The notes beneath the pieces are model-generated. The model searched no databases. It worked only from the letters and a program-made list of their open reading frames with translations, and was not told the origin of the DNA. From Sphingomonas koreensis (lineage in GTDB: Bacteria; Pseudomonadota; Alphaproteobacteria; Sphingomonadales; Sphingomonadaceae), in assembly GCF_002797435.1 (NCBI RefSeq), contig NZ_PGEN01000001.1, positions 3,842,501 through 3,906,500 on the forward strand: a stretch of 64,000 nt of DNA. Reading direction: 5' to 3'. Shown in pieces: positions 1-64,000 of the stretch (position 1 is the first letter of the stretch; every line of letters starts with the position of its first letter). The position numbers and the translations under genes are program-made.

Positions 1-1
1 G

Positions 2-247
2 AAGTCCACGCTCGTCTCCGAGGCGAACGCGGTGGTCTTCAAGGTCGCCAACGACGCGACCAAGCCGCAGATCAAGGCGGCGGTCGAGGCGATCTTCGGC
101 GTCGGTGTCACCGCGGTGAACACGATCGTCCAGAAGGGCAAGACGAAGCGCTGGAAGGGCAAGCCCTACACGCGCAGCGACATCAAGAAGGCGATCGTCA
201 CCCTCAAGGACGGTGACTCGATCGACGTGACGCAGGGGGTCAACTGA
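2..247 (+). CDS. rplW: 50S ribosomal protein L23 (5' end outside window)
   Basis: L23 binds 23S rRNA at the exit of the peptide tunnel and is the docking point for SRP and trigger factor. Only the C-terminal 81 codons are present; the reading frame is already open at base 2 and the start lies off the left edge. The segment [20 protein letters not shown] is the typical rRNA-contacting part of the family. It stands 2 nt before rplB in S10-operon order. Assignment is secure from sequence and context. Confidence 0.95.
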
Positions 248-249
248 CC

Positions 250-1101
250 ATGGCGCTCAAGAACTACAACCCGACCTCGCCGGCGCGGCGTGGCCTGATC
301 CTGGTGGACCGTTCGGGTCTGCACAAGGGCGGCCCCGTCAAGGCGCTGACCGAAGGCAAGCGCAAGACCGGCGGCCGCAACAACAAGGGCCACGTGACCT
401 CGCGCGGCATCGCGGGCGGCCACAAGCAGCGTTATCGTATCATCGATTTCAAGCGCCGCCTGTGGGACGTCGACGGCACCGTGGAGCGGATCGAATATGA
501 TCCCAACCGCACCGCCTTCATCGCGCTGATCAACTATGGCGCGGACGAGAACGGCAAGGATCGTCTGGCTTACATCATCGCTCCCCAGCGCCTCGGCGTC
601 GGGGACAAGGTGATCGCGGCCAAGAAGACCGACGTGAAGCCGGGCAACGCGATGGAAATCGGCCAGGCTCCGGTCGGCACGATCGTCCACAACGTCGAGA
701 TGAAGCCCGGCAAGGGCGGTCAGATCGCACGTTCGGCAGGCACCTATGTACAGGTCGTCGGCCGCGATCGCGGCATGGTGATCGTTCGTCTCAACTCGGG
801 CGAGCAGCGCTACATCCGCGGCGAGTGCATGTGCACCGTTGGCGCCGTGTCGAACCCCGACAACGGCAACACCAACCTCGCCAAGGCTGGCCGCAACCGC
901 TGGAAGGGCATCCGCCCGCTGACCCGTGGCGTCGCCAAGAACCCGGTCGATCACCCGCACGGCGGTGGTGAAGGCCGGACCTCGGGCGGCCGTCATCCGG
1001 TCACCCCGTGGGGCAAGCCGACCAAGGGTGCTCGCACCCGTCACAACAAGGCGACGGATAAGTTCATCATCCGCAGCCGCCACGCGAAGAAGAAGGGCTA
1101 A
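250..1101 (+). CDS. rplB: 50S ribosomal protein L2
   Basis: L2 is a primary 23S rRNA-binding protein needed for subunit association and peptidyl-transferase activity. The 283-aa product is near the usual 270-280 aa. It opens with [15 protein letters not shown] and carries the C-terminal signature [13 protein letters not shown] around residue 230, including the conserved histidine near the peptidyl-transferase centre. The ATG lies 2 nt after the rplW stop and rpsS follows after 3 nt, so the genes are co-transcribed in the S10 operon. Confidence 0.98.
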
Positions 1102-1104
1102 ACG

Positions 1105-1383
1105 ATGGCTCGCTCCGTATGGAAGGGTCCTTTCGTGGACCTGCATCTCCTGAAGAAGGCCGAGACGGCGCAGGAGAATTCGGGCCGTGGCGGTCCGATC
1201 AAGACCTGGTCGCGTCGTTCGACCATCCTGCCGCAGTTCGTCGGCCTGACCTTCAGCGTCTACAACGGCCGCAAGTTCGTGCCGGTGTCGGTCAACGAGG
1301 ACATGGTCGGCATGAAGCTCGGCGAGTTCGCGCCGACCCGGTACTTCCCGGGCCACGCGGCCGACAAGAAGGGTAAGCGCTAA
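1105..1383 (+). CDS. rpsS: 30S ribosomal protein S19
   Basis: S19 sits in the head of the small subunit and contacts the A-site region. The protein is 92 aa, the standard length, beginning [18 protein letters not shown], with the family signature around [15 protein letters not shown] and GEFAPTRYF near the C-terminus. Its TAA stop shares one base with the ATG of rplV, which supports translational coupling inside the S10 operon. Confidence 0.98.
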
Positions 1384-1763
1384 TGTCGAAGCCTAAGGCT
1401 CCCCGTCGCGTCGGCGACAACGAGGCGCTGTCGGTCGGCACGCAGATCCGCGGTTCGGCGCAGAAGCTGAACCTGGTGGCGGCGCTGATCCGCAACCGCA
1501 AGGCCGGCGACGCGATGAACATCCTCGCTTTCTCGAAGAAGGCGATGGCGGTTGACGCGCGCAAGGTGCTGGCTTCGGCCATCGCCAATGCCGAGAACAA
1601 CCACAACCTCGACGTCGACGCACTTGTCGTCACCGAGGCGTCGGTCGGCAAGTCGATCACCATGAAGCGGTTCCACACCCGTGGTCGCGGCAAGTCGACC
1701 CGCATCCTGAAGCCGTTCAGCCGGCTCCGGATCGTGGTGCGCGAAGTGCAGGAAGAAGCATAA
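1383..1763 (+). CDS. rplV: 50S ribosomal protein L22
   Basis: L22 lines the peptide exit tunnel with an extended beta hairpin. The 126-aa product has the usual globular N-terminal half and the hairpin region ending in [20 protein letters not shown] near residues 95-120. Start and stop overlap both neighbours by one base (TAATG at each junction), so rpsS-rplV-rpsC are tightly coupled. Confidence 0.98.
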
Positions 1764-2470
1764 TGGGTCACAAGAGCAACCCGATCGGCCTGCGCCTGCA
1801 GGTCAACCGCACCTGGGACAGCCGCTGGTTCGCGGAAGGCCAGGACTATGGCCGCCTGCTGCTGGAGGATCTGAAGATCCGCCAGTACATCCTCAAGACG
1901 CTGCCGCAGGCCGCGATCTCGAAGGTGGTGATCGAGCGTCCGGCGAAGCTGTGCCGCGTCAGCATCTATGCTGCGCGTCCCGGCGTGATCATCGGCAAGA
2001 AGGGCTCGGACATCGAGAAGCTGCGCAAGAAGCTCGGCTCGATGACCAGCTCGGACGTGTCGCTGAACATCGTCGAGATCCGCAAGCCTGAAGTCGACGC
2101 CAAGCTCGTCGCGCAGGGCATTGCCGACCAGTTGGAGCGCCGCATCGCGTTCCGCCGCGCCATGAAGCGCGCCGTTCAGTCGGCGATGCGTCTGGGCGCC
2201 GAGGGCATCCGCATCAACTGCGGCGGCCGTCTGGGCGGCGCCGAGATCGCGCGTTCGGAATGGTATCGCGAGGGCCGCGTTCCGCTGCACACGCTGCGCG
2301 CCAACATCGACCACGCCACTGCCGAAGCGCACACCGCGTACGGCGTCTGCGGCGTGAAGGTCTGGATCTTCAAGGGCGAGATCCTGGGCCATGATCCGAT
2401 GGCGACCGATCGCCTGAACATGGAATCGCAGACGTCGGGCGTTCGCCCTGCGCGCGACGACCGTCGCTAA
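1763..2470 (+). CDS. rpsC: 30S ribosomal protein S3
   Basis: S3 is a head protein at the mRNA entry channel with helicase-like activity. The 235-aa product starts [14 protein letters not shown] and carries a type II KH domain with GxxG motif GKKG at about residue 75, followed by the C-terminal S3 domain with [10 protein letters not shown]. It sits between rplV (1-nt overlap) and rplP (12-nt gap), the standard S10 order. Confidence 0.98.
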
Positions 2471-2482
2471 GGGTTAAGGACA

Positions 2483-2914
2483 ATGCTGCAACCGAAGCGC
2501 ACCAAGTTCCGCAAGGCCTTCAAGGGCCGCATCAAGGGCGAGGCCAAGGGCGGCGCGAGCCTGAACTTCGGCTCGTACGGCCTGAAGGCGATGGAGCCGG
2601 AGCGGATCACCGCACGCCAGATCGAGGCGGCTCGCCGCGCGATCACGCGTCACATCAAGCGTCAGGGCCGTCTCTGGATCCGCGTGTTCCCGGACCTGCC
2701 CGTGTCGAGCAAGCCGGCCGAAGTCCGCATGGGCTCGGGCAAGGGGGCTCCTGAATATTGGGCCGCTCGCGTCAAGCCCGGCCGCATCCTGTTCGAGCTG
2801 GACGGCGTTCCCGGCCCGCTCGCGGCGGAAGCGTTCGAGCGCGCGGCGATGAAGCTGCCGATCAAGACCAAGGTCGTGGCCCGCCTCGGCGACACGTCGC
2901 ACCTGGAGGGTTGA
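2483..2914 (+). CDS. rplP: 50S ribosomal protein L16
   Basis: L16 organises the A-site region of the large subunit. The product is 143 aa, starting [16 protein letters not shown]. The [16 protein letters not shown] block in the second half is the family signature and includes the arginine that is hydroxylated in E. coli. A good Shine-Dalgarno (AAGGAC) precedes the ATG. rpmC follows after 5 nt. Confidence 0.98.
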
Positions 2915-2919
2915 GTATA

Positions 2920-3123
2920 ATGACCAAGGCAACCGATCTGCGCGCGAAGAGCGACGATCAGCTTACCGAGGAGTTGGGCAACCTGAAGCGCGAGGCGTTC
3001 AACCTCCGTTTCCAGGCAGCGACCAGCCAGCTCGAGAAGCCGAGCCGCGTGAAGGAAGTCCGCAAGGACATCGCCCGCATCAAGACGCTGCAGTCCGAGC
3101 GTTCGCGCTCGGCTGCGAAGTAA
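2920..3123 (+). CDS. rpmC: 50S ribosomal protein L29
   Basis: L29 is a small two-helix protein next to L23 at the tunnel exit. The start chosen is the ATG at 2920, giving a 67-aa product beginning [15 protein letters not shown], normal for the family. A longer frame continues upstream into rplP but has no family match there. The core [20 protein letters not shown] is characteristic. The gene follows the rplP stop by 5 nt. Confidence 0.97.
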
Positions 3124-3136
3124 GAGGACTACGAAC

Positions 3137-3406
3137 ATGCCGAAGCGCGTGCTGACCGGGCAGATCGTGTCCGACAAGGGCGACAAGACGGTGGTCGTGA
3201 ACGTGGAGCGCAAGGTCAAGCACCCGCTCTATGGCAAGATCATCCGCCGCTCGAAGAAGTATCACGCCCATGACGAGGCGAACGAGTACAAGGCTGGCGA
3301 GACCGTGCGCATCGAAGAGACTGCGCCGATCAGCAAGCTGAAGACCTGGAAGGTGATCGAGCGGGTGAATACCCACGCGACGCCCGAGCGGGCCGACATC
3401 GCTTAA
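3137..3406 (+). CDS. rpsQ: 30S ribosomal protein S17
   Basis: S17 is an OB-fold protein that nucleates 16S rRNA folding. The product is 89 aa, with [19 protein letters not shown] near the start and the family signature around KYHAHDE. It is the last gene of the S10-type block. A 79-nt gap with two small hairpins separates it from rplN, at the point where the S10 and spc operons are divided in E. coli. Confidence 0.97.
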
Positions 3407-3457
3407 GTCCCTCTGGGACTCGAGAGTTCAACTGGAACCGCCGGGCGACACGTCCCG
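3406..3457 (+). promoter_or_regulatory. S10/spc boundary with two small hairpins
   Basis: The gap between rpsQ and rplN holds a perfect 6-bp hairpin (AGTCCC, loop TCT, GGGACT, 3406-3420) and a second inverted repeat (CCGGG ... CCCGG) about 20 nt further on. Neither is followed by a T run, so a terminator is not clear. The position equals the S10/spc operon boundary of E. coli, so partial termination, processing or a new leader are all possible. Confidence 0.4.
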
Positions 3458-3485
3458 GTAGGCCAAACGAGAAGGAACCGGATCG

Positions 3486-3854
3486 ATGATCCAGATGCAA
3501 TCCAATCTCGACGTCGCGGACAACAGCGGCGCGAAGCGGGTGCAGTGCATCAAGGTGCTGGGCGGGTCGAAGCGTCGCTTCGCCGGCGTGGGCGACGTCA
3601 TCGTCGTCAGCATCAAGGAAGCACAGCCCCGCGGCAAGGTGAAGAAGGGTGACGTGCACCGCGCCGTCATCGTCCGCACCGCCAAGGACGTCCGCCGCGC
3701 CGATGGCTCGGTGATCCGCTTCGACGGCAATGCCGCCGTCCTGGTCAACAAGAACGAGGAGCCGATCGGCACCCGTATCTTTGGCCCGGTGGTCCGCGAG
3801 CTCCGCTCGAAGGGCTTCATGAAGATCATTTCGCTCGCCCCTGAGGTGCTGTGA
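3486..3854 (+). CDS. rplN: 50S ribosomal protein L14
   Basis: L14 lies at the subunit interface and helps form an intersubunit bridge. The product is 122 aa, the exact usual length, starting [18 protein letters not shown] with the family signature [15 protein letters not shown]. Its TGA stop overlaps the rplX ATG by one base. It opens the spc-type half of the cluster. Confidence 0.98.
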
Positions 3855-4171
3855 TGGCTGCTGCCAAGATCAAGAAGGGTGACCAGGTCATCGTCCTGTC
3901 CGGCAAGGACAAGGGCAAGACCGGCGAAGTCACCAAGGCGCTCCCGAAGGACGGCAAGGTCGTCGTATCGGGCGTCAACATCGCGGTGCGTCACCGCAAG
4001 CCGACCCAGACCAACCCGCAGGGTGGCCTGGAGCGCGCCGAGGCGCCGCTGAACGTCTCCAAGGTCGCGCACGTGACCAAGGACGGCAAGGCGACCCGCG
4101 TCCGCTTCGAGGAGCGTGACGGCAAGAAGGTGCGCGTTGCGGTCAAGACCGGGGAGGTCATCAATGGCTGA
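3854..4171 (+). CDS. rplX: 50S ribosomal protein L24
   Basis: L24 is an assembly initiator with a KOW motif. The start chosen is ATG 3854 (105 aa), overlapping the rplN stop by one base; an in-frame GTG one codon earlier would add one residue. The KOW segment [20 protein letters not shown] occupies residues 7-26. The end overlaps rplE by 8 nt, indicating coupled translation. Confidence 0.97.
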
Positions 4172-4748
4172 CACCTACACGCCGCGCATGCGGAAGCTCT
4201 ATGACGAGACCATCGCCAAGGCGATGACCGAGAAGTTCGGTTACAAGAACGTCATGGAAGTGCCGAAGATCGAGAAGATCGTGCTCAACATGGGCGTCGG
4301 CGAAGCCACCCAGGACAAGAAGAAGGTCGAATCGGCCGCTTCTGAAATGGAGCTGATTGCTGGCCAGAAGCCGGTCGTCACCAAGGCGAAGAAGTCGATC
4401 GCGCAGTTCAAGCTGCGCGAGGGCATGGCGATCGGCTGCAAGGTCACGCTGCGCCGCGAGCGGATGTACGAGTTCCTCGACCGCTTCATCACGATCGCGC
4501 TGCCGCGCGTTCGCGACTTCCGCGGGCTGAACGACAAGTCGTTCGACGGCCGTGGCAACTATGCCTGCGGCATCAAGGAACAGATCGTGTTCCCCGAGAT
4601 CAACTATGACCGCATCGACAAGGTGCGCGGCATGGACGTGATCGTGACCACCACCGCCAAGACCGACGAGGAAGCTCGCGAGCTTCTCCGTCTCTTCGGT
4701 TTCCCGTTCCCGCGCGATGCGGACGGCGAAGCGAAGCAGGCAGCGTAA
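4164..4748 (+). CDS. rplE: 50S ribosomal protein L5
   Basis: L5 binds 5S rRNA and contacts P-site tRNA. The ATG at 4164 gives 194 aa starting [15 protein letters not shown]; it overlaps the end of rplX by 8 nt and has GGGGAGG as Shine-Dalgarno inside rplX. Signatures include [14 protein letters not shown] and [14 protein letters not shown]. The frame is open further upstream, but that part only re-reads rplX. Confidence 0.97.
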
Positions 4749-4767
4749 GGGAAAGAGAACTTAAGTC

Positions 4768-5073
4768 ATGGCGAAACTGAGTTCCGTGAACAAGAACGAG
4801 CGTCGCAAGCAGCTGGTGAAGAAGTATGCCGGCAAGTATGCGAAGCTGAAGGCGATTGCGGCTGACAAGTCGCTCGACGAGACCGAGCGTCTGATTGCGC
4901 GTCTCAAGATGGCCGAGATCCCCCGCAACGGGAATCCGACCCGCATCCGTAACCGGTGCGAGCTGACCGGCCGTCCGCGCGGTTACTACCGCAAGTTCCG
5001 TCTGGCGCGCGTGATTCTGCGTGATCTTGCCAACAAGGGCATGATCCCCGGCGTCACCAAGTCGAGCTGGTAA
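4768..5073 (+). CDS. rpsN: 30S ribosomal protein S14
   Basis: S14 is a head protein of the small subunit. At 101 aa it is the long, zinc-free form typical of proteobacteria (no CxxC pairs). The C-terminal region [17 protein letters not shown] is diagnostic. It sits between rplE and rpsH, each about 10-20 nt away, as expected for the spc operon. Confidence 0.98.
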
Positions 5074-5083
5074 GGGTTAGAAG

Positions 5084-5479
5084 ATGGCATTGACCGATCC
5101 CCTGGGTGATATGCTCACCCGCATCCGCAACGGCCAGCGCGCGCGCAAGGACAGTGTCCTGACGCCCGCGTCGAAGCTGCGCGCCCGCGTGCTCGACGTG
5201 CTTCAGCGCGAAGGCTATATCCGTGGCTACAGCGAAGAGCAGATGGGCCCCGCGGCCGGCATCCGCATCGAGCTGAAGTATTTCGAGGGCCAGCCCGCGA
5301 TCAAGTCGATCGCGCGCATCTCGAAGCCGGGCCGCCGCGTCTATTCGGGCTCGAAGGAGCTTCCGAAGATCCGCAACGGTCTGGGCATCACCATCGTTTC
5401 GACGCCCCGTGGCGTTCTGTCGGACGCGGAAGCGCGCGACCAGAATGTTGGCGGCGAAGTGCTGGCGGAGGTGTTCTGA
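5084..5479 (+). CDS. rpsH: 30S ribosomal protein S8
   Basis: S8 binds the central domain of 16S rRNA; in E. coli it also represses its own operon. The product is 131 aa, starts [18 protein letters not shown] and ends with the signature [17 protein letters not shown]. The TGA overlaps the rplF ATG (TGATG). Whether the autoregulatory rRNA mimic seen before E. coli rplE exists here was not established. Confidence 0.98.
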
Positions 5480-6012
5480 TGAGCCGCACCGGTAAGAAGC
5501 CGATCACCGTCCCCGCTGGCGTCACCGCCAGCGTCGAGGCGGGCCAGATCAGCGTCAAGGGGCCGAAGGGCACCCTGACGATGCCGACCGCCGACGACAT
5601 CTCGTACGAGGTGGGCGACGGCACGATCACCGTGAAGCCGGCGAACGACACCAAGCGCGCCAAGGCGTTCTGGGGCATGCAGCGCACGCTGGTCCAGAAC
5701 CTGGTGACGGGCGTGAGCGAGGGCTTCTCGAAGAAGCTGCTCATCACCGGCGTCGGCTATCGCGCGAACGCGCAGGGCAAGAAGCTGAAGCTTCAGCTCG
5801 GCTATTCGCACGACGTCGATCTCGACGTGCCGGAAGGCGTCGAGGTGAAGACTCCGGATCAGACCACGGTCGAGATTTCGGGCAACGACAAGCAGAAGGT
5901 CGGCCAGTTCGCGGCCGAAATTCGCCGCTGGCGGAAGCCGGAGCCCTATAAGGGCAAGGGCATCAAGTACGAGGGCGAGTTCATCTTCCGCAAGGAAGGG
6001 AAGAAGAAGTAA
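5479..6012 (+). CDS. rplF: 50S ribosomal protein L6
   Basis: L6 sits near the GTPase centre and sarcin-ricin loop. The 177-aa product has the two repeated L6 domains; the C-terminal one ends in [19 protein letters not shown], the family signature. Start and stop overlap rpsH and rplR by one base each. Confidence 0.98.
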
Positions 6013-6368
6013 TGAGCAAGGGTCTCTCTCTCTTCGAGAAGCGCCGCCGCCGCAACCGTACCGCGCTCAAGGCGCGTGCGGGCAGCCGTCCCCGGCTGTC
6101 GGTCCATCGTTCGGGCAAGCACATCTATGTGCAGGTGATCGACGACGCCCAGGGCAAGACCCTGGCCGCCGCTTCGACGCTGGAAAAGGACGTGCGCGGC
6201 ACGACCGGCGCGAACATCGACGCTGCCAAGGCCGTTGGCCTGCGCATCGCAGAAGCCGCCAAGAAGGCCGGCGTGACGCAGGTCGTGTTCGACCGTGGCG
6301 GTTTCCTGTTCCACGGACGCGTCAAGGCGCTGGCAGATGCCGCCCGTGAAGGCGGATTGGAGTTCTAA
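6012..6368 (+). CDS. rplR: 50S ribosomal protein L18
   Basis: L18 binds 5S rRNA together with L5. It is 118 aa, with a basic N-terminus ([13 protein letters not shown]), the conserved [14 protein letters not shown] strand and a C-terminal [20 protein letters not shown]. It overlaps the rplF stop by one base and is followed after 2 nt by rpsE. Confidence 0.98.
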
Positions 6369-6370
6369 GC

Positions 6371-7084
6371 ATGGCGGATGAAATCAACACGACCGAAACC
6401 CCGGTCGAAGGCGCCGCCGCTCCCGACGCGGGTGCGCCGCGCGGTGGCCGTGGCGGCCGTGGCCGTGGCGGTCCCGGTGGCGGCAACAATCGTGGCGGCC
6501 GTGACGGCAACCGTGGGCGTCGCGACGATCGTCGCGGTGGCGCGGAAGACGGCGGCGAAGAGCTGATCGAGAAGCTGGTCCACATCAACCGCGTCTCGAA
6601 GACGGTGAAGGGCGGCAAGCGCTTCGGCTTCGCGGCGCTGGTCGTCGTGGGCGACGGCAAGGGCCGTGTCGGCTTCGGCCATGGCAAGGCGCGCGAAGTG
6701 CCGGAAGCCATTTCGAAGGCGACTGCTGCCGCCAAGAAGGCGATGGTCCGCGTGCCGCTGCGCGAGGGCCGGACCCTGCACCATGATGGCCGCGGCCATT
6801 TCGGTGCCGGCAACGTGACCGTCCGCTCGGCGCCTCCGGGCACCGGGATCATCGCGGGCGGCCCGATGCGCGCCGTCTTCGAGAGCCTGGGCGTTGCGGA
6901 CGTCGTGACCAAGTCGGTCGGCACGTCGAACCCCTACAACATGATCCGCGCCACCTTTGAGGCGCTGAACGACCAGACCTCGCCGAAGGCGGTTGCTCAG
7001 CGGCGCGGCAAGAAGATTGCCGACCTGCTCGGCCGCGGCGGTTCGCAAACCGCCGAGGCTGATGCCGCGGCCATCGTGGAGTAA
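6371..7084 (+). CDS. rpsE: 30S ribosomal protein S5 with Gly/Arg-rich N-terminal extension
   Basis: S5 helps set translational fidelity and unwinds mRNA at the entry channel. At 237 aa it is about 50-70 residues longer than the usual 165-190. Residues 1-60 are low complexity: an acidic/alanine stretch, then RGG-type repeats ([16 protein letters not shown] at about 23-38), then an Arg/Asp mix. The double-stranded RNA-binding domain starts near residue 60 ([15 protein letters not shown]) and the C-terminal S5 fold ends near 220. The extension is in frame with no better start downstream, so it is probably translated. It sits between rplR and rpmD. Confidence 0.96.
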
Positions 7085-7089
7085 GGCGC

Positions 7090-7287
7090 ATGGCCAAGAA
7101 GGAAGCCGCCAAGACCGTCAAGGTGAAGCAGACCGGTTCGCCGATCCGCCGCACCAAGGACCAGCGCGCGACGCTGGTCGGGCTGGGCCTGAACAAGATG
7201 CACAAGGTGAGCGAACTGCAGGACACGCCTGAAGTTCGCGGCATGATCCGCAAGGTGCATCACATGGTTGAGGTGATCGAGGGCTGA
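7090..7287 (+). CDS. rpmD: 50S ribosomal protein L30
   Basis: L30 is a small large-subunit protein. The product is 65 aa with the signature [20 protein letters not shown] and HKVSEL near the middle. It lies 5 nt after rpsE. A 114-nt gap holding a GC-rich hairpin separates it from rplO. Confidence 0.97.
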
Positions 7288-7323
7288 GGCCTTAGGCACC
7301 TTTCCAGGTGACAGATGAAGGGG

Positions 7324-7347
7324 AGGGGGCTATCGGCCCCCTTTCCG
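7324..7347 (+). terminator. GC-rich hairpin between rpmD and rplO (possible attenuator)
   Basis: A 7-bp stem (AGGGGGC, loop TATCG, GCCCCCT) is followed by TTTCCGATTT. This has the shape of a weak intrinsic terminator inside the spc operon. rplO, secY and adk lie downstream, so if it works it would be partial. Confidence 0.5.
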
Positions 7348-7401
7348 ATTTCCGGACTCCCCGGGAATCGAGCGCGACAGAAGCGAAAGCGAGTGCAGAC
7401 A

Positions 7402-7938
7402 ATGAAACTGAACGACATCAAGGACAATGAAGGCGCCCGCAAGGGCCGGATGCGCGTCGGACGCGGCATCGGCTCGGGCAAGGGCAAGACCGCGGGCCGC
7501 GGCCAGAAGGGCGCCAAGGCGCGCTCGGGTGTTGCGATCAACGGCTTCGAGGGCGGTCAGATGCCGCTCCACATGCGCATCCCGAAGCGCGGCTTCAACA
7601 ACCCGAACGCCAAGGACTATGCCGAGGTCAACCTGGGTGCGATCCAGAAGCTGGTCGATGCCGGCAAGCTGACCGCGACCGACATCGACCACGCGGCGCT
7701 GAAGGCAGTCGGCCTGGCGCGCGGCGGCAAGCACGGCGTCCGTCTGCTGGCCAAGGGCGAGCTGAAGGCGAAGCTGAACTTCACCGTTGCCGGCGCATCG
7801 AAGGGCGCGATCGAGGCGGTCGAGAAGGCTGGCGGCTCGGTCACCGTGCCGACGATCGTTCCGGCTGCAGATAAGCATGCTGCGAAGCATCGTTCGGTGC
7901 AGAAGGTCATCGCCGCGAAGAAGGCCGGTAAGGCCTGA
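7402..7938 (+). CDS. rplO: 50S ribosomal protein L15
   Basis: L15 is a late assembly protein of the large subunit. The start used is ATG 7402 (178 aa, [20 protein letters not shown]), the normal N-terminus; the frame is open further upstream but that part crosses the hairpin region and has no family match. The [20 protein letters not shown] block (about residues 23-42) and the [15 protein letters not shown] segment are diagnostic. Confidence 0.97.
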
Positions 7939-7967
7939 CTTAGCTGTGGACGGGGCGATGGCATCCA

Positions 7968-7995
7968 TTGCCCTGATCCTACAGTAACCTATATG
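7968..7995 (+). promoter_or_regulatory. Putative promoter for secY-adk
   Basis: TTGCCC (7968-7973), a 16-nt spacer and TATATG (7990-7995) form a sigma70-like promoter in the rplO-secY gap. A long hairpin starts directly after it. The match is moderate and the call rests on sequence only. Confidence 0.4.
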
Positions 7996-8031
7996 AGCGG
8001 CGGGGCAGCGGTTGACGCTTCTCCGCCGCTT
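7996..8031 (+). terminator. Hairpin in the rplO-secY gap
   Basis: Perfect 8-bp arms AGCGGCGG (7996-8003) and CCGCCGCT (8023-8030) enclose a second small stem (AGCG/CGCT at 8007-8019). Only TTGG follows, so the T tract is poor. It could end or attenuate the ribosomal transcript, or form a structured leader for secY. Confidence 0.45.
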
Positions 8032-8052
8032 TGGTTTCCGGGAAATATCTGA

Positions 8053-9417
8053 ATGGCATCCGCAGCCGATCAACTCGCATCCGGCCTGAACCTGTCCAAA
8101 TTCGGTCAGGCCACCGAACTCAAGAAGCGCCTGTGGTTCACCCTGGGCGCGCTGATCATCTTCCGGATGCTGAGCTATGTGCCGCTGCCGGGCGTCGATC
8201 CCACGCAGCTGGGCCTGCTCGCACAGCGCACGCAGGGCGGCGTGCTGGATTTCTTCAACACCTTCTCGGGCGGTGCGCTGGAGCGCATGTCGGTGATCGC
8301 GCTGGGCGTGATGCCGTACATCACCGCGTCGATCGTCGTTCAGCTTGCGACTTCGCTGTCGCCGGCGCTTGCCGCGATCAAGAAGGAAGGGGAGAGCGGG
8401 CGCAAGAAGCTCAACCAGTATACCCGCTACGGCACGGTCGCGCTGACTGCGGTGCAGGGCTATGTCATCGCCGTGGGCCTCGAGACGCTGGGCGCGACCC
8501 AGGGCCTTGCCCCGGTGGTCGAGCCGGGCATGCTGTTCCGCGTCGCCGCGGTCATCTCGCTGATCGGCGGCACCATGTTCCTGATGTGGCTGGGCGAGCA
8601 GATCACCAGCCGCGGTGTCGGCAACGGCATTTCGCTGATCATCATGGCGGGCATCGTGGCCCACCTGCCGACCACGCTGGTCCAGCTGTTCGAAGGCGGC
8701 CGCAGCGGTTCGATGAACCCGGTGACGCTGGTCGCGATTCTCGTCGCCGTCGCGCTGCTCGTTCTGTTCATCTGTTTCATGGAGCGCGCCCAGCGCCGCA
8801 TCCTGATCCAGTATCCCAAGCGCCAGACCCAACGCGGTGTCCAGTCGGAGCGCAGCCACCTGCCGCTCAAGATCAACACCGCGGGCGTGATCCCGCCGAT
8901 CTTCGCCAGCTCGCTGCTGCTGATGCCACTGACGATCAGCCAGTTCGCAGGCCAGCAGCAGGCCGGCCAGGGCTGGTGGGGCGACTTCATCATCAGCCTC
9001 AACCAGTATCTGCAGCACGGCAGCCTCGTGTACATGCTGCTCTACGGCGCCGGCATCATCTTCTTCTCGTTCTTCTACACCGCCGTGGTGTTCAATCCCG
9101 AGGAGACCGCCGACAACCTCAAGAAATATGGCGGGTTCATCCCGGGCATCCGCCCCGGCAAGAACACAGAGGCCTATTTCGATTACGTGCTCACGCGCAT
9201 TACCGTGATCGGCGCAGCCTATCTGACGATCATCTGTCTGCTGCCGGAATATCTGGTGTCGGCGCTGGCCATCCCCTTCTATCTGGGCGGCACCAGCCTG
9301 CTGATCGTCGTCAACGTGACGATGGATACGGTGACGCAGATCCAGTCGCACCTGCTGGCACATCAGTATGGCGACCTGATCAAGAAGGCGAAGCTGAAGG
9401 GCGGCCGTCTCCGCTAA
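8053..9417 (+). CDS. secY: Preprotein translocase subunit SecY
   Basis: SecY is the protein-conducting channel of the inner membrane and works with SecE, SecG and SecA. The 454-aa product has about ten membrane segments. Family signatures include PGVDP near residue 45 (plug-side region), IGVMPYITASIVVQL-like GVMPYITASIVVQL near 85, and the cytoplasmic loop GERAQRRI-like MERAQRRILIQYPKRQ near 245. The ATG at 8053 is preceded by a hairpin leader. It is placed between rplO and adk as in most bacteria. Confidence 0.97.
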   Translation: MASAADQLASGLNLSKFGQATELKKRLWFTLGALIIFRMLSYVPLPGVDPTQLGLLAQRTQGGVLDFFNTFSGGALERMSVIALGVMPYITASIVVQLATSLSPALAAIKKEGESGRKKLNQYTRYGTVALTAVQGYVIAVGLETLGATQGLAPVVEPGMLFRVAAVISLIGGTMFLMWLGEQITSRGVGNGISLIIMAGIVAHLPTTLVQLFEGGRSGSMNPVTLVAILVAVALLVLFICFMERAQRRILIQYPKRQTQRGVQSERSHLPLKINTAGVIPPIFASSLLLMPLTISQFAGQQQAGQGWWGDFIISLNQYLQHGSLVYMLLYGAGIIFFSFFYTAVVFNPEETADNLKKYGGFIPGIRPGKNTEAYFDYVLTRITVIGAAYLTIICLLPEYLVSALAIPFYLGGTSLLIVVNVTMDTVTQIQSHLLAHQYGDLIKKAKLKGGRLR

Positions 9418-9436
9418 CAGGCGGGGCGTCCGCTCC

Positions 9437-9511
9437 AAGCTTGTCGAGGGGCTGATTTTCCTTTCTGGCTGAAAGCGAAGAACGGTGCTTCGACAGGCTC
9501 AGTACGAACGG
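9437..9511. repeat. REP-like palindromic element between secY and adk
   Basis: AAGCTTGTCGAGG (9437-9449) is an imperfect reverse complement of CTTCGACAGGCTC (9488-9500), and the segment CTTCGACAGGCTCAGTACGA belongs to a short palindromic repeat that I know as common between genes in sphingomonads. It lies in the 113-nt secY-adk gap. Only this copy is seen in the window, so repeat status rests on background knowledge. Confidence 0.5.
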
Positions 9512-9530
9512 GTTTGGGGGTAAGGAGCGC

Positions 9531-10178
9531 ATGAACATCATCCTGTTGGGGCCTCCGGGGGCCGGCAAGGGTACCCAGGCGTCGCGGCTCGAGGACGAGC
9601 GCGGCATGGTCCAGCTTTCGACCGGCGACATGCTGCGCGCTGCGGTGAAGGCGGGCACGCCGGTTGGTCTCAAGGCCAAGGCGGTGATGGAGGCGGGCGA
9701 GCTCGTCTCCGACGAGATCGTTAGCGGCATCATCGGCGAGAGCCTTGACGGCCTCGGCGAGAAGGGCGCGATCTTCGATGGCTATCCCCGCACCGCTGCG
9801 CAAGCCGACTCGCTCGACACGATCCTGGCCGACCGCGGCCGCACGCTCGACCATGTGATCGAGCTGGTGGTGGACGAGGACGCGCTGGTCGAGCGCATCA
9901 CCGGCCGCTTCACCTGCGCCAACTGCGGCGAGGGCTATCACGACACGTTCAAGCAGCCGAAGGTCGCGGGCAAGTGCGACCAGTGCGGCGGGACCGAGTT
10001 CAAGCGCCGCCCCGACGACAATGAGGAAACGGTGCGCACCCGCATGGCTGAGTATCGCGCCAAGACCGCGCCGATCCTGCCGATCTACGAAGCGCGCGGC
10101 CTGGTGAAGCGCGTCGATGGCATGGCCGATATCGCCGAGGTGACCGCGGCGATCGAGGCGATCCTGGACGGCAAATAG
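9531..10178 (+). CDS. adk: Adenylate kinase (zinc-binding LID)
   Basis: Adenylate kinase catalyses ATP + AMP = 2 ADP in the cytoplasm. The 215-aa product has the P-loop GPPGAGKGT at residues 7-15 and the AMP-binding region with FDGYPRT near 82-88. The long LID domain carries four cysteines at about 129, 132, 149 and 152 (CANC ... CDQC), predicting a structural zinc site. RBS GGAG lies 5 nt before the ATG. It is the last plus-strand gene of the cluster; the usual next genes rpsM-rpsK-rpoA-rplQ do not follow. Confidence 0.97.
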   Translation: MNIILLGPPGAGKGTQASRLEDERGMVQLSTGDMLRAAVKAGTPVGLKAKAVMEAGELVSDEIVSGIIGESLDGLGEKGAIFDGYPRTAAQADSLDTILADRGRTLDHVIELVVDEDALVERITGRFTCANCGEGYHDTFKQPKVAGKCDQCGGTEFKRRPDDNEETVRTRMAEYRAKTAPILPIYEARGLVKRVDGMADIAEVTAAIEAILDGK

Positions 10179-10188
10179 GGTATGCCGC

Positions 10189-10212
10189 CCGCGCCCCGAT
10201 CACGGGGCGCGG
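10189..10212. terminator. Bidirectional terminator between adk and amidase
   Basis: A perfect 10-bp GC stem (CCGCGCCCCG, loop ATCA, CGGGGCGCGG) lies between the convergent adk and amidase genes. No T run follows on either side, so strength is uncertain, but the placement fits a shared terminator. Confidence 0.55.
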
Positions 10213-10215
10213 CGG

Positions 10216-11772
10216 TCAGCGCCGGAGCGCGCCGGGAAGCGCCTGCGCTATCCAGGGCGATGCGTTCTCATAGGCATGGCCGACCTGCAGGACGGCGAGG
10301 TCCGCATGGTTAGGGCCGATGATCTGAATCCCGATCGGAAGCCGCCGCGCCCCGCCGAACCCGGCGGGTGCCGCCAGGACCGGCAGTCCTGCCATCGTCG
10401 CGGGTAGGGTGACCTCCATCCACCGGTGATAGCTGTCCATCTCGCGTCCCGCGATGCTGCGCGGCCAGTGCTGTTCGACGTCGAACGGGAAGACCTGCGC
10501 GGTGGGCAGGATCAGGAAATCGTAGCGGTCGAACAGATCGCGAAACGCCTGATAGATGCGCGCGCGTCCTTCCGAGGCTTCGGCGACCTGCCGACCGGTC
10601 AGCTTGAGATAGCCCTCAACCTCCCAGATTGCTTCCGGCTTCATCTGGCGGCGCTTGGCCGGGTCGGAGTAATGACCGATCAGGTCGGCTCCGACCGACC
10701 AGTGGCGGAGCGTTACCGCGGTGCGCCACATCTCCTCGGCGGACAGGCTCAGCCGCGCCGCCTCGACCGCCATGCCGATGCTGCGGAAGGCCGACAGCGC
10801 CTTTTCGCAGGTGTCGAGCACACCCGGCTCGGTTGCAAGCGCACCCTGCAGGTCGCCGAGCCAGCCGACGCGGCGGCCCTTCCACTCGCGGTCGAGTGAT
10901 CCGGCGAAGCGGGCGGGATCCTCCGTGAGCGAGAAGGGGGAGCGGGAATCCGGCCCGGCCTGAACCGAAAGCAGGAAGGCGACGTCACGGACACGCCGCG
11001 CCATCGGGCCCGAGACTGCGAAGGTCTGGCCGAACACGTCGCTCGACGGCACCGACGGTACGCGGCCGAACGAGGGGCGGTAGCCGAAGACATTGTTCCA
11101 GCCCGCCGGGTTACGCAGCGAGCCGCCGAAATCGCTGCCATCTGCCAGCGGCACCATGCGGAGTGCCAGCGCGACCGCGGCTCCACCGCTGCTGCCTCCG
11201 GCCGACACCGCGGGGTTCCAGGCATTGCGCGTTACGCCGAACAGCGGATTGAAGCTGTGCGAGCCCAGCGCGAATTCGGGGACGTTGGTCTTGCCGATGA
11301 AGATCGCGCCGGCGTTGCGCATCCGCGACACGACGAGCGAGTCGGCGGTCGGGACATTCTCGCGCAGGATCGGGGTGCCCTGGGTGAACGGGATGCCGGC
11401 TGCGGGCGCGGTATCCTTCACGGCGTGGGGAAAGCCATGGAGCGGGCCGTGGAAGCGTCCGGCGGCGGCATCCGCGTCGCAGGCGGCCGCCGCCTTGAGG
11501 AGCCGTTCGGGAGCGACGCGGGAGACGATCGCGTTGAAGCGCGGGTTGAGCGTGTCGATCTGCTCGAGGTGCGCGGTCATCACCTCCCGCGCCGACAAGA
11601 CGCGGCGACGGATGGCGGTGACGAGGTCGACGGCGTCCATCGCGGTGATCGAGTTCGTCCCGACGACAGGACGGGAGGTGGCTAGGGCCTGGGACGCGGC
11701 GAAGGCTGCGGGAGCGGCGAGCAGGGCGCGGCGCGTGATCGGCGTGCCGTTCGGTTCGGGATCGGTTCGCAT
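10216..11772 (-). CDS. Exported amidase (amidase signature family)
   Basis: Amidase signature enzymes hydrolyse carboxamides with a Ser-cisSer-Lys triad. The start chosen is ATG 11772 (518 aa): it puts a Tat-like signal TRRALLAAPAAFAA at residues 13-26, whereas the 40 further codons open upstream look unrelated. The triad is visible: Lys119 in PHAVKD, the glycine-serine loop GGSSGG at 192-197 and the nucleophile Ser218 in DFGGSLRNPA. Substrate cannot be deduced. The gene is alone on the minus strand, convergent with adk, and interrupts the usual ribosomal gene order. Confidence 0.85.
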   Translation of the reverse strand: MRTDPEPNGTPITRRALLAAPAAFAASQALATSRPVVGTNSITAMDAVDLVTAIRRRVLSAREVMTAHLEQIDTLNPRFNAIVSRVAPERLLKAAAACDADAAAGRFHGPLHGFPHAVKDTAPAAGIPFTQGTPILRENVPTADSLVVSRMRNAGAIFIGKTNVPEFALGSHSFNPLFGVTRNAWNPAVSAGGSSGGAAVALALRMVPLADGSDFGGSLRNPAGWNNVFGYRPSFGRVPSVPSSDVFGQTFAVSGPMARRVRDVAFLLSVQAGPDSRSPFSLTEDPARFAGSLDREWKGRRVGWLGDLQGALATEPGVLDTCEKALSAFRSIGMAVEAARLSLSAEEMWRTAVTLRHWSVGADLIGHYSDPAKRRQMKPEAIWEVEGYLKLTGRQVAEASEGRARIYQAFRDLFDRYDFLILPTAQVFPFDVEQHWPRSIAGREMDSYHRWMEVTLPATMAGLPVLAAPAGFGGARRLPIGIQIIGPNHADLAVLQVGHAYENASPWIAQALPGALRR

Positions 11773-11919
11773 CGGACCATCTAAGGCAGACCTGCGCGCT
11801 CCGGATACGTCCAACCGATAAAAGCGGCGGGGGCCAGCGGCGGTTTCAGGCGGCCTGTTCTTTGTCGGCGCGCAGGCTCGGCCCTTCCGCACCGGTCGCG
11901 GTCACGGCCTATTGTGAAG

Positions 11920-11949
11920 CGGGCCGCCGCCTCCAAGGACAGCGGCCCG
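11920..11949 (-). terminator. Terminator after the VOC gene
   Basis: CGGGCCGC (11920-11927) and GCGGCCCG (11942-11949) are perfect inverted arms just 3' of the minus-strand VOC gene, 13 nt beyond its stop. No long T run is present. Confidence 0.45.
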
Positions 11950-11962
11950 GCTCATCCGGCGA

Positions 11963-12406
11963 TCAGCCCTGTCCAGGCGTCCAGCCGTCGGTGGGGTTGG
12001 TGTTGACCATCCACGGCACGCCGAACCGGTCGACCAACGAGCCGTAACCGGGCGACCAGAAGGTCTCGGCGAAGGGCATGACCACGCGGCCGCCCTCGGA
12101 CAGGGCATCGAACCAGCGCTGGGCCTCGTCCTTGTCCTCGCTGTGCAGGGTGACGTCGAAGCCGTTCTTGGGCTTGTCGATGTTCGGGGCCCATTCGATG
12201 TCCATGTCGGCGCCCATGATCGACTGATCGCCCACGTCCATCCAGCAATGCATCAGCCAGTCCTTCTTGTCCTCGGCGACGGGCATTTCGGGCGGTGCGT
12301 CGCCATAGGGCATGGCGGCGGTGATCGTGCCGCCCAGCACCTTGGCGTAGAATTCGAAGGCTTCGCGGCACTGGCCCTGAAAGCTCAGGCTGGTCACGAT
12401 TTTCAT
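11963..12406 (-). CDS. VOC/PhnB-like protein
   Basis: The 147-aa product is a vicinal-oxygen-chelate superfamily member of the PhnB/YjdN type (labelled 3-demethylubiquinone methyltransferase-like in some databases, without that activity). It starts MKIVTSLSFQGQCREAFEFY, has the AMPYGDAPPEM segment near 33-43 and ends with FGVPWMVNTNP, all typical of the subgroup. RBS GGAG precedes the ATG. A terminator hairpin follows the stop. The biochemical role is unknown. Confidence 0.8.
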   Translation of the reverse strand: MKIVTSLSFQGQCREAFEFYAKVLGGTITAAMPYGDAPPEMPVAEDKKDWLMHCWMDVGDQSIMGADMDIEWAPNIDKPKNGFDVTLHSEDKDEAQRWFDALSEGGRVVMPFAETFWSPGYGSLVDRFGVPWMVNTNPTDGWTPGQG

Positions 12407-12502
12407 GACAGGCTCTCCTTGGTTCGGCCGCCTGACGCGGCGCTGGCGGAGTATAGACGCTTTCGCTGCGTTTTGGTGTCAGTAGCGCGCCCTGCCGTGC
12501 AA

Positions 12503-12541
12503 GGAAAAGGGCCGCCGCCCCGGAGGACGACGGCCCGGTTT
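12503..12541 (-). terminator. Terminator of the decarboxylase gene
   Basis: On the minus strand, arms GGGCCG and CGGCCC enclose a GC-rich loop and are followed by TTTTCCTT, a good intrinsic terminator shape about 20 nt after the decarboxylase stop. Confidence 0.65.
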
Positions 12542-12560
12542 TCTGGTCCGGTCTCGACCC

Positions 12561-13769
12561 TCAGCGGCGCGCGCGGCGCTTGAACTGGTCGAGGCTGACG
12601 ACGTTGGTCGGCCGCTCGATCGCGATGCCCGAATAGAGCGTCGCCATCGGTTCGTCGGTCACTTCATGGACGGTGTCGGACCCGAAGCCGTTGAACGCGG
12701 TCCGCATTGCGCAGCCATAGGCGCCGAGCATGCCGACTTCGATATAGTCGCCCGCAGCCACGTCCGCCGGCAGCTCGAACGGACCCGCCATGTGATCCAT
12801 GTCGTCGCACGTCGGGCCGTAGAAGCTGAACGCCTCGGTCTCTGCAGCCACGCCCTCGCGCAACAGCGTGACCGGGAAGCGCCAGCCGACATGCGCCGCA
12901 TCGAACAGCGCGCCATAGGCGCCGTCGTTGATGTACAGTTCGTCGCCGCGGCGTTTTTCGACGCGCACGATCAGCGAGCTGTACTCGGCGCACAGCGCGC
13001 GGCCCGGCTCGCACCACAGCTCGGCGCTGTACGAGATCGGCAGATTCTCGAACGCATTGTGGATCACGCCGAAATAGGCGTCGAGCGGCGGCGGCTCCAT
13101 GCCCGGATAGGTCGAGGGGAAGCCCCCGCCGACATCGACGATGTCGACCGTGACCGACGAGGCGACGATGGCGACGCGAACGCGCTCCATCGCCTCGGCA
13201 TAGGCCGCGGGGGTCATCGCCTGGCTACCGACATGGAAGCAGATGCCGAGCGCGTCGGCGGCCTGGCGGGTCGCGACGAGCAGCTCCGCCACATCCTCCG
13301 GCTCCGCACCGAACTTGGCGGCGAGGCTGAGCTTCGAGTGATCCGACGAGACGCGGATGCGCACGCACAGGTTCAGATCCTGCGCACCACGGGTGGCACG
13401 GACGATCTTCTCCAGCTCGTCCATCGTGTCGAGGCTGAAGGTGCGCACGCCATGGACGAAATACGCTTCCTCGATCGCTTCCTCGGCCTTGACCGGGTGC
13501 ATGAAGCACAGGACGGCCTTGGGCAGGGCGCGGCGCGCCATGCGCACCTCGCCGATCGACGCGACGTCGTAATGCGTGATTCCGGCATCCCAGAGGATCT
13601 GGAGAAGCTCAGGAGACGGGTTGGCCTTGACGGCATACATCGTCGTCCCCGGAAACTTCTCGACGAAGAATCGGGCTGCTCGCTTTGCTGCGTGCGGACG
13701 AACGAGCGTTACCGGCTCGACGGGACGAAGGGCTTTCGCTAGCCCGAGCGCGCTATGATGCTTGTGCAA
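12561..13769 (-). CDS. Ornithine/lysine decarboxylase, PLP fold type III
   Basis: This enzyme decarboxylates ornithine (possibly also lysine) to putrescine (or cadaverine), the entry to polyamine synthesis. The start proposed is TTG 13769: GGAGGT lies 8 nt upstream and the product then begins MHKHHSALGLAKALRP (402 aa). Longer frames exist upstream but lack an RBS. The PLP lysine is Lys48 in YAVKAN, the glycine-rich phosphate loop is DVGGGFPS, and the active-site cysteine is about residue 321 in GPTCDDMDHM, the eukaryotic-type ODC pattern. It stands alone with its own terminator and is divergent from the dehydratase gene. Confidence 0.88.
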   Translation of the reverse strand: MHKHHSALGLAKALRPVEPVTLVRPHAAKRAARFFVEKFPGTTMYAVKANPSPELLQILWDAGITHYDVASIGEVRMARRALPKAVLCFMHPVKAEEAIEEAYFVHGVRTFSLDTMDELEKIVRATRGAQDLNLCVRIRVSSDHSKLSLAAKFGAEPEDVAELLVATRQAADALGICFHVGSQAMTPAAYAEAMERVRVAIVASSVTVDIVDVGGGFPSTYPGMEPPPLDAYFGVIHNAFENLPISYSAELWCEPGRALCAEYSSLIVRVEKRRGDELYINDGAYGALFDAAHVGWRFPVTLLREGVAAETEAFSFYGPTCDDMDHMAGPFELPADVAAGDYIEVGMLGAYGCAMRTAFNGFGSDTVHEVTDEPMATLYSGIAIERPTNVVSLDQFKRRARR

Positions 13770-13916
13770 CTCAAGGGACCTCCAATTGCCTTGCGGCATA
13801 CGGTGAAAACACTGCCTTGCGGTGGAAGTCCCATGGGGCAGCGGAGGGGTCATTTAGGGTCGGTCCCCCCCCTTGTAAAGTGATTCCGGGGGCGAATTAA
13901 CGATGCGGGGTGATTT

Positions 13917-14885
13917 GTGACGATTCTGAGACAGCCGACACGGGCCGGGGTGCGGGATGCGGCAGCAAAGGTGGCGGCGATCCTGCCGCCGACGCCGCTG
14001 CTTGTGGCGGAAATCCGCGGAATTCCGGTGATGTTCAAGGCCGAGTGCCTGCAGCCGATCGGCGCGTTCAAGATCCGCGGCGCATGGCACCGGCTGACCG
14101 CGATCGACCCCGAGCAGCGCGAGAAGGGAGTCGTCGCCTTCTCGTCGGGCAACCATGCACAGGGCGTGGCCTGGGCCGCGAAGCGACTCGGCATCCCCGC
14201 GGTCATCGTGATGCCGGCCGATGCGCCGGCGGCGAAGCGCGATTCGACGCTGGCGCTGGGCGCGGAGGTCGTGGCGTACGACCGGATGAAGGAAGATCGC
14301 GTCAAGATCGCCGCGCACCTCGCCCATGCCCGCGGCGCGACGCTGGTGCCGCCGTTCGACGATCCGTGGATCATCGAGGGGCAGGGGAGCATGGCGATCG
14401 AGGTGCTCACGCAAGCCGCGGAGATGCGGCTGCCCGATCCTGGCCGGATCGTCGTGCCGTGCGGCGGCGGCGGGCTGGCCTCGGGCGTGACGCTGGCGCT
14501 GCCCGAGGCGCAGACCACGATCGTCGAGCCGGAGGGCTGGGACGACATGTGCCGCAGCCTCGCCAATGGCTGGATTGAATCGATCGGCGAGTCCCCGCCG
14601 CCGACGGCGTGCGACGCACTCCAGACCTTCCAGCCCGCACAACTGACCTTCGACGTGCTGTCGCGGCGTGGCGCGACCGGCGTGGCGGTGAGCGAAGCCG
14701 AGGTGCGGGCGGCGCAGCGCTGGGCGGCGCGCAAGCTGCGGCTGGTGGTCGAGCCGGGCGGCGCGGTGGCGCTCGCCGCATTGCTGGCTGGCAAGGTCGA
14801 TCCGACGCCGGACACGCTGGTGATCCTGTCGGGCGGCAATGCCGATCCGGATGCCTATGCCAGGGTGCTGGCGTCGAGCGACTGA
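13917..14885 (+). CDS. Threonine/serine dehydratase-like PLP enzyme (fold type II)
   Basis: The 322-aa product resembles catabolic threonine/serine dehydratases and serine racemases, which eliminate water from hydroxy amino acids to give keto acids. It starts at GTG 13917. The PLP lysine is Lys52 in GAFKIRGA, the asparagine loop SSGNHAQG is at 76-83 and the phosphate-binding loop CGGGGLASG at 182-190. There is no C-terminal ACT domain, so it is the short, non-biosynthetic form. The 150-nt divergent gap to the decarboxylase carries no clear operator. Confidence 0.82.
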   Translation: MTILRQPTRAGVRDAAAKVAAILPPTPLLVAEIRGIPVMFKAECLQPIGAFKIRGAWHRLTAIDPEQREKGVVAFSSGNHAQGVAWAAKRLGIPAVIVMPADAPAAKRDSTLALGAEVVAYDRMKEDRVKIAAHLAHARGATLVPPFDDPWIIEGQGSMAIEVLTQAAEMRLPDPGRIVVPCGGGGLASGVTLALPEAQTTIVEPEGWDDMCRSLANGWIESIGESPPPTACDALQTFQPAQLTFDVLSRRGATGVAVSEAEVRAAQRWAARKLRLVVEPGGAVALAALLAGKVDPTPDTLVILSGGNADPDAYARVLASSD

Positions 14886-14913
14886 GCGCCGGCGAAGTTC
14901 GCGAAGGTAGTCC

Positions 14914-15050
14914 GCAATGCGGGGTTTGCGGGCGATGCGACGGAAACGCGGCGGGTTCGGGACGGGAACGCGACAGCCAAGCGACACATAGACGACGGTG
15001 ACGCGACACCTCCGCGCCACCGACGCGACAGGTGCGCGACACCCATGCGC
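14914..15050 (-). repeat. Interspersed CGCGACA-rich repeat, copy A
   Basis: No gene is seen from 14886 to 15150. The stretch is dominated by CGCGACA/GCGACA words. Read on the minus strand it holds AGGTGTCGCGTCACCGTCG (15011 down to 14993) and ends in AAACCCCGCAT; the same two landmarks, in the same order and about 90 bp apart, occur at 36480-36564 on the plus strand. The two stretches are therefore probably copies of one degenerate element. Confidence 0.55.
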
Positions 15051-15150
15051 CAGCGAAGAGCGATGTGTGTTGCAGCCGGAAGATGCTGGCCGGTATTCCA
15101 CCGATCAGGATAGATCAGACGAATTCCAACATTGGAAGGGCGCGCCGCCC

Positions 15151-15411
15151 CTATTCCGGCTGCTGCACGACTGCTGCCACGATTCGTCGGACCAGGGGCA
15201 GGATGACCAGCAACGCGGGGAAGGCGACTGCCCAGGACGTGCCCCAGGCCCGGGGCCATGACAGCATGAATGCGGTGCCCGGTCCGGTATTCATGAGGGT
15301 CGCCACCGCGGATACGATGGCCGACATGAGGATCGAGATCAGGAGCGGCGCCAGCCATCGCGCACAGGCGGCGGGTAGCTTTCGACGGTCGGGCCGGGCG
15401 CCGTCATGCAT
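15151..15411 (-). CDS. DUF2798 small membrane protein
   Basis: The start at ATG 15411 gives 86 aa and overlaps the end of the NmrA-like gene by 8 nt, with GGGGGAG as RBS inside that gene; this is a better start than the ATG 57 nt further upstream. Two hydrophobic helices (about residues 20-41 and 55-80) with the LISILMSAIVS and SWAVAFPALLVILP pattern match the DUF2798 family. Function unknown. Translational coupling suggests it acts with the NmrA-like protein. Confidence 0.75.
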   Translation of the reverse strand: MHDGARPDRRKLPAACARWLAPLLISILMSAIVSAVATLMNTGPGTAFMLSWPRAWGTSWAVAFPALLVILPLVRRIVAAVVQQPE

Positions 15412-16309
15412 CAAGCGTCTCCCCCGGGTTTCCGGTGAGGTTCCAGTCTGCGGCCAGATCGCGGACATAGTCCTTCAGCGTGGTCGGGCGACGGCCCAGC
15501 GCGGCGGCGAGCGTGAGCGGATTCCCCCCAAGGCCGTATCGCCGATAGTGATCATGGACCTTGGCAAGCAGCCCCAACTGGCGATCGTCATAGGGGAGCT
15601 GCGACGCGAGCGCCCATTCGGAGAAGGGCAATTCCTGCGCTTCGATCGGACGGCCCAGCTCCTCCGACATGATCCGGGCGATCTCCACACGGCTGTACAT
15701 CCCGGCGCATAGGTCGAGCGTGGCATAGGCGAGACCGTCGCGCGTCAATGCGGTCGCGGCCACCTCTGCGACATCGCGGTAATCGACGCGGGCAATTCGG
15801 CTGCCGTTGGGGAATGGTTCGGCAAATCGGCCGGTGCGCAGGATGGACGGCCACATCAGGCCGATATTCTGCATGAAGTTGGCGGGATGGAGAATCGTGT
15901 ATTCGAGGCTGGACGCGTAGATCGCTTCCTCGACCGGGACCTTGCTCGCATGATTCTGCAGCCGCAGGTTCGTCGGCTGGATCACCGACGAGAAGACGAA
16001 CTTGCGGACGTTCGCCTTGATGGCCGCCTCCACGACCGCCAGACCCATCGCCGCCTCGTCCGCGGCGAAGGCGGGGCCGATGTAGAAGACGCCATCCATT
16101 CCGTCGGCCGCCCTGATGAGCGACTGGCGATCGCGGAGATCGCCCAACACCGTTTCGGTCGCACCCGCAGCGGTGGCGATCGCGGCGCGGCGTTCGTCCC
16201 GAACCAGCGCCCGAACAGACGCACCCTGTCTGCGCAATGCCGGTACCACGAGACCGGCGAACTTGCCGGTCGCGCCGATGACCAGGACCCTGATCGAAGA
16301 TCGTTCCAT
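15404..16309 (-). CDS. NmrA-like NAD(P)-binding protein
   Basis: An atypical short-chain dehydrogenase fold of the NmrA/NAD(P)H-binding type, 301 aa. The dinucleotide loop GATGKFAG is at residues 12-19. Residues 108-115 (SSVIQPTN) and TILHPANFMQN near 148 fit the family, while the classical YxxxK pair is absent, as in many NmrA proteins. It may be a redox sensor or a quinone/NADPH oxidoreductase. It is coupled to the DUF2798 gene and divergent from a LysR regulator with a shared operator-like region. Confidence 0.8.
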   Translation of the reverse strand: MERSSIRVLVIGATGKFAGLVVPALRRQGASVRALVRDERRAAIATAAGATETVLGDLRDRQSLIRAADGMDGVFYIGPAFAADEAAMGLAVVEAAIKANVRKFVFSSVIQPTNLRLQNHASKVPVEEAIYASSLEYTILHPANFMQNIGLMWPSILRTGRFAEPFPNGSRIARVDYRDVAEVAATALTRDGLAYATLDLCAGMYSRVEIARIMSEELGRPIEAQELPFSEWALASQLPYDDRQLGLLAKVHDHYRRYGLGGNPLTLAAALGRRPTTLKDYVRDLAADWNLTGNPGETLDA

Positions 16310-16357
16310 ATGCTGCCCTTTCAGAAGCTGTCGGAGCAGATCTAGATCATGTCGGAA

Positions 16358-16409
16358 ATCGAGATAATTGATGGTATTCGATAAGCTTTATCAACTGGAT
16401 CGAGATAAT
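16358..16409. promoter_or_regulatory. LysR-type operator region
   Basis: Between the divergent NmrA and LysR genes lies GATAA-GCT-TTATC (16380-16392), an interrupted palindrome of the T-N11-A kind, flanked by two identical 11-bp copies of ATCGAGATAAT at 16358 and 16399, 41 bp (about four helical turns) apart. This is a good candidate for the regulator's binding array. Confidence 0.6.
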
Positions 16410-16411
16410 CG

Positions 16412-17302
16412 TTGCGCATCACCGACCTGGAGGCATTTGTCGCAATTGCAGAGGCGGGCTCGTTGACGGCAGCTGCCCGGGAACTTGGGCGATCCTTGCA
16501 GACTGTGAGCCGATCGCTGGCCGCACTCGAAGCCGATGTGGGTGTCGAGCTTGTCCACCGTACCACCCGCCATTCGACGATGAGCGAGGCGGGGAGAGCC
16601 TTCTATCAACGGGTGAAGCCGGCGGTGACGGATATACGGGAAGCGCAAGGTGAGATGGCGGACAGCCGGATGGAGCCGAGGGGAACGCTTCGCGTTGGCG
16701 CTCCGGTCCTGTTCGGACCTGACTTTCTCGTTCCGATCCTGAGCGCCTATGCCGCGCGATATCCGGCAATGGAGATCGATCTCCAGCTTGCGGATTCCTT
16801 TGCGAACCTCGCGGAAGAGGGGTTGGATGTTGTCATCCGCATTGCCGACCTGCCCGATTCGGGACTGCAAAGCAGGCGGTTGGGCGCGCTGAGAAGAGTG
16901 GTGTTCGGCGCTCCGTCATATTTCGAGAAACATGGCCGGCCACAGCATCCGAGCGAACTACGCAGACATTCCTGCATTGTCAGGACTATCGATCGGCGGG
17001 TGGGGCATTGGACCTTCCAGATCGCCGGAAAGAGCCGCAGCGTAGCCGTGCAGGGCAGTTTCCGGACCAACACCATGACCGCGATCTACTCGGCGGTTCG
17101 AAGCGGCATGGGGCTGGGATATTCGCCGCTCTGGCAAATCCACCATCTGGTGGAAACCGGCGAGGTCGAGACGGTCCTGGAGGAATTCGAACCCGCACCG
17201 GTGCCAATCAACGTCCTGTGGCAGGAGAATCGACTGGCGCCGGCAAAGGTTCGGGAATTCGTGAAGCTGCTCGCCGGCCAGCTGGACCTCAATGGGCTAT
17301 AG
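16412..17302 (+). CDS. LysR-family transcriptional regulator
   Basis: The 296-aa product begins at TTG 16412. Residues 1-60 form the winged HTH (LEAFVAIAEAGSLTAAARELG ... VSRSLAALE), and residues 90-290 the periplasmic-binding-like effector domain. It most likely controls the divergent NmrA-DUF2798 pair and itself, given the operator-like repeats between them. The effector is unknown. Confidence 0.88.
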   Translation: MRITDLEAFVAIAEAGSLTAAARELGRSLQTVSRSLAALEADVGVELVHRTTRHSTMSEAGRAFYQRVKPAVTDIREAQGEMADSRMEPRGTLRVGAPVLFGPDFLVPILSAYAARYPAMEIDLQLADSFANLAEEGLDVVIRIADLPDSGLQSRRLGALRRVVFGAPSYFEKHGRPQHPSELRRHSCIVRTIDRRVGHWTFQIAGKSRSVAVQGSFRTNTMTAIYSAVRSGMGLGYSPLWQIHHLVETGEVETVLEEFEPAPVPINVLWQENRLAPAKVREFVKLLAGQLDLNGL

Positions 17303-17338
17303 CGGTTCCAGCCAGCGGGGTGGCGACGGCGCGCCCGT

Positions 17339-18148
17339 TTATCCGACGAACGCGCGCTCGATCACATAATGGCCCGGCTTGGCGTTCGAGCCTTCTTCGA
17401 AGCCGAGGCCGTCGAGCATCGCGGAGAGGTCCTTGATCATCTCCATGCTGCCGCACAGCATGATGCGGTCGGTCTCGGGATCGAGGCGCTTCTCGCCGCC
17501 CATCTGCGGGCCGAACAGCGCGCCATTTTCGATCAGCGTGCCGATGCGCTGGCTGGTCGGGAAGGGTTCGCGCGTCACGGTGGGCAGATAGCCGAACTGG
17601 AGCAGCGCCTGATCCTGGACCAGCGGGTCGCCGGCGAGCTGCGATTCCAGCTCCTCGCGGAAGGCGAGGTCGCTGACGCGGCGGACCGAGTGGACCAGCA
17701 GGATCTGGTTGAACATGTCATAGACGTCGGGGTCGCGCGCGAGGCTGAGGAAGGGCGCGAGGCCGGTGCCGGTGGACAGGAAGAACAGCCGCTTGCCGGG
17801 CAGCAGCGCGTCGGTGACGAGCGTGCCGGTGGGCTTGCGGCCGAGGAACAGCTGGTCGCCCGGCTGGATCAGCTGGAGCCGCGAGGTCAGCGGACCGTCA
17901 GGCACCTTGATCGACAGGAACTCCAGCTCCTCTGCATAAGCGGGGCTGGCGATCGAATAGGCGCGCAGCAGCGGGCGCCCTTCACCCGGCAGGCCGAGCA
18001 TGACGAACTCGCCCGAGCGGAAGCGGAAGCTTTGCGGGCGGGTGATGGTGAAGCTGAACAGATGCTCGTTCCAGTGACGCACGCTGGTCACGGTCTCGAC
18101 CGTCAGCGCCGCCGAAGGGGCGAGGGGGATATGGTTGCGGTCACTCAT
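17339..18148 (-). CDS. fpr: Ferredoxin-NADP+ reductase
   Basis: This flavoprotein moves electrons between NADPH and ferredoxin or flavodoxin. ATG 18148 gives 269 aa (MSDRNHIPLAPS). The FAD-binding RAYSIAS is at about residues 62-68, the NADP-binding STGTGLAPFLSL near 122-133, and the protein ends with the VIERAFVG tail usual for bacterial subclass I enzymes. It follows the 141-codon hypothetical gene by 25 nt on the same strand and may be co-transcribed with it. Confidence 0.92.
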   Translation of the reverse strand: MSDRNHIPLAPSAALTVETVTSVRHWNEHLFSFTITRPQSFRFRSGEFVMLGLPGEGRPLLRAYSIASPAYAEELEFLSIKVPDGPLTSRLQLIQPGDQLFLGRKPTGTLVTDALLPGKRLFFLSTGTGLAPFLSLARDPDVYDMFNQILLVHSVRRVSDLAFREELESQLAGDPLVQDQALLQFGYLPTVTREPFPTSQRIGTLIENGALFGPQMGGEKRLDPETDRIMLCGSMEMIKDLSAMLDGLGFEEGSNAKPGHYVIERAFVG

Positions 18149-18173
18149 CAGTTCGGTTTCCCAGCACTTCAAC

Positions 18174-18599
18174 TTACTGTTGCGCCGATGGGCTGAGGCC
18201 AATGGCCTCGAACGCCGCCGCCGCGGTTTCGATCGCGATCTGAAGCGCAGGTGCGCTCTCCGGGGGCACGATCATCCCCAGCATCTCCCGCATCTCGGCT
18301 TGGGGCCGGCGCGGCGCCTGCTCGAACAGGTCGAGCATCAGCGCCTCGTCGTCGCTGACGCGGCTATGGCCCGGAGCGCGGAAATAAAGCGGTTCGCGCG
18401 CTTCGCAATGAAGAATTGCCATGGCCATTGAAAAGGGCTGCAATGCCTCCGCCGCATTCCAGCGCGTGAATCCCTCGATCAGGGCGTTGCACGGACAATG
18501 CCGCCGGCCGACCGCCTGCACCCAGCCGCGCGTCGCCCAGACGATGAAACGCCCGCCCAGATCAAGCGACGAGGTCGTGCGGTCGAGATAATGGTACAC
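18174..18599 (-). CDS. Conserved hypothetical protein next to fpr
   Basis: I do not recognise this 141-aa protein. The proposed start is GTG 18599, with GGAG 5 nt upstream, giving MYHYLDRTTSSLDLGGR; an ATG at 18629 would add ten residues but has no RBS. The protein is soluble, with a HCPCN motif near residue 33 and an alanine-rich C-terminus. It sits directly upstream of fpr, so a link to redox metabolism is possible but is inference only. Confidence 0.6.
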   Translation of the reverse strand: MYHYLDRTTSSLDLGGRFIVWATRGWVQAVGRRHCPCNALIEGFTRWNAAEALQPFSMAMAILHCEAREPLYFRAPGHSRVSDDEALMLDLFEQAPRRPQAEMREMLGMIVPPESAPALQIAIETAAAAFEAIGLSPSAQQ

Positions 18600-18729
18600 G
18601 GGTACTCCCTTCGCCGCCGCTCCTAGCATGCGGCTATTGCGAGTCAATCGCAATATCTTCGCGCCCAGCGCGCAGGACGCATCGATCTTCCCGCTCGACG
18701 CGCAGGACAGCTTTGGGCAAGGTGGCGTG

Positions 18730-18903
18730 ATGCAGGAACTTCCGACCGCCGGCGCCACCGTCCTTGCGATCCTGATGCTTGCCGCCTTTGCGCTGGCCTG
18801 GGGCGGGGTGCGGCTGATCCGCAGGGGCGAGCGGCAGAAGGGCGTGCTGATGATCGTGTGCGCGCTGGTGGCGCTGGGGAATGTGCTGATCTGGACGTTG
18901 TAG
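18730..18903 (+). CDS. 57-aa two-helix membrane protein
   Basis: ATG 18730, preceded by AAGGTGG, encodes a 57-residue protein with two hydrophobic segments (about residues 6-25 and 36-56) separated by a basic turn RLIRRGERQKG. A hairpin membrane topology is likely. No family recognised. It is divergent from the gene upstream of fpr. Confidence 0.6.
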   Translation: MQELPTAGATVLAILMLAAFALAWGGVRLIRRGERQKGVLMIVCALVALGNVLIWTL

Positions 18904-18931
18904 CCCAGCGGCGCGGCGCTAAAGAACGGTC

Positions 18932-19837
18932 ATGACACGCAATTCCGGGCGCATCGCCTATCTTGCCTGCCGCGGGACGGTGACCAGCTCGTCCGAACGG
19001 CGCCACGACGCGTTCGAGCATGATCATTCGCTGCGCATCTTCGGTCCGGCTTTCGCGGCACGGGGCTATCGCCTCGAGGAGATCGCCTGGGATTCACCCG
19101 AGGTCGCCTGGGAAGATTTCGACGCGGCGATCGTCGGGACGACCTGGGACTATGCGGCGCAGCCCGACCGGTTCCTGGCGACCCTGAAGGCGATCGGTTC
19201 GCGCATCCCGCTCGCCAACCCGCCGGCGTTGATCGAGTGGAATTTGTCCAAACGCTATCTGGCCGAGCTCGCCGAACAGGGGGTTCCTTCCATTCCGACC
19301 CTGTGGGCGGACCGGCTTGCCGACCTGACGCCCGAGGATATCCGCACGGGCATCGAGGCCCAGCAGATCGTGATCAAGCCCGTGATCGGTGCGGGCGGGG
19401 TGAACCAGTATAAGGGAGGCCTGGACACGCTGCCGGCGCGCGACCACCCGCTGTGGCACCAGGGCGTGATGATCCAGCCGTTCATGGCGAGCATTGCGGA
19501 GGAGGGGGAGCTCAGCTTCATCTTCTTCGACGGGGTGTTCAGCCACGCGGTGCGCAAGACCCCGGCGCGTGCCGACTATCGCGTCCAGTCGGCCTTTGAC
19601 GGCGCAGAACACGCCTTCGCTCCGGCGGCGAGCGATCTGGCGAGCGCGCAGGCGGTGGTCGACTCGCTGGGGGCGGCGGCGCTCTATGCGCGCATCGATC
19701 TGGTGCGCCGTTCCGACGGCGTGCTGGCGGTGATGGAGTGCGAACTGATCGAACTGTATCTCTACCCCCGCTTCGATGCCAGCGAAGGGCGGAACTTCGT
19801 GACGGCGGTGGAACGCTGGCTCGAACGCACGGGCTGA
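18932..19837 (+). CDS. ATP-grasp enzyme, DcsG/RimK-like
   Basis: The 301-aa protein resembles the ATP-grasp group that contains the cycloserine synthetase DcsG and distant glutathione synthetases, which join a carboxylate to an amine with ATP. Visible marks are TTWDYA near residue 69, the lysine-containing strand QQIVIKPVIGAGG (about 143-155) and ECELIELYLYPRFD near the C-terminus with likely Mg ligands. The substrate cannot be predicted and no cycloserine genes are nearby. Confidence 0.7.
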   Translation: MTRNSGRIAYLACRGTVTSSSERRHDAFEHDHSLRIFGPAFAARGYRLEEIAWDSPEVAWEDFDAAIVGTTWDYAAQPDRFLATLKAIGSRIPLANPPALIEWNLSKRYLAELAEQGVPSIPTLWADRLADLTPEDIRTGIEAQQIVIKPVIGAGGVNQYKGGLDTLPARDHPLWHQGVMIQPFMASIAEEGELSFIFFDGVFSHAVRKTPARADYRVQSAFDGAEHAFAPAASDLASAQAVVDSLGAAALYARIDLVRRSDGVLAVMECELIELYLYPRFDASEGRNFVTAVERWLERTG

Positions 19838-19844
19838 GCGAAGG

Positions 19845-20312
19845 CTAGTCCCGGTCGGGCGCCTGCCGGTTGCTCGCTGCGATCGCTGCCGCCCAATCGG
19901 CATCCTGCGCCTCGGTCGCGCCGATATCCTCGAGTGCGGGGAGGTCGCCGAACCAGGGCATCCGCGCTTCGCTGCCCATCTGCGTCCTGGGCGGGAAGGC
20001 GGCGGGATCGTCGAGCGAGCCCAGCGTGAGGTTGGTGCGGCTGCCCTCAAGGTTGCGATAGTAGAGCGGGGTGCCGCAGTCGGCGCAGAAACCGCGATCG
20101 ACATGCTGCGAGCTGCGGAAGGCGGCGGGGGTGCCGCGGGTCCAGGTCAGCGCGTCGTTGGGCGCGGCGACCAGCGCGGCGAAGAGGTTGCCCACCGCCT
20201 TCTGGCACATGCGGCAATGGCAGAGGTGCGAATTGTCGAGCATCGCGGTGGCGCGATAGCGGACCGCGCCGCACTGGCACCCGCCGGTCACCGTGACGTC
20301 GATCCGTTTCAT
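19845..20312 (-). CDS. GFA-family (glutathione-dependent formaldehyde-activating fold) protein
   Basis: The 155-aa product carries the zinc-binding cysteine set of the Gfa fold: GGCQCGAVRY at 10-19, CHCRMC near 31-36 and FCADCGTPLYY near 75-85. The family binds zinc; only a few members have been tied to formaldehyde or glutathione adducts. Convergent with the ATP-grasp gene, 7 nt between stops. Confidence 0.8.
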   Translation of the reverse strand: MKRIDVTVTGGCQCGAVRYRATAMLDNSHLCHCRMCQKAVGNLFAALVAAPNDALTWTRGTPAAFRSSQHVDRGFCADCGTPLYYRNLEGSRTNLTLGSLDDPAAFPPRTQMGSEARMPWFGDLPALEDIGATEAQDADWAAAIAASNRQAPDRD

Positions 20313-20403
20313 GGGGTCCTCGCGACAAATTGATACACTGTTTTGATGGCCGCGCCGGGCGGTGAGGGATAGGTTTTTTCGACCAACCGACAGGTGCCGC
20401 CCG

Positions 20404-21264
20404 ATGCGTTTCCGATCGATCGTCTCGCCGCTGATCCTTGCCGCGCTGCTGGCGGCGCCCGTCGCGGCGCAGCGCCCGGCGCTGCCGCAGCCGCGCGAGA
20501 TCGCCTTTGGCGCGGACCCGCTCCAGCGGCTCGATTTCTACCCTGCCGCCAATGCCAGCGGGGCCGCGCCGCTGTTCGTCTTCGTCCATGGCGGCGGATG
20601 GAAGCGCGGGGACAAGCGCAACGCGACGGGTGCGGCCAAGATCGCGCACTTCACCGGGCGCGGCCATGCCTTTGCCTCGGTCAACTACCGGCTGGTGCCC
20701 GATGCCAGGGTCGAGGATCAGGCGCAGGACGTCGCCAATGCGATCGCCCGGCTGATCCGCGATGCGCGTTCGCTGGGCGTCGATCCGGGCCGCATCGTGC
20801 TGGCCGGGCACAGCGCGGGCGCGCATCTGTCGGCGCTGGTCGCCACCGACCCGCAATATCTCAGGCGCGCCGGGGTGGGGATGGAGCGGATCAAGGGCGT
20901 CATCCTGCTCGACGGCGCGGCCTATGACGTGCCGGTTCAGGCGGGCGAGGGGCCGGGGATCATGCGGCCGACCTATACCCAGGCGTTCGGGACCGATCCC
21001 GCGCGGCAGCGGGCGCTGTCGCCCACGCTCCACGCCGCCGCGCCCAACGCGCCGCGCTTCCTGATCCTCCATGTCGAGCGAGAGGACGGGCGGCGCCAGT
21101 CCGAGGCGCTTGCGGCGGCGCTGCGCAAGGCAGGGACGCAGGCGGAGGTGCGCGCGTTGCGCGGCCGGGGGCTGCGCGGGCATATGGAGATCAACCGCGC
21201 GCTCGGCGATCCGGACTATCCAGGAACGGGCATCGTCGATGCGTGGATTGACGCGCTGCCCTGA
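20404..21264 (+). CDS. Secreted alpha/beta hydrolase (esterase/lipase)
   Basis: ATG 20404 gives 286 aa with a signal peptide (MRFRSIVSPLILAALLAAPVA). The oxyanion-hole motif HGGGW is near residue 63 and the nucleophile elbow GHSAG near 138, with a C-terminal histidine (RGHMEINR) as catalytic base. This pattern fits the HSL/BD-FAE type carboxylesterases. The gene stands alone; the substrate is unknown. Confidence 0.8.
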   Translation: MRFRSIVSPLILAALLAAPVAAQRPALPQPREIAFGADPLQRLDFYPAANASGAAPLFVFVHGGGWKRGDKRNATGAAKIAHFTGRGHAFASVNYRLVPDARVEDQAQDVANAIARLIRDARSLGVDPGRIVLAGHSAGAHLSALVATDPQYLRRAGVGMERIKGVILLDGAAYDVPVQAGEGPGIMRPTYTQAFGTDPARQRALSPTLHAAAPNAPRFLILHVEREDGRRQSEALAAALRKAGTQAEVRALRGRGLRGHMEINRALGDPDYPGTGIVDAWIDALP

Positions 21265-21273
21265 TCCGTGCGC

Positions 21274-21834
21274 TCAATCGTGCTGGGTGATGCGCAGCGC
21301 CCAGCGATCATAGCCCAGCGCCTCGACCCGGTCGCGGAGCATCTGGGCCAGTTCGGGCGAGGGGTGCGGATCGCGGCTCAGCACCCAGAGATAGCGGCCG
21401 CCCGGCTCGCCGACGATCGACCAGTCATAATCGTCGCCATGATCGAGCACCCAATAGTCGCCGGTGTAGAGCGGGCCGAAGAACGAGACCTTGAGCTTGG
21501 CGTTGGTCTCCTCGTCCGCGACGATCGCATGGCCCTCGGCGGTGTCGCGTTCGGTCTCGCCGGCGCGCAGGCCGCTGTTGAGGATGCGGACCTTGCCGTC
21601 CTTTTCCAGCGAATATTCGGCGGTGACCGCGTCCATGCCCTTCTGGAAGCGGTTCTCGTGCCGGGCGAGTTCGTACCATTTGCCGAGGTAGCGGGCGAGC
21701 TCGACGGGCTTGGCCGGCTGCGACACCCTGGGGTTGATCACCGGTGGGCGCGAGGCGCGCGAATAGAGGAACAGCCCGCCGATGGCGGCGGCGGCGACGC
21801 CGGTGGCGATCTTGATCGCGGTCGATTGCTTCAT
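21274..21834 (-). CDS. Lipocalin (Blc-like)
   Basis: ATG 21834 gives 186 aa. An N-terminal hydrophobic segment (about 6-24) anchors or exports the protein but without a lipobox cysteine. The lipocalin signature GKWYELARHENRFQKG is near residue 52, followed by NAKLKVSFFGP and WVLSRDP, matching bacterial Blc. Family members bind lipids in the envelope, often under stress. Convergent with the esterase gene. Confidence 0.85.
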   Translation of the reverse strand: MKQSTAIKIATGVAAAAIGGLFLYSRASRPPVINPRVSQPAKPVELARYLGKWYELARHENRFQKGMDAVTAEYSLEKDGKVRILNSGLRAGETERDTAEGHAIVADEETNAKLKVSFFGPLYTGDYWVLDHGDDYDWSIVGEPGGRYLWVLSRDPHPSPELAQMLRDRVEALGYDRWALRITQHD

Positions 21835-21905
21835 GACGGCATCATGCGCTGGGGAGCGGTGGAAGGATAGGGGGTGAAGGGAGAATCCAATGAGGAGCGA
21901 CCGCG

Positions 21906-22313
21906 ATGACTCGTGGTAGCGGACGTGCACAGATCGCGGCTATGCTTCCGCATATGCCGATCCATTTTGAACGCACTCCGCAAGGCTGGTTCGCCCAAGG
22001 CGCCAAGTACGAGATGCGACGTGAGGGGAGACGAGTCGGTGAGCGCTTCACGCTCTTCATAGACGGGAGGCGCGAAGTATCGTTCTTCGCTTGGGTCGAT
22101 CAGACTTCCGGCCTTCAAGGGCCGGAGTATAATTGGACGATAGGCGCTTCCCAGGGCACCGCACAAACCAGCGTCGGCGTTGAGACCTATGCTACGCTAT
22201 TCGGTGCCTTTTTCGCAGCGTATCAGCGACAGATGTCGCTCCCGCCGGGAAGCCTGACAATCTCATTCGACCCAGGCATTGAAGACAAGGCGTGGGAGCG
22301 CCGGGGGCCTTAG
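21906..22313 (+). CDS. Hypothetical protein of atypical composition
   Basis: The 135-aa product is not recognised. ATG 21906 is supported by GAGGAG 8 nt upstream. The protein is rich in aromatic residues (FTLFIDGRREVSFFAWVDQ near 47-65) and looks like a small beta-rich domain. Codon use is less GC-biased than that of neighbours, which may mean recent acquisition. A strong terminator follows. Confidence 0.6.
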   Translation: MTRGSGRAQIAAMLPHMPIHFERTPQGWFAQGAKYEMRREGRRVGERFTLFIDGRREVSFFAWVDQTSGLQGPEYNWTIGASQGTAQTSVGVETYATLFGAFFAAYQRQMSLPPGSLTISFDPGIEDKAWERRGP

Positions 22314-22371
22314 GGCGTCGTTCTTCAGCAAAGAAAACGGGTCACGGCACGCAGGCGTTTCCTAAACGCAA

Positions 22372-22398
22372 AAAGGCCGGAGCTTGCCTCCGGCCTTT
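22372..22398. terminator. Bidirectional intrinsic terminator
   Basis: A perfect 11-bp stem AAAGGCCGGAG / CTCCGGCCTTT with a 5-nt loop lies between two convergent genes. The A and T ends of the arms provide a short U tract on both strands. Confidence 0.8.
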
Positions 22399-22433
22399 CG
22401 CAATATCCGTGATCGCCCTTGCTGGCGCGCCCC

Positions 22434-23090
22434 TCACCGGATCGGCGAGTTCGGGTCGAGGCGCATGTCGAGATATTTGTCCACGCTGCCCATCAGCTCG
22501 TCCATCTCATGCTCGAAGAAATGGTTCGCGCCGGGGATGGTGTCGTGGTGGATGGTGATGTGCTTTTGCGTGCGCAGCTTGTCGACCAGCTTCTGGACCG
22601 CGCCCGGGGTCACCACCTCGTCATTCTCGCCCTGGATGATGATGCCCGACGAGGGGCAGGGGGCGAGGAAGGTGAAGTCGAACATGTTCGCGGGCGGCGC
22701 GACCGAGATGAAGCCGCGGATCTCGGGGCGGCGCATCAGCAGCTGCATGCCGATCCACGCGCCGAAGCCGAAGCCCGCGATCCAGGTGGTCGACGCTTCC
22801 GGGTGGAAGCTCTGCACCCAGTCGAGCGCCGACGCCGCGTCCGACAGCTCGCCGGTGCCGTTGTCAAACACGCCCTGGCTCTTGCCGACGCCGCGGAAGT
22901 TGAAGCGCAGGGTCGCGAAGCCGCGGCGCTGGAAGGTCTTGTACAGCTCCTGCACGATTCGGTTGTTCATCGTGCCGCCCGCATTGGGATGCGGGTGGAG
23001 GATCATCGCCACCGGTGCGCGGGGACGGGGAGCGGGGGCGAAACGCCCTTCGAGACGGCCTTCGGGACCGGGAATGATGACTTCGGGCAA
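22434..23090 (-). CDS. Alpha/beta-hydrolase-fold protein lacking the nucleophile serine
   Basis: TTG 23090 with AGG 7 nt upstream gives 218 aa starting MPEVIIPGPEGRLEG; no ATG fits the family N-terminus. The fold is clear: HPHPNAGGTMNN (oxyanion region, about 33-44), the elbow at AGFGFGAWIG and IPGANHFFEH with the base histidine. In the relatives I know, the elbow reads GFSFG; here the serine codon is GGC (Gly). The protein may be non-catalytic or use another residue. It is divergent from the desulfurase operon. Confidence 0.75.
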   Translation of the reverse strand: MPEVIIPGPEGRLEGRFAPAPRPRAPVAMILHPHPNAGGTMNNRIVQELYKTFQRRGFATLRFNFRGVGKSQGVFDNGTGELSDAASALDWVQSFHPEASTTWIAGFGFGAWIGMQLLMRRPEIRGFISVAPPANMFDFTFLAPCPSSGIIIQGENDEVVTPGAVQKLVDKLRTQKHITIHHDTIPGANHFFEHEMDELMGSVDKYLDMRLDPNSPIR

Positions 23091-23186
23091 AATGCTACCT
23101 GCTTGAAAAGACGCGCGGTGGCGCGGAATGCGATGCTGGCTATATAGTCGTGAAGCCCCTTCACGCAATTTCAAACGAGTCCCGTC

Positions 23187-24275
23187 CTGAGCGACCGCAT
23201 CTATCTGGACCATGCCGCGACCCAGCCGCTCCGGCCCGAGGTGCGCGAAGCGATGATCGAGGGGATGCTGCGCTGGGCGAACCCGTCCTCCCCCCATGCC
23301 GAGGGTCGCGCGGCACGTGCGGCGCTGGAGGATGCGCGGGCGCGGATCAAGGCGGCGCTGGGCTGGGAGGGGCAGGTCCTGTTCACCAGCGGCGCGAGCG
23401 AGGCGCTGGCGATCGCGATGCGGCGGACCAAGGGCGGCACGCGCTGGCGCTCCTCGGTCGAGCATGACGCGGTGCTGCGCGCCGCGCCCGAGGCACAGCT
23501 GCTGCCGGTCAACCGCGAATGGGACGTCGATCCCGACGCGATCGAAGACGCGTTGGCCGCGGGCGACCGGCCGGTGATCGCGATCCAGTGGGTCAATCCC
23601 GAGACCGGGAAGGTCCAGCCGATCGAACGCTATGCCCCGATGATCGAGGCGGGCGGGGGCGTTCTGGTGACGGATGCGTCGCAGCTGTGGGGGCTGACGC
23701 GCTTTCCGACACAGGCGCAGATGATGGTCATCTCCGCCCACAAGCTGGGCGGACCGATCGGCATCGGCGCGCTGCTGGTCGGCGACCTTGGCCTGCTCGA
23801 ACCGTCGGGCGGCCAGGAGTTCGGCTATCGCGCAGGGACCGAGAATCTGCCCGCGGTGCTGGGCTTCGCCGCGGCGGTCGAGGGCTGGGCGGCGAAGCGG
23901 GTGGCTGCGCCCGACATGGACCGGCACGAGGCGCTGGTCGACATGTTCCGCACGCTCAAGAGCTACGGCGGCGAGCAGCTGATGGGCTATGGCGACTATG
24001 TGAGCGAGATCCGTGCGATCGCCATGCCCAACCTCAGCGCCGCGGCGCAGCTGGTGCGCTTCGACATGAAGGGCTTCGCGGTATCGGCCGGGAGCGCTTG
24101 CGCATCGGGAACGTTGAAGCAGAGCCGGGTGCTGGAAGCATTCGGGGTGGAACCGGAGGTGGCGGCGCGGACGATCCGGGTCAGCATGGGCTGGAGCACC
24201 ACCGCCGAAGAAATCCGGCGTTTCACCGACACTTGGATCGATATTGCAATGGGGGCAGCGGCGAAAGCAGGATGA
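23187..24275 (+). CDS. Cysteine desulfurase-like aminotransferase class V, copy 1
   Basis: Cysteine desulfurases release sulfur from cysteine as an enzyme persulfide. Homology starts at IYLDHAATQPLRPEV, upstream of the first in-frame GTG (23241). No ATG, GTG or TTG precedes it in frame, so the start is put at CTG 23187 (362 aa). The PLP lysine is in SAHKLGG and the catalytic loop SAGSACASG is complete. The NNEIG motif of IscS is replaced by NPETG. The gene overlaps copy 2 by 4 nt (ATGA). Confidence 0.75.
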   Translation: MSDRIYLDHAATQPLRPEVREAMIEGMLRWANPSSPHAEGRAARAALEDARARIKAALGWEGQVLFTSGASEALAIAMRRTKGGTRWRSSVEHDAVLRAAPEAQLLPVNREWDVDPDAIEDALAAGDRPVIAIQWVNPETGKVQPIERYAPMIEAGGGVLVTDASQLWGLTRFPTQAQMMVISAHKLGGPIGIGALLVGDLGLLEPSGGQEFGYRAGTENLPAVLGFAAAVEGWAAKRVAAPDMDRHEALVDMFRTLKSYGGEQLMGYGDYVSEIRAIAMPNLSAAAQLVRFDMKGFAVSAGSACASGTLKQSRVLEAFGVEPEVAARTIRVSMGWSTTAEEIRRFTDTWIDIAMGAAAKAG

Positions 24276-25366
24276 CCTATCTCGACTATCAGGCGACCAC
24301 GCCGCTAGCGCCCGAAGCGGTCGAGGCGATGCTGCCCTGGCTCAATGCCGGGTTCGCCAACCCCCATTCGGCGCACGCCGCCGGGCGCAAGGCCAAGGCT
24401 GCGGTCGAGGCGGCGCGCGAGGCGGTCGCCGACCTGATGCCCGACAATGGCAATGTCAGCTTCACCAGCGGCGCGACCGAGGCGCTCAACTGGGCGATCA
24501 AGGGCAGCACCGGGCCGATCGTGACGATCGCGACCGAACATGCCGCGGTGCTCGACACGGTTGCGGCCGAGATGCGGCGCGGGCGCGATGTGACCGTGCT
24601 GCCGGTGGGCAGCGACGGGCTGGTCGAGCTGGCTGCGGCGCGCGAGGCGATCCGGCCGGGCACGGGGCTGGTCGCGGTGATGCTGGTCAACAACGAGATC
24701 GGCACGGTCCAGCCGATCGAGGAACTGGCGGCGCTGACCAAGCAGGCGGGCGCACTGCTGCTGTGCGACGCGGTGCAGGGCTATGGCCGCGAGATCATCC
24801 CCGCGGAGTGCGATCTGGTGGCGGTGTCGGCACACAAGGTTCATGGTCCCAAGGGCGTGGGCGCGCTGTGGATCCGCGACGGGGTCGAGCTGGAGCCGCT
24901 GCTGCATGGCGGCGGGCAGGAACCGGGCGGGCGATCGGGCACGCTGTCGCCGGCCTTGTGCGCCGGGTTCGGCGCCGCGGCGACGCTCGCCAAGCAGCGG
25001 TTCGGCGCCGATCGCGGGCATGTGTCGCAGTTGTTCCGCAAGGCCTATCAGGCGCTGGGCGGATCGGGCTGGACGCTCAACGGATCGATGGACGACCGCT
25101 ATCCGGGCAATCTCAACATGCGCTACCCCGGCCTCGACGTCGCGCGGCTGATGTCCGATCTGCGCGACATCGCCTTCTCCGCCGGATCGGCCTGCGCGAG
25201 CGGATCGGGGCGGCCGAGCCATGTGCTGAAGGCGATGGGGCTGAGCGATATCGATGCGCGGTCGAGCATCCGGCTGGGCTTCGGGCGTTACACCACCGAG
25301 GAGGAACTGCTCGCCGCGGTCGAGCGGATCGATGCGGCGGCGCGCGAACAACGGTTCGCGGCATGA
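24272..25366 (+). CDS. Cysteine desulfurase (IscS/NifS type), copy 2
   Basis: The 364-aa product begins MTYLDYQATTPLAPEAVEAM. It keeps the full IscS set: the EHAAVLD histidine near residue 91, VNNEIGTVQP near 145, the DAVQGYG aspartate, the PLP lysine in SAHKVHGPKG and the sulfur-carrying cysteine in SAGSACASG near 308. Start and stop both sit in ATGA overlaps, so the four genes 23187-26561 are translationally coupled. It likely supplies sulfur for Fe-S or thio-cofactors together with the ferredoxin behind it. Confidence 0.9.
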   Translation: MTYLDYQATTPLAPEAVEAMLPWLNAGFANPHSAHAAGRKAKAAVEAAREAVADLMPDNGNVSFTSGATEALNWAIKGSTGPIVTIATEHAAVLDTVAAEMRRGRDVTVLPVGSDGLVELAAAREAIRPGTGLVAVMLVNNEIGTVQPIEELAALTKQAGALLLCDAVQGYGREIIPAECDLVAVSAHKVHGPKGVGALWIRDGVELEPLLHGGGQEPGGRSGTLSPALCAGFGAAATLAKQRFGADRGHVSQLFRKAYQALGGSGWTLNGSMDDRYPGNLNMRYPGLDVARLMSDLRDIAFSAGSACASGSGRPSHVLKAMGLSDIDARSSIRLGFGRYTTEEELLAAVERIDAAAREQRFAA

Positions 25367-25698
25367 TCCGGGTGCGGTTCCTCACCCCCGATGGCGACCT
25401 CGCCTGCGACGCCGAAGGGGAGGCGGGCTTCTCGCTGCTCGAGCTGGGGCAGGCGAAGGGCATGCCGCTGGAGGGGACGTGCGAGGGGCAGATGGCCTGC
25501 TCGACCTGCCATGTCATCGTCTCCGCCGCGGATTTCGACCGCTTGCCACGGGCGAGCGAGGAGGAAGAGGACATGCTCGACCTTGCCGTCGGGGCGACGC
25601 GGACCAGCCGGCTTTCGTGCCAGATCGTCCTGACGCCCGAGCTTGACGGCCTGACGGTCAGCTTGCCTTCAGAACATCGCGATATGCAGGGACGATGA
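25363..25698 (+). CDS. 2Fe-2S ferredoxin, adrenodoxin type
   Basis: The 111-aa product has CEGQMACSTC (C-x5-C-x2-C) near residues 42-51 and a fourth cysteine in LSCQIVL near residue 88, the adrenodoxin/Isc-type 2Fe-2S pattern. Such ferredoxins feed electrons to Fe-S assembly with cysteine desulfurase. The ATG overlaps the desulfurase stop and its TGA overlaps the beta-lactamase start. fpr 7 kb away could be its reductase (inference). Confidence 0.9.
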   Translation: MIRVRFLTPDGDLACDAEGEAGFSLLELGQAKGMPLEGTCEGQMACSTCHVIVSAADFDRLPRASEEEEDMLDLAVGATRTSRLSCQIVLTPELDGLTVSLPSEHRDMQGR

Positions 25699-26561
25699 CC
25701 ATGACACCCAATCGCCGCCAGATGATCGCCGGAGCCGCAGCGCTCGCCGCATTCCCCTCCGCCGCGCTGGCGCAGTGGAAGAGCGGGATGGACCAGCTTC
25801 GCGAGGAGACCGGCGCCCGCATCGGTCTGGCGGTGTATGACAGCGGCACCGGGCGGCGCTATTTCGACGGGGCCGAGGCGCGCTTTGCGATGTGCTCGAC
25901 CTTCAAGGTGCCGCTGGCCGCGGCGGTGCTGGCACGCGCCGATCGCGGCGAGATCGACCTGACGCGGGAGCTTCGGTTCAGCGAGGCAGACTTGCTGGAC
26001 TATGCGCCGGTGGTGAAGGCGAATCTGGCGAAGGGAGCGATGTCGATCGAGGCATTGCTGGAGGCGGCGGTGGTGATGAGCGACAATGCCGCCGCCAACC
26101 TCGTCTTCGGGCAGATCTCCGGCCCGCGCGGGCTGACCGCCTTCATCCGCTCGGCCGGCGACACGCTCACCCGCTCGGACCGGGACGAGCCGACGCTCAA
26201 CAATGTCCGCAACGGCGAGGTGCGCGACACCACCACGCCGCAGGCGATGCTGTGGCTGCTCAACGCGCTGCTGCTCGGCGAAACGCTGGCGCCGGCATCG
26301 CGCACGAAGCTGATCGGCTGGATGGAAGCGTCCCCCACCGGCAAGGACCGCCTGCGTGCCGGACTGCCCAAGACGTGGCGCGTCGGCGACAAGACCGGGA
26401 CGAGCGGCGAAGGCTATGTCCACGACGTCGCCATCGCAACTCCGCCGGGGCGCAAGCCGCTGCTGATCACCTGCTATATGGATGCACCGATGCTGCCGGC
26501 GGCGAAGGCCAATGCCGCGCATGCCAAGGTCGGTGAACTGGTGGGTCTTCTGTTCGGCTGA
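25695..26561 (+). CDS. Class A beta-lactamase with Tat-type signal
   Basis: Serine beta-lactamases hydrolyse penicillins and cephalosporins in the periplasm. All class A motifs are visible in the 288-aa product: S68-T-F-K71, SDN at 129-131, the general base E165 in EPTLN and KTG at 233-235. The N-terminus NRRQMIAGAAALAAFPSAALA is a twin-arginine type signal. ATG 25695 overlaps the ferredoxin stop; ATG 25701 is an alternative. Coupling to an Fe-S/sulfur operon is unusual. Spectrum cannot be judged from sequence. Confidence 0.9.
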   Translation: MTMTPNRRQMIAGAAALAAFPSAALAQWKSGMDQLREETGARIGLAVYDSGTGRRYFDGAEARFAMCSTFKVPLAAAVLARADRGEIDLTRELRFSEADLLDYAPVVKANLAKGAMSIEALLEAAVVMSDNAAANLVFGQISGPRGLTAFIRSAGDTLTRSDRDEPTLNNVRNGEVRDTTTPQAMLWLLNALLLGETLAPASRTKLIGWMEASPTGKDRLRAGLPKTWRVGDKTGTSGEGYVHDVAIATPPGRKPLLITCYMDAPMLPAAKANAAHAKVGELVGLLFG

Positions 26562-26580
26562 GGCATGCGAACCGGCGGCG

Positions 26581-26609
26581 TTGCAATCGCGGGGACTTTC
26601 CCCCATATG
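26581..26609 (+). promoter_or_regulatory. Promoter of the SRP RNA gene
   Basis: TTGCAA (26581-26586), a 17-nt spacer and CATATG (26604-26609) precede the predicted RNA 5' end by about 6-7 nt, the right geometry for a sigma70 promoter. Confidence 0.55.
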
Positions 26610-26613
26610 CGCC

Positions 26614-26707
26614 GCGGGAGTCGGGCGGACGATGCCGTCGCCAACCCGGTCAGGTCCGGAAGGAAGCAGCCGTAACGATTTTCGTGTCGGGTCGTCCCGG
26701 CTCCCAC
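26614..26707 (+). ncRNA. ffs: Signal recognition particle RNA, small bacterial type (4.5S)
   Basis: The segment CAGGTCCGGAAGGAAGCAGC (from 26651) is the universal SRP RNA apical hairpin with the GGAA tetraloop and the asymmetric loop bound by Ffh. The ends GGGAGTCGGG (26616-26625) and CCCGGCTCCC (26696-26705) pair with one G-U, closing a rod of about 90 nt. It binds Ffh and guides co-translational targeting to FtsY and SecY. Confidence 0.93.
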
Positions 26708-26709
26708 CT

Positions 26710-27117
26710 TCACTTCACCGTCGGCGAATAATCGGTCAGGCGCAGCGTGCGATCCTGGATCGCGCCGACGATCGGGCGATGCTCCGCGGGCGTCTCGCGC
26801 TTGATCCGCGCCCATTCCGCGTCCGCCATGAACGCGCTCCACGCCGCCTTCATCCGCGCCTCGTCCGGCCAGCGCAGCAGATAGGCGAATTCGGGCTTCT
26901 CGGCGGTCCCACTCTCCCACATCGCGACGATTTCGAACCCGTGGCGGCGCATGATGCGCGTGGCATGATCGCGGAAGCGGTCGTGGAACGCCGCCTTGCT
27001 GTGCGGATAGAGTTCATAGACGCGGAGCTGGTAGACCGGCGCGGCGACGACATGGCTCTGCGCGTCGGCGGGTGCGGCGACGGCAAAGAGTGCTGCCATT
27101 GCAATCCCCTGGACCAT
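26710..27117 (-). CDS. NIPSNAP-family secreted protein
   Basis: The 135-aa product has a signal peptide (about 1-19) followed by a ferredoxin-like NIPSNAP domain starting at YQLRVYELYPHSKAAFHDRF and containing IVAMWESG and YLLRWPDEARM. Family function is unclear in bacteria. RBS GGAG lies 6 nt before the ATG. The gene is convergent with ffs; only 2 nt separate the two. Confidence 0.8.
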   Translation of the reverse strand: MVQGIAMAALFAVAAPADAQSHVVAAPVYQLRVYELYPHSKAAFHDRFRDHATRIMRRHGFEIVAMWESGTAEKPEFAYLLRWPDEARMKAAWSAFMADAEWARIKRETPAEHRPIVGAIQDRTLRLTDYSPTVK

Positions 27118-27174
27118 GCTGCTCTCCTTCGATCACGGCAAGGTGGTGGCCGGCCGGGCGGCAGTCAACGGGGC

Positions 27175-27771
27175 TCAGACGAACTCCTCGGCGATCCCGA
27201 ACACCAGCAGGAGCGCGCTGATGGTCACGAGCAGCGCGACATTCCACCGACGCGATTTCACCTTGAGCAGCGCGATCAGCAGCGCCAGCACAGCGAGGCC
27301 GACCCAGACCACGACCATCTCCGACTCCGTCATCGCCAGTTCGGCGTCGGGCGTCGGCTTGGCGATCTCCAGCCCGATATGGCCGATCCAGGTCCCGACA
27401 TTGGCGGCGAGCAGCCCGCCGATCACCAGGCGGTTCTGCTTGTCGTACCAGTCGTCGAAGTCAGGCCATTCCTCCGGGGCGTCGGGGAAGATCAGCGTGG
27501 CGGCGAGATAGTAGATGCCGACGATGGTCAGCACCCCGATCAGCGTCAGATAATTGGCGGCGATCTGCTCGCGGACTTCCCAGGCGATCACCCAGAAGCT
27601 GGTGAGATCGAGGATGACCAGAAGGCCCAGCAGCGGGGTGAGCCAGCCGATCTTGACTGGCCGGGTACCGCGCTTGAGCTTGAGCGTGCGCGAAAAACCG
27701 CCGAGCACCTCAGCGATGGCAAGGCCGAGCAACAGGCCGTAGACCGCGAAAACCAGCTCGAACGGACTCAT
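27175..27771 (-). CDS. Polytopic membrane protein, unknown function
   Basis: The 198-aa product has about six hydrophobic segments (roughly 5-25, 42-64, 74-94, 116-136, 150-168, 175-195) and an acidic loop EEWPDFDDWYDKQ between the third and fourth. No family recognised. RBS GGGGGAG precedes the ATG. It is followed on the same strand after 57 nt by the NIPSNAP gene. Confidence 0.7.
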   Translation of the reverse strand: MSPFELVFAVYGLLLGLAIAEVLGGFSRTLKLKRGTRPVKIGWLTPLLGLLVILDLTSFWVIAWEVREQIAANYLTLIGVLTIVGIYYLAATLIFPDAPEEWPDFDDWYDKQNRLVIGGLLAANVGTWIGHIGLEIAKPTPDAELAMTESEMVVVWVGLAVLALLIALLKVKSRRWNVALLVTISALLLVFGIAEEFV

Positions 27772-27848
27772 GGCGTTGCTCCCCCGACTTCCCCGGGGGC
27801 AGAGTAGCGTGCGCCGTGTCCTGCGCTAGCCCCTTGTTCTCAAATGAA

Positions 27849-27878
27849 AACCGCCGCCCCGTTTCCGGAGCGGCGGCT
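27849..27878 (-). terminator. Intrinsic terminator of the TonB receptor gene
   Basis: On the minus strand, GCCGCCGC and GCGGCGGT arms enclose a small loop and are followed by TTTTCATTT, about 25 nt after the receptor stop codon. Confidence 0.75.
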
Positions 27879-27904
27879 TCGTTTCGCCAAGGGCGATGGC
27901 CGGA

Positions 27905-30400
27905 TCAGAAGCCGACGATCAGCGAGGCGCTGATGGCGCGCGGCGCGCCGAAGTTGACGAAGGAAGAGCTCGACCCGGGAGCCTGGTCGAGACCCCCGCT
28001 GAACGAACCGACATAGTATTCGTCGAACAGGTTGGACACGTTCAGCTGGAAATAGGTGTTGCTCAGGCCCGCATCGGCGAGCGAGTAACGCACGTCGAGG
28101 TCCACCACCGTATAGCCGTCGAACTTGAAGCTGTTGATGTCGTTGAGGAAACGCGAACCGGTGCGCTTGATCTGGGCGCCCAGGTCAAACGAACCCAGCG
28201 TTCCCTGAATGCGGCCACCCCACAGATATTCGGGCGCGCCGCGTTCACGCTTGCCTGCCGTGGGCAGCTCGCCCGTCGCGGTCCGGACGTTCTCCTGGAT
28301 CTCCGACTTGATGTACGAGCCGAACAGATAGACGAGAACTTCGGGGATCGGACGGATCGAGATGCTTGCATCGAAACCGTACTTCTTGACCTCGCCAAGG
28401 TTGGTGTCGACGTTGCAGTCGCAGTCGATATTGTAGGCCGAGACGATGCGGTTCTGGTAGTTGGAGTACCAGCCGGTCAGCGCCGCCTGCACCTTGCCCG
28501 ACTTGTATCGCAGGCTCAGGTCGAAGCTGTCGGACGTCTCCGCCACCGGCTTCGCCGCCGGGTTGTCCGCGGGAACGTACAGCGAGTTGTAGAGCGTGTC
28601 CGTGCCCGGAACCGACAGGTTCTTCGCATAGTTGCCGGCCAGGCTCAGCGCCTGGGTGAAGTTGTAGGTCAGGCCGACATTCGGCAGGAACTTGTTGTAG
28701 TCGTACTTCCGGCTCTGGGGCGGTGCCGAGCCGGTCGGCCGGCCGGTCGTCGGGTTGATCACATAGGGATTGGCCGCTGCATAGGCCGCAGCCGTGGCCG
28801 GATTGGCGATGCAATCCACGAACCCGCTCGCCGACGTGGTGTAGCAATACTGGTTCAGGTCACGCTCGAAGAAAGGCAGACGCCCGCCGATCTGGACCAC
28901 CAGCGCGTCGGCAAGGAAGCTGCCGCGATATTCGCCGGCGATCTGGTGCAGGGTCGCGAACGACTTGCGATTGCGCTTGTTGAGCACGTTGCCGCCGTTA
29001 TCGCCGATCGGATCGTTCACCGGGAACACGTCGAACGGCTCGCCACCGACGGTGAGGAAGCCGGCCTGGCCGGTCTGGCGGTGACGCGCGCGGTCGAACG
29101 AGTAGGACAGACGAATGCGGTTGGCGTCGTTCAGCTCGTAGGCGAGGTTGACGATCGCGCCCCAGCGGGTCGTTTGCGTCTGGCTCGGCGAAACAACGCG
29201 AACGCCGTCAAGCAGATCGCCGTCGCCGTTCAGGTCGCGATTGGCGAAGTAATAGGAGCTGCCCGAGGAACCGAACGCCGGCACGGTCGCGAAGATGACG
29301 CCGGTGGCGCCGGTCGCGTGGGTCCGCTCGAGCGCAACGCTGGTGCCGCCGCCATTGGCCTTCACATGCTGATACGAGCCGTCGACGGTGAGCGTCAGCT
29401 TATCGCTCAGGCTAAAGCGCGAGTTCAGGCGGACGTTGCCGGTGTTCGACGGGTTGTAGCGGCGCTCGAAATCCGAACCGCAATTGTTCGGGCGGTCGAC
29501 CACTCCGGTCTGCGGCGTGTCGGTGTTGCAGACCGCGCCGTTGGCCACCTTATAGAAGCGCGCATTCTTGTCGCCCGCGACGGCGTTGGCGCGGAAGGGC
29601 GAGCCGCCGAAGTTGTTGCGGTTCACGTTGTAGTGACCGGCGAGCGAGATGAAGTCGCCGTTCGCGCCGAGCTCCTGATAGATCTTGGCGTTGTACTGCT
29701 GCTTGTCGATCTTGCCGTAGTCGGAGAACGTCGCCTCGTTATAGGCGCGCGAGGCGGAGATCCATGCCTTGGTGCCCGCGCCAGTGAGGTCGCCGGTCTG
29801 GATGAGGCCGAACACGCGGTGATAGGGGCGGTGCCCGGAACCCTTGGCGACGATGTCGCCATAGCTCGCGCTGAACATCGCGCTGAGCTGGTCGGAAGGC
29901 GTGATCGAGTTGATGTTGACGGTGCCGCCGACCGCCGCCGCGGTCGGGCTGTCGACGTCGGTCGAGCCCAGATTGACGTTGACCGTCTCGATCAGCTCGG
30001 GATCGAGCTGCTGGTTGGTGTAGATCGCATAGTTGCCCGAGTCATTGAGCGGAATGCCGTCGAACGTCTGCGAGATACGCGCCGAGTCAAAGCCGCGGAT
30101 GGTGAACGAACCGCCGCTGGAACCCCAGGGATCATTGTTCGTGAAGCTCACGCCCGGCACGAGGTTGATGATCTCGTTGACCGACTGGCCCGGGCGCTGA
30201 CGCTGGATGATCTCCTTGTCGAGAACAACCTTCGCCTTCGGCGAGCTCGGGATTTCGACACCGCCGACGCTGGTGACGTTCGTGCCGGTGACGACGATTT
30301 CACCCTCGTCGAACTCGGTCGAGCCGGTCGACTGCGCGTTCGCTGCAGCCGGAAGGATGAGCGCGGCAGCAGCCACGCTGAAAAGCAGATAGTTTCGCAT
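27905..30400 (-). CDS. TonB-dependent outer-membrane receptor
   Basis: The 831-aa protein has a signal peptide (MRNYLLFSVAAAALILPAAA), a TonB-box-like EIVVTGTN near residue 34, a plug domain (about 50-160) with IRGFDSARISQTFDGIPL, and a 22-strand barrel ending in the outer-membrane C-terminal motif SLIVGF. A short DLNGDGDLLDG stretch near 400 resembles a calcium loop. Such receptors import siderophores, cobalamin or glycans; the substrate is not evident and no adjacent transport or hydrolase genes point to one. RBS AGGGGAC precedes the ATG. Confidence 0.9.
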   Translation of the reverse strand: MRNYLLFSVAAAALILPAAANAQSTGSTEFDEGEIVVTGTNVTSVGGVEIPSSPKAKVVLDKEIIQRQRPGQSVNEIINLVPGVSFTNNDPWGSSGGSFTIRGFDSARISQTFDGIPLNDSGNYAIYTNQQLDPELIETVNVNLGSTDVDSPTAAAVGGTVNINSITPSDQLSAMFSASYGDIVAKGSGHRPYHRVFGLIQTGDLTGAGTKAWISASRAYNEATFSDYGKIDKQQYNAKIYQELGANGDFISLAGHYNVNRNNFGGSPFRANAVAGDKNARFYKVANGAVCNTDTPQTGVVDRPNNCGSDFERRYNPSNTGNVRLNSRFSLSDKLTLTVDGSYQHVKANGGGTSVALERTHATGATGVIFATVPAFGSSGSSYYFANRDLNGDGDLLDGVRVVSPSQTQTTRWGAIVNLAYELNDANRIRLSYSFDRARHRQTGQAGFLTVGGEPFDVFPVNDPIGDNGGNVLNKRNRKSFATLHQIAGEYRGSFLADALVVQIGGRLPFFERDLNQYCYTTSASGFVDCIANPATAAAYAAANPYVINPTTGRPTGSAPPQSRKYDYNKFLPNVGLTYNFTQALSLAGNYAKNLSVPGTDTLYNSLYVPADNPAAKPVAETSDSFDLSLRYKSGKVQAALTGWYSNYQNRIVSAYNIDCDCNVDTNLGEVKKYGFDASISIRPIPEVLVYLFGSYIKSEIQENVRTATGELPTAGKRERGAPEYLWGGRIQGTLGSFDLGAQIKRTGSRFLNDINSFKFDGYTVVDLDVRYSLADAGLSNTYFQLNVSNLFDEYYVGSFSGGLDQAPGSSSSFVNFGAPRAISASLIVGF

Positions 30401-30546
30401 ATTTGTCCCCTTAGGAGCGGCCGTTCAAAGCCTACGCTGCGATGGTCCTCCCACCGTCTTGTGCCGCCCATGGGAAGGATTCTTTGCGAGATTGTTACAA
30501 TTGATTCAAGTCCATTGTGCGTTGCAAAAAAGCATCACCCCCCAAG

Positions 30547-32688
<2,142 letters not shown>

Positions 32689-32699
32689 CTACCGCGACC

Positions 32700-34820
32700 T
32701 CACTTTACCTTCAACTGATCCAGCGCGAAGGCGAGATATTCGGCCTGCTCGCGATACCGCTCGAACCGGCCCGACTTGCCGCCATGTCCCGCCTCCATGT
32801 TGACGCGGAACAGCAGTGGGTTGGCGTCGGTCTTCAGCGTGCGCAGCCGTGCGACATATTTGGCCGGCTCATAATATTGCACCTGGCTGTCCCACAGGCC
32901 GGTGCCGACGAAGATCGCCGGATAAGCGCCGCGCTTCAGCTGATCATAGGGCGAGTAGCTGAGCATATAGTCGTAGCTCGCCTTGTTCTCCGGATTGCCC
33001 CACTCGTCATATTCGCCGGTGGTGAGCGGGATGGTGGGATCGAGCATCGTCGTCACGACATCGACGAACGGGACCAGGCTGATGATCGCGCCATAATCCT
33101 GCGGCGCCATGTTGGTGACTCCGCCCATCAGCAGCCCGCCGGCACTGCCGCCCATCGCGGCGACGCGGCCCTTTTTCGCATAGCCTGCCTTCACCAGATG
33201 CTCGGTCACGTCGATAAAGTCGGTGAAGCTGTTCTTCTTGTTGAACATCCGCCCGTCATCATACCATTTGCGGCCCATTTCCTGCCCGCCGCGGATATGC
33301 GCGATGGCATAGACCATGCCGCGGTCGAGCAGGCTTGGCAGCATCGGCGAGAAGGCCGGATCGGTCGAATAGCCGTAGCTGCCATAGGCATATTGAAAGA
33401 GCGGCGCGGTGCCGTCCTTCCTGAACCCCTTGGCATAGATCAGGCTCACCGGAACCCTGGTCCCGTCGCGCGCGGTCGCCCACACCCGTTCGGTGACGTA
33501 TTTGGACTTGTCGTAGCCGGGAACGGGCGTGACCTTGAGCGTCCTGCGCTCGCCGGTCTTCATGTTCGCCTCGATCACCGTCGCCGGGGTGGTCAGCGAG
33601 TTATAGGTGTAGCGAACCCAGTCGGTCGCGGTCTCGGCATTGGTGCTGAGGCCCATGCTGTACGCCGGCTCGTCCGCCTCGACGAAGCTCGACTTGCCGT
33701 CATTGCCCAGCAGCCGCAGCCGCTTGTTGCCGCCCGAGCGCTCCTCGATCGCGAGGTAGGCGTCGAAGGGCTGAACATTCTCGATGAAGACGTCTGCGCT
33801 GTGCGGGACGATGTCCTTCCACGCCACCTTGCCTGCGCCGGTCGCGCTGTCGGGCACCGTCATCAGGCGGTAGTTCGGTGCCTGCCAGTTGGTGCGGATC
33901 ACCCAGCGATTGCCGACATGGTCTGCGCCATAGAGGAAGTCGCGTTCGCGCGGCGCCAGCACGGTGAAGGTCTCGGGATTGTCGACCGGCGCGCAGCGCT
34001 GCTCGTCGCTGACGGTCTTGCCCGAATAGATGCAGATGAACTTCTCCGAACTGGTCGTGCCGATGCCGAGCGAGAAGGTGTCGTCCTTCTCCTCATAGAC
34101 CAGCCGGTCCTGGCTGACCGGCGTGCCCAGCACATGCGCCTTCACCCGCTTGCCGAGCAGCGTGACGGGATCCTTCTCGATGTAGAAGATCGTCTTGTTG
34201 TCGCCCGCCCAGGCGAAGCCCGGCTGCGCATTGGGAATCTCGTCGGAGAGCGTCTGCCCGGTCGTCAGGTCCTTGACCTTGAGGATATACTGGCGGCGGC
34301 CGACCTTGTCCTCGGCATAGGCGAGCAGGCGGTTGTCCGGGCTGACCGCGCGTCCGCCGATCTGGAAGAAGTTCGCGCCCTTGGCCATTTCCGGCTGGTT
34401 GAGGATGATTTCCTCCGCCGCCTCCATGCTGCCCTTCTTGCGCGCGACGATCGGATAGTTCCCGCCGGTCTCGAACCGGGTGTAGTACCAATATCCGTTG
34501 TCGAGATAGGGGACGGTGCTGTCGTCCTGTTTGATGCGGCCGACGATCTCCTTGTACAGCGCCTCCTGCACCGGCTTGGTCGGCGCCATCACCGCATCGG
34601 CATAGGCGTTCTCGGCCTTGAGATAGGCGAGCATCTCCGGATTCTTCCGCGTGTCGTCGCGCAGCCAGTAATATTCGTCCTCGCGGCTCGCGCCGAACGG
34701 CGCCTTCACCTGATGCGGTTTCTTGGCCGCGACGGGTGGCCTGGGGGCGTCCTGCGCCAGCGCCGGGACGGCGGTGGTGGCGAGGCTGACGATCAGTGCG
34801 CGGCGAAGCCAGCGGGGCAT
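32700..34820 (-). CDS. Exported oligopeptidase B-like S9A peptidase
   Basis: S9A enzymes cut short peptides, in the PtrB group after Lys or Arg. ATG 34820 gives 706 aa with a signal peptide (RRALIVSLATTAVPALA). Residues about 30-430 form the beta propeller; the catalytic domain has GGSAGG (serine nucleophile near 545), the aspartate region and HGGKSGR with the histidine near the C-terminus. RGGQEMGRKWYDDGR is typical of oligopeptidase B. It lies directly upstream of ligA and divergent from a small membrane protein gene. Confidence 0.88.
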   Translation of the reverse strand: MPRWLRRALIVSLATTAVPALAQDAPRPPVAAKKPHQVKAPFGASREDEYYWLRDDTRKNPEMLAYLKAENAYADAVMAPTKPVQEALYKEIVGRIKQDDSTVPYLDNGYWYYTRFETGGNYPIVARKKGSMEAAEEIILNQPEMAKGANFFQIGGRAVSPDNRLLAYAEDKVGRRQYILKVKDLTTGQTLSDEIPNAQPGFAWAGDNKTIFYIEKDPVTLLGKRVKAHVLGTPVSQDRLVYEEKDDTFSLGIGTTSSEKFICIYSGKTVSDEQRCAPVDNPETFTVLAPRERDFLYGADHVGNRWVIRTNWQAPNYRLMTVPDSATGAGKVAWKDIVPHSADVFIENVQPFDAYLAIEERSGGNKRLRLLGNDGKSSFVEADEPAYSMGLSTNAETATDWVRYTYNSLTTPATVIEANMKTGERRTLKVTPVPGYDKSKYVTERVWATARDGTRVPVSLIYAKGFRKDGTAPLFQYAYGSYGYSTDPAFSPMLPSLLDRGMVYAIAHIRGGQEMGRKWYDDGRMFNKKNSFTDFIDVTEHLVKAGYAKKGRVAAMGGSAGGLLMGGVTNMAPQDYGAIISLVPFVDVVTTMLDPTIPLTTGEYDEWGNPENKASYDYMLSYSPYDQLKRGAYPAIFVGTGLWDSQVQYYEPAKYVARLRTLKTDANPLLFRVNMEAGHGGKSGRFERYREQAEYLAFALDQLKVK

Positions 34821-34957
34821 GCGATTCTCCCTATGATGCCGGGGAGGTGTGGCGCAAAGCTGATACACGGTGCAAGCGGTTACGCATGAGACGGTCCGTT
34901 CCGCTTGAGCGACGGCGCGCGCTGGTGATATGCAGCGCGCCTCCGGGGAGGGGCTGG

Positions 34958-35422
34958 GTGGACGAAGATCGCTCGCGTGCGCCGCTGCGCCGCTACGAAA
35001 CGACGCTGGACCGGGTGGGCTTCGCGTTCGCCACGGGCGGGACGTTGGGCGGGGTGCTGGTCCTGCTGCTCGTCCTCGCAGGCGGGCAGGCCGACGCGAC
35101 GTCGCTGATGGTCGCCTGGGCACTGGGCGCGCTGTTCGTGACGCTCGGGATCGCGGCGGTCGCTGCGCCCTTGTGGCTCGGCTTTCATGTCATGGGCTGG
35201 CGCAAGCCGTGGCATGCTGCGGCGCTGGGCGCGGCACTGGCGATGGTCGTGTTCGTCGCCGCGCAGACCCATGGCTTCGGTCTGTTCGATGCGCCGCCCA
35301 GTGACGGGCGGGTTGCGCTGTTCCGCTGGCTGAGCGCAACCGCGACCAGTGCGCTGATCGCACTGGCCGCGGCCGGAATTGCGCTGGCGATGTGGCGGGT
35401 GGCTTATCGCCCCGCGGACTAG
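34958..35422 (+). CDS. Four-helix membrane protein, unknown
   Basis: GTG 34958 with GGGGAG 7 nt upstream gives 154 aa; ATG 34886 is an alternative start with a poorer RBS. The N-terminus is charged (DEDRSRAPLRRYETT) and four hydrophobic segments follow (about 22-45, 50-72, 82-100, 122-147). No family recognised. It is convergent with the DUF3617 gene. Confidence 0.6.
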   Translation: MDEDRSRAPLRRYETTLDRVGFAFATGGTLGGVLVLLLVLAGGQADATSLMVAWALGALFVTLGIAAVAAPLWLGFHVMGWRKPWHAAALGAALAMVVFVAAQTHGFGLFDAPPSDGRVALFRWLSATATSALIALAAAGIALAMWRVAYRPAD

Positions 35423-35430
35423 GGCCTGGA

Positions 35431-35994
35431 TCAGCCCTTGGTCTGCGGCGCGGTGCATTCGCCCACGCGTTTTCCGATGACCTGGGTCTTCATCTTCATC
35501 GTGCCGCCGGGGCCGCCGGAGATTTCGGTGTCGCTGGCCAGTTCATAGGCAGCGCTGCCGATCGTGCCGGTCGTCGTCGCCTTCACCTCGCCGCCGGCGC
35601 CGCCCTGCGGCTTGCAGGTCATCACCGCGTTGAGCTTGCCGTCGGCCAGTTCGTACTTGTCATAGATGCAGCCGCCGCCGGCCTTGCCGCCAAACATCTC
35701 GCTGGGCGGCTTGCTGACCATTTCGGGGGTCAGGCAGGTCTCGACGGTGGTTTCCGATGCCTTGGCCATCTGCTGGCCCATCGCATCGGCCTGCGCCTTG
35801 GGCAGGCCCGGCATGTCGACAGAGACGAACTTGATCTGGGTCTGCCACTGGCCGGGCTGCATCTTCACGGCATCCTGAGTCGCCTTGGCGACGTCGGCGA
35901 CCGACACATTCTCACCCTTCACGGTGGGCCCGCCACCGCCGCACGCGGCAAGGGCGAGGGGGCAAAGCAACAACAGCGGGTTCAGTCGGGACAT
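35431..35994 (-). CDS. DUF3617 lipoprotein
   Basis: ATG 35994 gives 187 aa with a lipoprotein signal ending in the lipobox LALAAC (cysteine near residue 18). The DUF3617 domain covers about 45-185 (MQPGQWQTQIKFVSVDMPG, VETCLTPEM). Function unknown; such proteins are frequent in sphingomonads. RBS AGGAG precedes the ATG. Confidence 0.8.
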   Translation of the reverse strand: MSRLNPLLLLCPLALAACGGGGPTVKGENVSVADVAKATQDAVKMQPGQWQTQIKFVSVDMPGLPKAQADAMGQQMAKASETTVETCLTPEMVSKPPSEMFGGKAGGGCIYDKYELADGKLNAVMTCKPQGGAGGEVKATTTGTIGSAAYELASDTEISGGPGGTMKMKTQVIGKRVGECTAPQTKG

Positions 35995-36351
35995 AATTGG
36001 CTCCTGCTTCGTTACGCTTGGGGCACGGCCCGTTGCGCATAACGCACGCGGAACAAAATTTGTCAACAATGTGGCGAAGTTTGCCGTATTTTAGACATAT
36101 TTTACTTGTCCGCACGAACTGGCTGGGCGTTCGTCATATTGACTCAACTCCCTTGCTGTTGCTCGCCGTATTTCCGAACAGCTAGAGCCGCATGATCAAC
36201 GACTTGATCCACACCATCGATGTATCGATTGCCCAATGGCCCTGTTGTGGGGTCAGATCACGGACGGTATTCAGCCACCCACGTTAGTATTTCATCGCGA
36301 GCGACCACAAAGGAGGCGCAAGCAGCAGTCTGGTTCGTGGCGGCACAGATT
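35995..36351. other. Gene-free stretch upstream of uvrB
   Basis: I see no credible gene here. The first 130 bases are unusually AT-rich for this genome (several TATTTT and AAAATTT words) and include the promoter side of the DUF3617 gene. The rest shows no clear repeat. The LexA-type box and the repeat element follow. Confidence 0.5.
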
Positions 36352-36366
36352 GTTCTTTATTTGTTC
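36352..36366 (+). promoter_or_regulatory. LexA box (alphaproteobacterial type) upstream of uvrB
   Basis: GTTC-TTTATTT-GTTC matches the GTTC-N7-GTTC LexA-binding site described for alphaproteobacteria. It lies 273 bp before uvrB. A TGCTAAC extended -10-like element starts 9 nt after the box, so a promoter here would be occluded by LexA. Confidence 0.7.
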
Positions 36367-36427
36367 TCTGGATCGTGCTAACCTCTCATGGGTGAGGTGC
36401 CAATGCAGAATCCGGTCGATTGTAGGT

Positions 36428-36572
36428 CTAGGCTCGCACTGACAATTTCCGTCGCTTGTCAGGCGCGTTCCCGTCGCGCAGGTGTCGCGTCACTGTCGCC
36501 GACCTGTCGCGTCGCGGTCGCGTGTCATGCCCCTCTCTCTGGGGCCGCCGTGCAAAACCCCGCATCTCCGTG
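36428..36572 (+). repeat. Interspersed CGCGACA-rich repeat, copy B
   Basis: Contains AGGTGTCGCGTCACTGTCG (36480-36498) and AAAACCCCGCAT (36553-36564), the same landmarks in the same order as the inverted copy at 14914-15050. It lies between the LexA box and uvrB, so it would be part of the uvrB leader RNA. A 61-codon reading frame through it looks spurious. Confidence 0.55.
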
Positions 36573-36638
36573 AACATTGTGAATCGGCTGCCAACCGGAC
36601 CCGATTGCACCCCCATCTGAAGGCCCCATATTCGCGCC

Positions 36639-38828
36639 ATGACGATTCAGATCCGCACCAGCCTTGCCGAGCCTGAGACCGGACCGGGTTTCGTACCGCA
36701 CAGACCCGCCCGTCCCGAGAAGAGCGAGGGCGGCAAGGCGTTCAAGCTGGTCAGCGAATACACTCCCTCGGGCGACCAGCCGACCGCGATCAAGGAACTG
36801 ACCGAGGCGGCGCTGGCGGGGGAGCGCGATCAGGTGCTGCTCGGCGTCACCGGTTCGGGCAAGACCTTCACCATGGCCAAGGTGATCGAGGCGCTTCAGC
36901 GCCCAGCGCTGATCCTCGCGCCCAACAAGATCCTCGCCGCGCAGCTCTATGGCGAGTTCAAGAGCTTCTTCCCCGAGAATGCGGTCGAGTATTTCGTCAG
37001 CTATTACGACTATTACCAGCCCGAGGCCTATGTGCCGCGGTCGGACACCTACATCGAGAAGGAAAGCTCGGTGAACGAGGCGATCGACCGGATGCGCCAT
37101 TCCGCCACCCGCTCGCTGCTCGAACGCGACGACGTGATCATCGTCGCCTCGGTCTCGTGCCTCTATGGCATCGGATCGGTCGAGACCTATTCGGCGATGA
37201 TCTTCGACCTGAAAAAGGGCCAGGTCGCCGACCAGCGCGAGATCATCCGCAAGCTCGTCGCGCTCCAGTACAAGCGCAACGACGCCGCCTTCGCGCGCGG
37301 CAATTTCCGGGTGCGCGGCGACAGCCTGGAGATCTTCCCGTCGCACTATGAGGATACCGCCTGGCGGATCAGCTTCTTCGGCGACGATATCGAGGAGATT
37401 ACCGAATTCGACCCGCTGACCGGCGCCAAGGTCGCGAACCTCGATCACATCCGCGTCTATGCGAACTCGCACCACGTCACGCCCGGGCCGACGCTCAAAC
37501 AGGCGATGGAGGCGATCAAGCACGAGCTGGCCGAGCGGCTCAAGGAATTGCAGGCCGAGGGGAAGCTGATCGAGCATCAGCGGCTGGAGCAGCGCACCCA
37601 TTTCGACCTGGAGATGATCGCCGCGACCGGCAGTTGCGCGGGGATCGAGAATTACAGCCGTTTCCTCACCGGCCGCCTGCCCGGCGAGCCGCCGCCGACG
37701 CTGTTCGAATATCTGCCCGAAAATGCGCTGCTGTTCGTCGACGAGAGCCATCAGACCGTGCCGCAGATCGGCGCGATGGCGCGCGGCGACCACCGGCGCA
37801 AGATCACGCTGGCCGAATATGGCTTCCGCCTGCCGAGCTGCATCGACAACCGCCCGCTGCGCTTCAACGAATGGGATGCGATGCGGCCGCAGACGGTATG
37901 CGTATCGGCGACGCCGGGCGGATGGGAGATGGACCAGACCGGCGGCGTGTTCAGCGAGCAGGTGATCCGCCCCACCGGCCTGATCGACCCTCCGGTCGAG
38001 ATCAAGCCGGTCGAGGAGCAGGTGCAGGACCTGATCGTCGAGTGCCGCAAGACCGCCGAGAAGGGGTATCGCACGCTCGTCACCACGCTGACCAAGCGCA
38101 TGGCCGAGGACCTGACGGAGTATATGCACGAGGCGGGGATCAAGGTCCGCTACATGCATTCGGACGTCGAGACGCTGGAGCGTATCGAGCTGATTCGCGA
38201 TCTGCGCATGGGCGTGTACGACGTGCTGATCGGGATCAATCTGCTGCGCGAAGGGCTTGATATCCCCGAGTGCGGGCTGGTTGCGATCCTCGACGCGGAC
38301 AAGGAGGGGTTCCTGCGATCGGAGACCTCGCTGATCCAGACGATCGGCCGCGCCGCGCGCAACGTGGAGGGGCGCGTGATCCTCTATGCCGATCGCATCA
38401 CCGGCAGCATGGAGCGCGCGCTCAACGAGACCAGCCGCCGCCGCGAGAAGCAGGAAGCCTATAACCGCGAGCACGGCATCACCCCGACCACGATCAAGCG
38501 CAACATCGGCGACATCATCGCGCATGTCGCGTCGAAGGATCAGGTGACGGTCGAGATCGAGGACGGCCCCGCGCACATGGTCGGCCACAATTTGCGCGCG
38601 TATATCGAGGAGCTCGAGAAGAAGATGCGCGATGCTGCCGCCAACCTCGAATTCGAGGAAGCCGGCCGCCTGCGCGACGAGATCCGCTCGCTCGAGGCCG
38701 AGGAACTGGGCCTGCCGCACGACCAGCATCGCGCGCCGGTGATGGGTCGCAGCAACGAAGGCAAGCCGGGCACGCGCAAGGGTAGGTTCGGCAAGGTGCA
38801 GCGCAAGTGGGGCGGGGGGCGGCGCTGA
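36639..38828 (+). CDS. uvrB: Excinuclease ABC subunit B
   Basis: UvrB is the damage-verifying helicase-like subunit of nucleotide excision repair. The 729-aa product has Walker [11 protein letters not shown] near residue 69, the damage-binding beta hairpin with [12 protein letters not shown] near 125, the DESHQT box near 369, helicase motifs V-VI (IGRAARN) and a C-terminal UVR domain (about 660-695). GAAGG serves as RBS. The LexA-type box upstream indicates SOS control. Confidence 0.97.
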
Positions 38829-38878
38829 GGCGTCCCATGCGGTTGAGCCGCCGGGCGGCTTCGCCCATAAGGCTCGAT

Positions 38879-39397
38879 ATGCGTGTCATTTTTGCTTTCG
38901 CGTCGCTCGCCGTCCTCGCCGGTTGCGTGGCGCCGTCCGCCCCGCCACCAGCGCCCGCGCGGCCCCTCCCGGTTCCGGCTCCCGCCCCAGCGCCGGAGCC
39001 CCCACCGCCGCCCGCGAGCAGCGACTGGCGCGACTGGCCGCTGACGCCGGGCGGGTGGAACTACCGGCAGGATTCGCGCGGTTCGCTCGCTCTGTTCGGG
39101 CAAGGGGGCGATCCGGCGCTTACCTTGCGTTGCGACCGCTCGGTGCGCCAGCTGCAGCTCACCCGGCGCGGCGTCGCGCCGGGGACGATGACGGTGCGGA
39201 CCAGTTCGACCGCGCGCAGCCTGACCACCAATGGTTCGACCGACGGTGCGTCGGCGACGCTGCCCGCAAGCGATCAGCTGGTCGATGCGATGGGCTACAG
39301 CCGCGGGCGTTTCATCGTCGAGACACCCGGCGCGCCACCGCTGGTGGTGCCGGCCTGGGCTGAAGTGCTGCGGGTAGTGGAGGATTGCCGGGGTTAA
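38879..39397 (+). CDS. Proline-rich lipoprotein, unknown
   Basis: ATG 38879 gives 172 aa with a lipoprotein signal (ASLAVLAGC, cysteine near residue 16), a proline/alanine linker (about 20-50, APAPAPEPPPPP) and a small C-terminal domain starting at DWRDWPLTPGGW. No enzymatic motif is seen. It follows uvrB by 50 nt and may be read through from it. Confidence 0.75.
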   Translation: MRVIFAFASLAVLAGCVAPSAPPPAPARPLPVPAPAPAPEPPPPPASSDWRDWPLTPGGWNYRQDSRGSLALFGQGGDPALTLRCDRSVRQLQLTRRGVAPGTMTVRTSSTARSLTTNGSTDGASATLPASDQLVDAMGYSRGRFIVETPGAPPLVVPAWAEVLRVVEDCRG

Positions 39398-39436
39398 ACG
39401 CCCAGACCTCCATGAATCGCCGATTTCGCAATTTAA

Positions 39437-39449
39437 AACAAGACTTGTT
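39437..39449. promoter_or_regulatory. 13-bp palindrome upstream of the short-ORF transcript
   Basis: AACAAG-A-CTTGTT is a perfect inverted repeat with one central base, lying about 30 bp before the putative -35 of the small transcription unit at 39.5 kb. It has the form of an operator for a dimeric regulator. Confidence 0.45.
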
Positions 39450-39478
39450 CTCCGAATCCGGATGATTCAAAGTCGCCT

Positions 39479-39506
39479 TGTATCCAGGCCGGGTACAGCG
39501 TTCTAA
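39479..39506 (+). promoter_or_regulatory. Putative promoter of the short-ORF transcript
   Basis: TTGTAT (39479-39484), 16-nt spacer, TTCTAA (39501-39506). Transcription would begin about 39511-39513, directly at the long Shine-Dalgarno. Confidence 0.45.
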
Positions 39507-39527
39507 CAAGCGAAAGGAGGTGATCCG

Positions 39528-39584
39528 ATGTCTCATGGTTCAGCAATGGGGTCGGTTCAGTTCGTTCGGGAGACGCGCCGCTAA
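39528..39584 (+). CDS. 18-aa peptide ORF behind an extreme Shine-Dalgarno
   Basis: ATG 39528 lies 7 nt after GGAGG inside a 15-nt match to the anti-Shine-Dalgarno tail. The frame encodes MSHGSAMGSVQFVRETRR, basic at its C-terminus, then TAA. It is too short for homology calls; the RBS, its spacing and the independent transcription unit are the only support. It could be a leader peptide whose translation controls the hairpins behind it, or a functional micropeptide. Confidence 0.5.
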   Translation: MSHGSAMGSVQFVRETRR

Positions 39585-39721
39585 GTTCAGACTGCATCCG
39601 GTGGAAGCCCTCCACCGGTAAGGCGCACGGGGGGTATCCTCCCCCAATCAACGGCGCCAGCAGCGGACAAGCGGCCCGCATGGTCTCCCGGGCTGGAGCT
39701 TCCGGCCGCTGACCATGTCGG

Positions 39722-39766
39722 AGGTCACCGGGTGCCAGGGATGGCCCCGGTGGCCTCTTTCATTTT
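39722..39766 (+). terminator. Intrinsic terminator of the short-ORF transcript
   Basis: An 11-bp stem (AGGTCACCGGG / CCCGGTGGCCT, one G-U pair) with additional pairing in the loop (GCC/GGC) is followed by CTTTCATTTT. It is also placed to stop the minus-strand methyltransferase transcript. Confidence 0.75.
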
Positions 39767-39776
39767 GCGCGATACT

Positions 39777-40643
39777 CTAGGCGGCGAGCAATTCGTTGAC
39801 GGTCAATCCGGCCTGCGCGCGAGGGCGAGACAGGAAGAACTCCGCGTGAAGGTTGCCCTCGGCCTCCAGTCCGGTCGGGTCCAGCCCGATCGATTCGAGC
39901 TCGGCCAAGATGCGCTGCTCTTCCTCGCTTGATGCGAAGCTGCGCTGGATGAAGCTGTGTCCTTCCAGCTTCTCCGTGACATAGCCCCAGCGGCTCAGGG
40001 TTTCGTCGATCGCGTCGAAGGGGAACATGCGCAGGACGAAGTTGCCGATCCAAGGCGGGTTGCTGGTGGTCACGGCCGGCAGCAGCCGTTCGAACGTCGC
40101 TTCGGTCACATAGCCCACGGCGCCCGTGGACATCACCAGATCGACCGGTTCCAACAGGGAATGGGCATCCCCGGGCAGGGGCTGGGTCTCGAGATTGATC
40201 GCCAGCCCCTTGTCGATCAAACCGGCCTGCTCGGCATAGTCGATCGCCGGGCGGGACACGTCGAGGCCGAGCAGGACGAGATCGTCATCGGCACGGGCGG
40301 GATCGAAATAGTCGCGATCGGCGGCGATCACCTCGGCGGAGTCCGCCGCGGCAATTTCGGGCCGGGACCAGTGGTTTCCAAGCTCGTCGATCGATCGGCC
40401 ATGCTTGAGCAGCGCGCCGTTGATTCCGTAAGAGCAGCCAAGGTCCAGCGCATGGATCGGTGCCGGCCGCTCGCGCCGCAGCAGCCCGACGATGCGTTCG
40501 AAGATCGGCTTGGCGAGCTCGGGAATCCGGTAGTCCAACTTGCCGAGTTCCCGGAAATAGGCGCGCGGATCGGCTTCACCGTAGATGGCGTCCATGTTCG
40601 CCTTGGTTTCTCCGGGTTGATCGACGATGATCGGCTGAGACAT
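39777..40643 (-). CDS. SAM-dependent methyltransferase (class I)
   Basis: ATG 40643, with GGGGAA as RBS, gives 288 aa. The SAM-binding motif I ALDLGCSYGINGALLKHG is near residue 72. Downstream VMSTGAVGYV resembles motif IV. The N-terminal YGEADPRAYFRELGKLDYRIPE is not a standard domain. No substrate can be assigned. It is divergent from the flavin reductase, with a small palindrome between the two. Confidence 0.75.
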   Translation of the reverse strand: MSQPIIVDQPGETKANMDAIYGEADPRAYFRELGKLDYRIPELAKPIFERIVGLLRRERPAPIHALDLGCSYGINGALLKHGRSIDELGNHWSRPEIAAADSAEVIAADRDYFDPARADDDLVLLGLDVSRPAIDYAEQAGLIDKGLAINLETQPLPGDAHSLLEPVDLVMSTGAVGYVTEATFERLLPAVTTSNPPWIGNFVLRMFPFDAIDETLSRWGYVTEKLEGHSFIQRSFASSEEEQRILAELESIGLDPTGLEAEGNLHAEFFLSRPRAQAGLTVNELLAA

Positions 40644-40756
40644 TGGGTGTTCCCCTTCTGACTTTTGTCCGGGCATGAGGCGCGTGCTGTGGCGTAGCGC
40701 GGACGATTTTGCCCCGCAGATGGCAGGGCGCGGCGCTGGATGGCGCTCGATGAAAT

Positions 40757-40771
40757 GGACCAGAATGGTCC
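40757..40771. promoter_or_regulatory. 15-bp palindrome in divergent gap
   Basis: GGACCA-GAA-TGGTCC is a perfect interrupted palindrome between the divergent methyltransferase (start 40643) and flavin reductase (start 40849) genes. Apart from it, the 205-nt gap has no gene. Confidence 0.4.
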
Positions 40772-40848
40772 GGCCGGTTTGGCATGGGGACCCTATCAGC
40801 TAAGGCGGCCAAACCCAACCCGTCGGCTTGATGCGAAAGTGGAATCAG

Positions 40849-41433
40849 ATGCCAGAACACCGGATCCTCACCTTCTATGGCTCGTACCGCGAGGCCCGCA
40901 TGGGCATCAGGCTGGCGCGCTGGGTGACCGCACGGATGGCCGAGCGCGGCTGCGACGCCGAGCTGATCGATGCGAAGGCGGTCGGCCTTCCGATGCTCGA
41001 CAAGCGCTATATCGACTATGCGCCGGGCGAGGCGCCGGCGGCGATGGAGGCGCTGGCGGAGAAGCTGCGCAATGCCGACGGATTTCTGTTCGTCGCGGGC
41101 GAGTATAATTGGGGCATGCAGCCAGGGCTCAAGAACCTGACCGATCATTTCCTGGCCGAGTGGGCGCGGCGGCCTGCGGCGATCGTGAGCTATTCGGGCG
41201 GGCGGCTGGCCGGCGCGCGGAGCAACTCGATGTGGCATCCGACGCTGACCGAGATGGGCATGGCGGTGGTGCCGGCGACGATCACCGTCGCGCAGATCGG
41301 CCAGACGCTCGACGCGGACGACGTGCCCCAGGGAGAGGGCGGCGCGGCGCTGGAGCGCGGCTTTGGGCGCTTCGCGGCGGAGTTCCTGTGGTGGATCGAG
41401 GCAGCTAGCGCTCAGCGCGCGAAGAGCGGCTAG
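40849..41433 (+). CDS. NADPH-dependent FMN reductase-like protein
   Basis: ATG 40849 (GTGGAA as RBS) gives 194 aa; TTG 40828 is a less likely start. The flavodoxin-like fold is shown by LTFYGSYREARMG (phosphate loop, residues 6-18) and VAGEYNWGMQPGLKN near 80, the FMN-contacting PEYN-like loop of the family. Members reduce FMN, quinones or azo compounds with NADPH. Its TAG stop shares the palindrome CTAG with the stop of the small gene on the other strand. Confidence 0.85.
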   Translation: MPEHRILTFYGSYREARMGIRLARWVTARMAERGCDAELIDAKAVGLPMLDKRYIDYAPGEAPAAMEALAEKLRNADGFLFVAGEYNWGMQPGLKNLTDHFLAEWARRPAAIVSYSGGRLAGARSNSMWHPTLTEMGMAVVPATITVAQIGQTLDADDVPQGEGGAALERGFGRFAAEFLWWIEAASAQRAKSG

Positions 41434-41596
41434 AAGATGAGCGAAATCAGATAGACGAGCAGCGCGAACAACAGGAAGGGTGCGGCGAGGATCAATACGA
41501 TGACGGCCATCACTGCCCAGGCGCGCCGCAGCCCGAAGCCGTCGCGCACGCAGTCGAAGATGATCTGGAGCAGCCCGAGAAAGCCGGATTCGCGCA

Positions 41597-41597
<1 letters not shown>
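41430..41597 (-). CDS. 55-aa membrane peptide coupled to mutS
   Basis: Minus-strand ATG 41597 overlaps the mutS TGA by one base (TGATG). It encodes 55 residues: an amphipathic N-terminus MRESGFLGLLQIIFDCVRDG, a basic turn GLRRAW, and a strongly hydrophobic helix from about 28 to 55. A single membrane span with a cytoplasmic N-terminal amphipathic helix is likely. No family recognised. The start overlap argues that it is translated with mutS. Confidence 0.6.
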
Positions 41598-44194
<2,597 letters not shown>

Positions 44195-44260
44195 CAGGGG
44201 ACTCGATAGGGATTCAGGCGCGAGCGGCAAGAGCGGACGCGCCGACAAACTGTGGATGGA

Positions 44261-44944
44261 TCACCGCTCGCGGAACTGGACCCAGTCGGTGGGGCATTGC
44301 GCAACCGGCTTGGGCCTGGCCTGCGATCCTTCGATCGTCCAGCATTCGTCGAAGATCGAGCAATAGCAGGAGCGGACCTGAAGCTTCCACCGTTCGGTCT
44401 CGAAGCGGTTCCACAGTGCCTTGCTCGCAGGGATCTCGGCGACCTGCATGAACTTGACCGACTCCCCGGGGCGGGCAACAATTCCGGACGATGGCGAGGT
44501 GGAGAGATTGAGCCGGCTATCGGGCTGGAAGCCGCAGCATTTGGTGAGCAGATCGCGCGGGTCGCGCACCGGCTGACCCTGATAGCGGATCTCGACCGGC
44601 CCGAGCAGCGCGGGGCCGACGCCGTTATTGGAGAGGTTGAGCGAGATCATCCGCTCGCCCTTGTCGTTGAGGCCGCTGTTGCTGGTGCCATAGGAGAGGA
44701 AGGGCCAGGCATCGGCCTGCTGCATCTTCTTCGTCGCCTCCGCCTGGACGAAGGTGAAATAGGCGACTCCGACCGAAATCAGCATCGCCGGTGCGCCGAT
44801 CAGGAGATGGCTGGCCATCAGCCAGGGCAGCAGCTTGACCAGCTTGCCGAGGCGCGGGCCGAAAACGGCTTCACGGGTGCTGAGCTCGGCGACTTTCGCC
44901 TCAAGCTGAGCAATGCGGTCCTGATCGGGCGTATCGACTGTCAT
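44261..44944 (-). CDS. Membrane-anchored protein with coiled coil, unknown
   Basis: ATG 44944 gives 227 aa. Residues 6-27 (DRIAQLEAKVAELSTRE) are a short coiled coil, about 40-66 a membrane segment, and 75-227 an exported domain with several cysteines (KCCGF, CYCSIFDECW) that could form disulfides or bind metal. No family recognised. It is divergent from malic enzyme with an 18-bp palindrome in between. Confidence 0.65.
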   Translation of the reverse strand: MTVDTPDQDRIAQLEAKVAELSTREAVFGPRLGKLVKLLPWLMASHLLIGAPAMLISVGVAYFTFVQAEATKKMQQADAWPFLSYGTSNSGLNDKGERMISLNLSNNGVGPALLGPVEIRYQGQPVRDPRDLLTKCCGFQPDSRLNLSTSPSSGIVARPGESVKFMQVAEIPASKALWNRFETERWKLQVRSCYCSIFDECWTIEGSQARPKPVAQCPTDWVQFRER

Positions 44945-45000
44945 GATCGCTGGATACCGAAGGCTCCGAGATGCGGCAATCGCGCGACGGCGGATCACCA

Positions 45001-45018
45001 TGTGCGGATTTCCGCACA
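45001..45018. promoter_or_regulatory. 18-bp palindrome upstream of malic enzyme
   Basis: TGTGCGGA-TT-TCCGCACA is a perfect inverted repeat in the 188-nt gap between divergent genes, about 115 bp before the maeB start. With only two central bases it is more likely an operator than a hairpin terminator. Confidence 0.45.
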
Positions 45019-45132
45019 GAATGGCTCGATTTCGGGGCCGGCGCAGGATCGGGTTTCCGCGTGTCTCTTGCAAAGCGCCAGATTGCGGTGACGCGGGGCC
45101 GTGCCTAAAGGGATCGTGACCGGGAGAGAAGA

Positions 45133-47387
<2,255 letters not shown>

Positions 47388-47391
<4 letters not shown>

Positions 47392-48233
47392 GCGCGGGCC
47401 TCGATCATCCAGCAAGCGGCGTTGAAGCGGACGGTGTTGCCATCGACGAACGGGTCGAAGGCGGCGCGGACGATGCCGAAGACATGGTCGCGGGTCGCCG
47501 CGTCCGCCTTCTGCAACGCAATGCCGATCCGGCCGAGATTGGAGAGATAAGGCATCAACTCCGCTTCGGGCATGGTACAGGCGATGTCGATCGGGCTGAG
47601 CGTGACGTCGCGCCAGCCGCTCGCGTCCAGGATCGCGCGGACATGCTCCGGATCGGCGAAAGCGAATTGACCGGGCGCGCCGGGCTGCATCGGCGGGAGC
47701 GGGGGCAGCAGCGGTGCGGCGGCGCGTTCGGCACAGGTCATGAACGGGTTCTCGGCGGGCGAACGCCAGGCGATCGCAGCGAGCGGCGCGTCCGGCACCA
47801 TCGCGGCACGGATGCGTTCGAAGGCTGCAGCGGGATCGTCGAAGAACATGACGCCGAAGCGCGAGGTCGCCATGTCGAACGGACCGGCGCCTTCGAGGCG
47901 TGAAGCGTCGCCGCTGCGGAAGTTGGCGTGGACGCCTTCGGCCTCCTGGGCCGCGCGCTGGCGGGCGCGATCGATCATCATCTGCGACAGATCGGCACCG
48001 GTGCAGCTCCCATACGGGGCGAGCGCGCGGGCAATGGCGAGTGTGGTTGCGCCGGTGCCGCAGCCGATGTCGAGAACCGCATGCGGACCATGCCAACGGA
48101 CGGCATCCACCAGCAACGCCTCGAAGGGCTCAAACAGGCTGTCGAGCAGGGCCTGCATGTGCAGCCATGCCTGACCGGCAGGCCCGTTCCATAGGTCGGA
48201 CTGGCTCATCGCCGCGATGTTCTGCTCACCCAT
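47388..48233 (-). CDS. SAM-dependent methyltransferase (UbiE/COQ5-like)
   Basis: ATG 48233 with GGAG as RBS gives 281 aa. Motif I VLDIGCGTGATTLAIA is near residue 52-67; GADLSQMMIDRAR and FDMATSRFGVMFF follow in the expected order. Such proteins methylate small molecules. The promoter region overlaps a SoxR-like palindrome controlled probably by the divergent MerR gene, which suggests a stress or drug-related role. Confidence 0.8.
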
Positions 48234-48281
48234 AAAGACTCCTTTCGCTTGATTCGGGGGTGCTGGTGCCGCACCCTGCCA

Positions 48282-48299
48282 CTTCAAGCCGACTTGAGG
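48282..48299. promoter_or_regulatory. SoxR-like MerR operator
   Basis: CTTCAAGCCGACTTGAGG is an 18-bp near-perfect palindrome close to the SoxR box I know (CCTCAAG-N4-CTTGAGG). On the minus strand TTGACC (48304-48299) and CAGGGT are separated by 19 nt, the long spacer typical of MerR-activated promoters. The GAGG end also acts as RBS for the MerR gene, so repressor binding and translation start overlap. Confidence 0.65.
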
Positions 48300-48306
48300 T
48301 CAAGCC

Positions 48307-48744
48307 ATGATGCCGCTCGATATTGCCGAGGTTGCGAAACGCTCCGGCGTGCCGGCATCGACGCTACGTTACTATGAGGAGCGCGGGTTGATCGAATCGA
48401 TCGGGCGGCGCGGATTGCGGCGGATTTTCGGGGCGGGCGTGCTCGATCGGCTGGCGCTGATCGCGCTGGGGCGGCAAGCAGGGTTCTCGCTCGACGAGAT
48501 CGCGGCGATGTTCGATCCGCGCGGGATGGCGGTGATCGATCGCGGCATGCTGATGGCGAAGGCGGACGAGATCGATACGCTGGTCCGAAGGCTGAGTGCG
48601 ATGCGCGACGGGCTGCGCCATGCGGCGGCCTGTCCGGCGCCAAGCCATATGGAGTGTCCGACCTTTCGGCGGATCGTGAAGGCGGCGGCCAGCGGCGTGC
48701 TGGCAAGGCGGGCGGGCGCCGTTCCGCGTCTCGATCGGCCATGA
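48307..48744 (+). CDS. MerR-family transcriptional regulator
   Basis: The 145-aa protein has a MerR winged HTH at residues 3-70 (IAEVAKRSGVPASTLRYYEERGLI), a dimerisation helix (about 75-102) and a short C-terminal effector segment with two cysteines (ACPAPSHMECP). The four-cysteine 2Fe-2S pattern of SoxR is absent. ATG 48307 or 48310 are equivalent starts. It probably activates the divergent methyltransferase. Confidence 0.88.
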   Translation: MMPLDIAEVAKRSGVPASTLRYYEERGLIESIGRRGLRRIFGAGVLDRLALIALGRQAGFSLDEIAAMFDPRGMAVIDRGMLMAKADEIDTLVRRLSAMRDGLRHAAACPAPSHMECPTFRRIVKAAASGVLARRAGAVPRLDRP

Positions 48745-48761
48745 TCATGTAACCGGTTGCT

Positions 48762-48791
48762 GCTACATTTGTAGCATGCTACAGGTGTAGC
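48762..48791. promoter_or_regulatory. Tandem BlaI/MecI-type operators
   Basis: Two perfect 14-bp dyads, GCTACA-TT-TGTAGC (48762-48775) and GCTACA-GG-TGTAGC (48778-48791), contain the TACA/TGTA half-sites of BlaI/MecI operators. Their centres are 16 bp apart, and the second ends just before the RBS of the repressor gene, so autorepression is likely. Confidence 0.75.
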
Positions 48792-48802
48792 AGGAGATGG
48801 GT

Positions 48803-49177
48803 ATGATCGAGTCGTTGCCACGCCGTGAGCGAGAGGTGTTCGAAATCCTGTGCGGGCTGGAAGAGGCGACCGCCTCCGCGGTGCGCAACGCGATGACCGA
48901 TCCGCCGTCGGATTCGGCGGTGCGCACGCTGCTTGGGCGGCTCGTAGCGAAGCGGTTGGTGACGCACCGCACCGCCAACCAGGCCTATGTCTATGCGCCC
49001 GCGCCGCGCGCCGGGGCGGTCGCCGAGACTGCGCTGCAGAAGCTGGTGCAGACCTTCTTCCAAGGTTCCGCCGCCAGCGCGGCGACGGCGTTGCTGGGCA
49101 TGCAGCCAAGATTGGAGCCCGACGAGATCGACGCGATCCAGCGTGTGATCGATCAGGCGCGGAAGGAGGCGAAGTGA
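48803..49177 (+). CDS. BlaI/MecI/CopY-family repressor
   Basis: ATG 48803, 6 nt after AGGAG, gives 124 aa (MIESLPRREREVFEIL); ATG 48797 lies too close to the RBS. The winged helix (about 5-75) includes SAVRTLLGRLVAKRLVTH. In BlaI the repressor is cleaved after a signal from the BlaR1/M56 sensor, which is the next gene here. Its targets include its own promoter, and perhaps a beta-lactamase. Confidence 0.88.
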   Translation: MIESLPRREREVFEILCGLEEATASAVRNAMTDPPSDSAVRTLLGRLVAKRLVTHRTANQAYVYAPAPRAGAVAETALQKLVQTFFQGSAASAATALLGMQPRLEPDEIDAIQRVIDQARKEAK

Positions 49178-50643
49178 TGCTGCCGGTTCTGATCGAACTA
49201 GGGTGGAAATCTGCGCTGATCGCCGTGCTGGCGCTGATTGCGGATCGGGCGATGCGCGGCAGACCCGCAGCGGAGCGGGTGTTCGTGTTGCGGGCCGCGG
49301 TGGTCGCGCTCGTGCTGCTTCCGGCCGCGATTCTGTTGCTGCCGTCGCTGGATGTCGCGTTGCTTCCAGCCCCGGAGGCAGTGGAAGGAGTACGCGCGCC
49401 CACGTCGGCAGCGGTTGCGCCGATCCCGCCGACGGCGACCGGAACGGGTATCGATCTTGTCGGGCTGCTCTATATGCTGGGGGCCGGGGCGGCGCTGCTC
49501 CATCTCGGCATCGGCATGGCCGTTCTGGCGCGATGGACGAGTCGGGGCAAGGACGCAGTCGAACCGCGCTGGCAGGCAGCGCTGACCCGGAGCCGCGCAC
49601 AGCTCCGGCGGCCGGTGCGGCTGCTGGTTTCCGACGATGTCGTGACTCCAATCAGTTGGGGTATCGCGCCGGCCTGGATTCTGATCGATCGCGCGACGCT
49701 GGAACGTGCAGCGCAGGCGGATGCGGTGATCGCGCACGAGATGGCGCATATCCGCCGGTTCGACTGGCCGATGCTGGTTACGGCGCGGATTGTAGCAGCG
49801 CTGTTGTGGTTCAACCCGCTGGTCTGGCTGCTCAACCGGACGCTCGTGCGCCGTGGCGAGACCGCTGCGGACGAGGCCGCGGTTCGCGGAATCGAACGCG
49901 CCGACTATGCCGAAGCGCTGCTCAGCTTCGCGACGGCGCCGGCAGCGCGCGGGGTGGCGACCGGGATGGCATTGTGGCCCAACGCGCTGGCCGAACGGAT
50001 CACGCATATCGCGACGCACCGGCACCGCCCCGGAAGCTGCGCGATCCCGGCGGCGGCGTTGGTCTGCACGGCGATTGCGGCGCCGCCGCTCGCGGTCGCC
50101 CGGCTGGTGCCTGCTGCGCCAGCCAGCGACACGCCCATCACGCGGGCGGCAGGCCCCGGGGCGGCTCAAGCGACCGCGTCGGCCACCGCTCCCGCCCGGG
50201 CAGAGCCAGATCGTCTCTCGGCGCGTCCGGCTGCAAGGGCGCCGCTACCGTTCGCAGGCGATCCGTCGAGGGCGCTGCCTCAACCCACCCCGGTCCCGGC
50301 GGCGCGGGTCGCAAGCGCGCCGCAGTCGGCACCCCTCCGTATCGTCGGCCAGACAGGCGCGTCGGTGATCAGGCGGGGTGACGAGGCGGTCACGGCATCG
50401 CCTTCGTCGCCACCCCTGCCGCGGAGCGAGGAAACGCCCGAGTGGGCGAAGCAAGCTGCCAACGAGATTAGCCAGGCCGCCCGGGAAATCCGGAACGGCG
50501 CGCGCAATGTCGAACTGACCGCGGAACTGCCCGGGGTCGATGGCGAAGAACGCGCAGACATTGCCAAGCAAGTCAGGGAGATGCGTGCGCAGGCCGACGA
50601 ATTCGAGGCGCGGGCACGCGCATTGAGAGGGCCGGGCGGCTGA
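49177..50643 (+). CDS. M56 (BlaR1/MecR1-like) membrane metalloprotease
   Basis: ATG 49177 overlaps the repressor stop by one base and follows GGAAGGAGG by 7 nt; 488 aa. Membrane segments lie near 10-22, 37-56, 93-118 and 215 onward. The zinc motif HEMAH is at 187-191 (IAHEMAHIRRFDW). After about 290 the protein is a proline/alanine-rich exported stretch and a C-terminal coiled coil, not the penicillin-binding sensor domain of BlaR1. It should sense some envelope signal and trigger loss of the repressor. Confidence 0.85.
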   Translation: MLPVLIELGWKSALIAVLALIADRAMRGRPAAERVFVLRAAVVALVLLPAAILLLPSLDVALLPAPEAVEGVRAPTSAAVAPIPPTATGTGIDLVGLLYMLGAGAALLHLGIGMAVLARWTSRGKDAVEPRWQAALTRSRAQLRRPVRLLVSDDVVTPISWGIAPAWILIDRATLERAAQADAVIAHEMAHIRRFDWPMLVTARIVAALLWFNPLVWLLNRTLVRRGETAADEAAVRGIERADYAEALLSFATAPAARGVATGMALWPNALAERITHIATHRHRPGSCAIPAAALVCTAIAAPPLAVARLVPAAPASDTPITRAAGPGAAQATASATAPARAEPDRLSARPAARAPLPFAGDPSRALPQPTPVPAARVASAPQSAPLRIVGQTGASVIRRGDEAVTASPSSPPLPRSEETPEWAKQAANEISQAAREIRNGARNVELTAELPGVDGEERADIAKQVREMRAQADEFEARARALRGPGG

Positions 50644-50740
50644 TCGCCGACTAGCCGGCGAACATCATCAGGATTGCGACCGGAAGCGGGATTCCCGCCA
50701 CGGGAGCGGCTTGCCTGACGACATTGAAGGGAGAAGGAAG

Positions 50741-51064
50741 ATGCGACGGACGATCCTGTTTTCGATCCTGCTGCTGAGCGCCTGTGCCGAGGGACGGGCG
50801 GAGCCGGTCGCGAAGCTGGCCTATGGCGACCTTGCACTCGAGAGTCGCGATGGAAGGGCGGCGCTCCGGCAGCGCGTGACCCGGGCGGCGCAGACCTACT
50901 GTGCGGTCTACGGTGCGGAAATGACGCCGCATGGCGCGCGCGCCGATCCCTATTATTGCGCCGACATGTTTCGGTCGTGGATCGTCGGCAAGATGCGTCC
51001 GGACCTCCGCCGCGCCTATTTCCTCGCGCGGAAGGAGGCCGGGGTAAAGGGACGGCAGCTCTAG
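50741..51064 (+). CDS. UrcA-family lipoprotein or secreted protein
   Basis: ATG 50741 with GGAGAAGGAAG upstream gives 107 aa. The signal ends in a lipobox-like LLSAC (cysteine near residue 15). The core AYGDLALESRDGRAALRQRV with AAQTYC fits the UrcA family of sphingomonad and caulobacter envelope proteins of unknown function. It follows the M56 gene by about 100 nt; a small GCGGGA/TCCCGC hairpin lies between. Its stop shares CTAG with the convergent SDR gene. Confidence 0.75.
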   Translation: MRRTILFSILLLSACAEGRAEPVAKLAYGDLALESRDGRAALRQRVTRAAQTYCAVYGAEMTPHGARADPYYCADMFRSWIVGKMRPDLRRAYFLARKEAGVKGRQL

Positions 51065-51849
51065 CCGTCGATACTGACGCCGAGCGACGCATTGACCAGC
51101 CCGCCATCGACCACCAGCGTATCGCCGACGACATAGTCCGAGGCGCGGCTGGCGAGGAAGATCGCGGCGCCGGCCATGTCGTCGGGCGTACCGACCCGGC
51201 GCATGGGGATCGCCTTGGCGACGGTATCGCCATGGTCGCGCGCCGCCTTGTTCATCTCGCTGGCAAAGGCGCCGGGGGCGAGGCTGTTGACGATGATCCC
51301 ATCGCGGATAAGCCGGGCGGCCATGCGCTTGGTGAGGTAGATCAGCGCCGCCTTCGACGCGTGATAGCTATAGGTTTCCCACGGATTGAGCCGCAGCCCG
51401 TCGATCGAGGTGATGTTGATCACCTTGGACGGGGCGGCGTGGCTGGCATTGGTCTTGAGCAGATCGTGCAATGCCTGGGTGAGGAAGAAGGGCGACTTGA
51501 CGTTCAAGTCCATGACCTTGTCCCAGCCGCTTTCCGGAAATTCCTCGAACGCTACGCCCCAGGCCGCGCCGGCATTGTTGACGAGGACGTCGAGATGGTC
51601 TTCGCGGCTGGCGAGTTCGGCGGCGAGCGCCTTGCAGCCCTCGACCGTCGACACATCCATCGGGATCGGAATGCAATTGGGGCCGAGCTCGGCGGCGGTC
51701 TCCTCGCACGCCGGGGCCTTCCGCGAGGAGATATAGACCTTGGCGCCTTGGGCGATGAAGGCTTCGGCGATCATCTTGCCGATGCCGCGGCTGCCGCCGG
51801 TGACGAGTGCGATGCGGCCCTTGAGGCTGAAGAAGTTGCTGGTGTCCAC
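51061..51849 (-). CDS. Short-chain dehydrogenase/reductase
   Basis: GTG 51849, after GGGAGAGAG, gives 262 aa. The cofactor loop TGGSRGIG is at 17-24, NNAG near 91-94, and the catalytic pair YSYHASK near 165-171. The arginine after the glycine loop and RK after the second strand favour NADPH. It resembles RhlG-type or 3-ketoacyl reductases; with the acyl-CoA dehydrogenase next door on the same strand, a role in fatty-acid metabolism is plausible. Confidence 0.85.
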   Translation of the reverse strand: MDTSNFFSLKGRIALVTGGSRGIGKMIAEAFIAQGAKVYISSRKAPACEETAAELGPNCIPIPMDVSTVEGCKALAAELASREDHLDVLVNNAGAAWGVAFEEFPESGWDKVMDLNVKSPFFLTQALHDLLKTNASHAAPSKVINITSIDGLRLNPWETYSYHASKAALIYLTKRMAARLIRDGIIVNSLAPGAFASEMNKAARDHGDTVAKAIPMRRVGTPDDMAGAAIFLASRASDYVVGDTLVVDGGLVNASLGVSIDG

Positions 51850-51919
51850 GTCTCTCTCCCAATTCGTCTCCCCAGCTAGAGGCCGGAGTCTTGTTCGTCA
51901 GGCCGTTCGCTCCGCCACG

Positions 51920-51947
51920 GAGGCTCCAGCGTTCGCTGGGGTGACGG
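51920..51947. repeat. REP-like palindrome (CCAGCGTTCGCTGG type)
   Basis: CTCCAGCGTTCGCTGGGG sits in the gap between the acyl-CoA dehydrogenase and SDR genes. The sequence, with the adjoining GTGACGG, matches a short palindromic repeat that I know from intergenic regions of sphingomonads. Only one copy is in the window. Confidence 0.5.
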
Positions 51948-51957
51948 TTTGTGTTGT

Positions 51958-53103
51958 CTAGCCCCCGCGTTTCAGCGTCTCGCGCGCGATGATGAGCTGC
52001 TGAATCTGGCTGGTGCCTTCGTAGATGCGGAACAGGCGGACGTCGCGATAGAGCCGCTCGATGCCGTAATCCTCGATATAGCCCGCGCCGCCCAAGATCT
52101 GGACCGCGCGGTCAGCGACGCGGCCGACCATCTCGGTCGCGAACAGCTTGGCCGCGGCGCTTTCCATGACGACATCCTTGCCGGCGTCCTTGGCGGCGGC
52201 GGTTTCGAGGACGAGTGCGCGCGCGGCGAGGCATTCGGTCTTGCTGTCGGCGAGCATGGCCTGGATCAGCTGGTGCTCGGCGATCGGCTTGCCGAATTGC
52301 TTGCGCTCGGACGCATAGGCGACGCAGTCGGCGATCAGCCGCTCGGCGACGCCGACGCTGACCGCGCTGATATGCAGGCGGCCACGATCGAGCACGCGCA
52401 TCGCGATCTTGAAGCCTTCGCCCTCTTCGCCGAGCCGGTTGGCGGCGGGGACGGGGACATCGTCGAAGATCACGTCGGCGACTTTCGCCCCCTTCTGCCC
52501 CATCTTCTTCTCGGGCTCGCCGATCGAGATGCCGGGCAGGTCCCTGGGTACGAGGAAGGCCGAGACGCCGCGCGCCCCGGGTTCGTCGCCGGTGCGGGCC
52601 ATGACGGTGAACAGCGACGCCTTGTCGGCATTGGTAATGAAGCGCTTGGTGCCGGAGAGGCGATAGACGTCGCCGTCACGGACGGCGCGCGCCTTCACCG
52701 CGCCGCTGTCGCTGCCGACATCGGGTTCGGTGAGCGCGAAGCTGGTGATGATCTCGCCGCTGGCGATCCTGGGCAGCCACGCGGCCTTCTGCTCGGACGT
52801 GCCGGCCATGACCAGGCCCTGCGAGCCGATGCCGACATTGGTGCCGAAAGTCGAGCGGAAGGCGGGGGTGGTGCGCCCCATCTCGATCGCCACGCGGCAT
52901 TCCTCAAGCATCGTCAGGCCGAGCCCGCCAAACTCCTCCGCGATCGACAGGCCGAACAGGCCGAGCGCCTTCATCTCCTCGACGATGGTGTCGGGGATCG
53001 CGTCGGCGGCCTCGACTTCGCTCTCGAGCGGGCGCAACCGCTGCGCGACGAAGCGGCGGACCGTATCGATCAGGGCGTCGAACGTCTCGGGGTCGAGCGC
53101 CAT
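51958..53103 (-). CDS. Acyl-CoA dehydrogenase
   Basis: A FAD enzyme that oxidises acyl-CoA to enoyl-CoA in beta-oxidation. The 381-aa product has the N-terminal helical domain, the FAD-binding SFALTEPDVGSD near 120, FITNADKASLF, and the catalytic glutamate in RIYEGTSQIQQL near 362-373. Chain-length specificity cannot be read. It precedes the SDR gene on the same strand with about 110 nt between them. Confidence 0.92.
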   Translation of the reverse strand: MALDPETFDALIDTVRRFVAQRLRPLESEVEAADAIPDTIVEEMKALGLFGLSIAEEFGGLGLTMLEECRVAIEMGRTTPAFRSTFGTNVGIGSQGLVMAGTSEQKAAWLPRIASGEIITSFALTEPDVGSDSGAVKARAVRDGDVYRLSGTKRFITNADKASLFTVMARTGDEPGARGVSAFLVPRDLPGISIGEPEKKMGQKGAKVADVIFDDVPVPAANRLGEEGEGFKIAMRVLDRGRLHISAVSVGVAERLIADCVAYASERKQFGKPIAEHQLIQAMLADSKTECLAARALVLETAAAKDAGKDVVMESAAAKLFATEMVGRVADRAVQILGGAGYIEDYGIERLYRDVRLFRIYEGTSQIQQLIIARETLKRGG

Positions 53104-53184
53104 GCCATCCTCTCCTGAAATTTGCCCCAGCTATACCCGAAGGGTGCGGCTCCGCAACATACCCCGATTTTGAAAATTGACGGA

Positions 53185-53212
53185 TTGACGCATTGCAGGG
53201 CGGCCATATGCT
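53185..53212 (+). promoter_or_regulatory. Putative promoter of the GPH transporter
   Basis: TTGACG (53185-53190), 16-nt spacer, TATGCT (53207-53212), about 60 bp before the transporter ATG. Confidence 0.4.
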
Positions 53213-53270
53213 GACCGAAAACTGCAAAATGCGGCGCGTACGATGCGGCCGGCGGCAGCGGGAGAGAGCG

Positions 53271-54707
53271 ATGGACGGCACGACTCAACCCGCGGCGGCG
53301 CCCCGGGCGCGACGGATCAGCAGCCGGTCGATGCTGGCCTATGGCTTCGGCGCTGTCGCCTATGGGGTGAAGGACGCGGGCTTCCAGACCTTTCTGCTGC
53401 TGTTCTACAATCAGGTGATCGGGCTGCCCGCAGTGCAGGTGGGCGCGGCGATCATGGCCGCACTGATCCTGGACGCGATGATCGATCCGGCGATCGGCGC
53501 GGCGTCGGACCGCACCCGCAGCGGCTGGGGGCGGCGGCATCCATGGATGTACGGATCGGCGATTCCGATCGCGCTCGGCTGGCTGTTGCTGTGGAACCCG
53601 CCCGAGCTGCCGCACGCGGCGATGCTCGCCTGGGTGTTCGCGACCGCCGTGGTCGTACGCACGGCGGTGTCTGCCTATGAGGTGCCGTCGGTCGCGCTGA
53701 CGCCGGAGCTGACGGCGGACTATGACGAGCGGACGCGGATCATGGCCTATCGCTATCTGTTCGGCTGGGCGGGCGGTCTGGCGATGCTGGTCGCGGCGTA
53801 CACGCTGTTCCTGGTTCCTGGCGAGGGGCAACCCAACGGCCTGCTCAACCGCGAAGGCTATGGCCTGTTCGCGGCCGTCGGCGCGGCGGCGATGGCGGGC
53901 GCGATCCTGATCTCCGCACTGGGCACCCATCACGAGATCGCGCGGCTGCCGCGACCCGAGATCGGGAAGGCGACGCTTAGGGAAACGTTCGGCGAGTTGA
54001 TCGAGACGGTGCACAACCGCGCCTTTGCGCTGCTGATGCTTGCCGGTCTTTGTGCCTATTCGGCGCAAGGGGTCAATTTTGCGCTGTCCAACTATCTCTA
54101 CACCTTCGTCTGGCTGTTCCCGGCCGCAGCCTTCGCTGCACTGGGCGGGGTGCTGTTCGCTGGCGTGCTCGCCGCCTTCTTCATCGCGCCGCGGGTCGCC
54201 CGGCGATGGGGCAAGCGCAAGGCGGCGGCGGTGTTCATGACCCTGGCGCCGGTGCTGCTCGGCCTGCCGTTCTGGCTGCGGCTGGCCGGCGTCTTTCCAG
54301 AACCGGGCGATCCGGCCCTGCTGCCCACATTGTTCGGCATCTACATCGTCAACGTCGCATGCAGCGTCTCCGCCTTCATGCTCGGCGGATCGATGATGGC
54401 CGACGTGGTCGAACAGTCGCAGGCGCAGACCGGGCGGCGGTCCGAGGGCGTATTCTTTGCCGGATCCTTCTTCGTCCAGAAATGCACGAGCGGGGTCGGC
54501 ATCGGGCTGGCCGGGCTGATCTTGTGGATCGCCGGGTTTCCCGACGGGGCGAAGCCGGGGCAGGTGCCGGCCGAGACGGTCGATCGGCTGACCATCATCT
54601 TCACCCTTTGCTATCTCGCGCTCGGCTGGGCCGCGGCGTGGTTCTACGCGCATTTCCCGTTCGGCAAGGCCGAGCATGATGCGCGGATCGGCGCCGCGAA
54701 GGGGTGA
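53271..54707 (+). CDS. MFS transporter, GPH (MelB/LacS-like) family
   Basis: ATG 53271 with GGGAGAGA upstream gives 478 aa with 12 predicted membrane helices. The GPH marks are DAMIDPAIGAASDRTRSGWGRRHPW-type sequence after helix 2 (about 70-95) and YEVPSVALTPELTADYDERT near 135. Family members move sugars or glycosides with H+ or Na+. A neighbouring glycosidase is absent, so the substrate is unknown. Confidence 0.88.
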   Translation: MDGTTQPAAAPRARRISSRSMLAYGFGAVAYGVKDAGFQTFLLLFYNQVIGLPAVQVGAAIMAALILDAMIDPAIGAASDRTRSGWGRRHPWMYGSAIPIALGWLLLWNPPELPHAAMLAWVFATAVVVRTAVSAYEVPSVALTPELTADYDERTRIMAYRYLFGWAGGLAMLVAAYTLFLVPGEGQPNGLLNREGYGLFAAVGAAAMAGAILISALGTHHEIARLPRPEIGKATLRETFGELIETVHNRAFALLMLAGLCAYSAQGVNFALSNYLYTFVWLFPAAAFAALGGVLFAGVLAAFFIAPRVARRWGKRKAAAVFMTLAPVLLGLPFWLRLAGVFPEPGDPALLPTLFGIYIVNVACSVSAFMLGGSMMADVVEQSQAQTGRRSEGVFFAGSFFVQKCTSGVGIGLAGLILWIAGFPDGAKPGQVPAETVDRLTIIFTLCYLALGWAAAWFYAHFPFGKAEHDARIGAAKG

Positions 54708-54713
54708 GACGGA

Positions 54714-54743
54714 GTGCCCGCCGGAGCTTCCTCCAGCGGGCAC
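54714..54743. terminator. Hairpin between convergent genes
   Basis: Perfect 8-bp arms GTGCCCGC and GCGGGCAC with a 14-nt loop, between the stops of the transporter (plus) and the 52-aa gene (minus). Confidence 0.55.
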
Positions 54744-54765
54744 CTTCCTCCCCAGGAATCTTGCT

Positions 54766-54924
54766 TCAGCCGAGGCGGCCGAGGCGGTGATAGAGGTTCG
54801 CGAACTGGACCGAGCGGGGATCGTCGGCGATCTTGCGCGTATAGTCGGCGACCGCTTCCTTGAGCAGCGCGAAGTCGGCGGTCGAGAAGACCGGGCGGGC
54901 GCTGGCGGGTTCGGGCGTCTTCAT
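54766..54924 (-). CDS. 52-aa conserved-looking small protein
   Basis: ATG 54924, after GGAG, encodes 52 residues: a proline-rich start (MKTPEPASARPVFSTADF) and an amphipathic stretch ending RSVQFANLYHRLGRLG. It is soluble; no family recognised. It is divergent from the ScfR-type regulator with about 190 nt between, so it could be a target of that regulator. Confidence 0.6.
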   Translation of the reverse strand: MKTPEPASARPVFSTADFALLKEAVADYTRKIADDPRSVQFANLYHRLGRLG

Positions 54925-55116
54925 GGTGGCTTCTCCTGTAAATTTCTCTGCATCCTGTATGACTCGTGATTCCCGAAGTTCATACAGACGATGCCGATTG
55001 CGCGTGGTCACGGTGTGATTGGCACGTGACAGGCGATCCGAAACATTGTAAAGAATTGACAATCGTATTCATGCGCTTTGCGTGGCGAACGTAACAGGAA
55101 CGGGGCGTGTAGGAAA

Positions 55117-56505
55117 ATGGCGGAGCGCAAGCTGTTCGCGGGGCATGCGGTGCGGCGGCTGCGGCGCGCGCAGGCGCTGACCCAGGCCGCGATGGCGGAG
55201 ATGCTGGGCGTCTCCGCAAGCTATCTCAACCTGGTCGAGCGCAACCAGCGGCCGCTGTCGGCAACCCTGTTGCTGGGCCTTGCCCAGACGTTCGACTTCG
55301 ATCCGCGCGCGCTGGCGGCGGGCGAGCCGGGCGGAGGCGAGGAAGCGATGCGGCGACGGCTGGCCGATCCGCTGTTCGCCGATATCGAGATCGACCGTGC
55401 CGAGCTGACCGAATGGCTGGCGGGGGCGCCGGGCGGGGCCGAGGCGTTCGCGCGCGCCTATGACCGGATCGGCGCGGGCGGCGCGGGAGCGGCGATGCCG
55501 GGCGAGGGCGAGGACCCCGGCATGGCGGTGCGCCGCGAGGTCGAGCGCTGGCGCAACCATTTCGCCGATCTCGACGCTGCGGCCGAGACGCTGGCCGACG
55601 AGCTGCGCATCGCATCGAGCGACCCGCTGGGTGCGATGGCCGAACGGCTGCGCGTCAAGCATCAGCTGTCGATCCGGGTGCTGCCGATCGAGGTACTATC
55701 GGGCCTGCGCGTGCGGCTCGACCTGCATGCGCGGCAATTGCAGCTGAGCGAAGCGCTCGATCCGCCGAGCCGGGTGTTCGCGCTGGCGCGGCAGCTGGCG
55801 GTCGAGGCGCGGGCGGAGATCGATGCGCTGGTGCGCGGCGCGGGGTTCGCCGACCGCGTGGCGGAGCGGCTCTATCGCCGCCATCTGGTGAGCTATTTCG
55901 CTGCGGCGGTGATGATGCCCTATGCCCGCTTCCTGCGTGCATGCGAGGCGACGGGCTATGACCTGGAACTGCTGCGGCGGCGCTTCGGGGCGAGCGCGGA
56001 GCAGGTGGCGCACCGGCTGACCACGCTGCAACGCGTGGGCGCACGTGGACTGCCCTTCTTCATGCTGCGGATCGACCGGGCGGGGCAGGTGTCGAAACGC
56101 TTCGCCGGGGCGAGCGGATCGCCGCTGGTGGAATCGTCGGTGCCGTGCCCGTTGCTCGACGCCTACGCCGCGTTCCAGCGCGCCGACGAGCGGGTGGTTC
56201 AGCTGGTCGAGCTGGAGGACGGGTCGCGCTGGTTCACCTCGTCGCGCTGCGTCTTCCCGCCCGGCGGCTGGGCCGGGGCGGTCAAGGCGCGGTTCGTGGT
56301 GACGTTGGGGCTGGCGGCGGACGCGGCGCGCGGGCTGGCGGCGGCGCGCGGGCTGGACTTCGGCGGCGAGGCAACCCCGGTGGGGCTGGGCTGCCGGGCG
56401 TGCACGCGCGAATGTCCGCAGCGGAGCGCAGCGCCTGCGGGCCGGACGATGCTGGTCAACGAGCGCGAGGCAGGGGTGTCGCCGTTCGGGTTTGCGGGGG
56501 ATTGA
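55117..56505 (+). CDS. XRE-type regulator with IrrE-like and DUF2083 domains (ScfR/RamB type)
   Basis: ATG 55117 gives 462 aa. Residues 8-65 are an XRE HTH (LRRAQALTQAAMAEMLGVSA). The middle (about 150-300) resembles the IrrE/ImmA N-terminal region, here with RRHLVSYFAAAVMMPY and without a clear HExxH. The C-terminal DUF2083 part has CRACTRECPQRSA near 435. Relatives (RamB, PrpR, ScfR) control acetate/propionate or short-chain fatty-acid genes. A spaced inverted repeat ATTGT-N9-ACAAT lies at 55045-55063 upstream. Confidence 0.85.
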   Translation: MAERKLFAGHAVRRLRRAQALTQAAMAEMLGVSASYLNLVERNQRPLSATLLLGLAQTFDFDPRALAAGEPGGGEEAMRRRLADPLFADIEIDRAELTEWLAGAPGGAEAFARAYDRIGAGGAGAAMPGEGEDPGMAVRREVERWRNHFADLDAAAETLADELRIASSDPLGAMAERLRVKHQLSIRVLPIEVLSGLRVRLDLHARQLQLSEALDPPSRVFALARQLAVEARAEIDALVRGAGFADRVAERLYRRHLVSYFAAAVMMPYARFLRACEATGYDLELLRRRFGASAEQVAHRLTTLQRVGARGLPFFMLRIDRAGQVSKRFAGASGSPLVESSVPCPLLDAYAAFQRADERVVQLVELEDGSRWFTSSRCVFPPGGWAGAVKARFVVTLGLAADAARGLAAARGLDFGGEATPVGLGCRACTRECPQRSAAPAGRTMLVNEREAGVSPFGFAGD

Positions 56506-56589
56506 GAAGCGAGAGGCAAGGGGTAGAAAGAAGCCGGGTAACGCACGAAGATATCTGCGGTTGCCGGGATTCCCAAGACGATAGAATTC

Positions 56590-57864
56590 GTGCCATATCG
56601 AGCTATGGCGTTACTTGTCCTCTTGCTCGCCGCTGCGACTCCCCAGTCCGCAGTTACGGTCAACCCTGCCGACCCTACGGCTCCGTTCAAAGGCGACGAC
56701 GGCGCGTTGCAGTTTGACCCGGCGTGTCGAGACTATACGCTCGACACGGTTCAATCCAATCCAAGCTGTGCGGCCCGTGTGGCAAAAGGAGAGGCTGCAC
56801 CGTCATTGGCAATCGCAGTAACGACGTTACAGTCCTTGCCCGCGAAAAGCGCCGACGCCGTGCATTTGTTGAAGCGTTCAGCGGCAGCGACTGACCACCC
56901 TGCCGTGCACTATTTTCTGGGATCGGTTCTCGGAACGGCCGAGCGAGTTCAGCCAAATTACACGGAAGCCGTTCGACATCTCGATACTGCGGCTTCTCGA
57001 GGTAACCCGGCGGCGGCCGACCTTCTCGCCAATCTGTTGTTGGCCGGCAAAGGAGCGCCGCGCGATGTGCCTCGCGCGATACGCCTGTACGAGATGGCTG
57101 CCGCAAACGGCTTCCCGAAGGCGGCGGTGGCACTCGGCAAGCTATATCTGGCCGGTAGGCTTGTGCCCAAGGACGAAGCGCGTGGGCTGGCCTGGCTGGA
57201 TGCGGCTGCAGCCGTGAACACGGCCCAAGCAGCGCACCTTGCCGCTCTGGCAAGAAATCAGGCGAAGGTTACGAATTTCCAGCTTGTTCCTTCAGCCAAC
57301 CCCGCGGAAGTCAAGGCGGTACGATACGGCACCTTCGACAATCCGGACATCCCGCCGAACTTCGGTTTCGATCCCGCGTTTCAGGCAGTGCACGACGCAC
57401 CCTATGATGACCCGGCCACATTGGCCCGGCTGGAACGGGAAGCCGCCAGCCTGCCGACACCTTACCTCTATGAACTCGCCCGGCGGTTGGCGGTAAAGGA
57501 TGCGCCCAGAAGCCTGACGACGTATCTCGTCGCGCGTACGCGAATGACCTACGATGCGAGCCGCTGCGCCGATCCGGCGAGCCTCGAAAGCCTGCGGGCA
57601 TGGGACATGCTCATCCTGCCCGATTTGCGCTTTCTCTTCGGTGCCGGGCGGCCTTCGCCCGCGATTGTAGATGCTGCGTTGGCCGAAGAACGGAAGCTGC
57701 CGGCCGATACGCAGCCCTGGTGGGTTTGCAGGTCCGGCATGGCTGCAATGAGCGCCGCCATCAGTGAGAAGGCAGGCCCATTGCAGCTCAAGCCGGAGCG
57801 GCAATGGCCAGAACTTCGGGAAGCCGCACAGACCCGGTTGTCTGGATTGGCCGCTAATCCTTAG
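56590..57864 (+). CDS. Secreted Sel1/TPR-like repeat protein
   Basis: GTG 56590 gives 424 aa; ATG 56605 would shorten it by five residues, and neither start has a strong RBS. A signal peptide (ALLVLLLAAATPQSA) is followed from about 80 to 230 by Sel1-like repeats (AVHYFLGSVLGTAE, AADLLANLLLAGKGAPRD, AAVALGKLYLAGRLVPKDEA). The C-terminal half is unassigned. Such repeats bind proteins. Codon use is less GC-biased than that of neighbours. Confidence 0.72.
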   Translation: MPYRAMALLVLLLAAATPQSAVTVNPADPTAPFKGDDGALQFDPACRDYTLDTVQSNPSCAARVAKGEAAPSLAIAVTTLQSLPAKSADAVHLLKRSAAATDHPAVHYFLGSVLGTAERVQPNYTEAVRHLDTAASRGNPAAADLLANLLLAGKGAPRDVPRAIRLYEMAAANGFPKAAVALGKLYLAGRLVPKDEARGLAWLDAAAAVNTAQAAHLAALARNQAKVTNFQLVPSANPAEVKAVRYGTFDNPDIPPNFGFDPAFQAVHDAPYDDPATLARLEREAASLPTPYLYELARRLAVKDAPRSLTTYLVARTRMTYDASRCADPASLESLRAWDMLILPDLRFLFGAGRPSPAIVDAALAEERKLPADTQPWWVCRSGMAAMSAAISEKAGPLQLKPERQWPELREAAQTRLSGLAANP

Positions 57865-57909
57865 AATGGCGGTCTCTCGCTCTCTGGGTTCTGGAAGGAG
57901 GCGCATGGC

Positions 57910-59085
57910 CTACGCCCAGCACAACCGGTCGCGGCCCTCATGCTTCGCGCGGTAGAGTGCGGCGTCGGCGCGGGACACGAGCGTGTTGAAGCGCTCGCCC
58001 CGGGCGAGGGTCGCGGCACCGATGCTGAGGGTCAGAAATCCGCCCGGCGATCTGATGTGCGGGATGGCGAGGCGGCGGATGCGCGCGAGCACGCCATCGA
58101 ACCGGGCGTGCGCGTCGTCGGGCGTGGCGCCGTAGAGCAGGATGCAGAATTCCTCGCCGCCAAGGCGTGCGGCGATATCGAGCGGGTGGCGCAGATCGGC
58201 CGACAGCGTGTGGGCGATCCGTTGAAGCGCCAGATCGCCCGCGCCGTGCCCGTAGCTGTCGTTGAAGCGCTTGAAATGATCGACATCGATGATCGCCAGC
58301 GCGACCGCCACGCCCTGCTTCGTGGCGAGATGCACGATCCGCTCGGCATGCGTGAACAGGCTGCGGCGATTGGCGAGGCCGGTGAGGGGATCGGTATTGG
58401 CCTGGCGGTCGAGAATCGCGGTGAGCAGGAACTGGCGGCGTTGCGAATGCTCGCGCAGATAGCCGCCCATCGCCGAGACCGGCACCGCCATCAGCAGCAT
58501 CGCGACGATCTGGAGGCTGTGCCCGAACCCGTGGCGCGTATCGAGGAAGAGCAGCATGAAGGCCGAGACGAGCGCGACCAGCAGCGCCGCGGCAAGCGCC
58601 CGGCGGAAGGTGAGGCCGAGCGGGAGGAAGGCCGCCATCACCACCACGATCTGGGCATTCTCCGCCGCGAACGCGCCTTTGCCGTGGACGATCATTGTGG
58701 TGACCGCGATGGCGAGGCCCATCGCGGAGTACATCGTCCAGGAAAGCCAGCCATAGTCGCCACGCCCCCTTCGAATGACGATCGCGCCGGCGACCAGCAG
58801 GGCCAGCACCGACCAGCGCGCGCCGACCCAGAGCCAGACCATCGGATCGAAATGGCCCCAGAGGCCCAGAATCGTGAGGCGATGAAGGTCGAGCAGGGTG
58901 AAGGCGAACCAGACAAGCGCACCCGCGCCGGCACAGATCGCGGCGGGGAGGCGTTCGGTCTCGATCAGCTTGCGGCGATACTCGGCCTCGATCTCGGGCT
59001 CGAACCGCAGCCGCCGGAAACCGCGGCGCAATTGCTGCGCATAGCGGTCTCCCGGCTTGCTGCTGAATTCGATCGACTGGAACAT
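57910..59085 (-). CDS. Membrane-bound diguanylate cyclase (GGDEF)
   Basis: The 391-aa protein makes cyclic di-GMP. Residues 45-215 contain about six membrane helices; the GGDEF domain follows (TDPLTGLANRR near 232) with the active site GGEEF at 309-313. The inhibitory RxxD site five residues before it reads HPLD, so product inhibition is probably lost. No PAS or EAL domain is present. Confidence 0.9.
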   Translation of the reverse strand: MFQSIEFSSKPGDRYAQQLRRGFRRLRFEPEIEAEYRRKLIETERLPAAICAGAGALVWFAFTLLDLHRLTILGLWGHFDPMVWLWVGARWSVLALLVAGAIVIRRGRGDYGWLSWTMYSAMGLAIAVTTMIVHGKGAFAAENAQIVVVMAAFLPLGLTFRRALAAALLVALVSAFMLLFLDTRHGFGHSLQIVAMLLMAVPVSAMGGYLREHSQRRQFLLTAILDRQANTDPLTGLANRRSLFTHAERIVHLATKQGVAVALAIIDVDHFKRFNDSYGHGAGDLALQRIAHTLSADLRHPLDIAARLGGEEFCILLYGATPDDAHARFDGVLARIRRLAIPHIRSPGGFLTLSIGAATLARGERFNTLVSRADAALYRAKHEGRDRLCWA

Positions 59086-59183
59086 TCCCGGGGCCGCGCT
59101 TCCTGCTTGTGATCCGGCGTCACCCGGCGTTGGCAGGCAAAGGTTGGCATTGTGTCAACGCGCGTGCGGGAAAAGGGGGCGGC

Positions 59184-59330
59184 TCAGCGCCGCCACCAGC
59201 CGAGCAGGCGTTGCTGCCGGAGAAGCGAGCCTTGCCGCAGGGTATGGCGGGCACGCGCGCGGTGAAAGGCGGCCGTGGCGAAGGTCATGACCACCGCGGC
59301 AAGCGCGATCGCGACGGCATAGGCGCTCAT
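59184..59330 (-). CDS. 48-aa single-span membrane peptide (tentative)
   Basis: ATG 59330 begins MSAYAVAIALAAVVMTFATA, a membrane helix, followed by a basic tail rich in Arg and Gln that ends LLGWWRR. No RBS is evident and no family is recognised. It could be real or chance. Confidence 0.35.
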   Translation of the reverse strand: MSAYAVAIALAAVVMTFATAAFHRARARHTLRQGSLLRQQRLLGWWRR

Positions 59331-59467
59331 CAGTTGGGGATCGATAGCGTGTCTCCGGCGGGTAAGCGGGAGCGCGCAATGTCTCTCAGCCAACGGTGCT
59401 TACGAAGGAAGGTCCGCTGATCCCGCCGGTCTAGCAGGCGGGAGCCCGCGCGGCCAGCGAAAGCGTG

Positions 59468-59614
59468 CTAGCCGAGAATCTCGCGAGCTGCGGCGAAGGC
59501 GATCGCGGCGGCGCGGGCGTCAGCCGCGCTCCGGCGGCAGGTGCGAGGCCGGTAGGGCGCGTCGCGAAGTGGGGTGAAGAGAGGGCGTTCGATAGAGTGG
59601 TAATTGAAATTCAC
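59468..59614 (-). CDS. 48-aa hypothetical protein, coupled
   Basis: GTG 59614 overlaps the stop of the upstream 64-aa gene in GTGA, with AGGA a few bases before. The product starts MNFNYHSIERPLFTPLRDAP and ends in an alanine-rich helix ADARAAAIAFAAAREILG. No family recognised; the coupling is the main support. Confidence 0.5.
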   Translation of the reverse strand: MNFNYHSIERPLFTPLRDAPYRPRTCRRSAADARAAAIAFAAAREILG

Positions 59615-59805
59615 GTAGGTTCCTGTTGGATAAGATGTTGCTGCTCGCGCTTGGCGCGGGCGCGGTCGACGCCTTCCTGCCGTTCGGCCATTTCCAGCCA
59701 GGCGGCTTCGGCGCGAAGGCACCGCTCACGGACATTGTCCAGCGTTGCGGATTCGGCATCGGCACGCGCACGCGCGGCGTGCTCGCGATAGGGGACTTGG
59801 GCCAT
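59611..59805 (-). CDS. 64-aa helical hypothetical protein
   Basis: ATG 59805 encodes a charged, alanine-rich helical protein (AARARADAESATLDNVRERC ... AAWLEMAERQEGVDRAR). It resembles small helical proteins that I know from sphingomonads with AxxYxxLAxx patterns. It overlaps the next gene by GTGA. Located downstream of the cold-shock gene on the same strand, beyond a terminator. Confidence 0.55.
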   Translation of the reverse strand: MAQVPYREHAARARADAESATLDNVRERCLRAEAAWLEMAERQEGVDRARAKREQQHLIQQEPT

Positions 59806-59826
59806 GCAGGGCTCCCTTGAGGCAAG

Positions 59827-59853
59827 CCGCGTGCGGCGCGAGGCCGCACGCGG
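59827..59853 (-). terminator. Strong hairpin after the cold-shock gene
   Basis: A perfect 11-bp stem CCGCGTGCGGC / GCCGCACGCGG with a 5-nt loop follows the cspA-like stop by 8 nt on the minus strand. The tail CTTGCCTC has few T residues. Confidence 0.65.
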
Positions 59854-59861
59854 ATCACGGA

Positions 59862-60074
59862 TTATTCGGCGTGCTGAATGTTGACCGCGGCCATCTTGCC
59901 GCGGCGATCCTCTTCCAGATCGTAGCTGACGCGCTGGTCCTGGTTGAGGGTGGCCATGCCCGAACGCTCGACCGCCGAGATGTGGACGAAGGCGTCGTTG
60001 CCGCCGCCATCGGGAGCGATGAAGCCAAAGCCCTTGTCGGGGTTGAAGAATTTGACGGTGCCGGTGATGCTCAT
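59862..60074 (-). CDS. Cold-shock protein
   Basis: The 70-aa OB-fold protein binds single-stranded RNA/DNA and melts RNA structure. RNP1 KGFGFIAP is near residue 14 and RNP2 DAFVHISAV near 27. It starts MSITGTVKFFNPDKG; RBS AAGGAA precedes the ATG. A leader of about 110 nt lies between the putative promoter and the start, as is common for cold-shock genes. Confidence 0.95.
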   Translation of the reverse strand: MSITGTVKFFNPDKGFGFIAPDGGGNDAFVHISAVERSGMATLNQDQRVSYDLEEDRRGKMAAVNIQHAE

Positions 60075-60193
60075 GATATTTCCTTCTTGTTTGGGCGAGC
60101 CGAAGACCGGATTCGCCCGGTGCCGCGGTTGCAGAAAGAAGGAGAAAGGGGCCGCAAAGCTCCGAGTACCGTCGATTTGCGACTAAAGCAGGC

Positions 60194-60223
60194 CCTATAT
60201 GGGGTGCCGGAACCGGATTGTAA
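60194..60223 (-). promoter_or_regulatory. Putative promoter of the cold-shock gene
   Basis: On the minus strand TTACAA (60223-60218), an 18-nt spacer and TATAGG (60199-60194) precede the gene by about 120 bp, implying a long 5' leader that could respond to temperature. Confidence 0.45.
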
Positions 60224-60246
60224 GGGGGGCGGCTGGAAAACGTCCT

Positions 60247-61260
60247 CTAGAACAGGCGCGTGAGCAGGTAGAAGAGCGCGCCGACGGCGGCGGACGCGGG
60301 GATGGTGATGAACCACGCCCAGATGACGTTGCGCGCGACGCCCCAACGCACGGCCGAGGCACGGCGGGCGGTGCCGGCGCCGATGATGCTGCCGGTGATC
60401 GTGTGGGTGGTCGACACCGGGATGCCGAGCAGCGACGCGGTGAACACCATGATCGACCCGCCCATCGAGGCGCTGAACCCCTGATGCTGCGACAGCTTGG
60501 TGATGCGGCTGCCCATCGTCTCGATGATCTTCCATCCGCCCGACAGCGTGCCGAGCGCGATCGCGACATAACAGGCGATGGCGACCCAGTGCGGCACGTG
60601 GAACTCGCCCGAGAGGTAGCCGGTCGAGTAGAGCAGGACGGTGATGATCCCCATCGTCTTCTGCGCATCGTTGAGGCCGTGGCTGACCGAATAGGCGGCC
60701 GAGGAGAAGAGGTGGAGGGCGCGGAAGCTCTTCTCCGCCGTGCGGTTGGTCGCGCGGGCGAAGGCCCAGCTCGATACGAGCATGATCAGCATCGCCAGCA
60801 TCATGCCGAGCAGCGGCGAGAGGACGATGGCGATGAGCGTCTTGTTGAGGCCGCTCCACTCGATGCCGGTGACCCCGGCATGCGCGACGCCGGCGCCGAC
60901 GATGCCGCCGACCAGCGCGTGGCTGGACGAGGAGGGGATGCCCTTGATCCAGGTGACGACGTTCCAGAATATCGCCCCGATCAGCGCACCGAACACCACC
61001 CCCGGCGTGACCAGGTCCTTGTCGATGATCCCCTTGCCGATCGTTTCGGCGACCTTGTGCAGCTCCGGCCAGGCGAGCGTCAGGAAATAGGCGGCGAAGT
61101 TGAAGAAGGCGGCGAAGGCGACCGCCTGGACCGGCCCGAGCAGCCGGGTCGCGACGACGGTGGCGATCGAATTGGCGGCGTCGTGCAGGCCGTTGAGGAA
61201 GTCGAACGCCAGCGCGACCAGGATCAGGCCGACAAGGAGCGGGAAGGCGAGCTCGTGCAT
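60247..61260 (-). CDS. pit: Low-affinity inorganic phosphate transporter, PiT family
   Basis: PiT proteins carry phosphate with cations or protons. The 337-aa product has about ten helices and both family signatures: GLHDAANSIATVVATR near residue 24 and GIPVSTTHTITGSIIGAG near 285, with GIPSSSSHALVGG in the middle. It follows the Nudix-DUF47 gene by 8 nt, the usual pairing of PiT with its PhoU-like partner, and is under a probable Pho box. Confidence 0.93.
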   Translation of the reverse strand: MHELAFPLLVGLILVALAFDFLNGLHDAANSIATVVATRLLGPVQAVAFAAFFNFAAYFLTLAWPELHKVAETIGKGIIDKDLVTPGVVFGALIGAIFWNVVTWIKGIPSSSSHALVGGIVGAGVAHAGVTGIEWSGLNKTLIAIVLSPLLGMMLAMLIMLVSSWAFARATNRTAEKSFRALHLFSSAAYSVSHGLNDAQKTMGIITVLLYSTGYLSGEFHVPHWVAIACYVAIALGTLSGGWKIIETMGSRITKLSQHQGFSASMGGSIMVFTASLLGIPVSTTHTITGSIIGAGTARRASAVRWGVARNVIWAWFITIPASAAVGALFYLLTRLF

Positions 61261-61268
61261 CGTGCGGC

Positions 61269-62375
61269 TCAGGCGTGATCGATGACGATGCCGTCGATCT
61301 CGTTCGCGACGTCCTCGAGCGCGTCGGTGATGCGTTCGAGATGCTTGTAGATCTCACGCGCGACGATGAACTTCATCGGGTCGTGGCCATAGGCCTTGAA
61401 TGCGCGCTTGACGCCGGCGTCGTGGATGTCGTCGGCATGGCCCTCCATGCGGACCAGACGTTCGGTCAGCTCGTGGAGGCGGACGCCGTTCTTGGCGACG
61501 TCGCGCAGCAGCGGCATCGCCTCGGCGGTGAGGCGTGCGGCATCGACGATGATCGCGGCCATGTCGCGCATTTCCTGCTCGAACTCGGTGACCTCGTATA
61601 GGTCGACCGCGGCGGCGGCGGCCTGCATCTCGTCCACCGCATCGTCCATCGCGCCGATCAGGCTGGTGATCGCGCTGCGGTCGAACGGGGTGAGGAAGGT
61701 CTTGCGCACGGTCTGAAGCACTTCGCGGATGATGCCGTCTGCATCATGCTCGCGCTCCATGATCTCGCGGATATGGTCCTGCGGCGATCCGCCGCCCTGG
61801 AACAGGCGGGCGAGGGCATCGGCCGACGCAGTGATCGTCACCGCATGCGCCTCGAACAGCTCGAAGAAATTGCCCGTCTTCGGGAGCAGGCGCTGGAACC
61901 AGGCGAACATCTCGGAAACCCTTGATTTATGGGCGGCGGCGGCAAGCACGCCGGTGCGGCGCGCGGCCGCGTTGAATTCGGAAGCGCCGAAGCTGCGGAT
62001 GAGATCGGCGAGGTCGGGCTCGTCCACCGCATTGGCGGCCTCGGCGAGGGTGAACCAGCGCCGTTCGCGCTGATGCTGCTCCTTCCATTTGGGCAGCTCA
62101 TGCGTGACGGCGAGCGGGAACACATCGACATCGACCATCAGCGAGGCGCCGTTGCCGCGCGTCTTGCGATAGCGGAACGAGCCGAGCGGGGTGGGGCAGG
62201 CGGCGCCGTGGACGCCGGCTTCCTCCTCCGCCTCACGCGCGGCGCAGGCGTGCGGCACCGAGCCGGCGGCCGCGGCATTGCCCTTGGGGATCACCCAGCG
62301 CCCGGTGCCGCGCGACGTGACCAGCAGGATGCGCACGGGCGCATCGATGGCGGTCCCTTCGGAACGGTACGGCAA
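61269..62375 (-). CDS. Nudix hydrolase fused to DUF47 (PhoU-like phosphate transport partner)
   Basis: One uninterrupted frame of 368 codons from TTG 62375. Residues 1-145 are a Nudix domain of the diphosphoinositol-polyphosphate type (RWVIPKGN, AAREAEEEAGV; the first Glu of the Nudix box is not in the usual place). Residues 156-368 (MFAWFQRLLPKTGNFFELFE) are a complete DUF47 domain, normally a separate gene. ATG 61910 with AAGGG 8 nt upstream could also give DUF47 alone (213 aa). An ATT at 62393 with GGGAG 8 nt upstream is an alternative start that fits the usual RQIAALPYR beginning. pit follows 8 nt later. Confidence 0.75.
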   Translation of the reverse strand: MPYRSEGTAIDAPVRILLVTSRGTGRWVIPKGNAAAAGSVPHACAAREAEEEAGVHGAACPTPLGSFRYRKTRGNGASLMVDVDVFPLAVTHELPKWKEQHQRERRWFTLAEAANAVDEPDLADLIRSFGASEFNAAARRTGVLAAAAHKSRVSEMFAWFQRLLPKTGNFFELFEAHAVTITASADALARLFQGGGSPQDHIREIMEREHDADGIIREVLQTVRKTFLTPFDRSAITSLIGAMDDAVDEMQAAAAAVDLYEVTEFEQEMRDMAAIIVDAARLTAEAMPLLRDVAKNGVRLHELTERLVRMEGHADDIHDAGVKRAFKAYGHDPMKFIVAREIYKHLERITDALEDVANEIDGIVIDHA

Positions 62376-62433
62376 GGCGGCGATCTGGCGAATGGTGGCG
62401 GCTCCCGGCGCGCCGATGCCCGATTTTGCCGAA

Positions 62434-62461
62434 TGTTACAATGATGTGACGTTTGTGTGAC
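62434..62461 (-). promoter_or_regulatory. Pho box (three direct repeats)
   Basis: Read on the minus strand, GTCACA, GTCACA and GTAACA occur at exact 11-bp intervals (plus-strand TGTGAC at 62456 and 62445, TGTTAC at 62434). This matches the 11-bp direct-repeat form of PhoB sites. It lies about 60 bp before the Nudix-DUF47-pit operon. Confidence 0.65.
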
Positions 62462-62584
62462 GTCAAAGCCTGTGGACAGCGGCGGGGCGTGGCAATGCTG
62501 CGGCGCAAGGTGTTGACACACTTTTGCGACAAATAGGTGAGACAAGCTTGCCTTCCTTCCCCGGTATTCATAGCGCGTTCCCCC

Positions 62585-63676
62585 ATGCGAATGATTCTCA
62601 CCCTTTGCGCGTCCGCAACCCTTCTGGCGGCCTGCGGCGGCAACGATGCGGCGCTCAAGAAGGGGCGCGAAGCCCCGTTGGTGACGCTGGCGGCGGTCCA
62701 GCCGGCGCGCTTCGTCGAGCGGATCGATGCAGTCGGCACCGCGCGCGCCAACGAGCAGGTGACGCTGACCGCGCCGGTGACCCAGCGCATCGTTCGCCTC
62801 AATTTCGACGACGGCGCCTATGTGGCGAAGGGACAGGTGATCGCTGTGCTCGAGACCGCGACGCAGAGCGCCCAGCTTGCACAGGCACAGGCACGGGCCC
62901 GCGAGGCGCATCAGCAACTCGAGCGGCTGGAGGCGCTGAAGGCGCGCGGTTTCGCGACGCGCAGCGCGGTCGATACGCAGGTCGCGCTCGCAGGGCAGGC
63001 CAACGCCCAGGCCGCAGAGGCCCGCGCCGGGATCAACGACCGCGTCGTGCGCGCGCCGTTCGGCGGCTGGGTCTCGCTGCGCAACATCTCCGCCGGGGCG
63101 GTGGTGACGGCGGGGACCGAGATCGTGACCGTCAGCGACGTCAGCCGCATCAAGCTCGATTTCCCCGTGCCCGAGACGCTGCTGGCGCAGTTGAAGCCTG
63201 GCCAGCCGATCGTGGCAGTCGCCGCCGCCTATCCCGACCAACCCTTTCGAGGGACGGTGGATACCGTCGATCCCGTACTGAACCCCCAGACCCGCGCGAC
63301 GACCGTGCGCGCGGTGCTGGCGAATGGCGACCGCAGGCTGAAGCCGGGCATGTTGCTGACGGTGACGATCGAGTCCGCCGAACGAACCGTGCCCGCGGTT
63401 CCCGAGCTGGCGCTGGTGGGCGAGGGCGAGAACATGTTCGTCTTCACCGTCGAGAACGGCAAGGCGAAGCGGGTGCAGGTCCGTACCGGGCTGCGTCAGA
63501 ACGGGATGGTCGAGATCGTCGACGGTCTGCGCGCCGGTCAGCGCGTGGTGACCGAGGGGGTCGTCAAGATTGCCGATGGCCAGGCGGTGCGCACCGGCGC
63601 GGCGGACAATGCCAAGGGACGATCGGGCGCGGCCGCCAAGGCGGATGAGCCCAAGGCTGGCGGCAAGGCCGGCTGA
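62585..63676 (+). CDS. RND efflux periplasmic adaptor lipoprotein (HlyD/AcrA family)
   Basis: ATG 62585 gives 363 aa with a lipoprotein signal (SATLLAACGG, cysteine near residue 17). The order is standard: first half of the lipoyl/barrel-sandwich domain (about 50-95), a short helical hairpin (95-145), second lipoyl half (RVVRAPFGGWVSLRNISAGA, about 150-170), beta barrel and membrane-proximal domain. It overlaps the pump gene by one base. Confidence 0.9.
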   Translation: MRMILTLCASATLLAACGGNDAALKKGREAPLVTLAAVQPARFVERIDAVGTARANEQVTLTAPVTQRIVRLNFDDGAYVAKGQVIAVLETATQSAQLAQAQARAREAHQQLERLEALKARGFATRSAVDTQVALAGQANAQAAEARAGINDRVVRAPFGGWVSLRNISAGAVVTAGTEIVTVSDVSRIKLDFPVPETLLAQLKPGQPIVAVAAAYPDQPFRGTVDTVDPVLNPQTRATTVRAVLANGDRRLKPGMLLTVTIESAERTVPAVPELALVGEGENMFVFTVENGKAKRVQVRTGLRQNGMVEIVDGLRAGQRVVTEGVVKIADGQAVRTGAADNAKGRSGAAAKADEPKAGGKAG

Positions 63677-64000
63677 TGCAGCTTTCCGACGTCTCGGTCC
63701 GGCGGCCGGTCTTCGCGGCCGTCCTTTCGATCCTGCTGACGATCGTCGGCGTGGTCGCGTTCCTGAGCCTGTCGGTTCGCGAATATCCGGACACAGATCC
63801 ACCGGTCGTGTCGGTCGAGACGGTCTATACCGGCGCCGCGGCCAGTGTGGTCGAGGCGCGGATCACCCAGCCGATCGAGGAAGCACTGTCGGGGATCGAA
63901 GGGATCCAGACGATCACCTCGCGATCGCGCGACGGATCCTCGGACATCTCGATCGAGTTCCGCCCGGGCCGCGACATCGATTCCGCCGCCAACGACGTGC
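63676..64000 (+). CDS. RND efflux pump inner-membrane subunit (3' end outside window)
   Basis: Only the first 108 codons are present. MQLSDVSVRRPVFAAVLSIL is the classic first transmembrane helix of HAE/RND pumps, followed by SVREYPDTDPPVVSVETVYTG and the PN1 porter subdomain. It shares one base with the adaptor stop (TGATG). Substrate unknown. Confidence 0.93.
   Translation, partial: MQLSDVSVRRPVFAAVLSILLTIVGVVAFLSLSVREYPDTDPPVVSVETVYTGAAASVVEARITQPIEEALSGIEGIQTITSRSRDGSSDISIEFRPGRDIDSAANDV

Follow-up and report, generated by a model that had tools for sequence, protein, structure and literature searches.

We identified a conserved, structured RNA locus at about 39479-39766 (+) of the window, by which we mean the whole 64,000-nucleotide stretch of Sphingomonas koreensis DNA analyzed here. 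The comparative evidence gives good support for placing this RNA as the sphingomonad branch (type A) of the family catalogued in Rfam as CC2171. By sequence comparison, an extreme Shine-Dalgarno sequence, the start codon, the length of a short open reading frame (ORF) and its stop are conserved, and codons 3-6, 8-10 and 13-15 make up, on the same evidence, the 5' strand of a long-range hairpin, with the 3' strand immediately preceding the terminator. We infer from this pattern of evolution that ribosomes translate the ORF. The locus is probably best explained as a translated structured RNA whose function lies in being translated and not in the peptide.

A preliminary description of the locus had proposed a stand-alone transcript with an 18-codon ORF behind a Shine-Dalgarno sequence complementary to 15 nt of the 16S 3' end, followed by hairpins and an intrinsic terminator. 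In outline, this proposal fits the sequence evidence for a stand-alone, conserved, structured RNA, and the ORF, the Shine-Dalgarno sequence and the hairpins were all present in relatives (features in Table 1). The sequence GAAAGGAGGTGATCC was an exact match and the single exact copy in the 4.4 Mb genome. Because no 16S gene was found in the S. koreensis genome sequence searched, its complementarity to 16S rRNA relies on the usual alphaproteobacterial tail; the computed duplex with this tail has an energy of -29.7 kcal/mol. The ORF translates as claimed, and both the hairpin and the tail TTTCATTTT assigned to the terminator are in place, with no terminator reported at the locus by a simple consensus scanner. 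Positions 39508-39766 fold better than dinucleotide shuffles (z = -6.9, with 0 of 200 as good), as do positions 39479-39766, which include the 5' leader (z = -5.7, again 0 of 200). Of 149 genomes in the same family, counting S. koreensis itself, 132 gave a blastn match at E <= 1e-3, and a covariance model built without the window sequence recovered the locus at 138 bits.

Table 1. Features of the RNA locus and its upstream region, in window coordinates.
Feature	Position	Strand	Basis
Probable promoter: -35 CTTGTT (39444-39449), GATTC (39464-39468), -10 CAAAGT (39468-39473)	39444..39473	+	matches place of relatives' promoter
5'-end hairpin TGTATCC/GGGTACA, near likely transcript start	39479..39497	+	sequence, fold; predicted start site
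Shine-Dalgarno sequence GAAAGGAGGTGATCC, full-length	39512..39526	+	exact match, unique in genome
18-codon ORF MSHGSAMGSVQFVRETRR, start ATG at 39528, stop TAA at 39582-39584	39528..39584	+	stop position kept in type A
Helix P1a, 5' strand CATGGTTCAGC, codons 3-6	39534..39544	+	RNAalifold, pair counts, cross-branch changes
Helix P1b, 5' strand GGTCGG, codons 8-10	39550..39555	+	RNAalifold, pair counts
Helix P2, 5' strand CGGGAG, codons 14-15	39567..39572	+	double-sided changes, 5/7 pairs
Insert, two local hairpins (CCGGTGGA/TCCACCGG; GGGGGG/TCCCCC)	39598..39645	+	fold
CATGGTC, local partner of GACCATG (39711-39717) in alternative fold	39679..39685	+	fold of 39479-39766
Helix P2, 3' strand CTCCCG	39685..39690	+	RNAalifold, pair counts, covariance model
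Helix P1b, 3' strand CCGGCC	39702..39707	+	RNAalifold, pair counts
Helix P1a, 3' strand GCTGACCATG	39708..39717	+	RNAalifold, pair counts, cross-branch changes, covariance model
Intrinsic terminator, hairpin 39720-39757 and tail TTTCATTTT	39720..39766	+	double-sided changes 14/14 pairs, fold

The preliminary description knew of no RNA family that fits this locus, a view that did not hold. The window RNA matched the Rfam model RF01867 (Caulobacter sRNA CC2171) over its full length (model positions 1-159 of 159) at 29.8 bits and E 9e-5 in a search run with a permissive threshold, short of the gathering score of 75 bits, and two independent covariance models linked the sphingomonad and CC2171-like branches. 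To build these models, we used a Shine-Dalgarno-start pattern to gather 186 sequences, each distinct over 140 bases, and divided them into type A (MSHGS, sphingomonads; 86), type B (SHC; 73) and a mixed group (27). Selection by distinctness and presence of the 3' element left 51 type A and 55 type B sequences, 10 of the 73 type B sequences having been dropped with the 3' element absent as searched. Seven type A and nine type B sequences were then removed by hand, mostly with long middles, some alignment ends were hand-trimmed and one row was used without ten 5' bases. The resulting models, R1 (44 type A sequences) and R2 (46 type B sequences), give rough E-values. R1 matched the window at 138.2 bits (39504-39764) and a CC2171-like copy elsewhere in the S. 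koreensis genome at 38.8 bits; R2 matched the window at 35.3 bits (rough E-value 5.6e-9) and type A sequences down to about 1e-15. Across Sphingomonadales genomes, where a covariance search had been proposed, R1 found matches in 61 of 147, all of them in the window's own family, and R2 in 54 of 118.

Type A and CC2171-like RNAs share their anatomy. Like CC2171, the window RNA presents in the same order a Shine-Dalgarno sequence, a start, a long-range helix that joins codons 2-6 to the 3' element, and a terminator, in a comparison whose type B rows had been selected for the 3' element. Unlike CC2171, type A scores under the curated cut-off, has an ATG start, an MSHGSA-type ORF and another P1 sequence, and the window RNA carries a large insert. 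Each of ten homologues compared with Rfam matched RF01867 at E <= 0.01 and fell short of the cut-off. Rfam lists CC2171 as an sRNA. In the open-licence papers searched, CC2171 and Caulobacter were not found together, and we found neither an ORF description for CC2171 nor any description of the sphingomonad branch. This branch is divergent within a known sRNA family and, as far as that literature goes, undescribed.

The family is spread widely through the class Alphaproteobacteria. At E <= 1e-3, RF01867 itself matched 39 of the 190 class genomes searched, and seven of these scored above the cut-off; in a set of 14 control genomes, its single match was Caulobacter vibrioides. In a class-wide sample of 289 genomes, R2 had matches in 74. 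In a sample of the phylum it matched 64 of 249, of which 62 belong to the class and two are weak matches outside it; one of these two (L276) continues as a long open frame and therefore looks like an ordinary gene start. Scanning named genomes with a sequence pattern yielded at least 120 stretches, and Sphingomonas, Novosphingobium, Erythrobacter, Methylobacterium, Bosea, Microvirga, Azospirillum, Brevundimonas, Roseiarcus and others were among the matches listed. The pattern was also seen on a contig labelled Candidatus Kuenenia (L155), probably a mis-binned alphaproteobacterial contig. S. koreensis carries a second, CC2171-like copy (G000:C1:3210510-3210660, 65 bits to RF01867). In the stretch around it (L080, G000:C1:3209010-3212160), a nucleotidyltransferase-HEPN gene flanks this copy on one side and a type IV secretion coupling-protein gene on the other, neighbors that hint at a mobile island. 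Plasmid and phage records gave no match to a 101-base core of the window RNA, nor did plasmid records to a homologue from family f181.

Sixty further stretches matched by R2 mostly showed the same arrangement with other peptides, such as MSSDFVFQNVASADCTFGKQSSR and its relatives (family f181), VSYTKRCHLAGIAR (f171) and VSREVLENGVGTAWEVRL (f22). Of the 60, one lacked a site and four lacked a start of the kind looked for; the other 55 gave a readable ORF, 13-34 codons long in 54 and 56 codons long in one. A near-complete anti-16S Shine-Dalgarno sequence, usually GAAAGGAGGTGATCC, was common to the branches read, together with a short ORF and a terminator, and was slightly altered in some of the 60 stretches. 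In L135, L162, L173 (Azospirillum), L043 and L317, the same Shine-Dalgarno sequence and start precede a signal-peptide-like protein of 56-59 residues; the L135-type protein, of about 59 residues, is hypothetical in databases. These longer ORFs may descend from the family as coding genes, or the family may have arisen from them.

We then compared the ORFs. Of 75 distinct type A sequences, 69 had their first in-frame stop at base 54, and stops in frames +1 and +2 were scattered. ORF length was 17-20 codons in 72 of 75 type A sequences (shuffled mean 5.8, maximum 12) and 20-28 codons in 69 of 71 type B sequences (shuffled mean 10, maximum 17), figures that come from related sequences and hence are not independent trials. 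In the full type A collection, 80 of 86 sequences had an 18-codon ORF; in the type B collection, 70 of 73 ORFs had 20-26 codons. TAA, TGA and TAG were all used as the stop, and the neighboring bases varied.

The residues behaved differently from the frame. Codon-level conservation had been suggested as a check of the ORF, and amino-acid selection was undetectable in type A: an RNAcode-like score over codons 6-18 gave z = 0.0 against column-shuffled alignments (40 sequences drawn), and third codon positions were conserved as much as first and second ones, and we rejected a conserved peptide in this branch. At codon 7, with entropies of 1.66/1.77/0.37, the first two bases vary and the third hardly does. 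Residue changes in type A coincided with changes in RNA pairing, and peptides of different branches had little in common past the first two residues. The amino-acid score was weakly positive in type B (z of 1.4, 2.8 and 2.0 for 25-, 24- and 23-codon ORFs), again for related sequences that are not independent trials. A micropeptide selected for its sequence, one of three functions guessed at in the preliminary description, is thus unsupported in type A (z = 0.0); amino-acid selection on the peptide, as one mark of a dual-function RNA, likewise gives no signal in type A and a weak one in type B. Since frame and stop are conserved without the residues, a role for the act of translation is favored, and the best reading of the alignments is that the ORF is conserved for ribosome passage and not for its peptide.

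One alternative is that the RNA is a base-pairing sRNA and the ORF a by-product of its conserved sequence. The Rfam entry as an sRNA, the strong structure with its terminator and the lack of a coding signal in type A residues would all suit such an RNA, as would ribosome profiling in Caulobacter, in which, according to the available part of the report, most ncRNAs are intergenic and not translated (Schrader et al. 2014, PMC4117421). The same part of that report states that two previously predicted Caulobacter ncRNAs are translated, so that it cuts both ways; CC2171 may be untranslated in Caulobacter. A by-product would not be expected to keep its stop in place while stop codon and neighboring bases vary and the other frames are scattered, or to follow a strong Shine-Dalgarno sequence at start-codon distance in the branches read, and we consider this alternative unlikely.

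Rather improbable, too, is a micropeptide gene whose 18-residue peptide is the product and whose Shine-Dalgarno sequence merely secures high output. The strongly conserved frame and stop, the weak amino-acid signal of type B and the longer ORF of the Azospirillum branch, with its hypothetical protein of about 59 residues, would be expected of such a gene. So would the Sinorhizobium meliloti protein SEP1, which the accessible text of PMC10117765 describes as having 23 residues, a pI of 4.18, conservation in Rhizobiaceae and the top translation efficiency of 54 candidates. The 12 f181 ORFs that we read have 23-24 codons and a pI of 4.4-6.5, so that SEP1 falls just outside their range; going by length and by the description in that text, SEP1 may be a homologue of the f181 ORFs, and we regard it as a lead. 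Against a micropeptide stand the type A alignments, with no amino-acid signal and equally conserved third positions, the dissimilar peptides of the branches and the residues of type A that change where the RNA pairing changes.

The pairing itself is well supported. From the type A alignment, RNAalifold proposed P1a, P1b, P2 (codons 13-15) and the terminator unaided, as well as a small hairpin of the Shine-Dalgarno sequence with the start region that we excluded from the pair count; from type B it proposed P1a, the terminator and the small Shine-Dalgarno hairpin only. In type A, 94.6% of cells were paired, compared with 84.4% in shuffled and 31-48% in slid alignments. Double changes occurred in 174 cells (70 when shuffled; 0 of 500 as high) and in 19 pairs (15.2 when shuffled; 4 of 500 as high), by shuffle controls that do not account for the kinship of the sequences. 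The helix between codons 13-15 and the 3' arm (P2) covaries, with double changes in 5 of 7 pairs, and all 14 modelled pairs of the terminator have changed on both sides in relatives. In P1a, 8 of 10 pairs are invariant throughout type A, and its pairing within a branch is in part built in, since the alignment rows had been selected for the 3' element.

Between branches, this first helix does covary. It recurs in the same place with changed partners, as in CATGGTT:GACCATG, CATTGTC:GACAATG, CATTGCC:GGCAATG, CATGAAT:ATTCATG, CGAGATC:GATCTCG and ATGAGATT:AATCTCAT. In the search for this helix, single matches were often no better than 20 shuffles, and it is their recurrence and the changed partners that are informative; a position-by-position pairing scan was uninformative because invariant columns pair with everything. 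The 3' element was absent in seven stretches of the wider list, three of type A in which the locus ends early and four Azospirillum-like ones outside type A. With the terminator approximately cut off, the median fold z was -2.95 in type A (46 sequences), -1.46 in type B (65), -1.97 in the mixed group (20) and -2.16 in distant stretches (42), and 8 of these 173 sequences had a z above 0, with 33 skipped. The middle part of the RNA varies in length and content among type A relatives and is much shorter in many of them, which makes the insert of the window RNA lineage-specific. By eye, short leader hairpins like that at 39479-39497 are visible in some relatives, and a GCAG(C/U)C loop recurs near the ORF end or just past the stop (L049, L258, L260-L262, L273 and others). 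Since this loop occurs in different frames, it looks like an RNA motif.

Computed folds suggest a switch between two mutually exclusive forms. Without the 5' leader, the minimum-energy fold had P1 and P2 formed and the Shine-Dalgarno sequence weakly paired. With the leader, the Shine-Dalgarno sequence and start paired with codons 8-13 and the 3' element with its local partner CATGGTC; the P1 fold is the minimum only when the leader is left out. For 70 type A and 59 type B sequences, we also compared the full RNA with a fragment ending at the stop. Openness of the Shine-Dalgarno sequence differed modestly (0.41 in the full RNA and 0.34 in the fragment for type A; 0.45 and 0.34 for type B), and that of the start codon was 0.51 and 0.38 in type A and 0.60 and 0.30 in type B. 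Closing of the start region during transcription is contradicted by these values, since the start region of the ORF fragment is less open than that of the full RNA. An anti-Shine-Dalgarno mimic within the ORF was also rejected: pairing of the Shine-Dalgarno sequence with the ORF went only slightly beyond shuffles (mean z -0.6 to -1.2; -0.1 to -0.5 for the 3' region).

We regard it as very doubtful that the RNA is a decoy or trap for 30S subunits, in which anti-16S pairing would hold initiating ribosomes and a helix past the start would block their progress. The -29.7 kcal/mol duplex with the usual alphaproteobacterial 16S tail and the position of P1a, with its first base six bases downstream of that of the start codon, are what such a trap would have. 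A trap could do without a conserved stop, yet the length of the ORF is strongly conserved, and one small RNA would need to titrate a very large ribosome pool.

The promoter originally proposed, TTGTAT-N16-TTCTAA, was not supported. Its hexamers are present (39478-39483 and 39501-39506), but a consensus scanner found no promoter at the locus and a different promoter recurs in relatives; TTGTAT overlaps the hairpin formed by 39479-39485 with 39491-39497. The recurrent pattern, CTTG-N18-21-YAYNYT, occurred in 42 of 86 type A upstream regions (shuffled mean 0.4, maximum 4) and in 10 of 73 type B ones (shuffled mean 0.6), and GANTC abutted the -10 element in 25 of the 42 promoter-like sites (mean 0.56 and maximum 4 with shuffled spacers). 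The combined CTTG/GANTC/-10 pattern was found 25 times in 9.5 kb of type A upstream sequence, and not once in 978 kb of type A flanks (both strands) or in the window. As these patterns were devised after viewing the upstream regions, the comparison with shuffles overstates the signal, and the comparison with the flanks does so to a lesser degree. The -10 element of the window, CAAAGT, is degenerate and falls outside the pattern. GANTC is the site of CcrM, and GcrA acts at such promoters in Caulobacter. The placement of GANTC at the -10 element suggests methylation-dependent, cell-cycle-linked expression.

Upstream of the RNA, an uncharacterized gene (38807-39397) lies on the same strand in 78 of 86 type A loci and in one MSHGP locus, and in 67 of these 79 loci its match ends 60-260 bases before the Shine-Dalgarno sequence. 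It has no Pfam match; by eye, it encodes a small protein with an apparent lipoprotein signal. Outside type A, no cluster of neighbors has more than 4 members and orientation is mixed. The largest same-strand downstream cluster has 9 members, all type A and again amid mixed orientation, and the downstream gene in the window is convergent. With no conserved same-strand gene downstream, we rejected an attenuator or cis leader. More broadly, a cis element, be it a 3' UTR product of the upstream gene or an attenuator, is highly improbable: the same-strand upstream gene of type A would agree with it, and the promoter-like element of the RNA itself in 42 of 86 type A loci, the small mixed clusters elsewhere and the convergent gene speak against it. 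Elsewhere in the window, a bacterial small SRP RNA (RF00169, 60.5 bits) lies at 26613-26711.

The locus resembles several known systems in part. In hok-like type I toxin mRNAs the 3' end folds back, and the ORF start likewise pairs with the 3' end of the mRNA; unlike theirs, the peptides of the family described here are neither hydrophobic-toxin-like nor conserved. Pos19 of Rhodobacter sphaeroides, too, is a stand-alone small RNA whose short ORF is translated, but the available text on it reports translation that is partly Shine-Dalgarno-dependent and an RpoE promoter (PMC5036791). The same text finds Pos19 solely in R. sphaeroides strains, for which reason we rejected it as a relative. The small RNA rnTrpL/peTrpL of S. 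meliloti likewise carries a very short ORF that is translated, as described in the accessible part of PMC10117765; it differs in that its ORF is leaderless and lies in the trp attenuator. BjsR1 and BjsR3 of Bradyrhizobium were also considered as possible relatives, from text that gives no sequence for them.

For the favored reading, a translated structured RNA, a hypothetical mechanism can be outlined. Ribosome loading would compete with RNA folding between one form, in which the long-range helices are closed and the Shine-Dalgarno sequence is free, and another, in which the Shine-Dalgarno sequence pairs within the ORF and the 3' element takes a local partner instead. One of the two would expose the 3' arm, or stabilize the RNA, for a regulatory task, and production would follow the GANTC-marked promoter. 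Dual-function and ribosome-sensing RNAs, the remaining two guesses of the preliminary description, are candidates here. A bolder and quite tentative version is that of a class-wide chromosomal translation-sensing RNA, a "ribosome test track" with GANTC-methylation-linked synthesis and an irrelevant peptide: the complete anti-16S site would load ribosomes, one passage over the ORF would reset the hairpin fold, and ribosome availability would thereby set the fold and hence the activity or stability of the RNA.

Together, these results show that CC2171, filed as a Caulobacter sRNA, has relatives in many families of its class, and Caulobacter itself carries a copy of the family. To our knowledge, most known examples of ORFs conserved for translation as such, regardless of product, are cis leaders. 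If our reading is true, a stand-alone, class-wide ORF kept for translation would raise the question of whether these bacteria use it in sensing ribosome supply.
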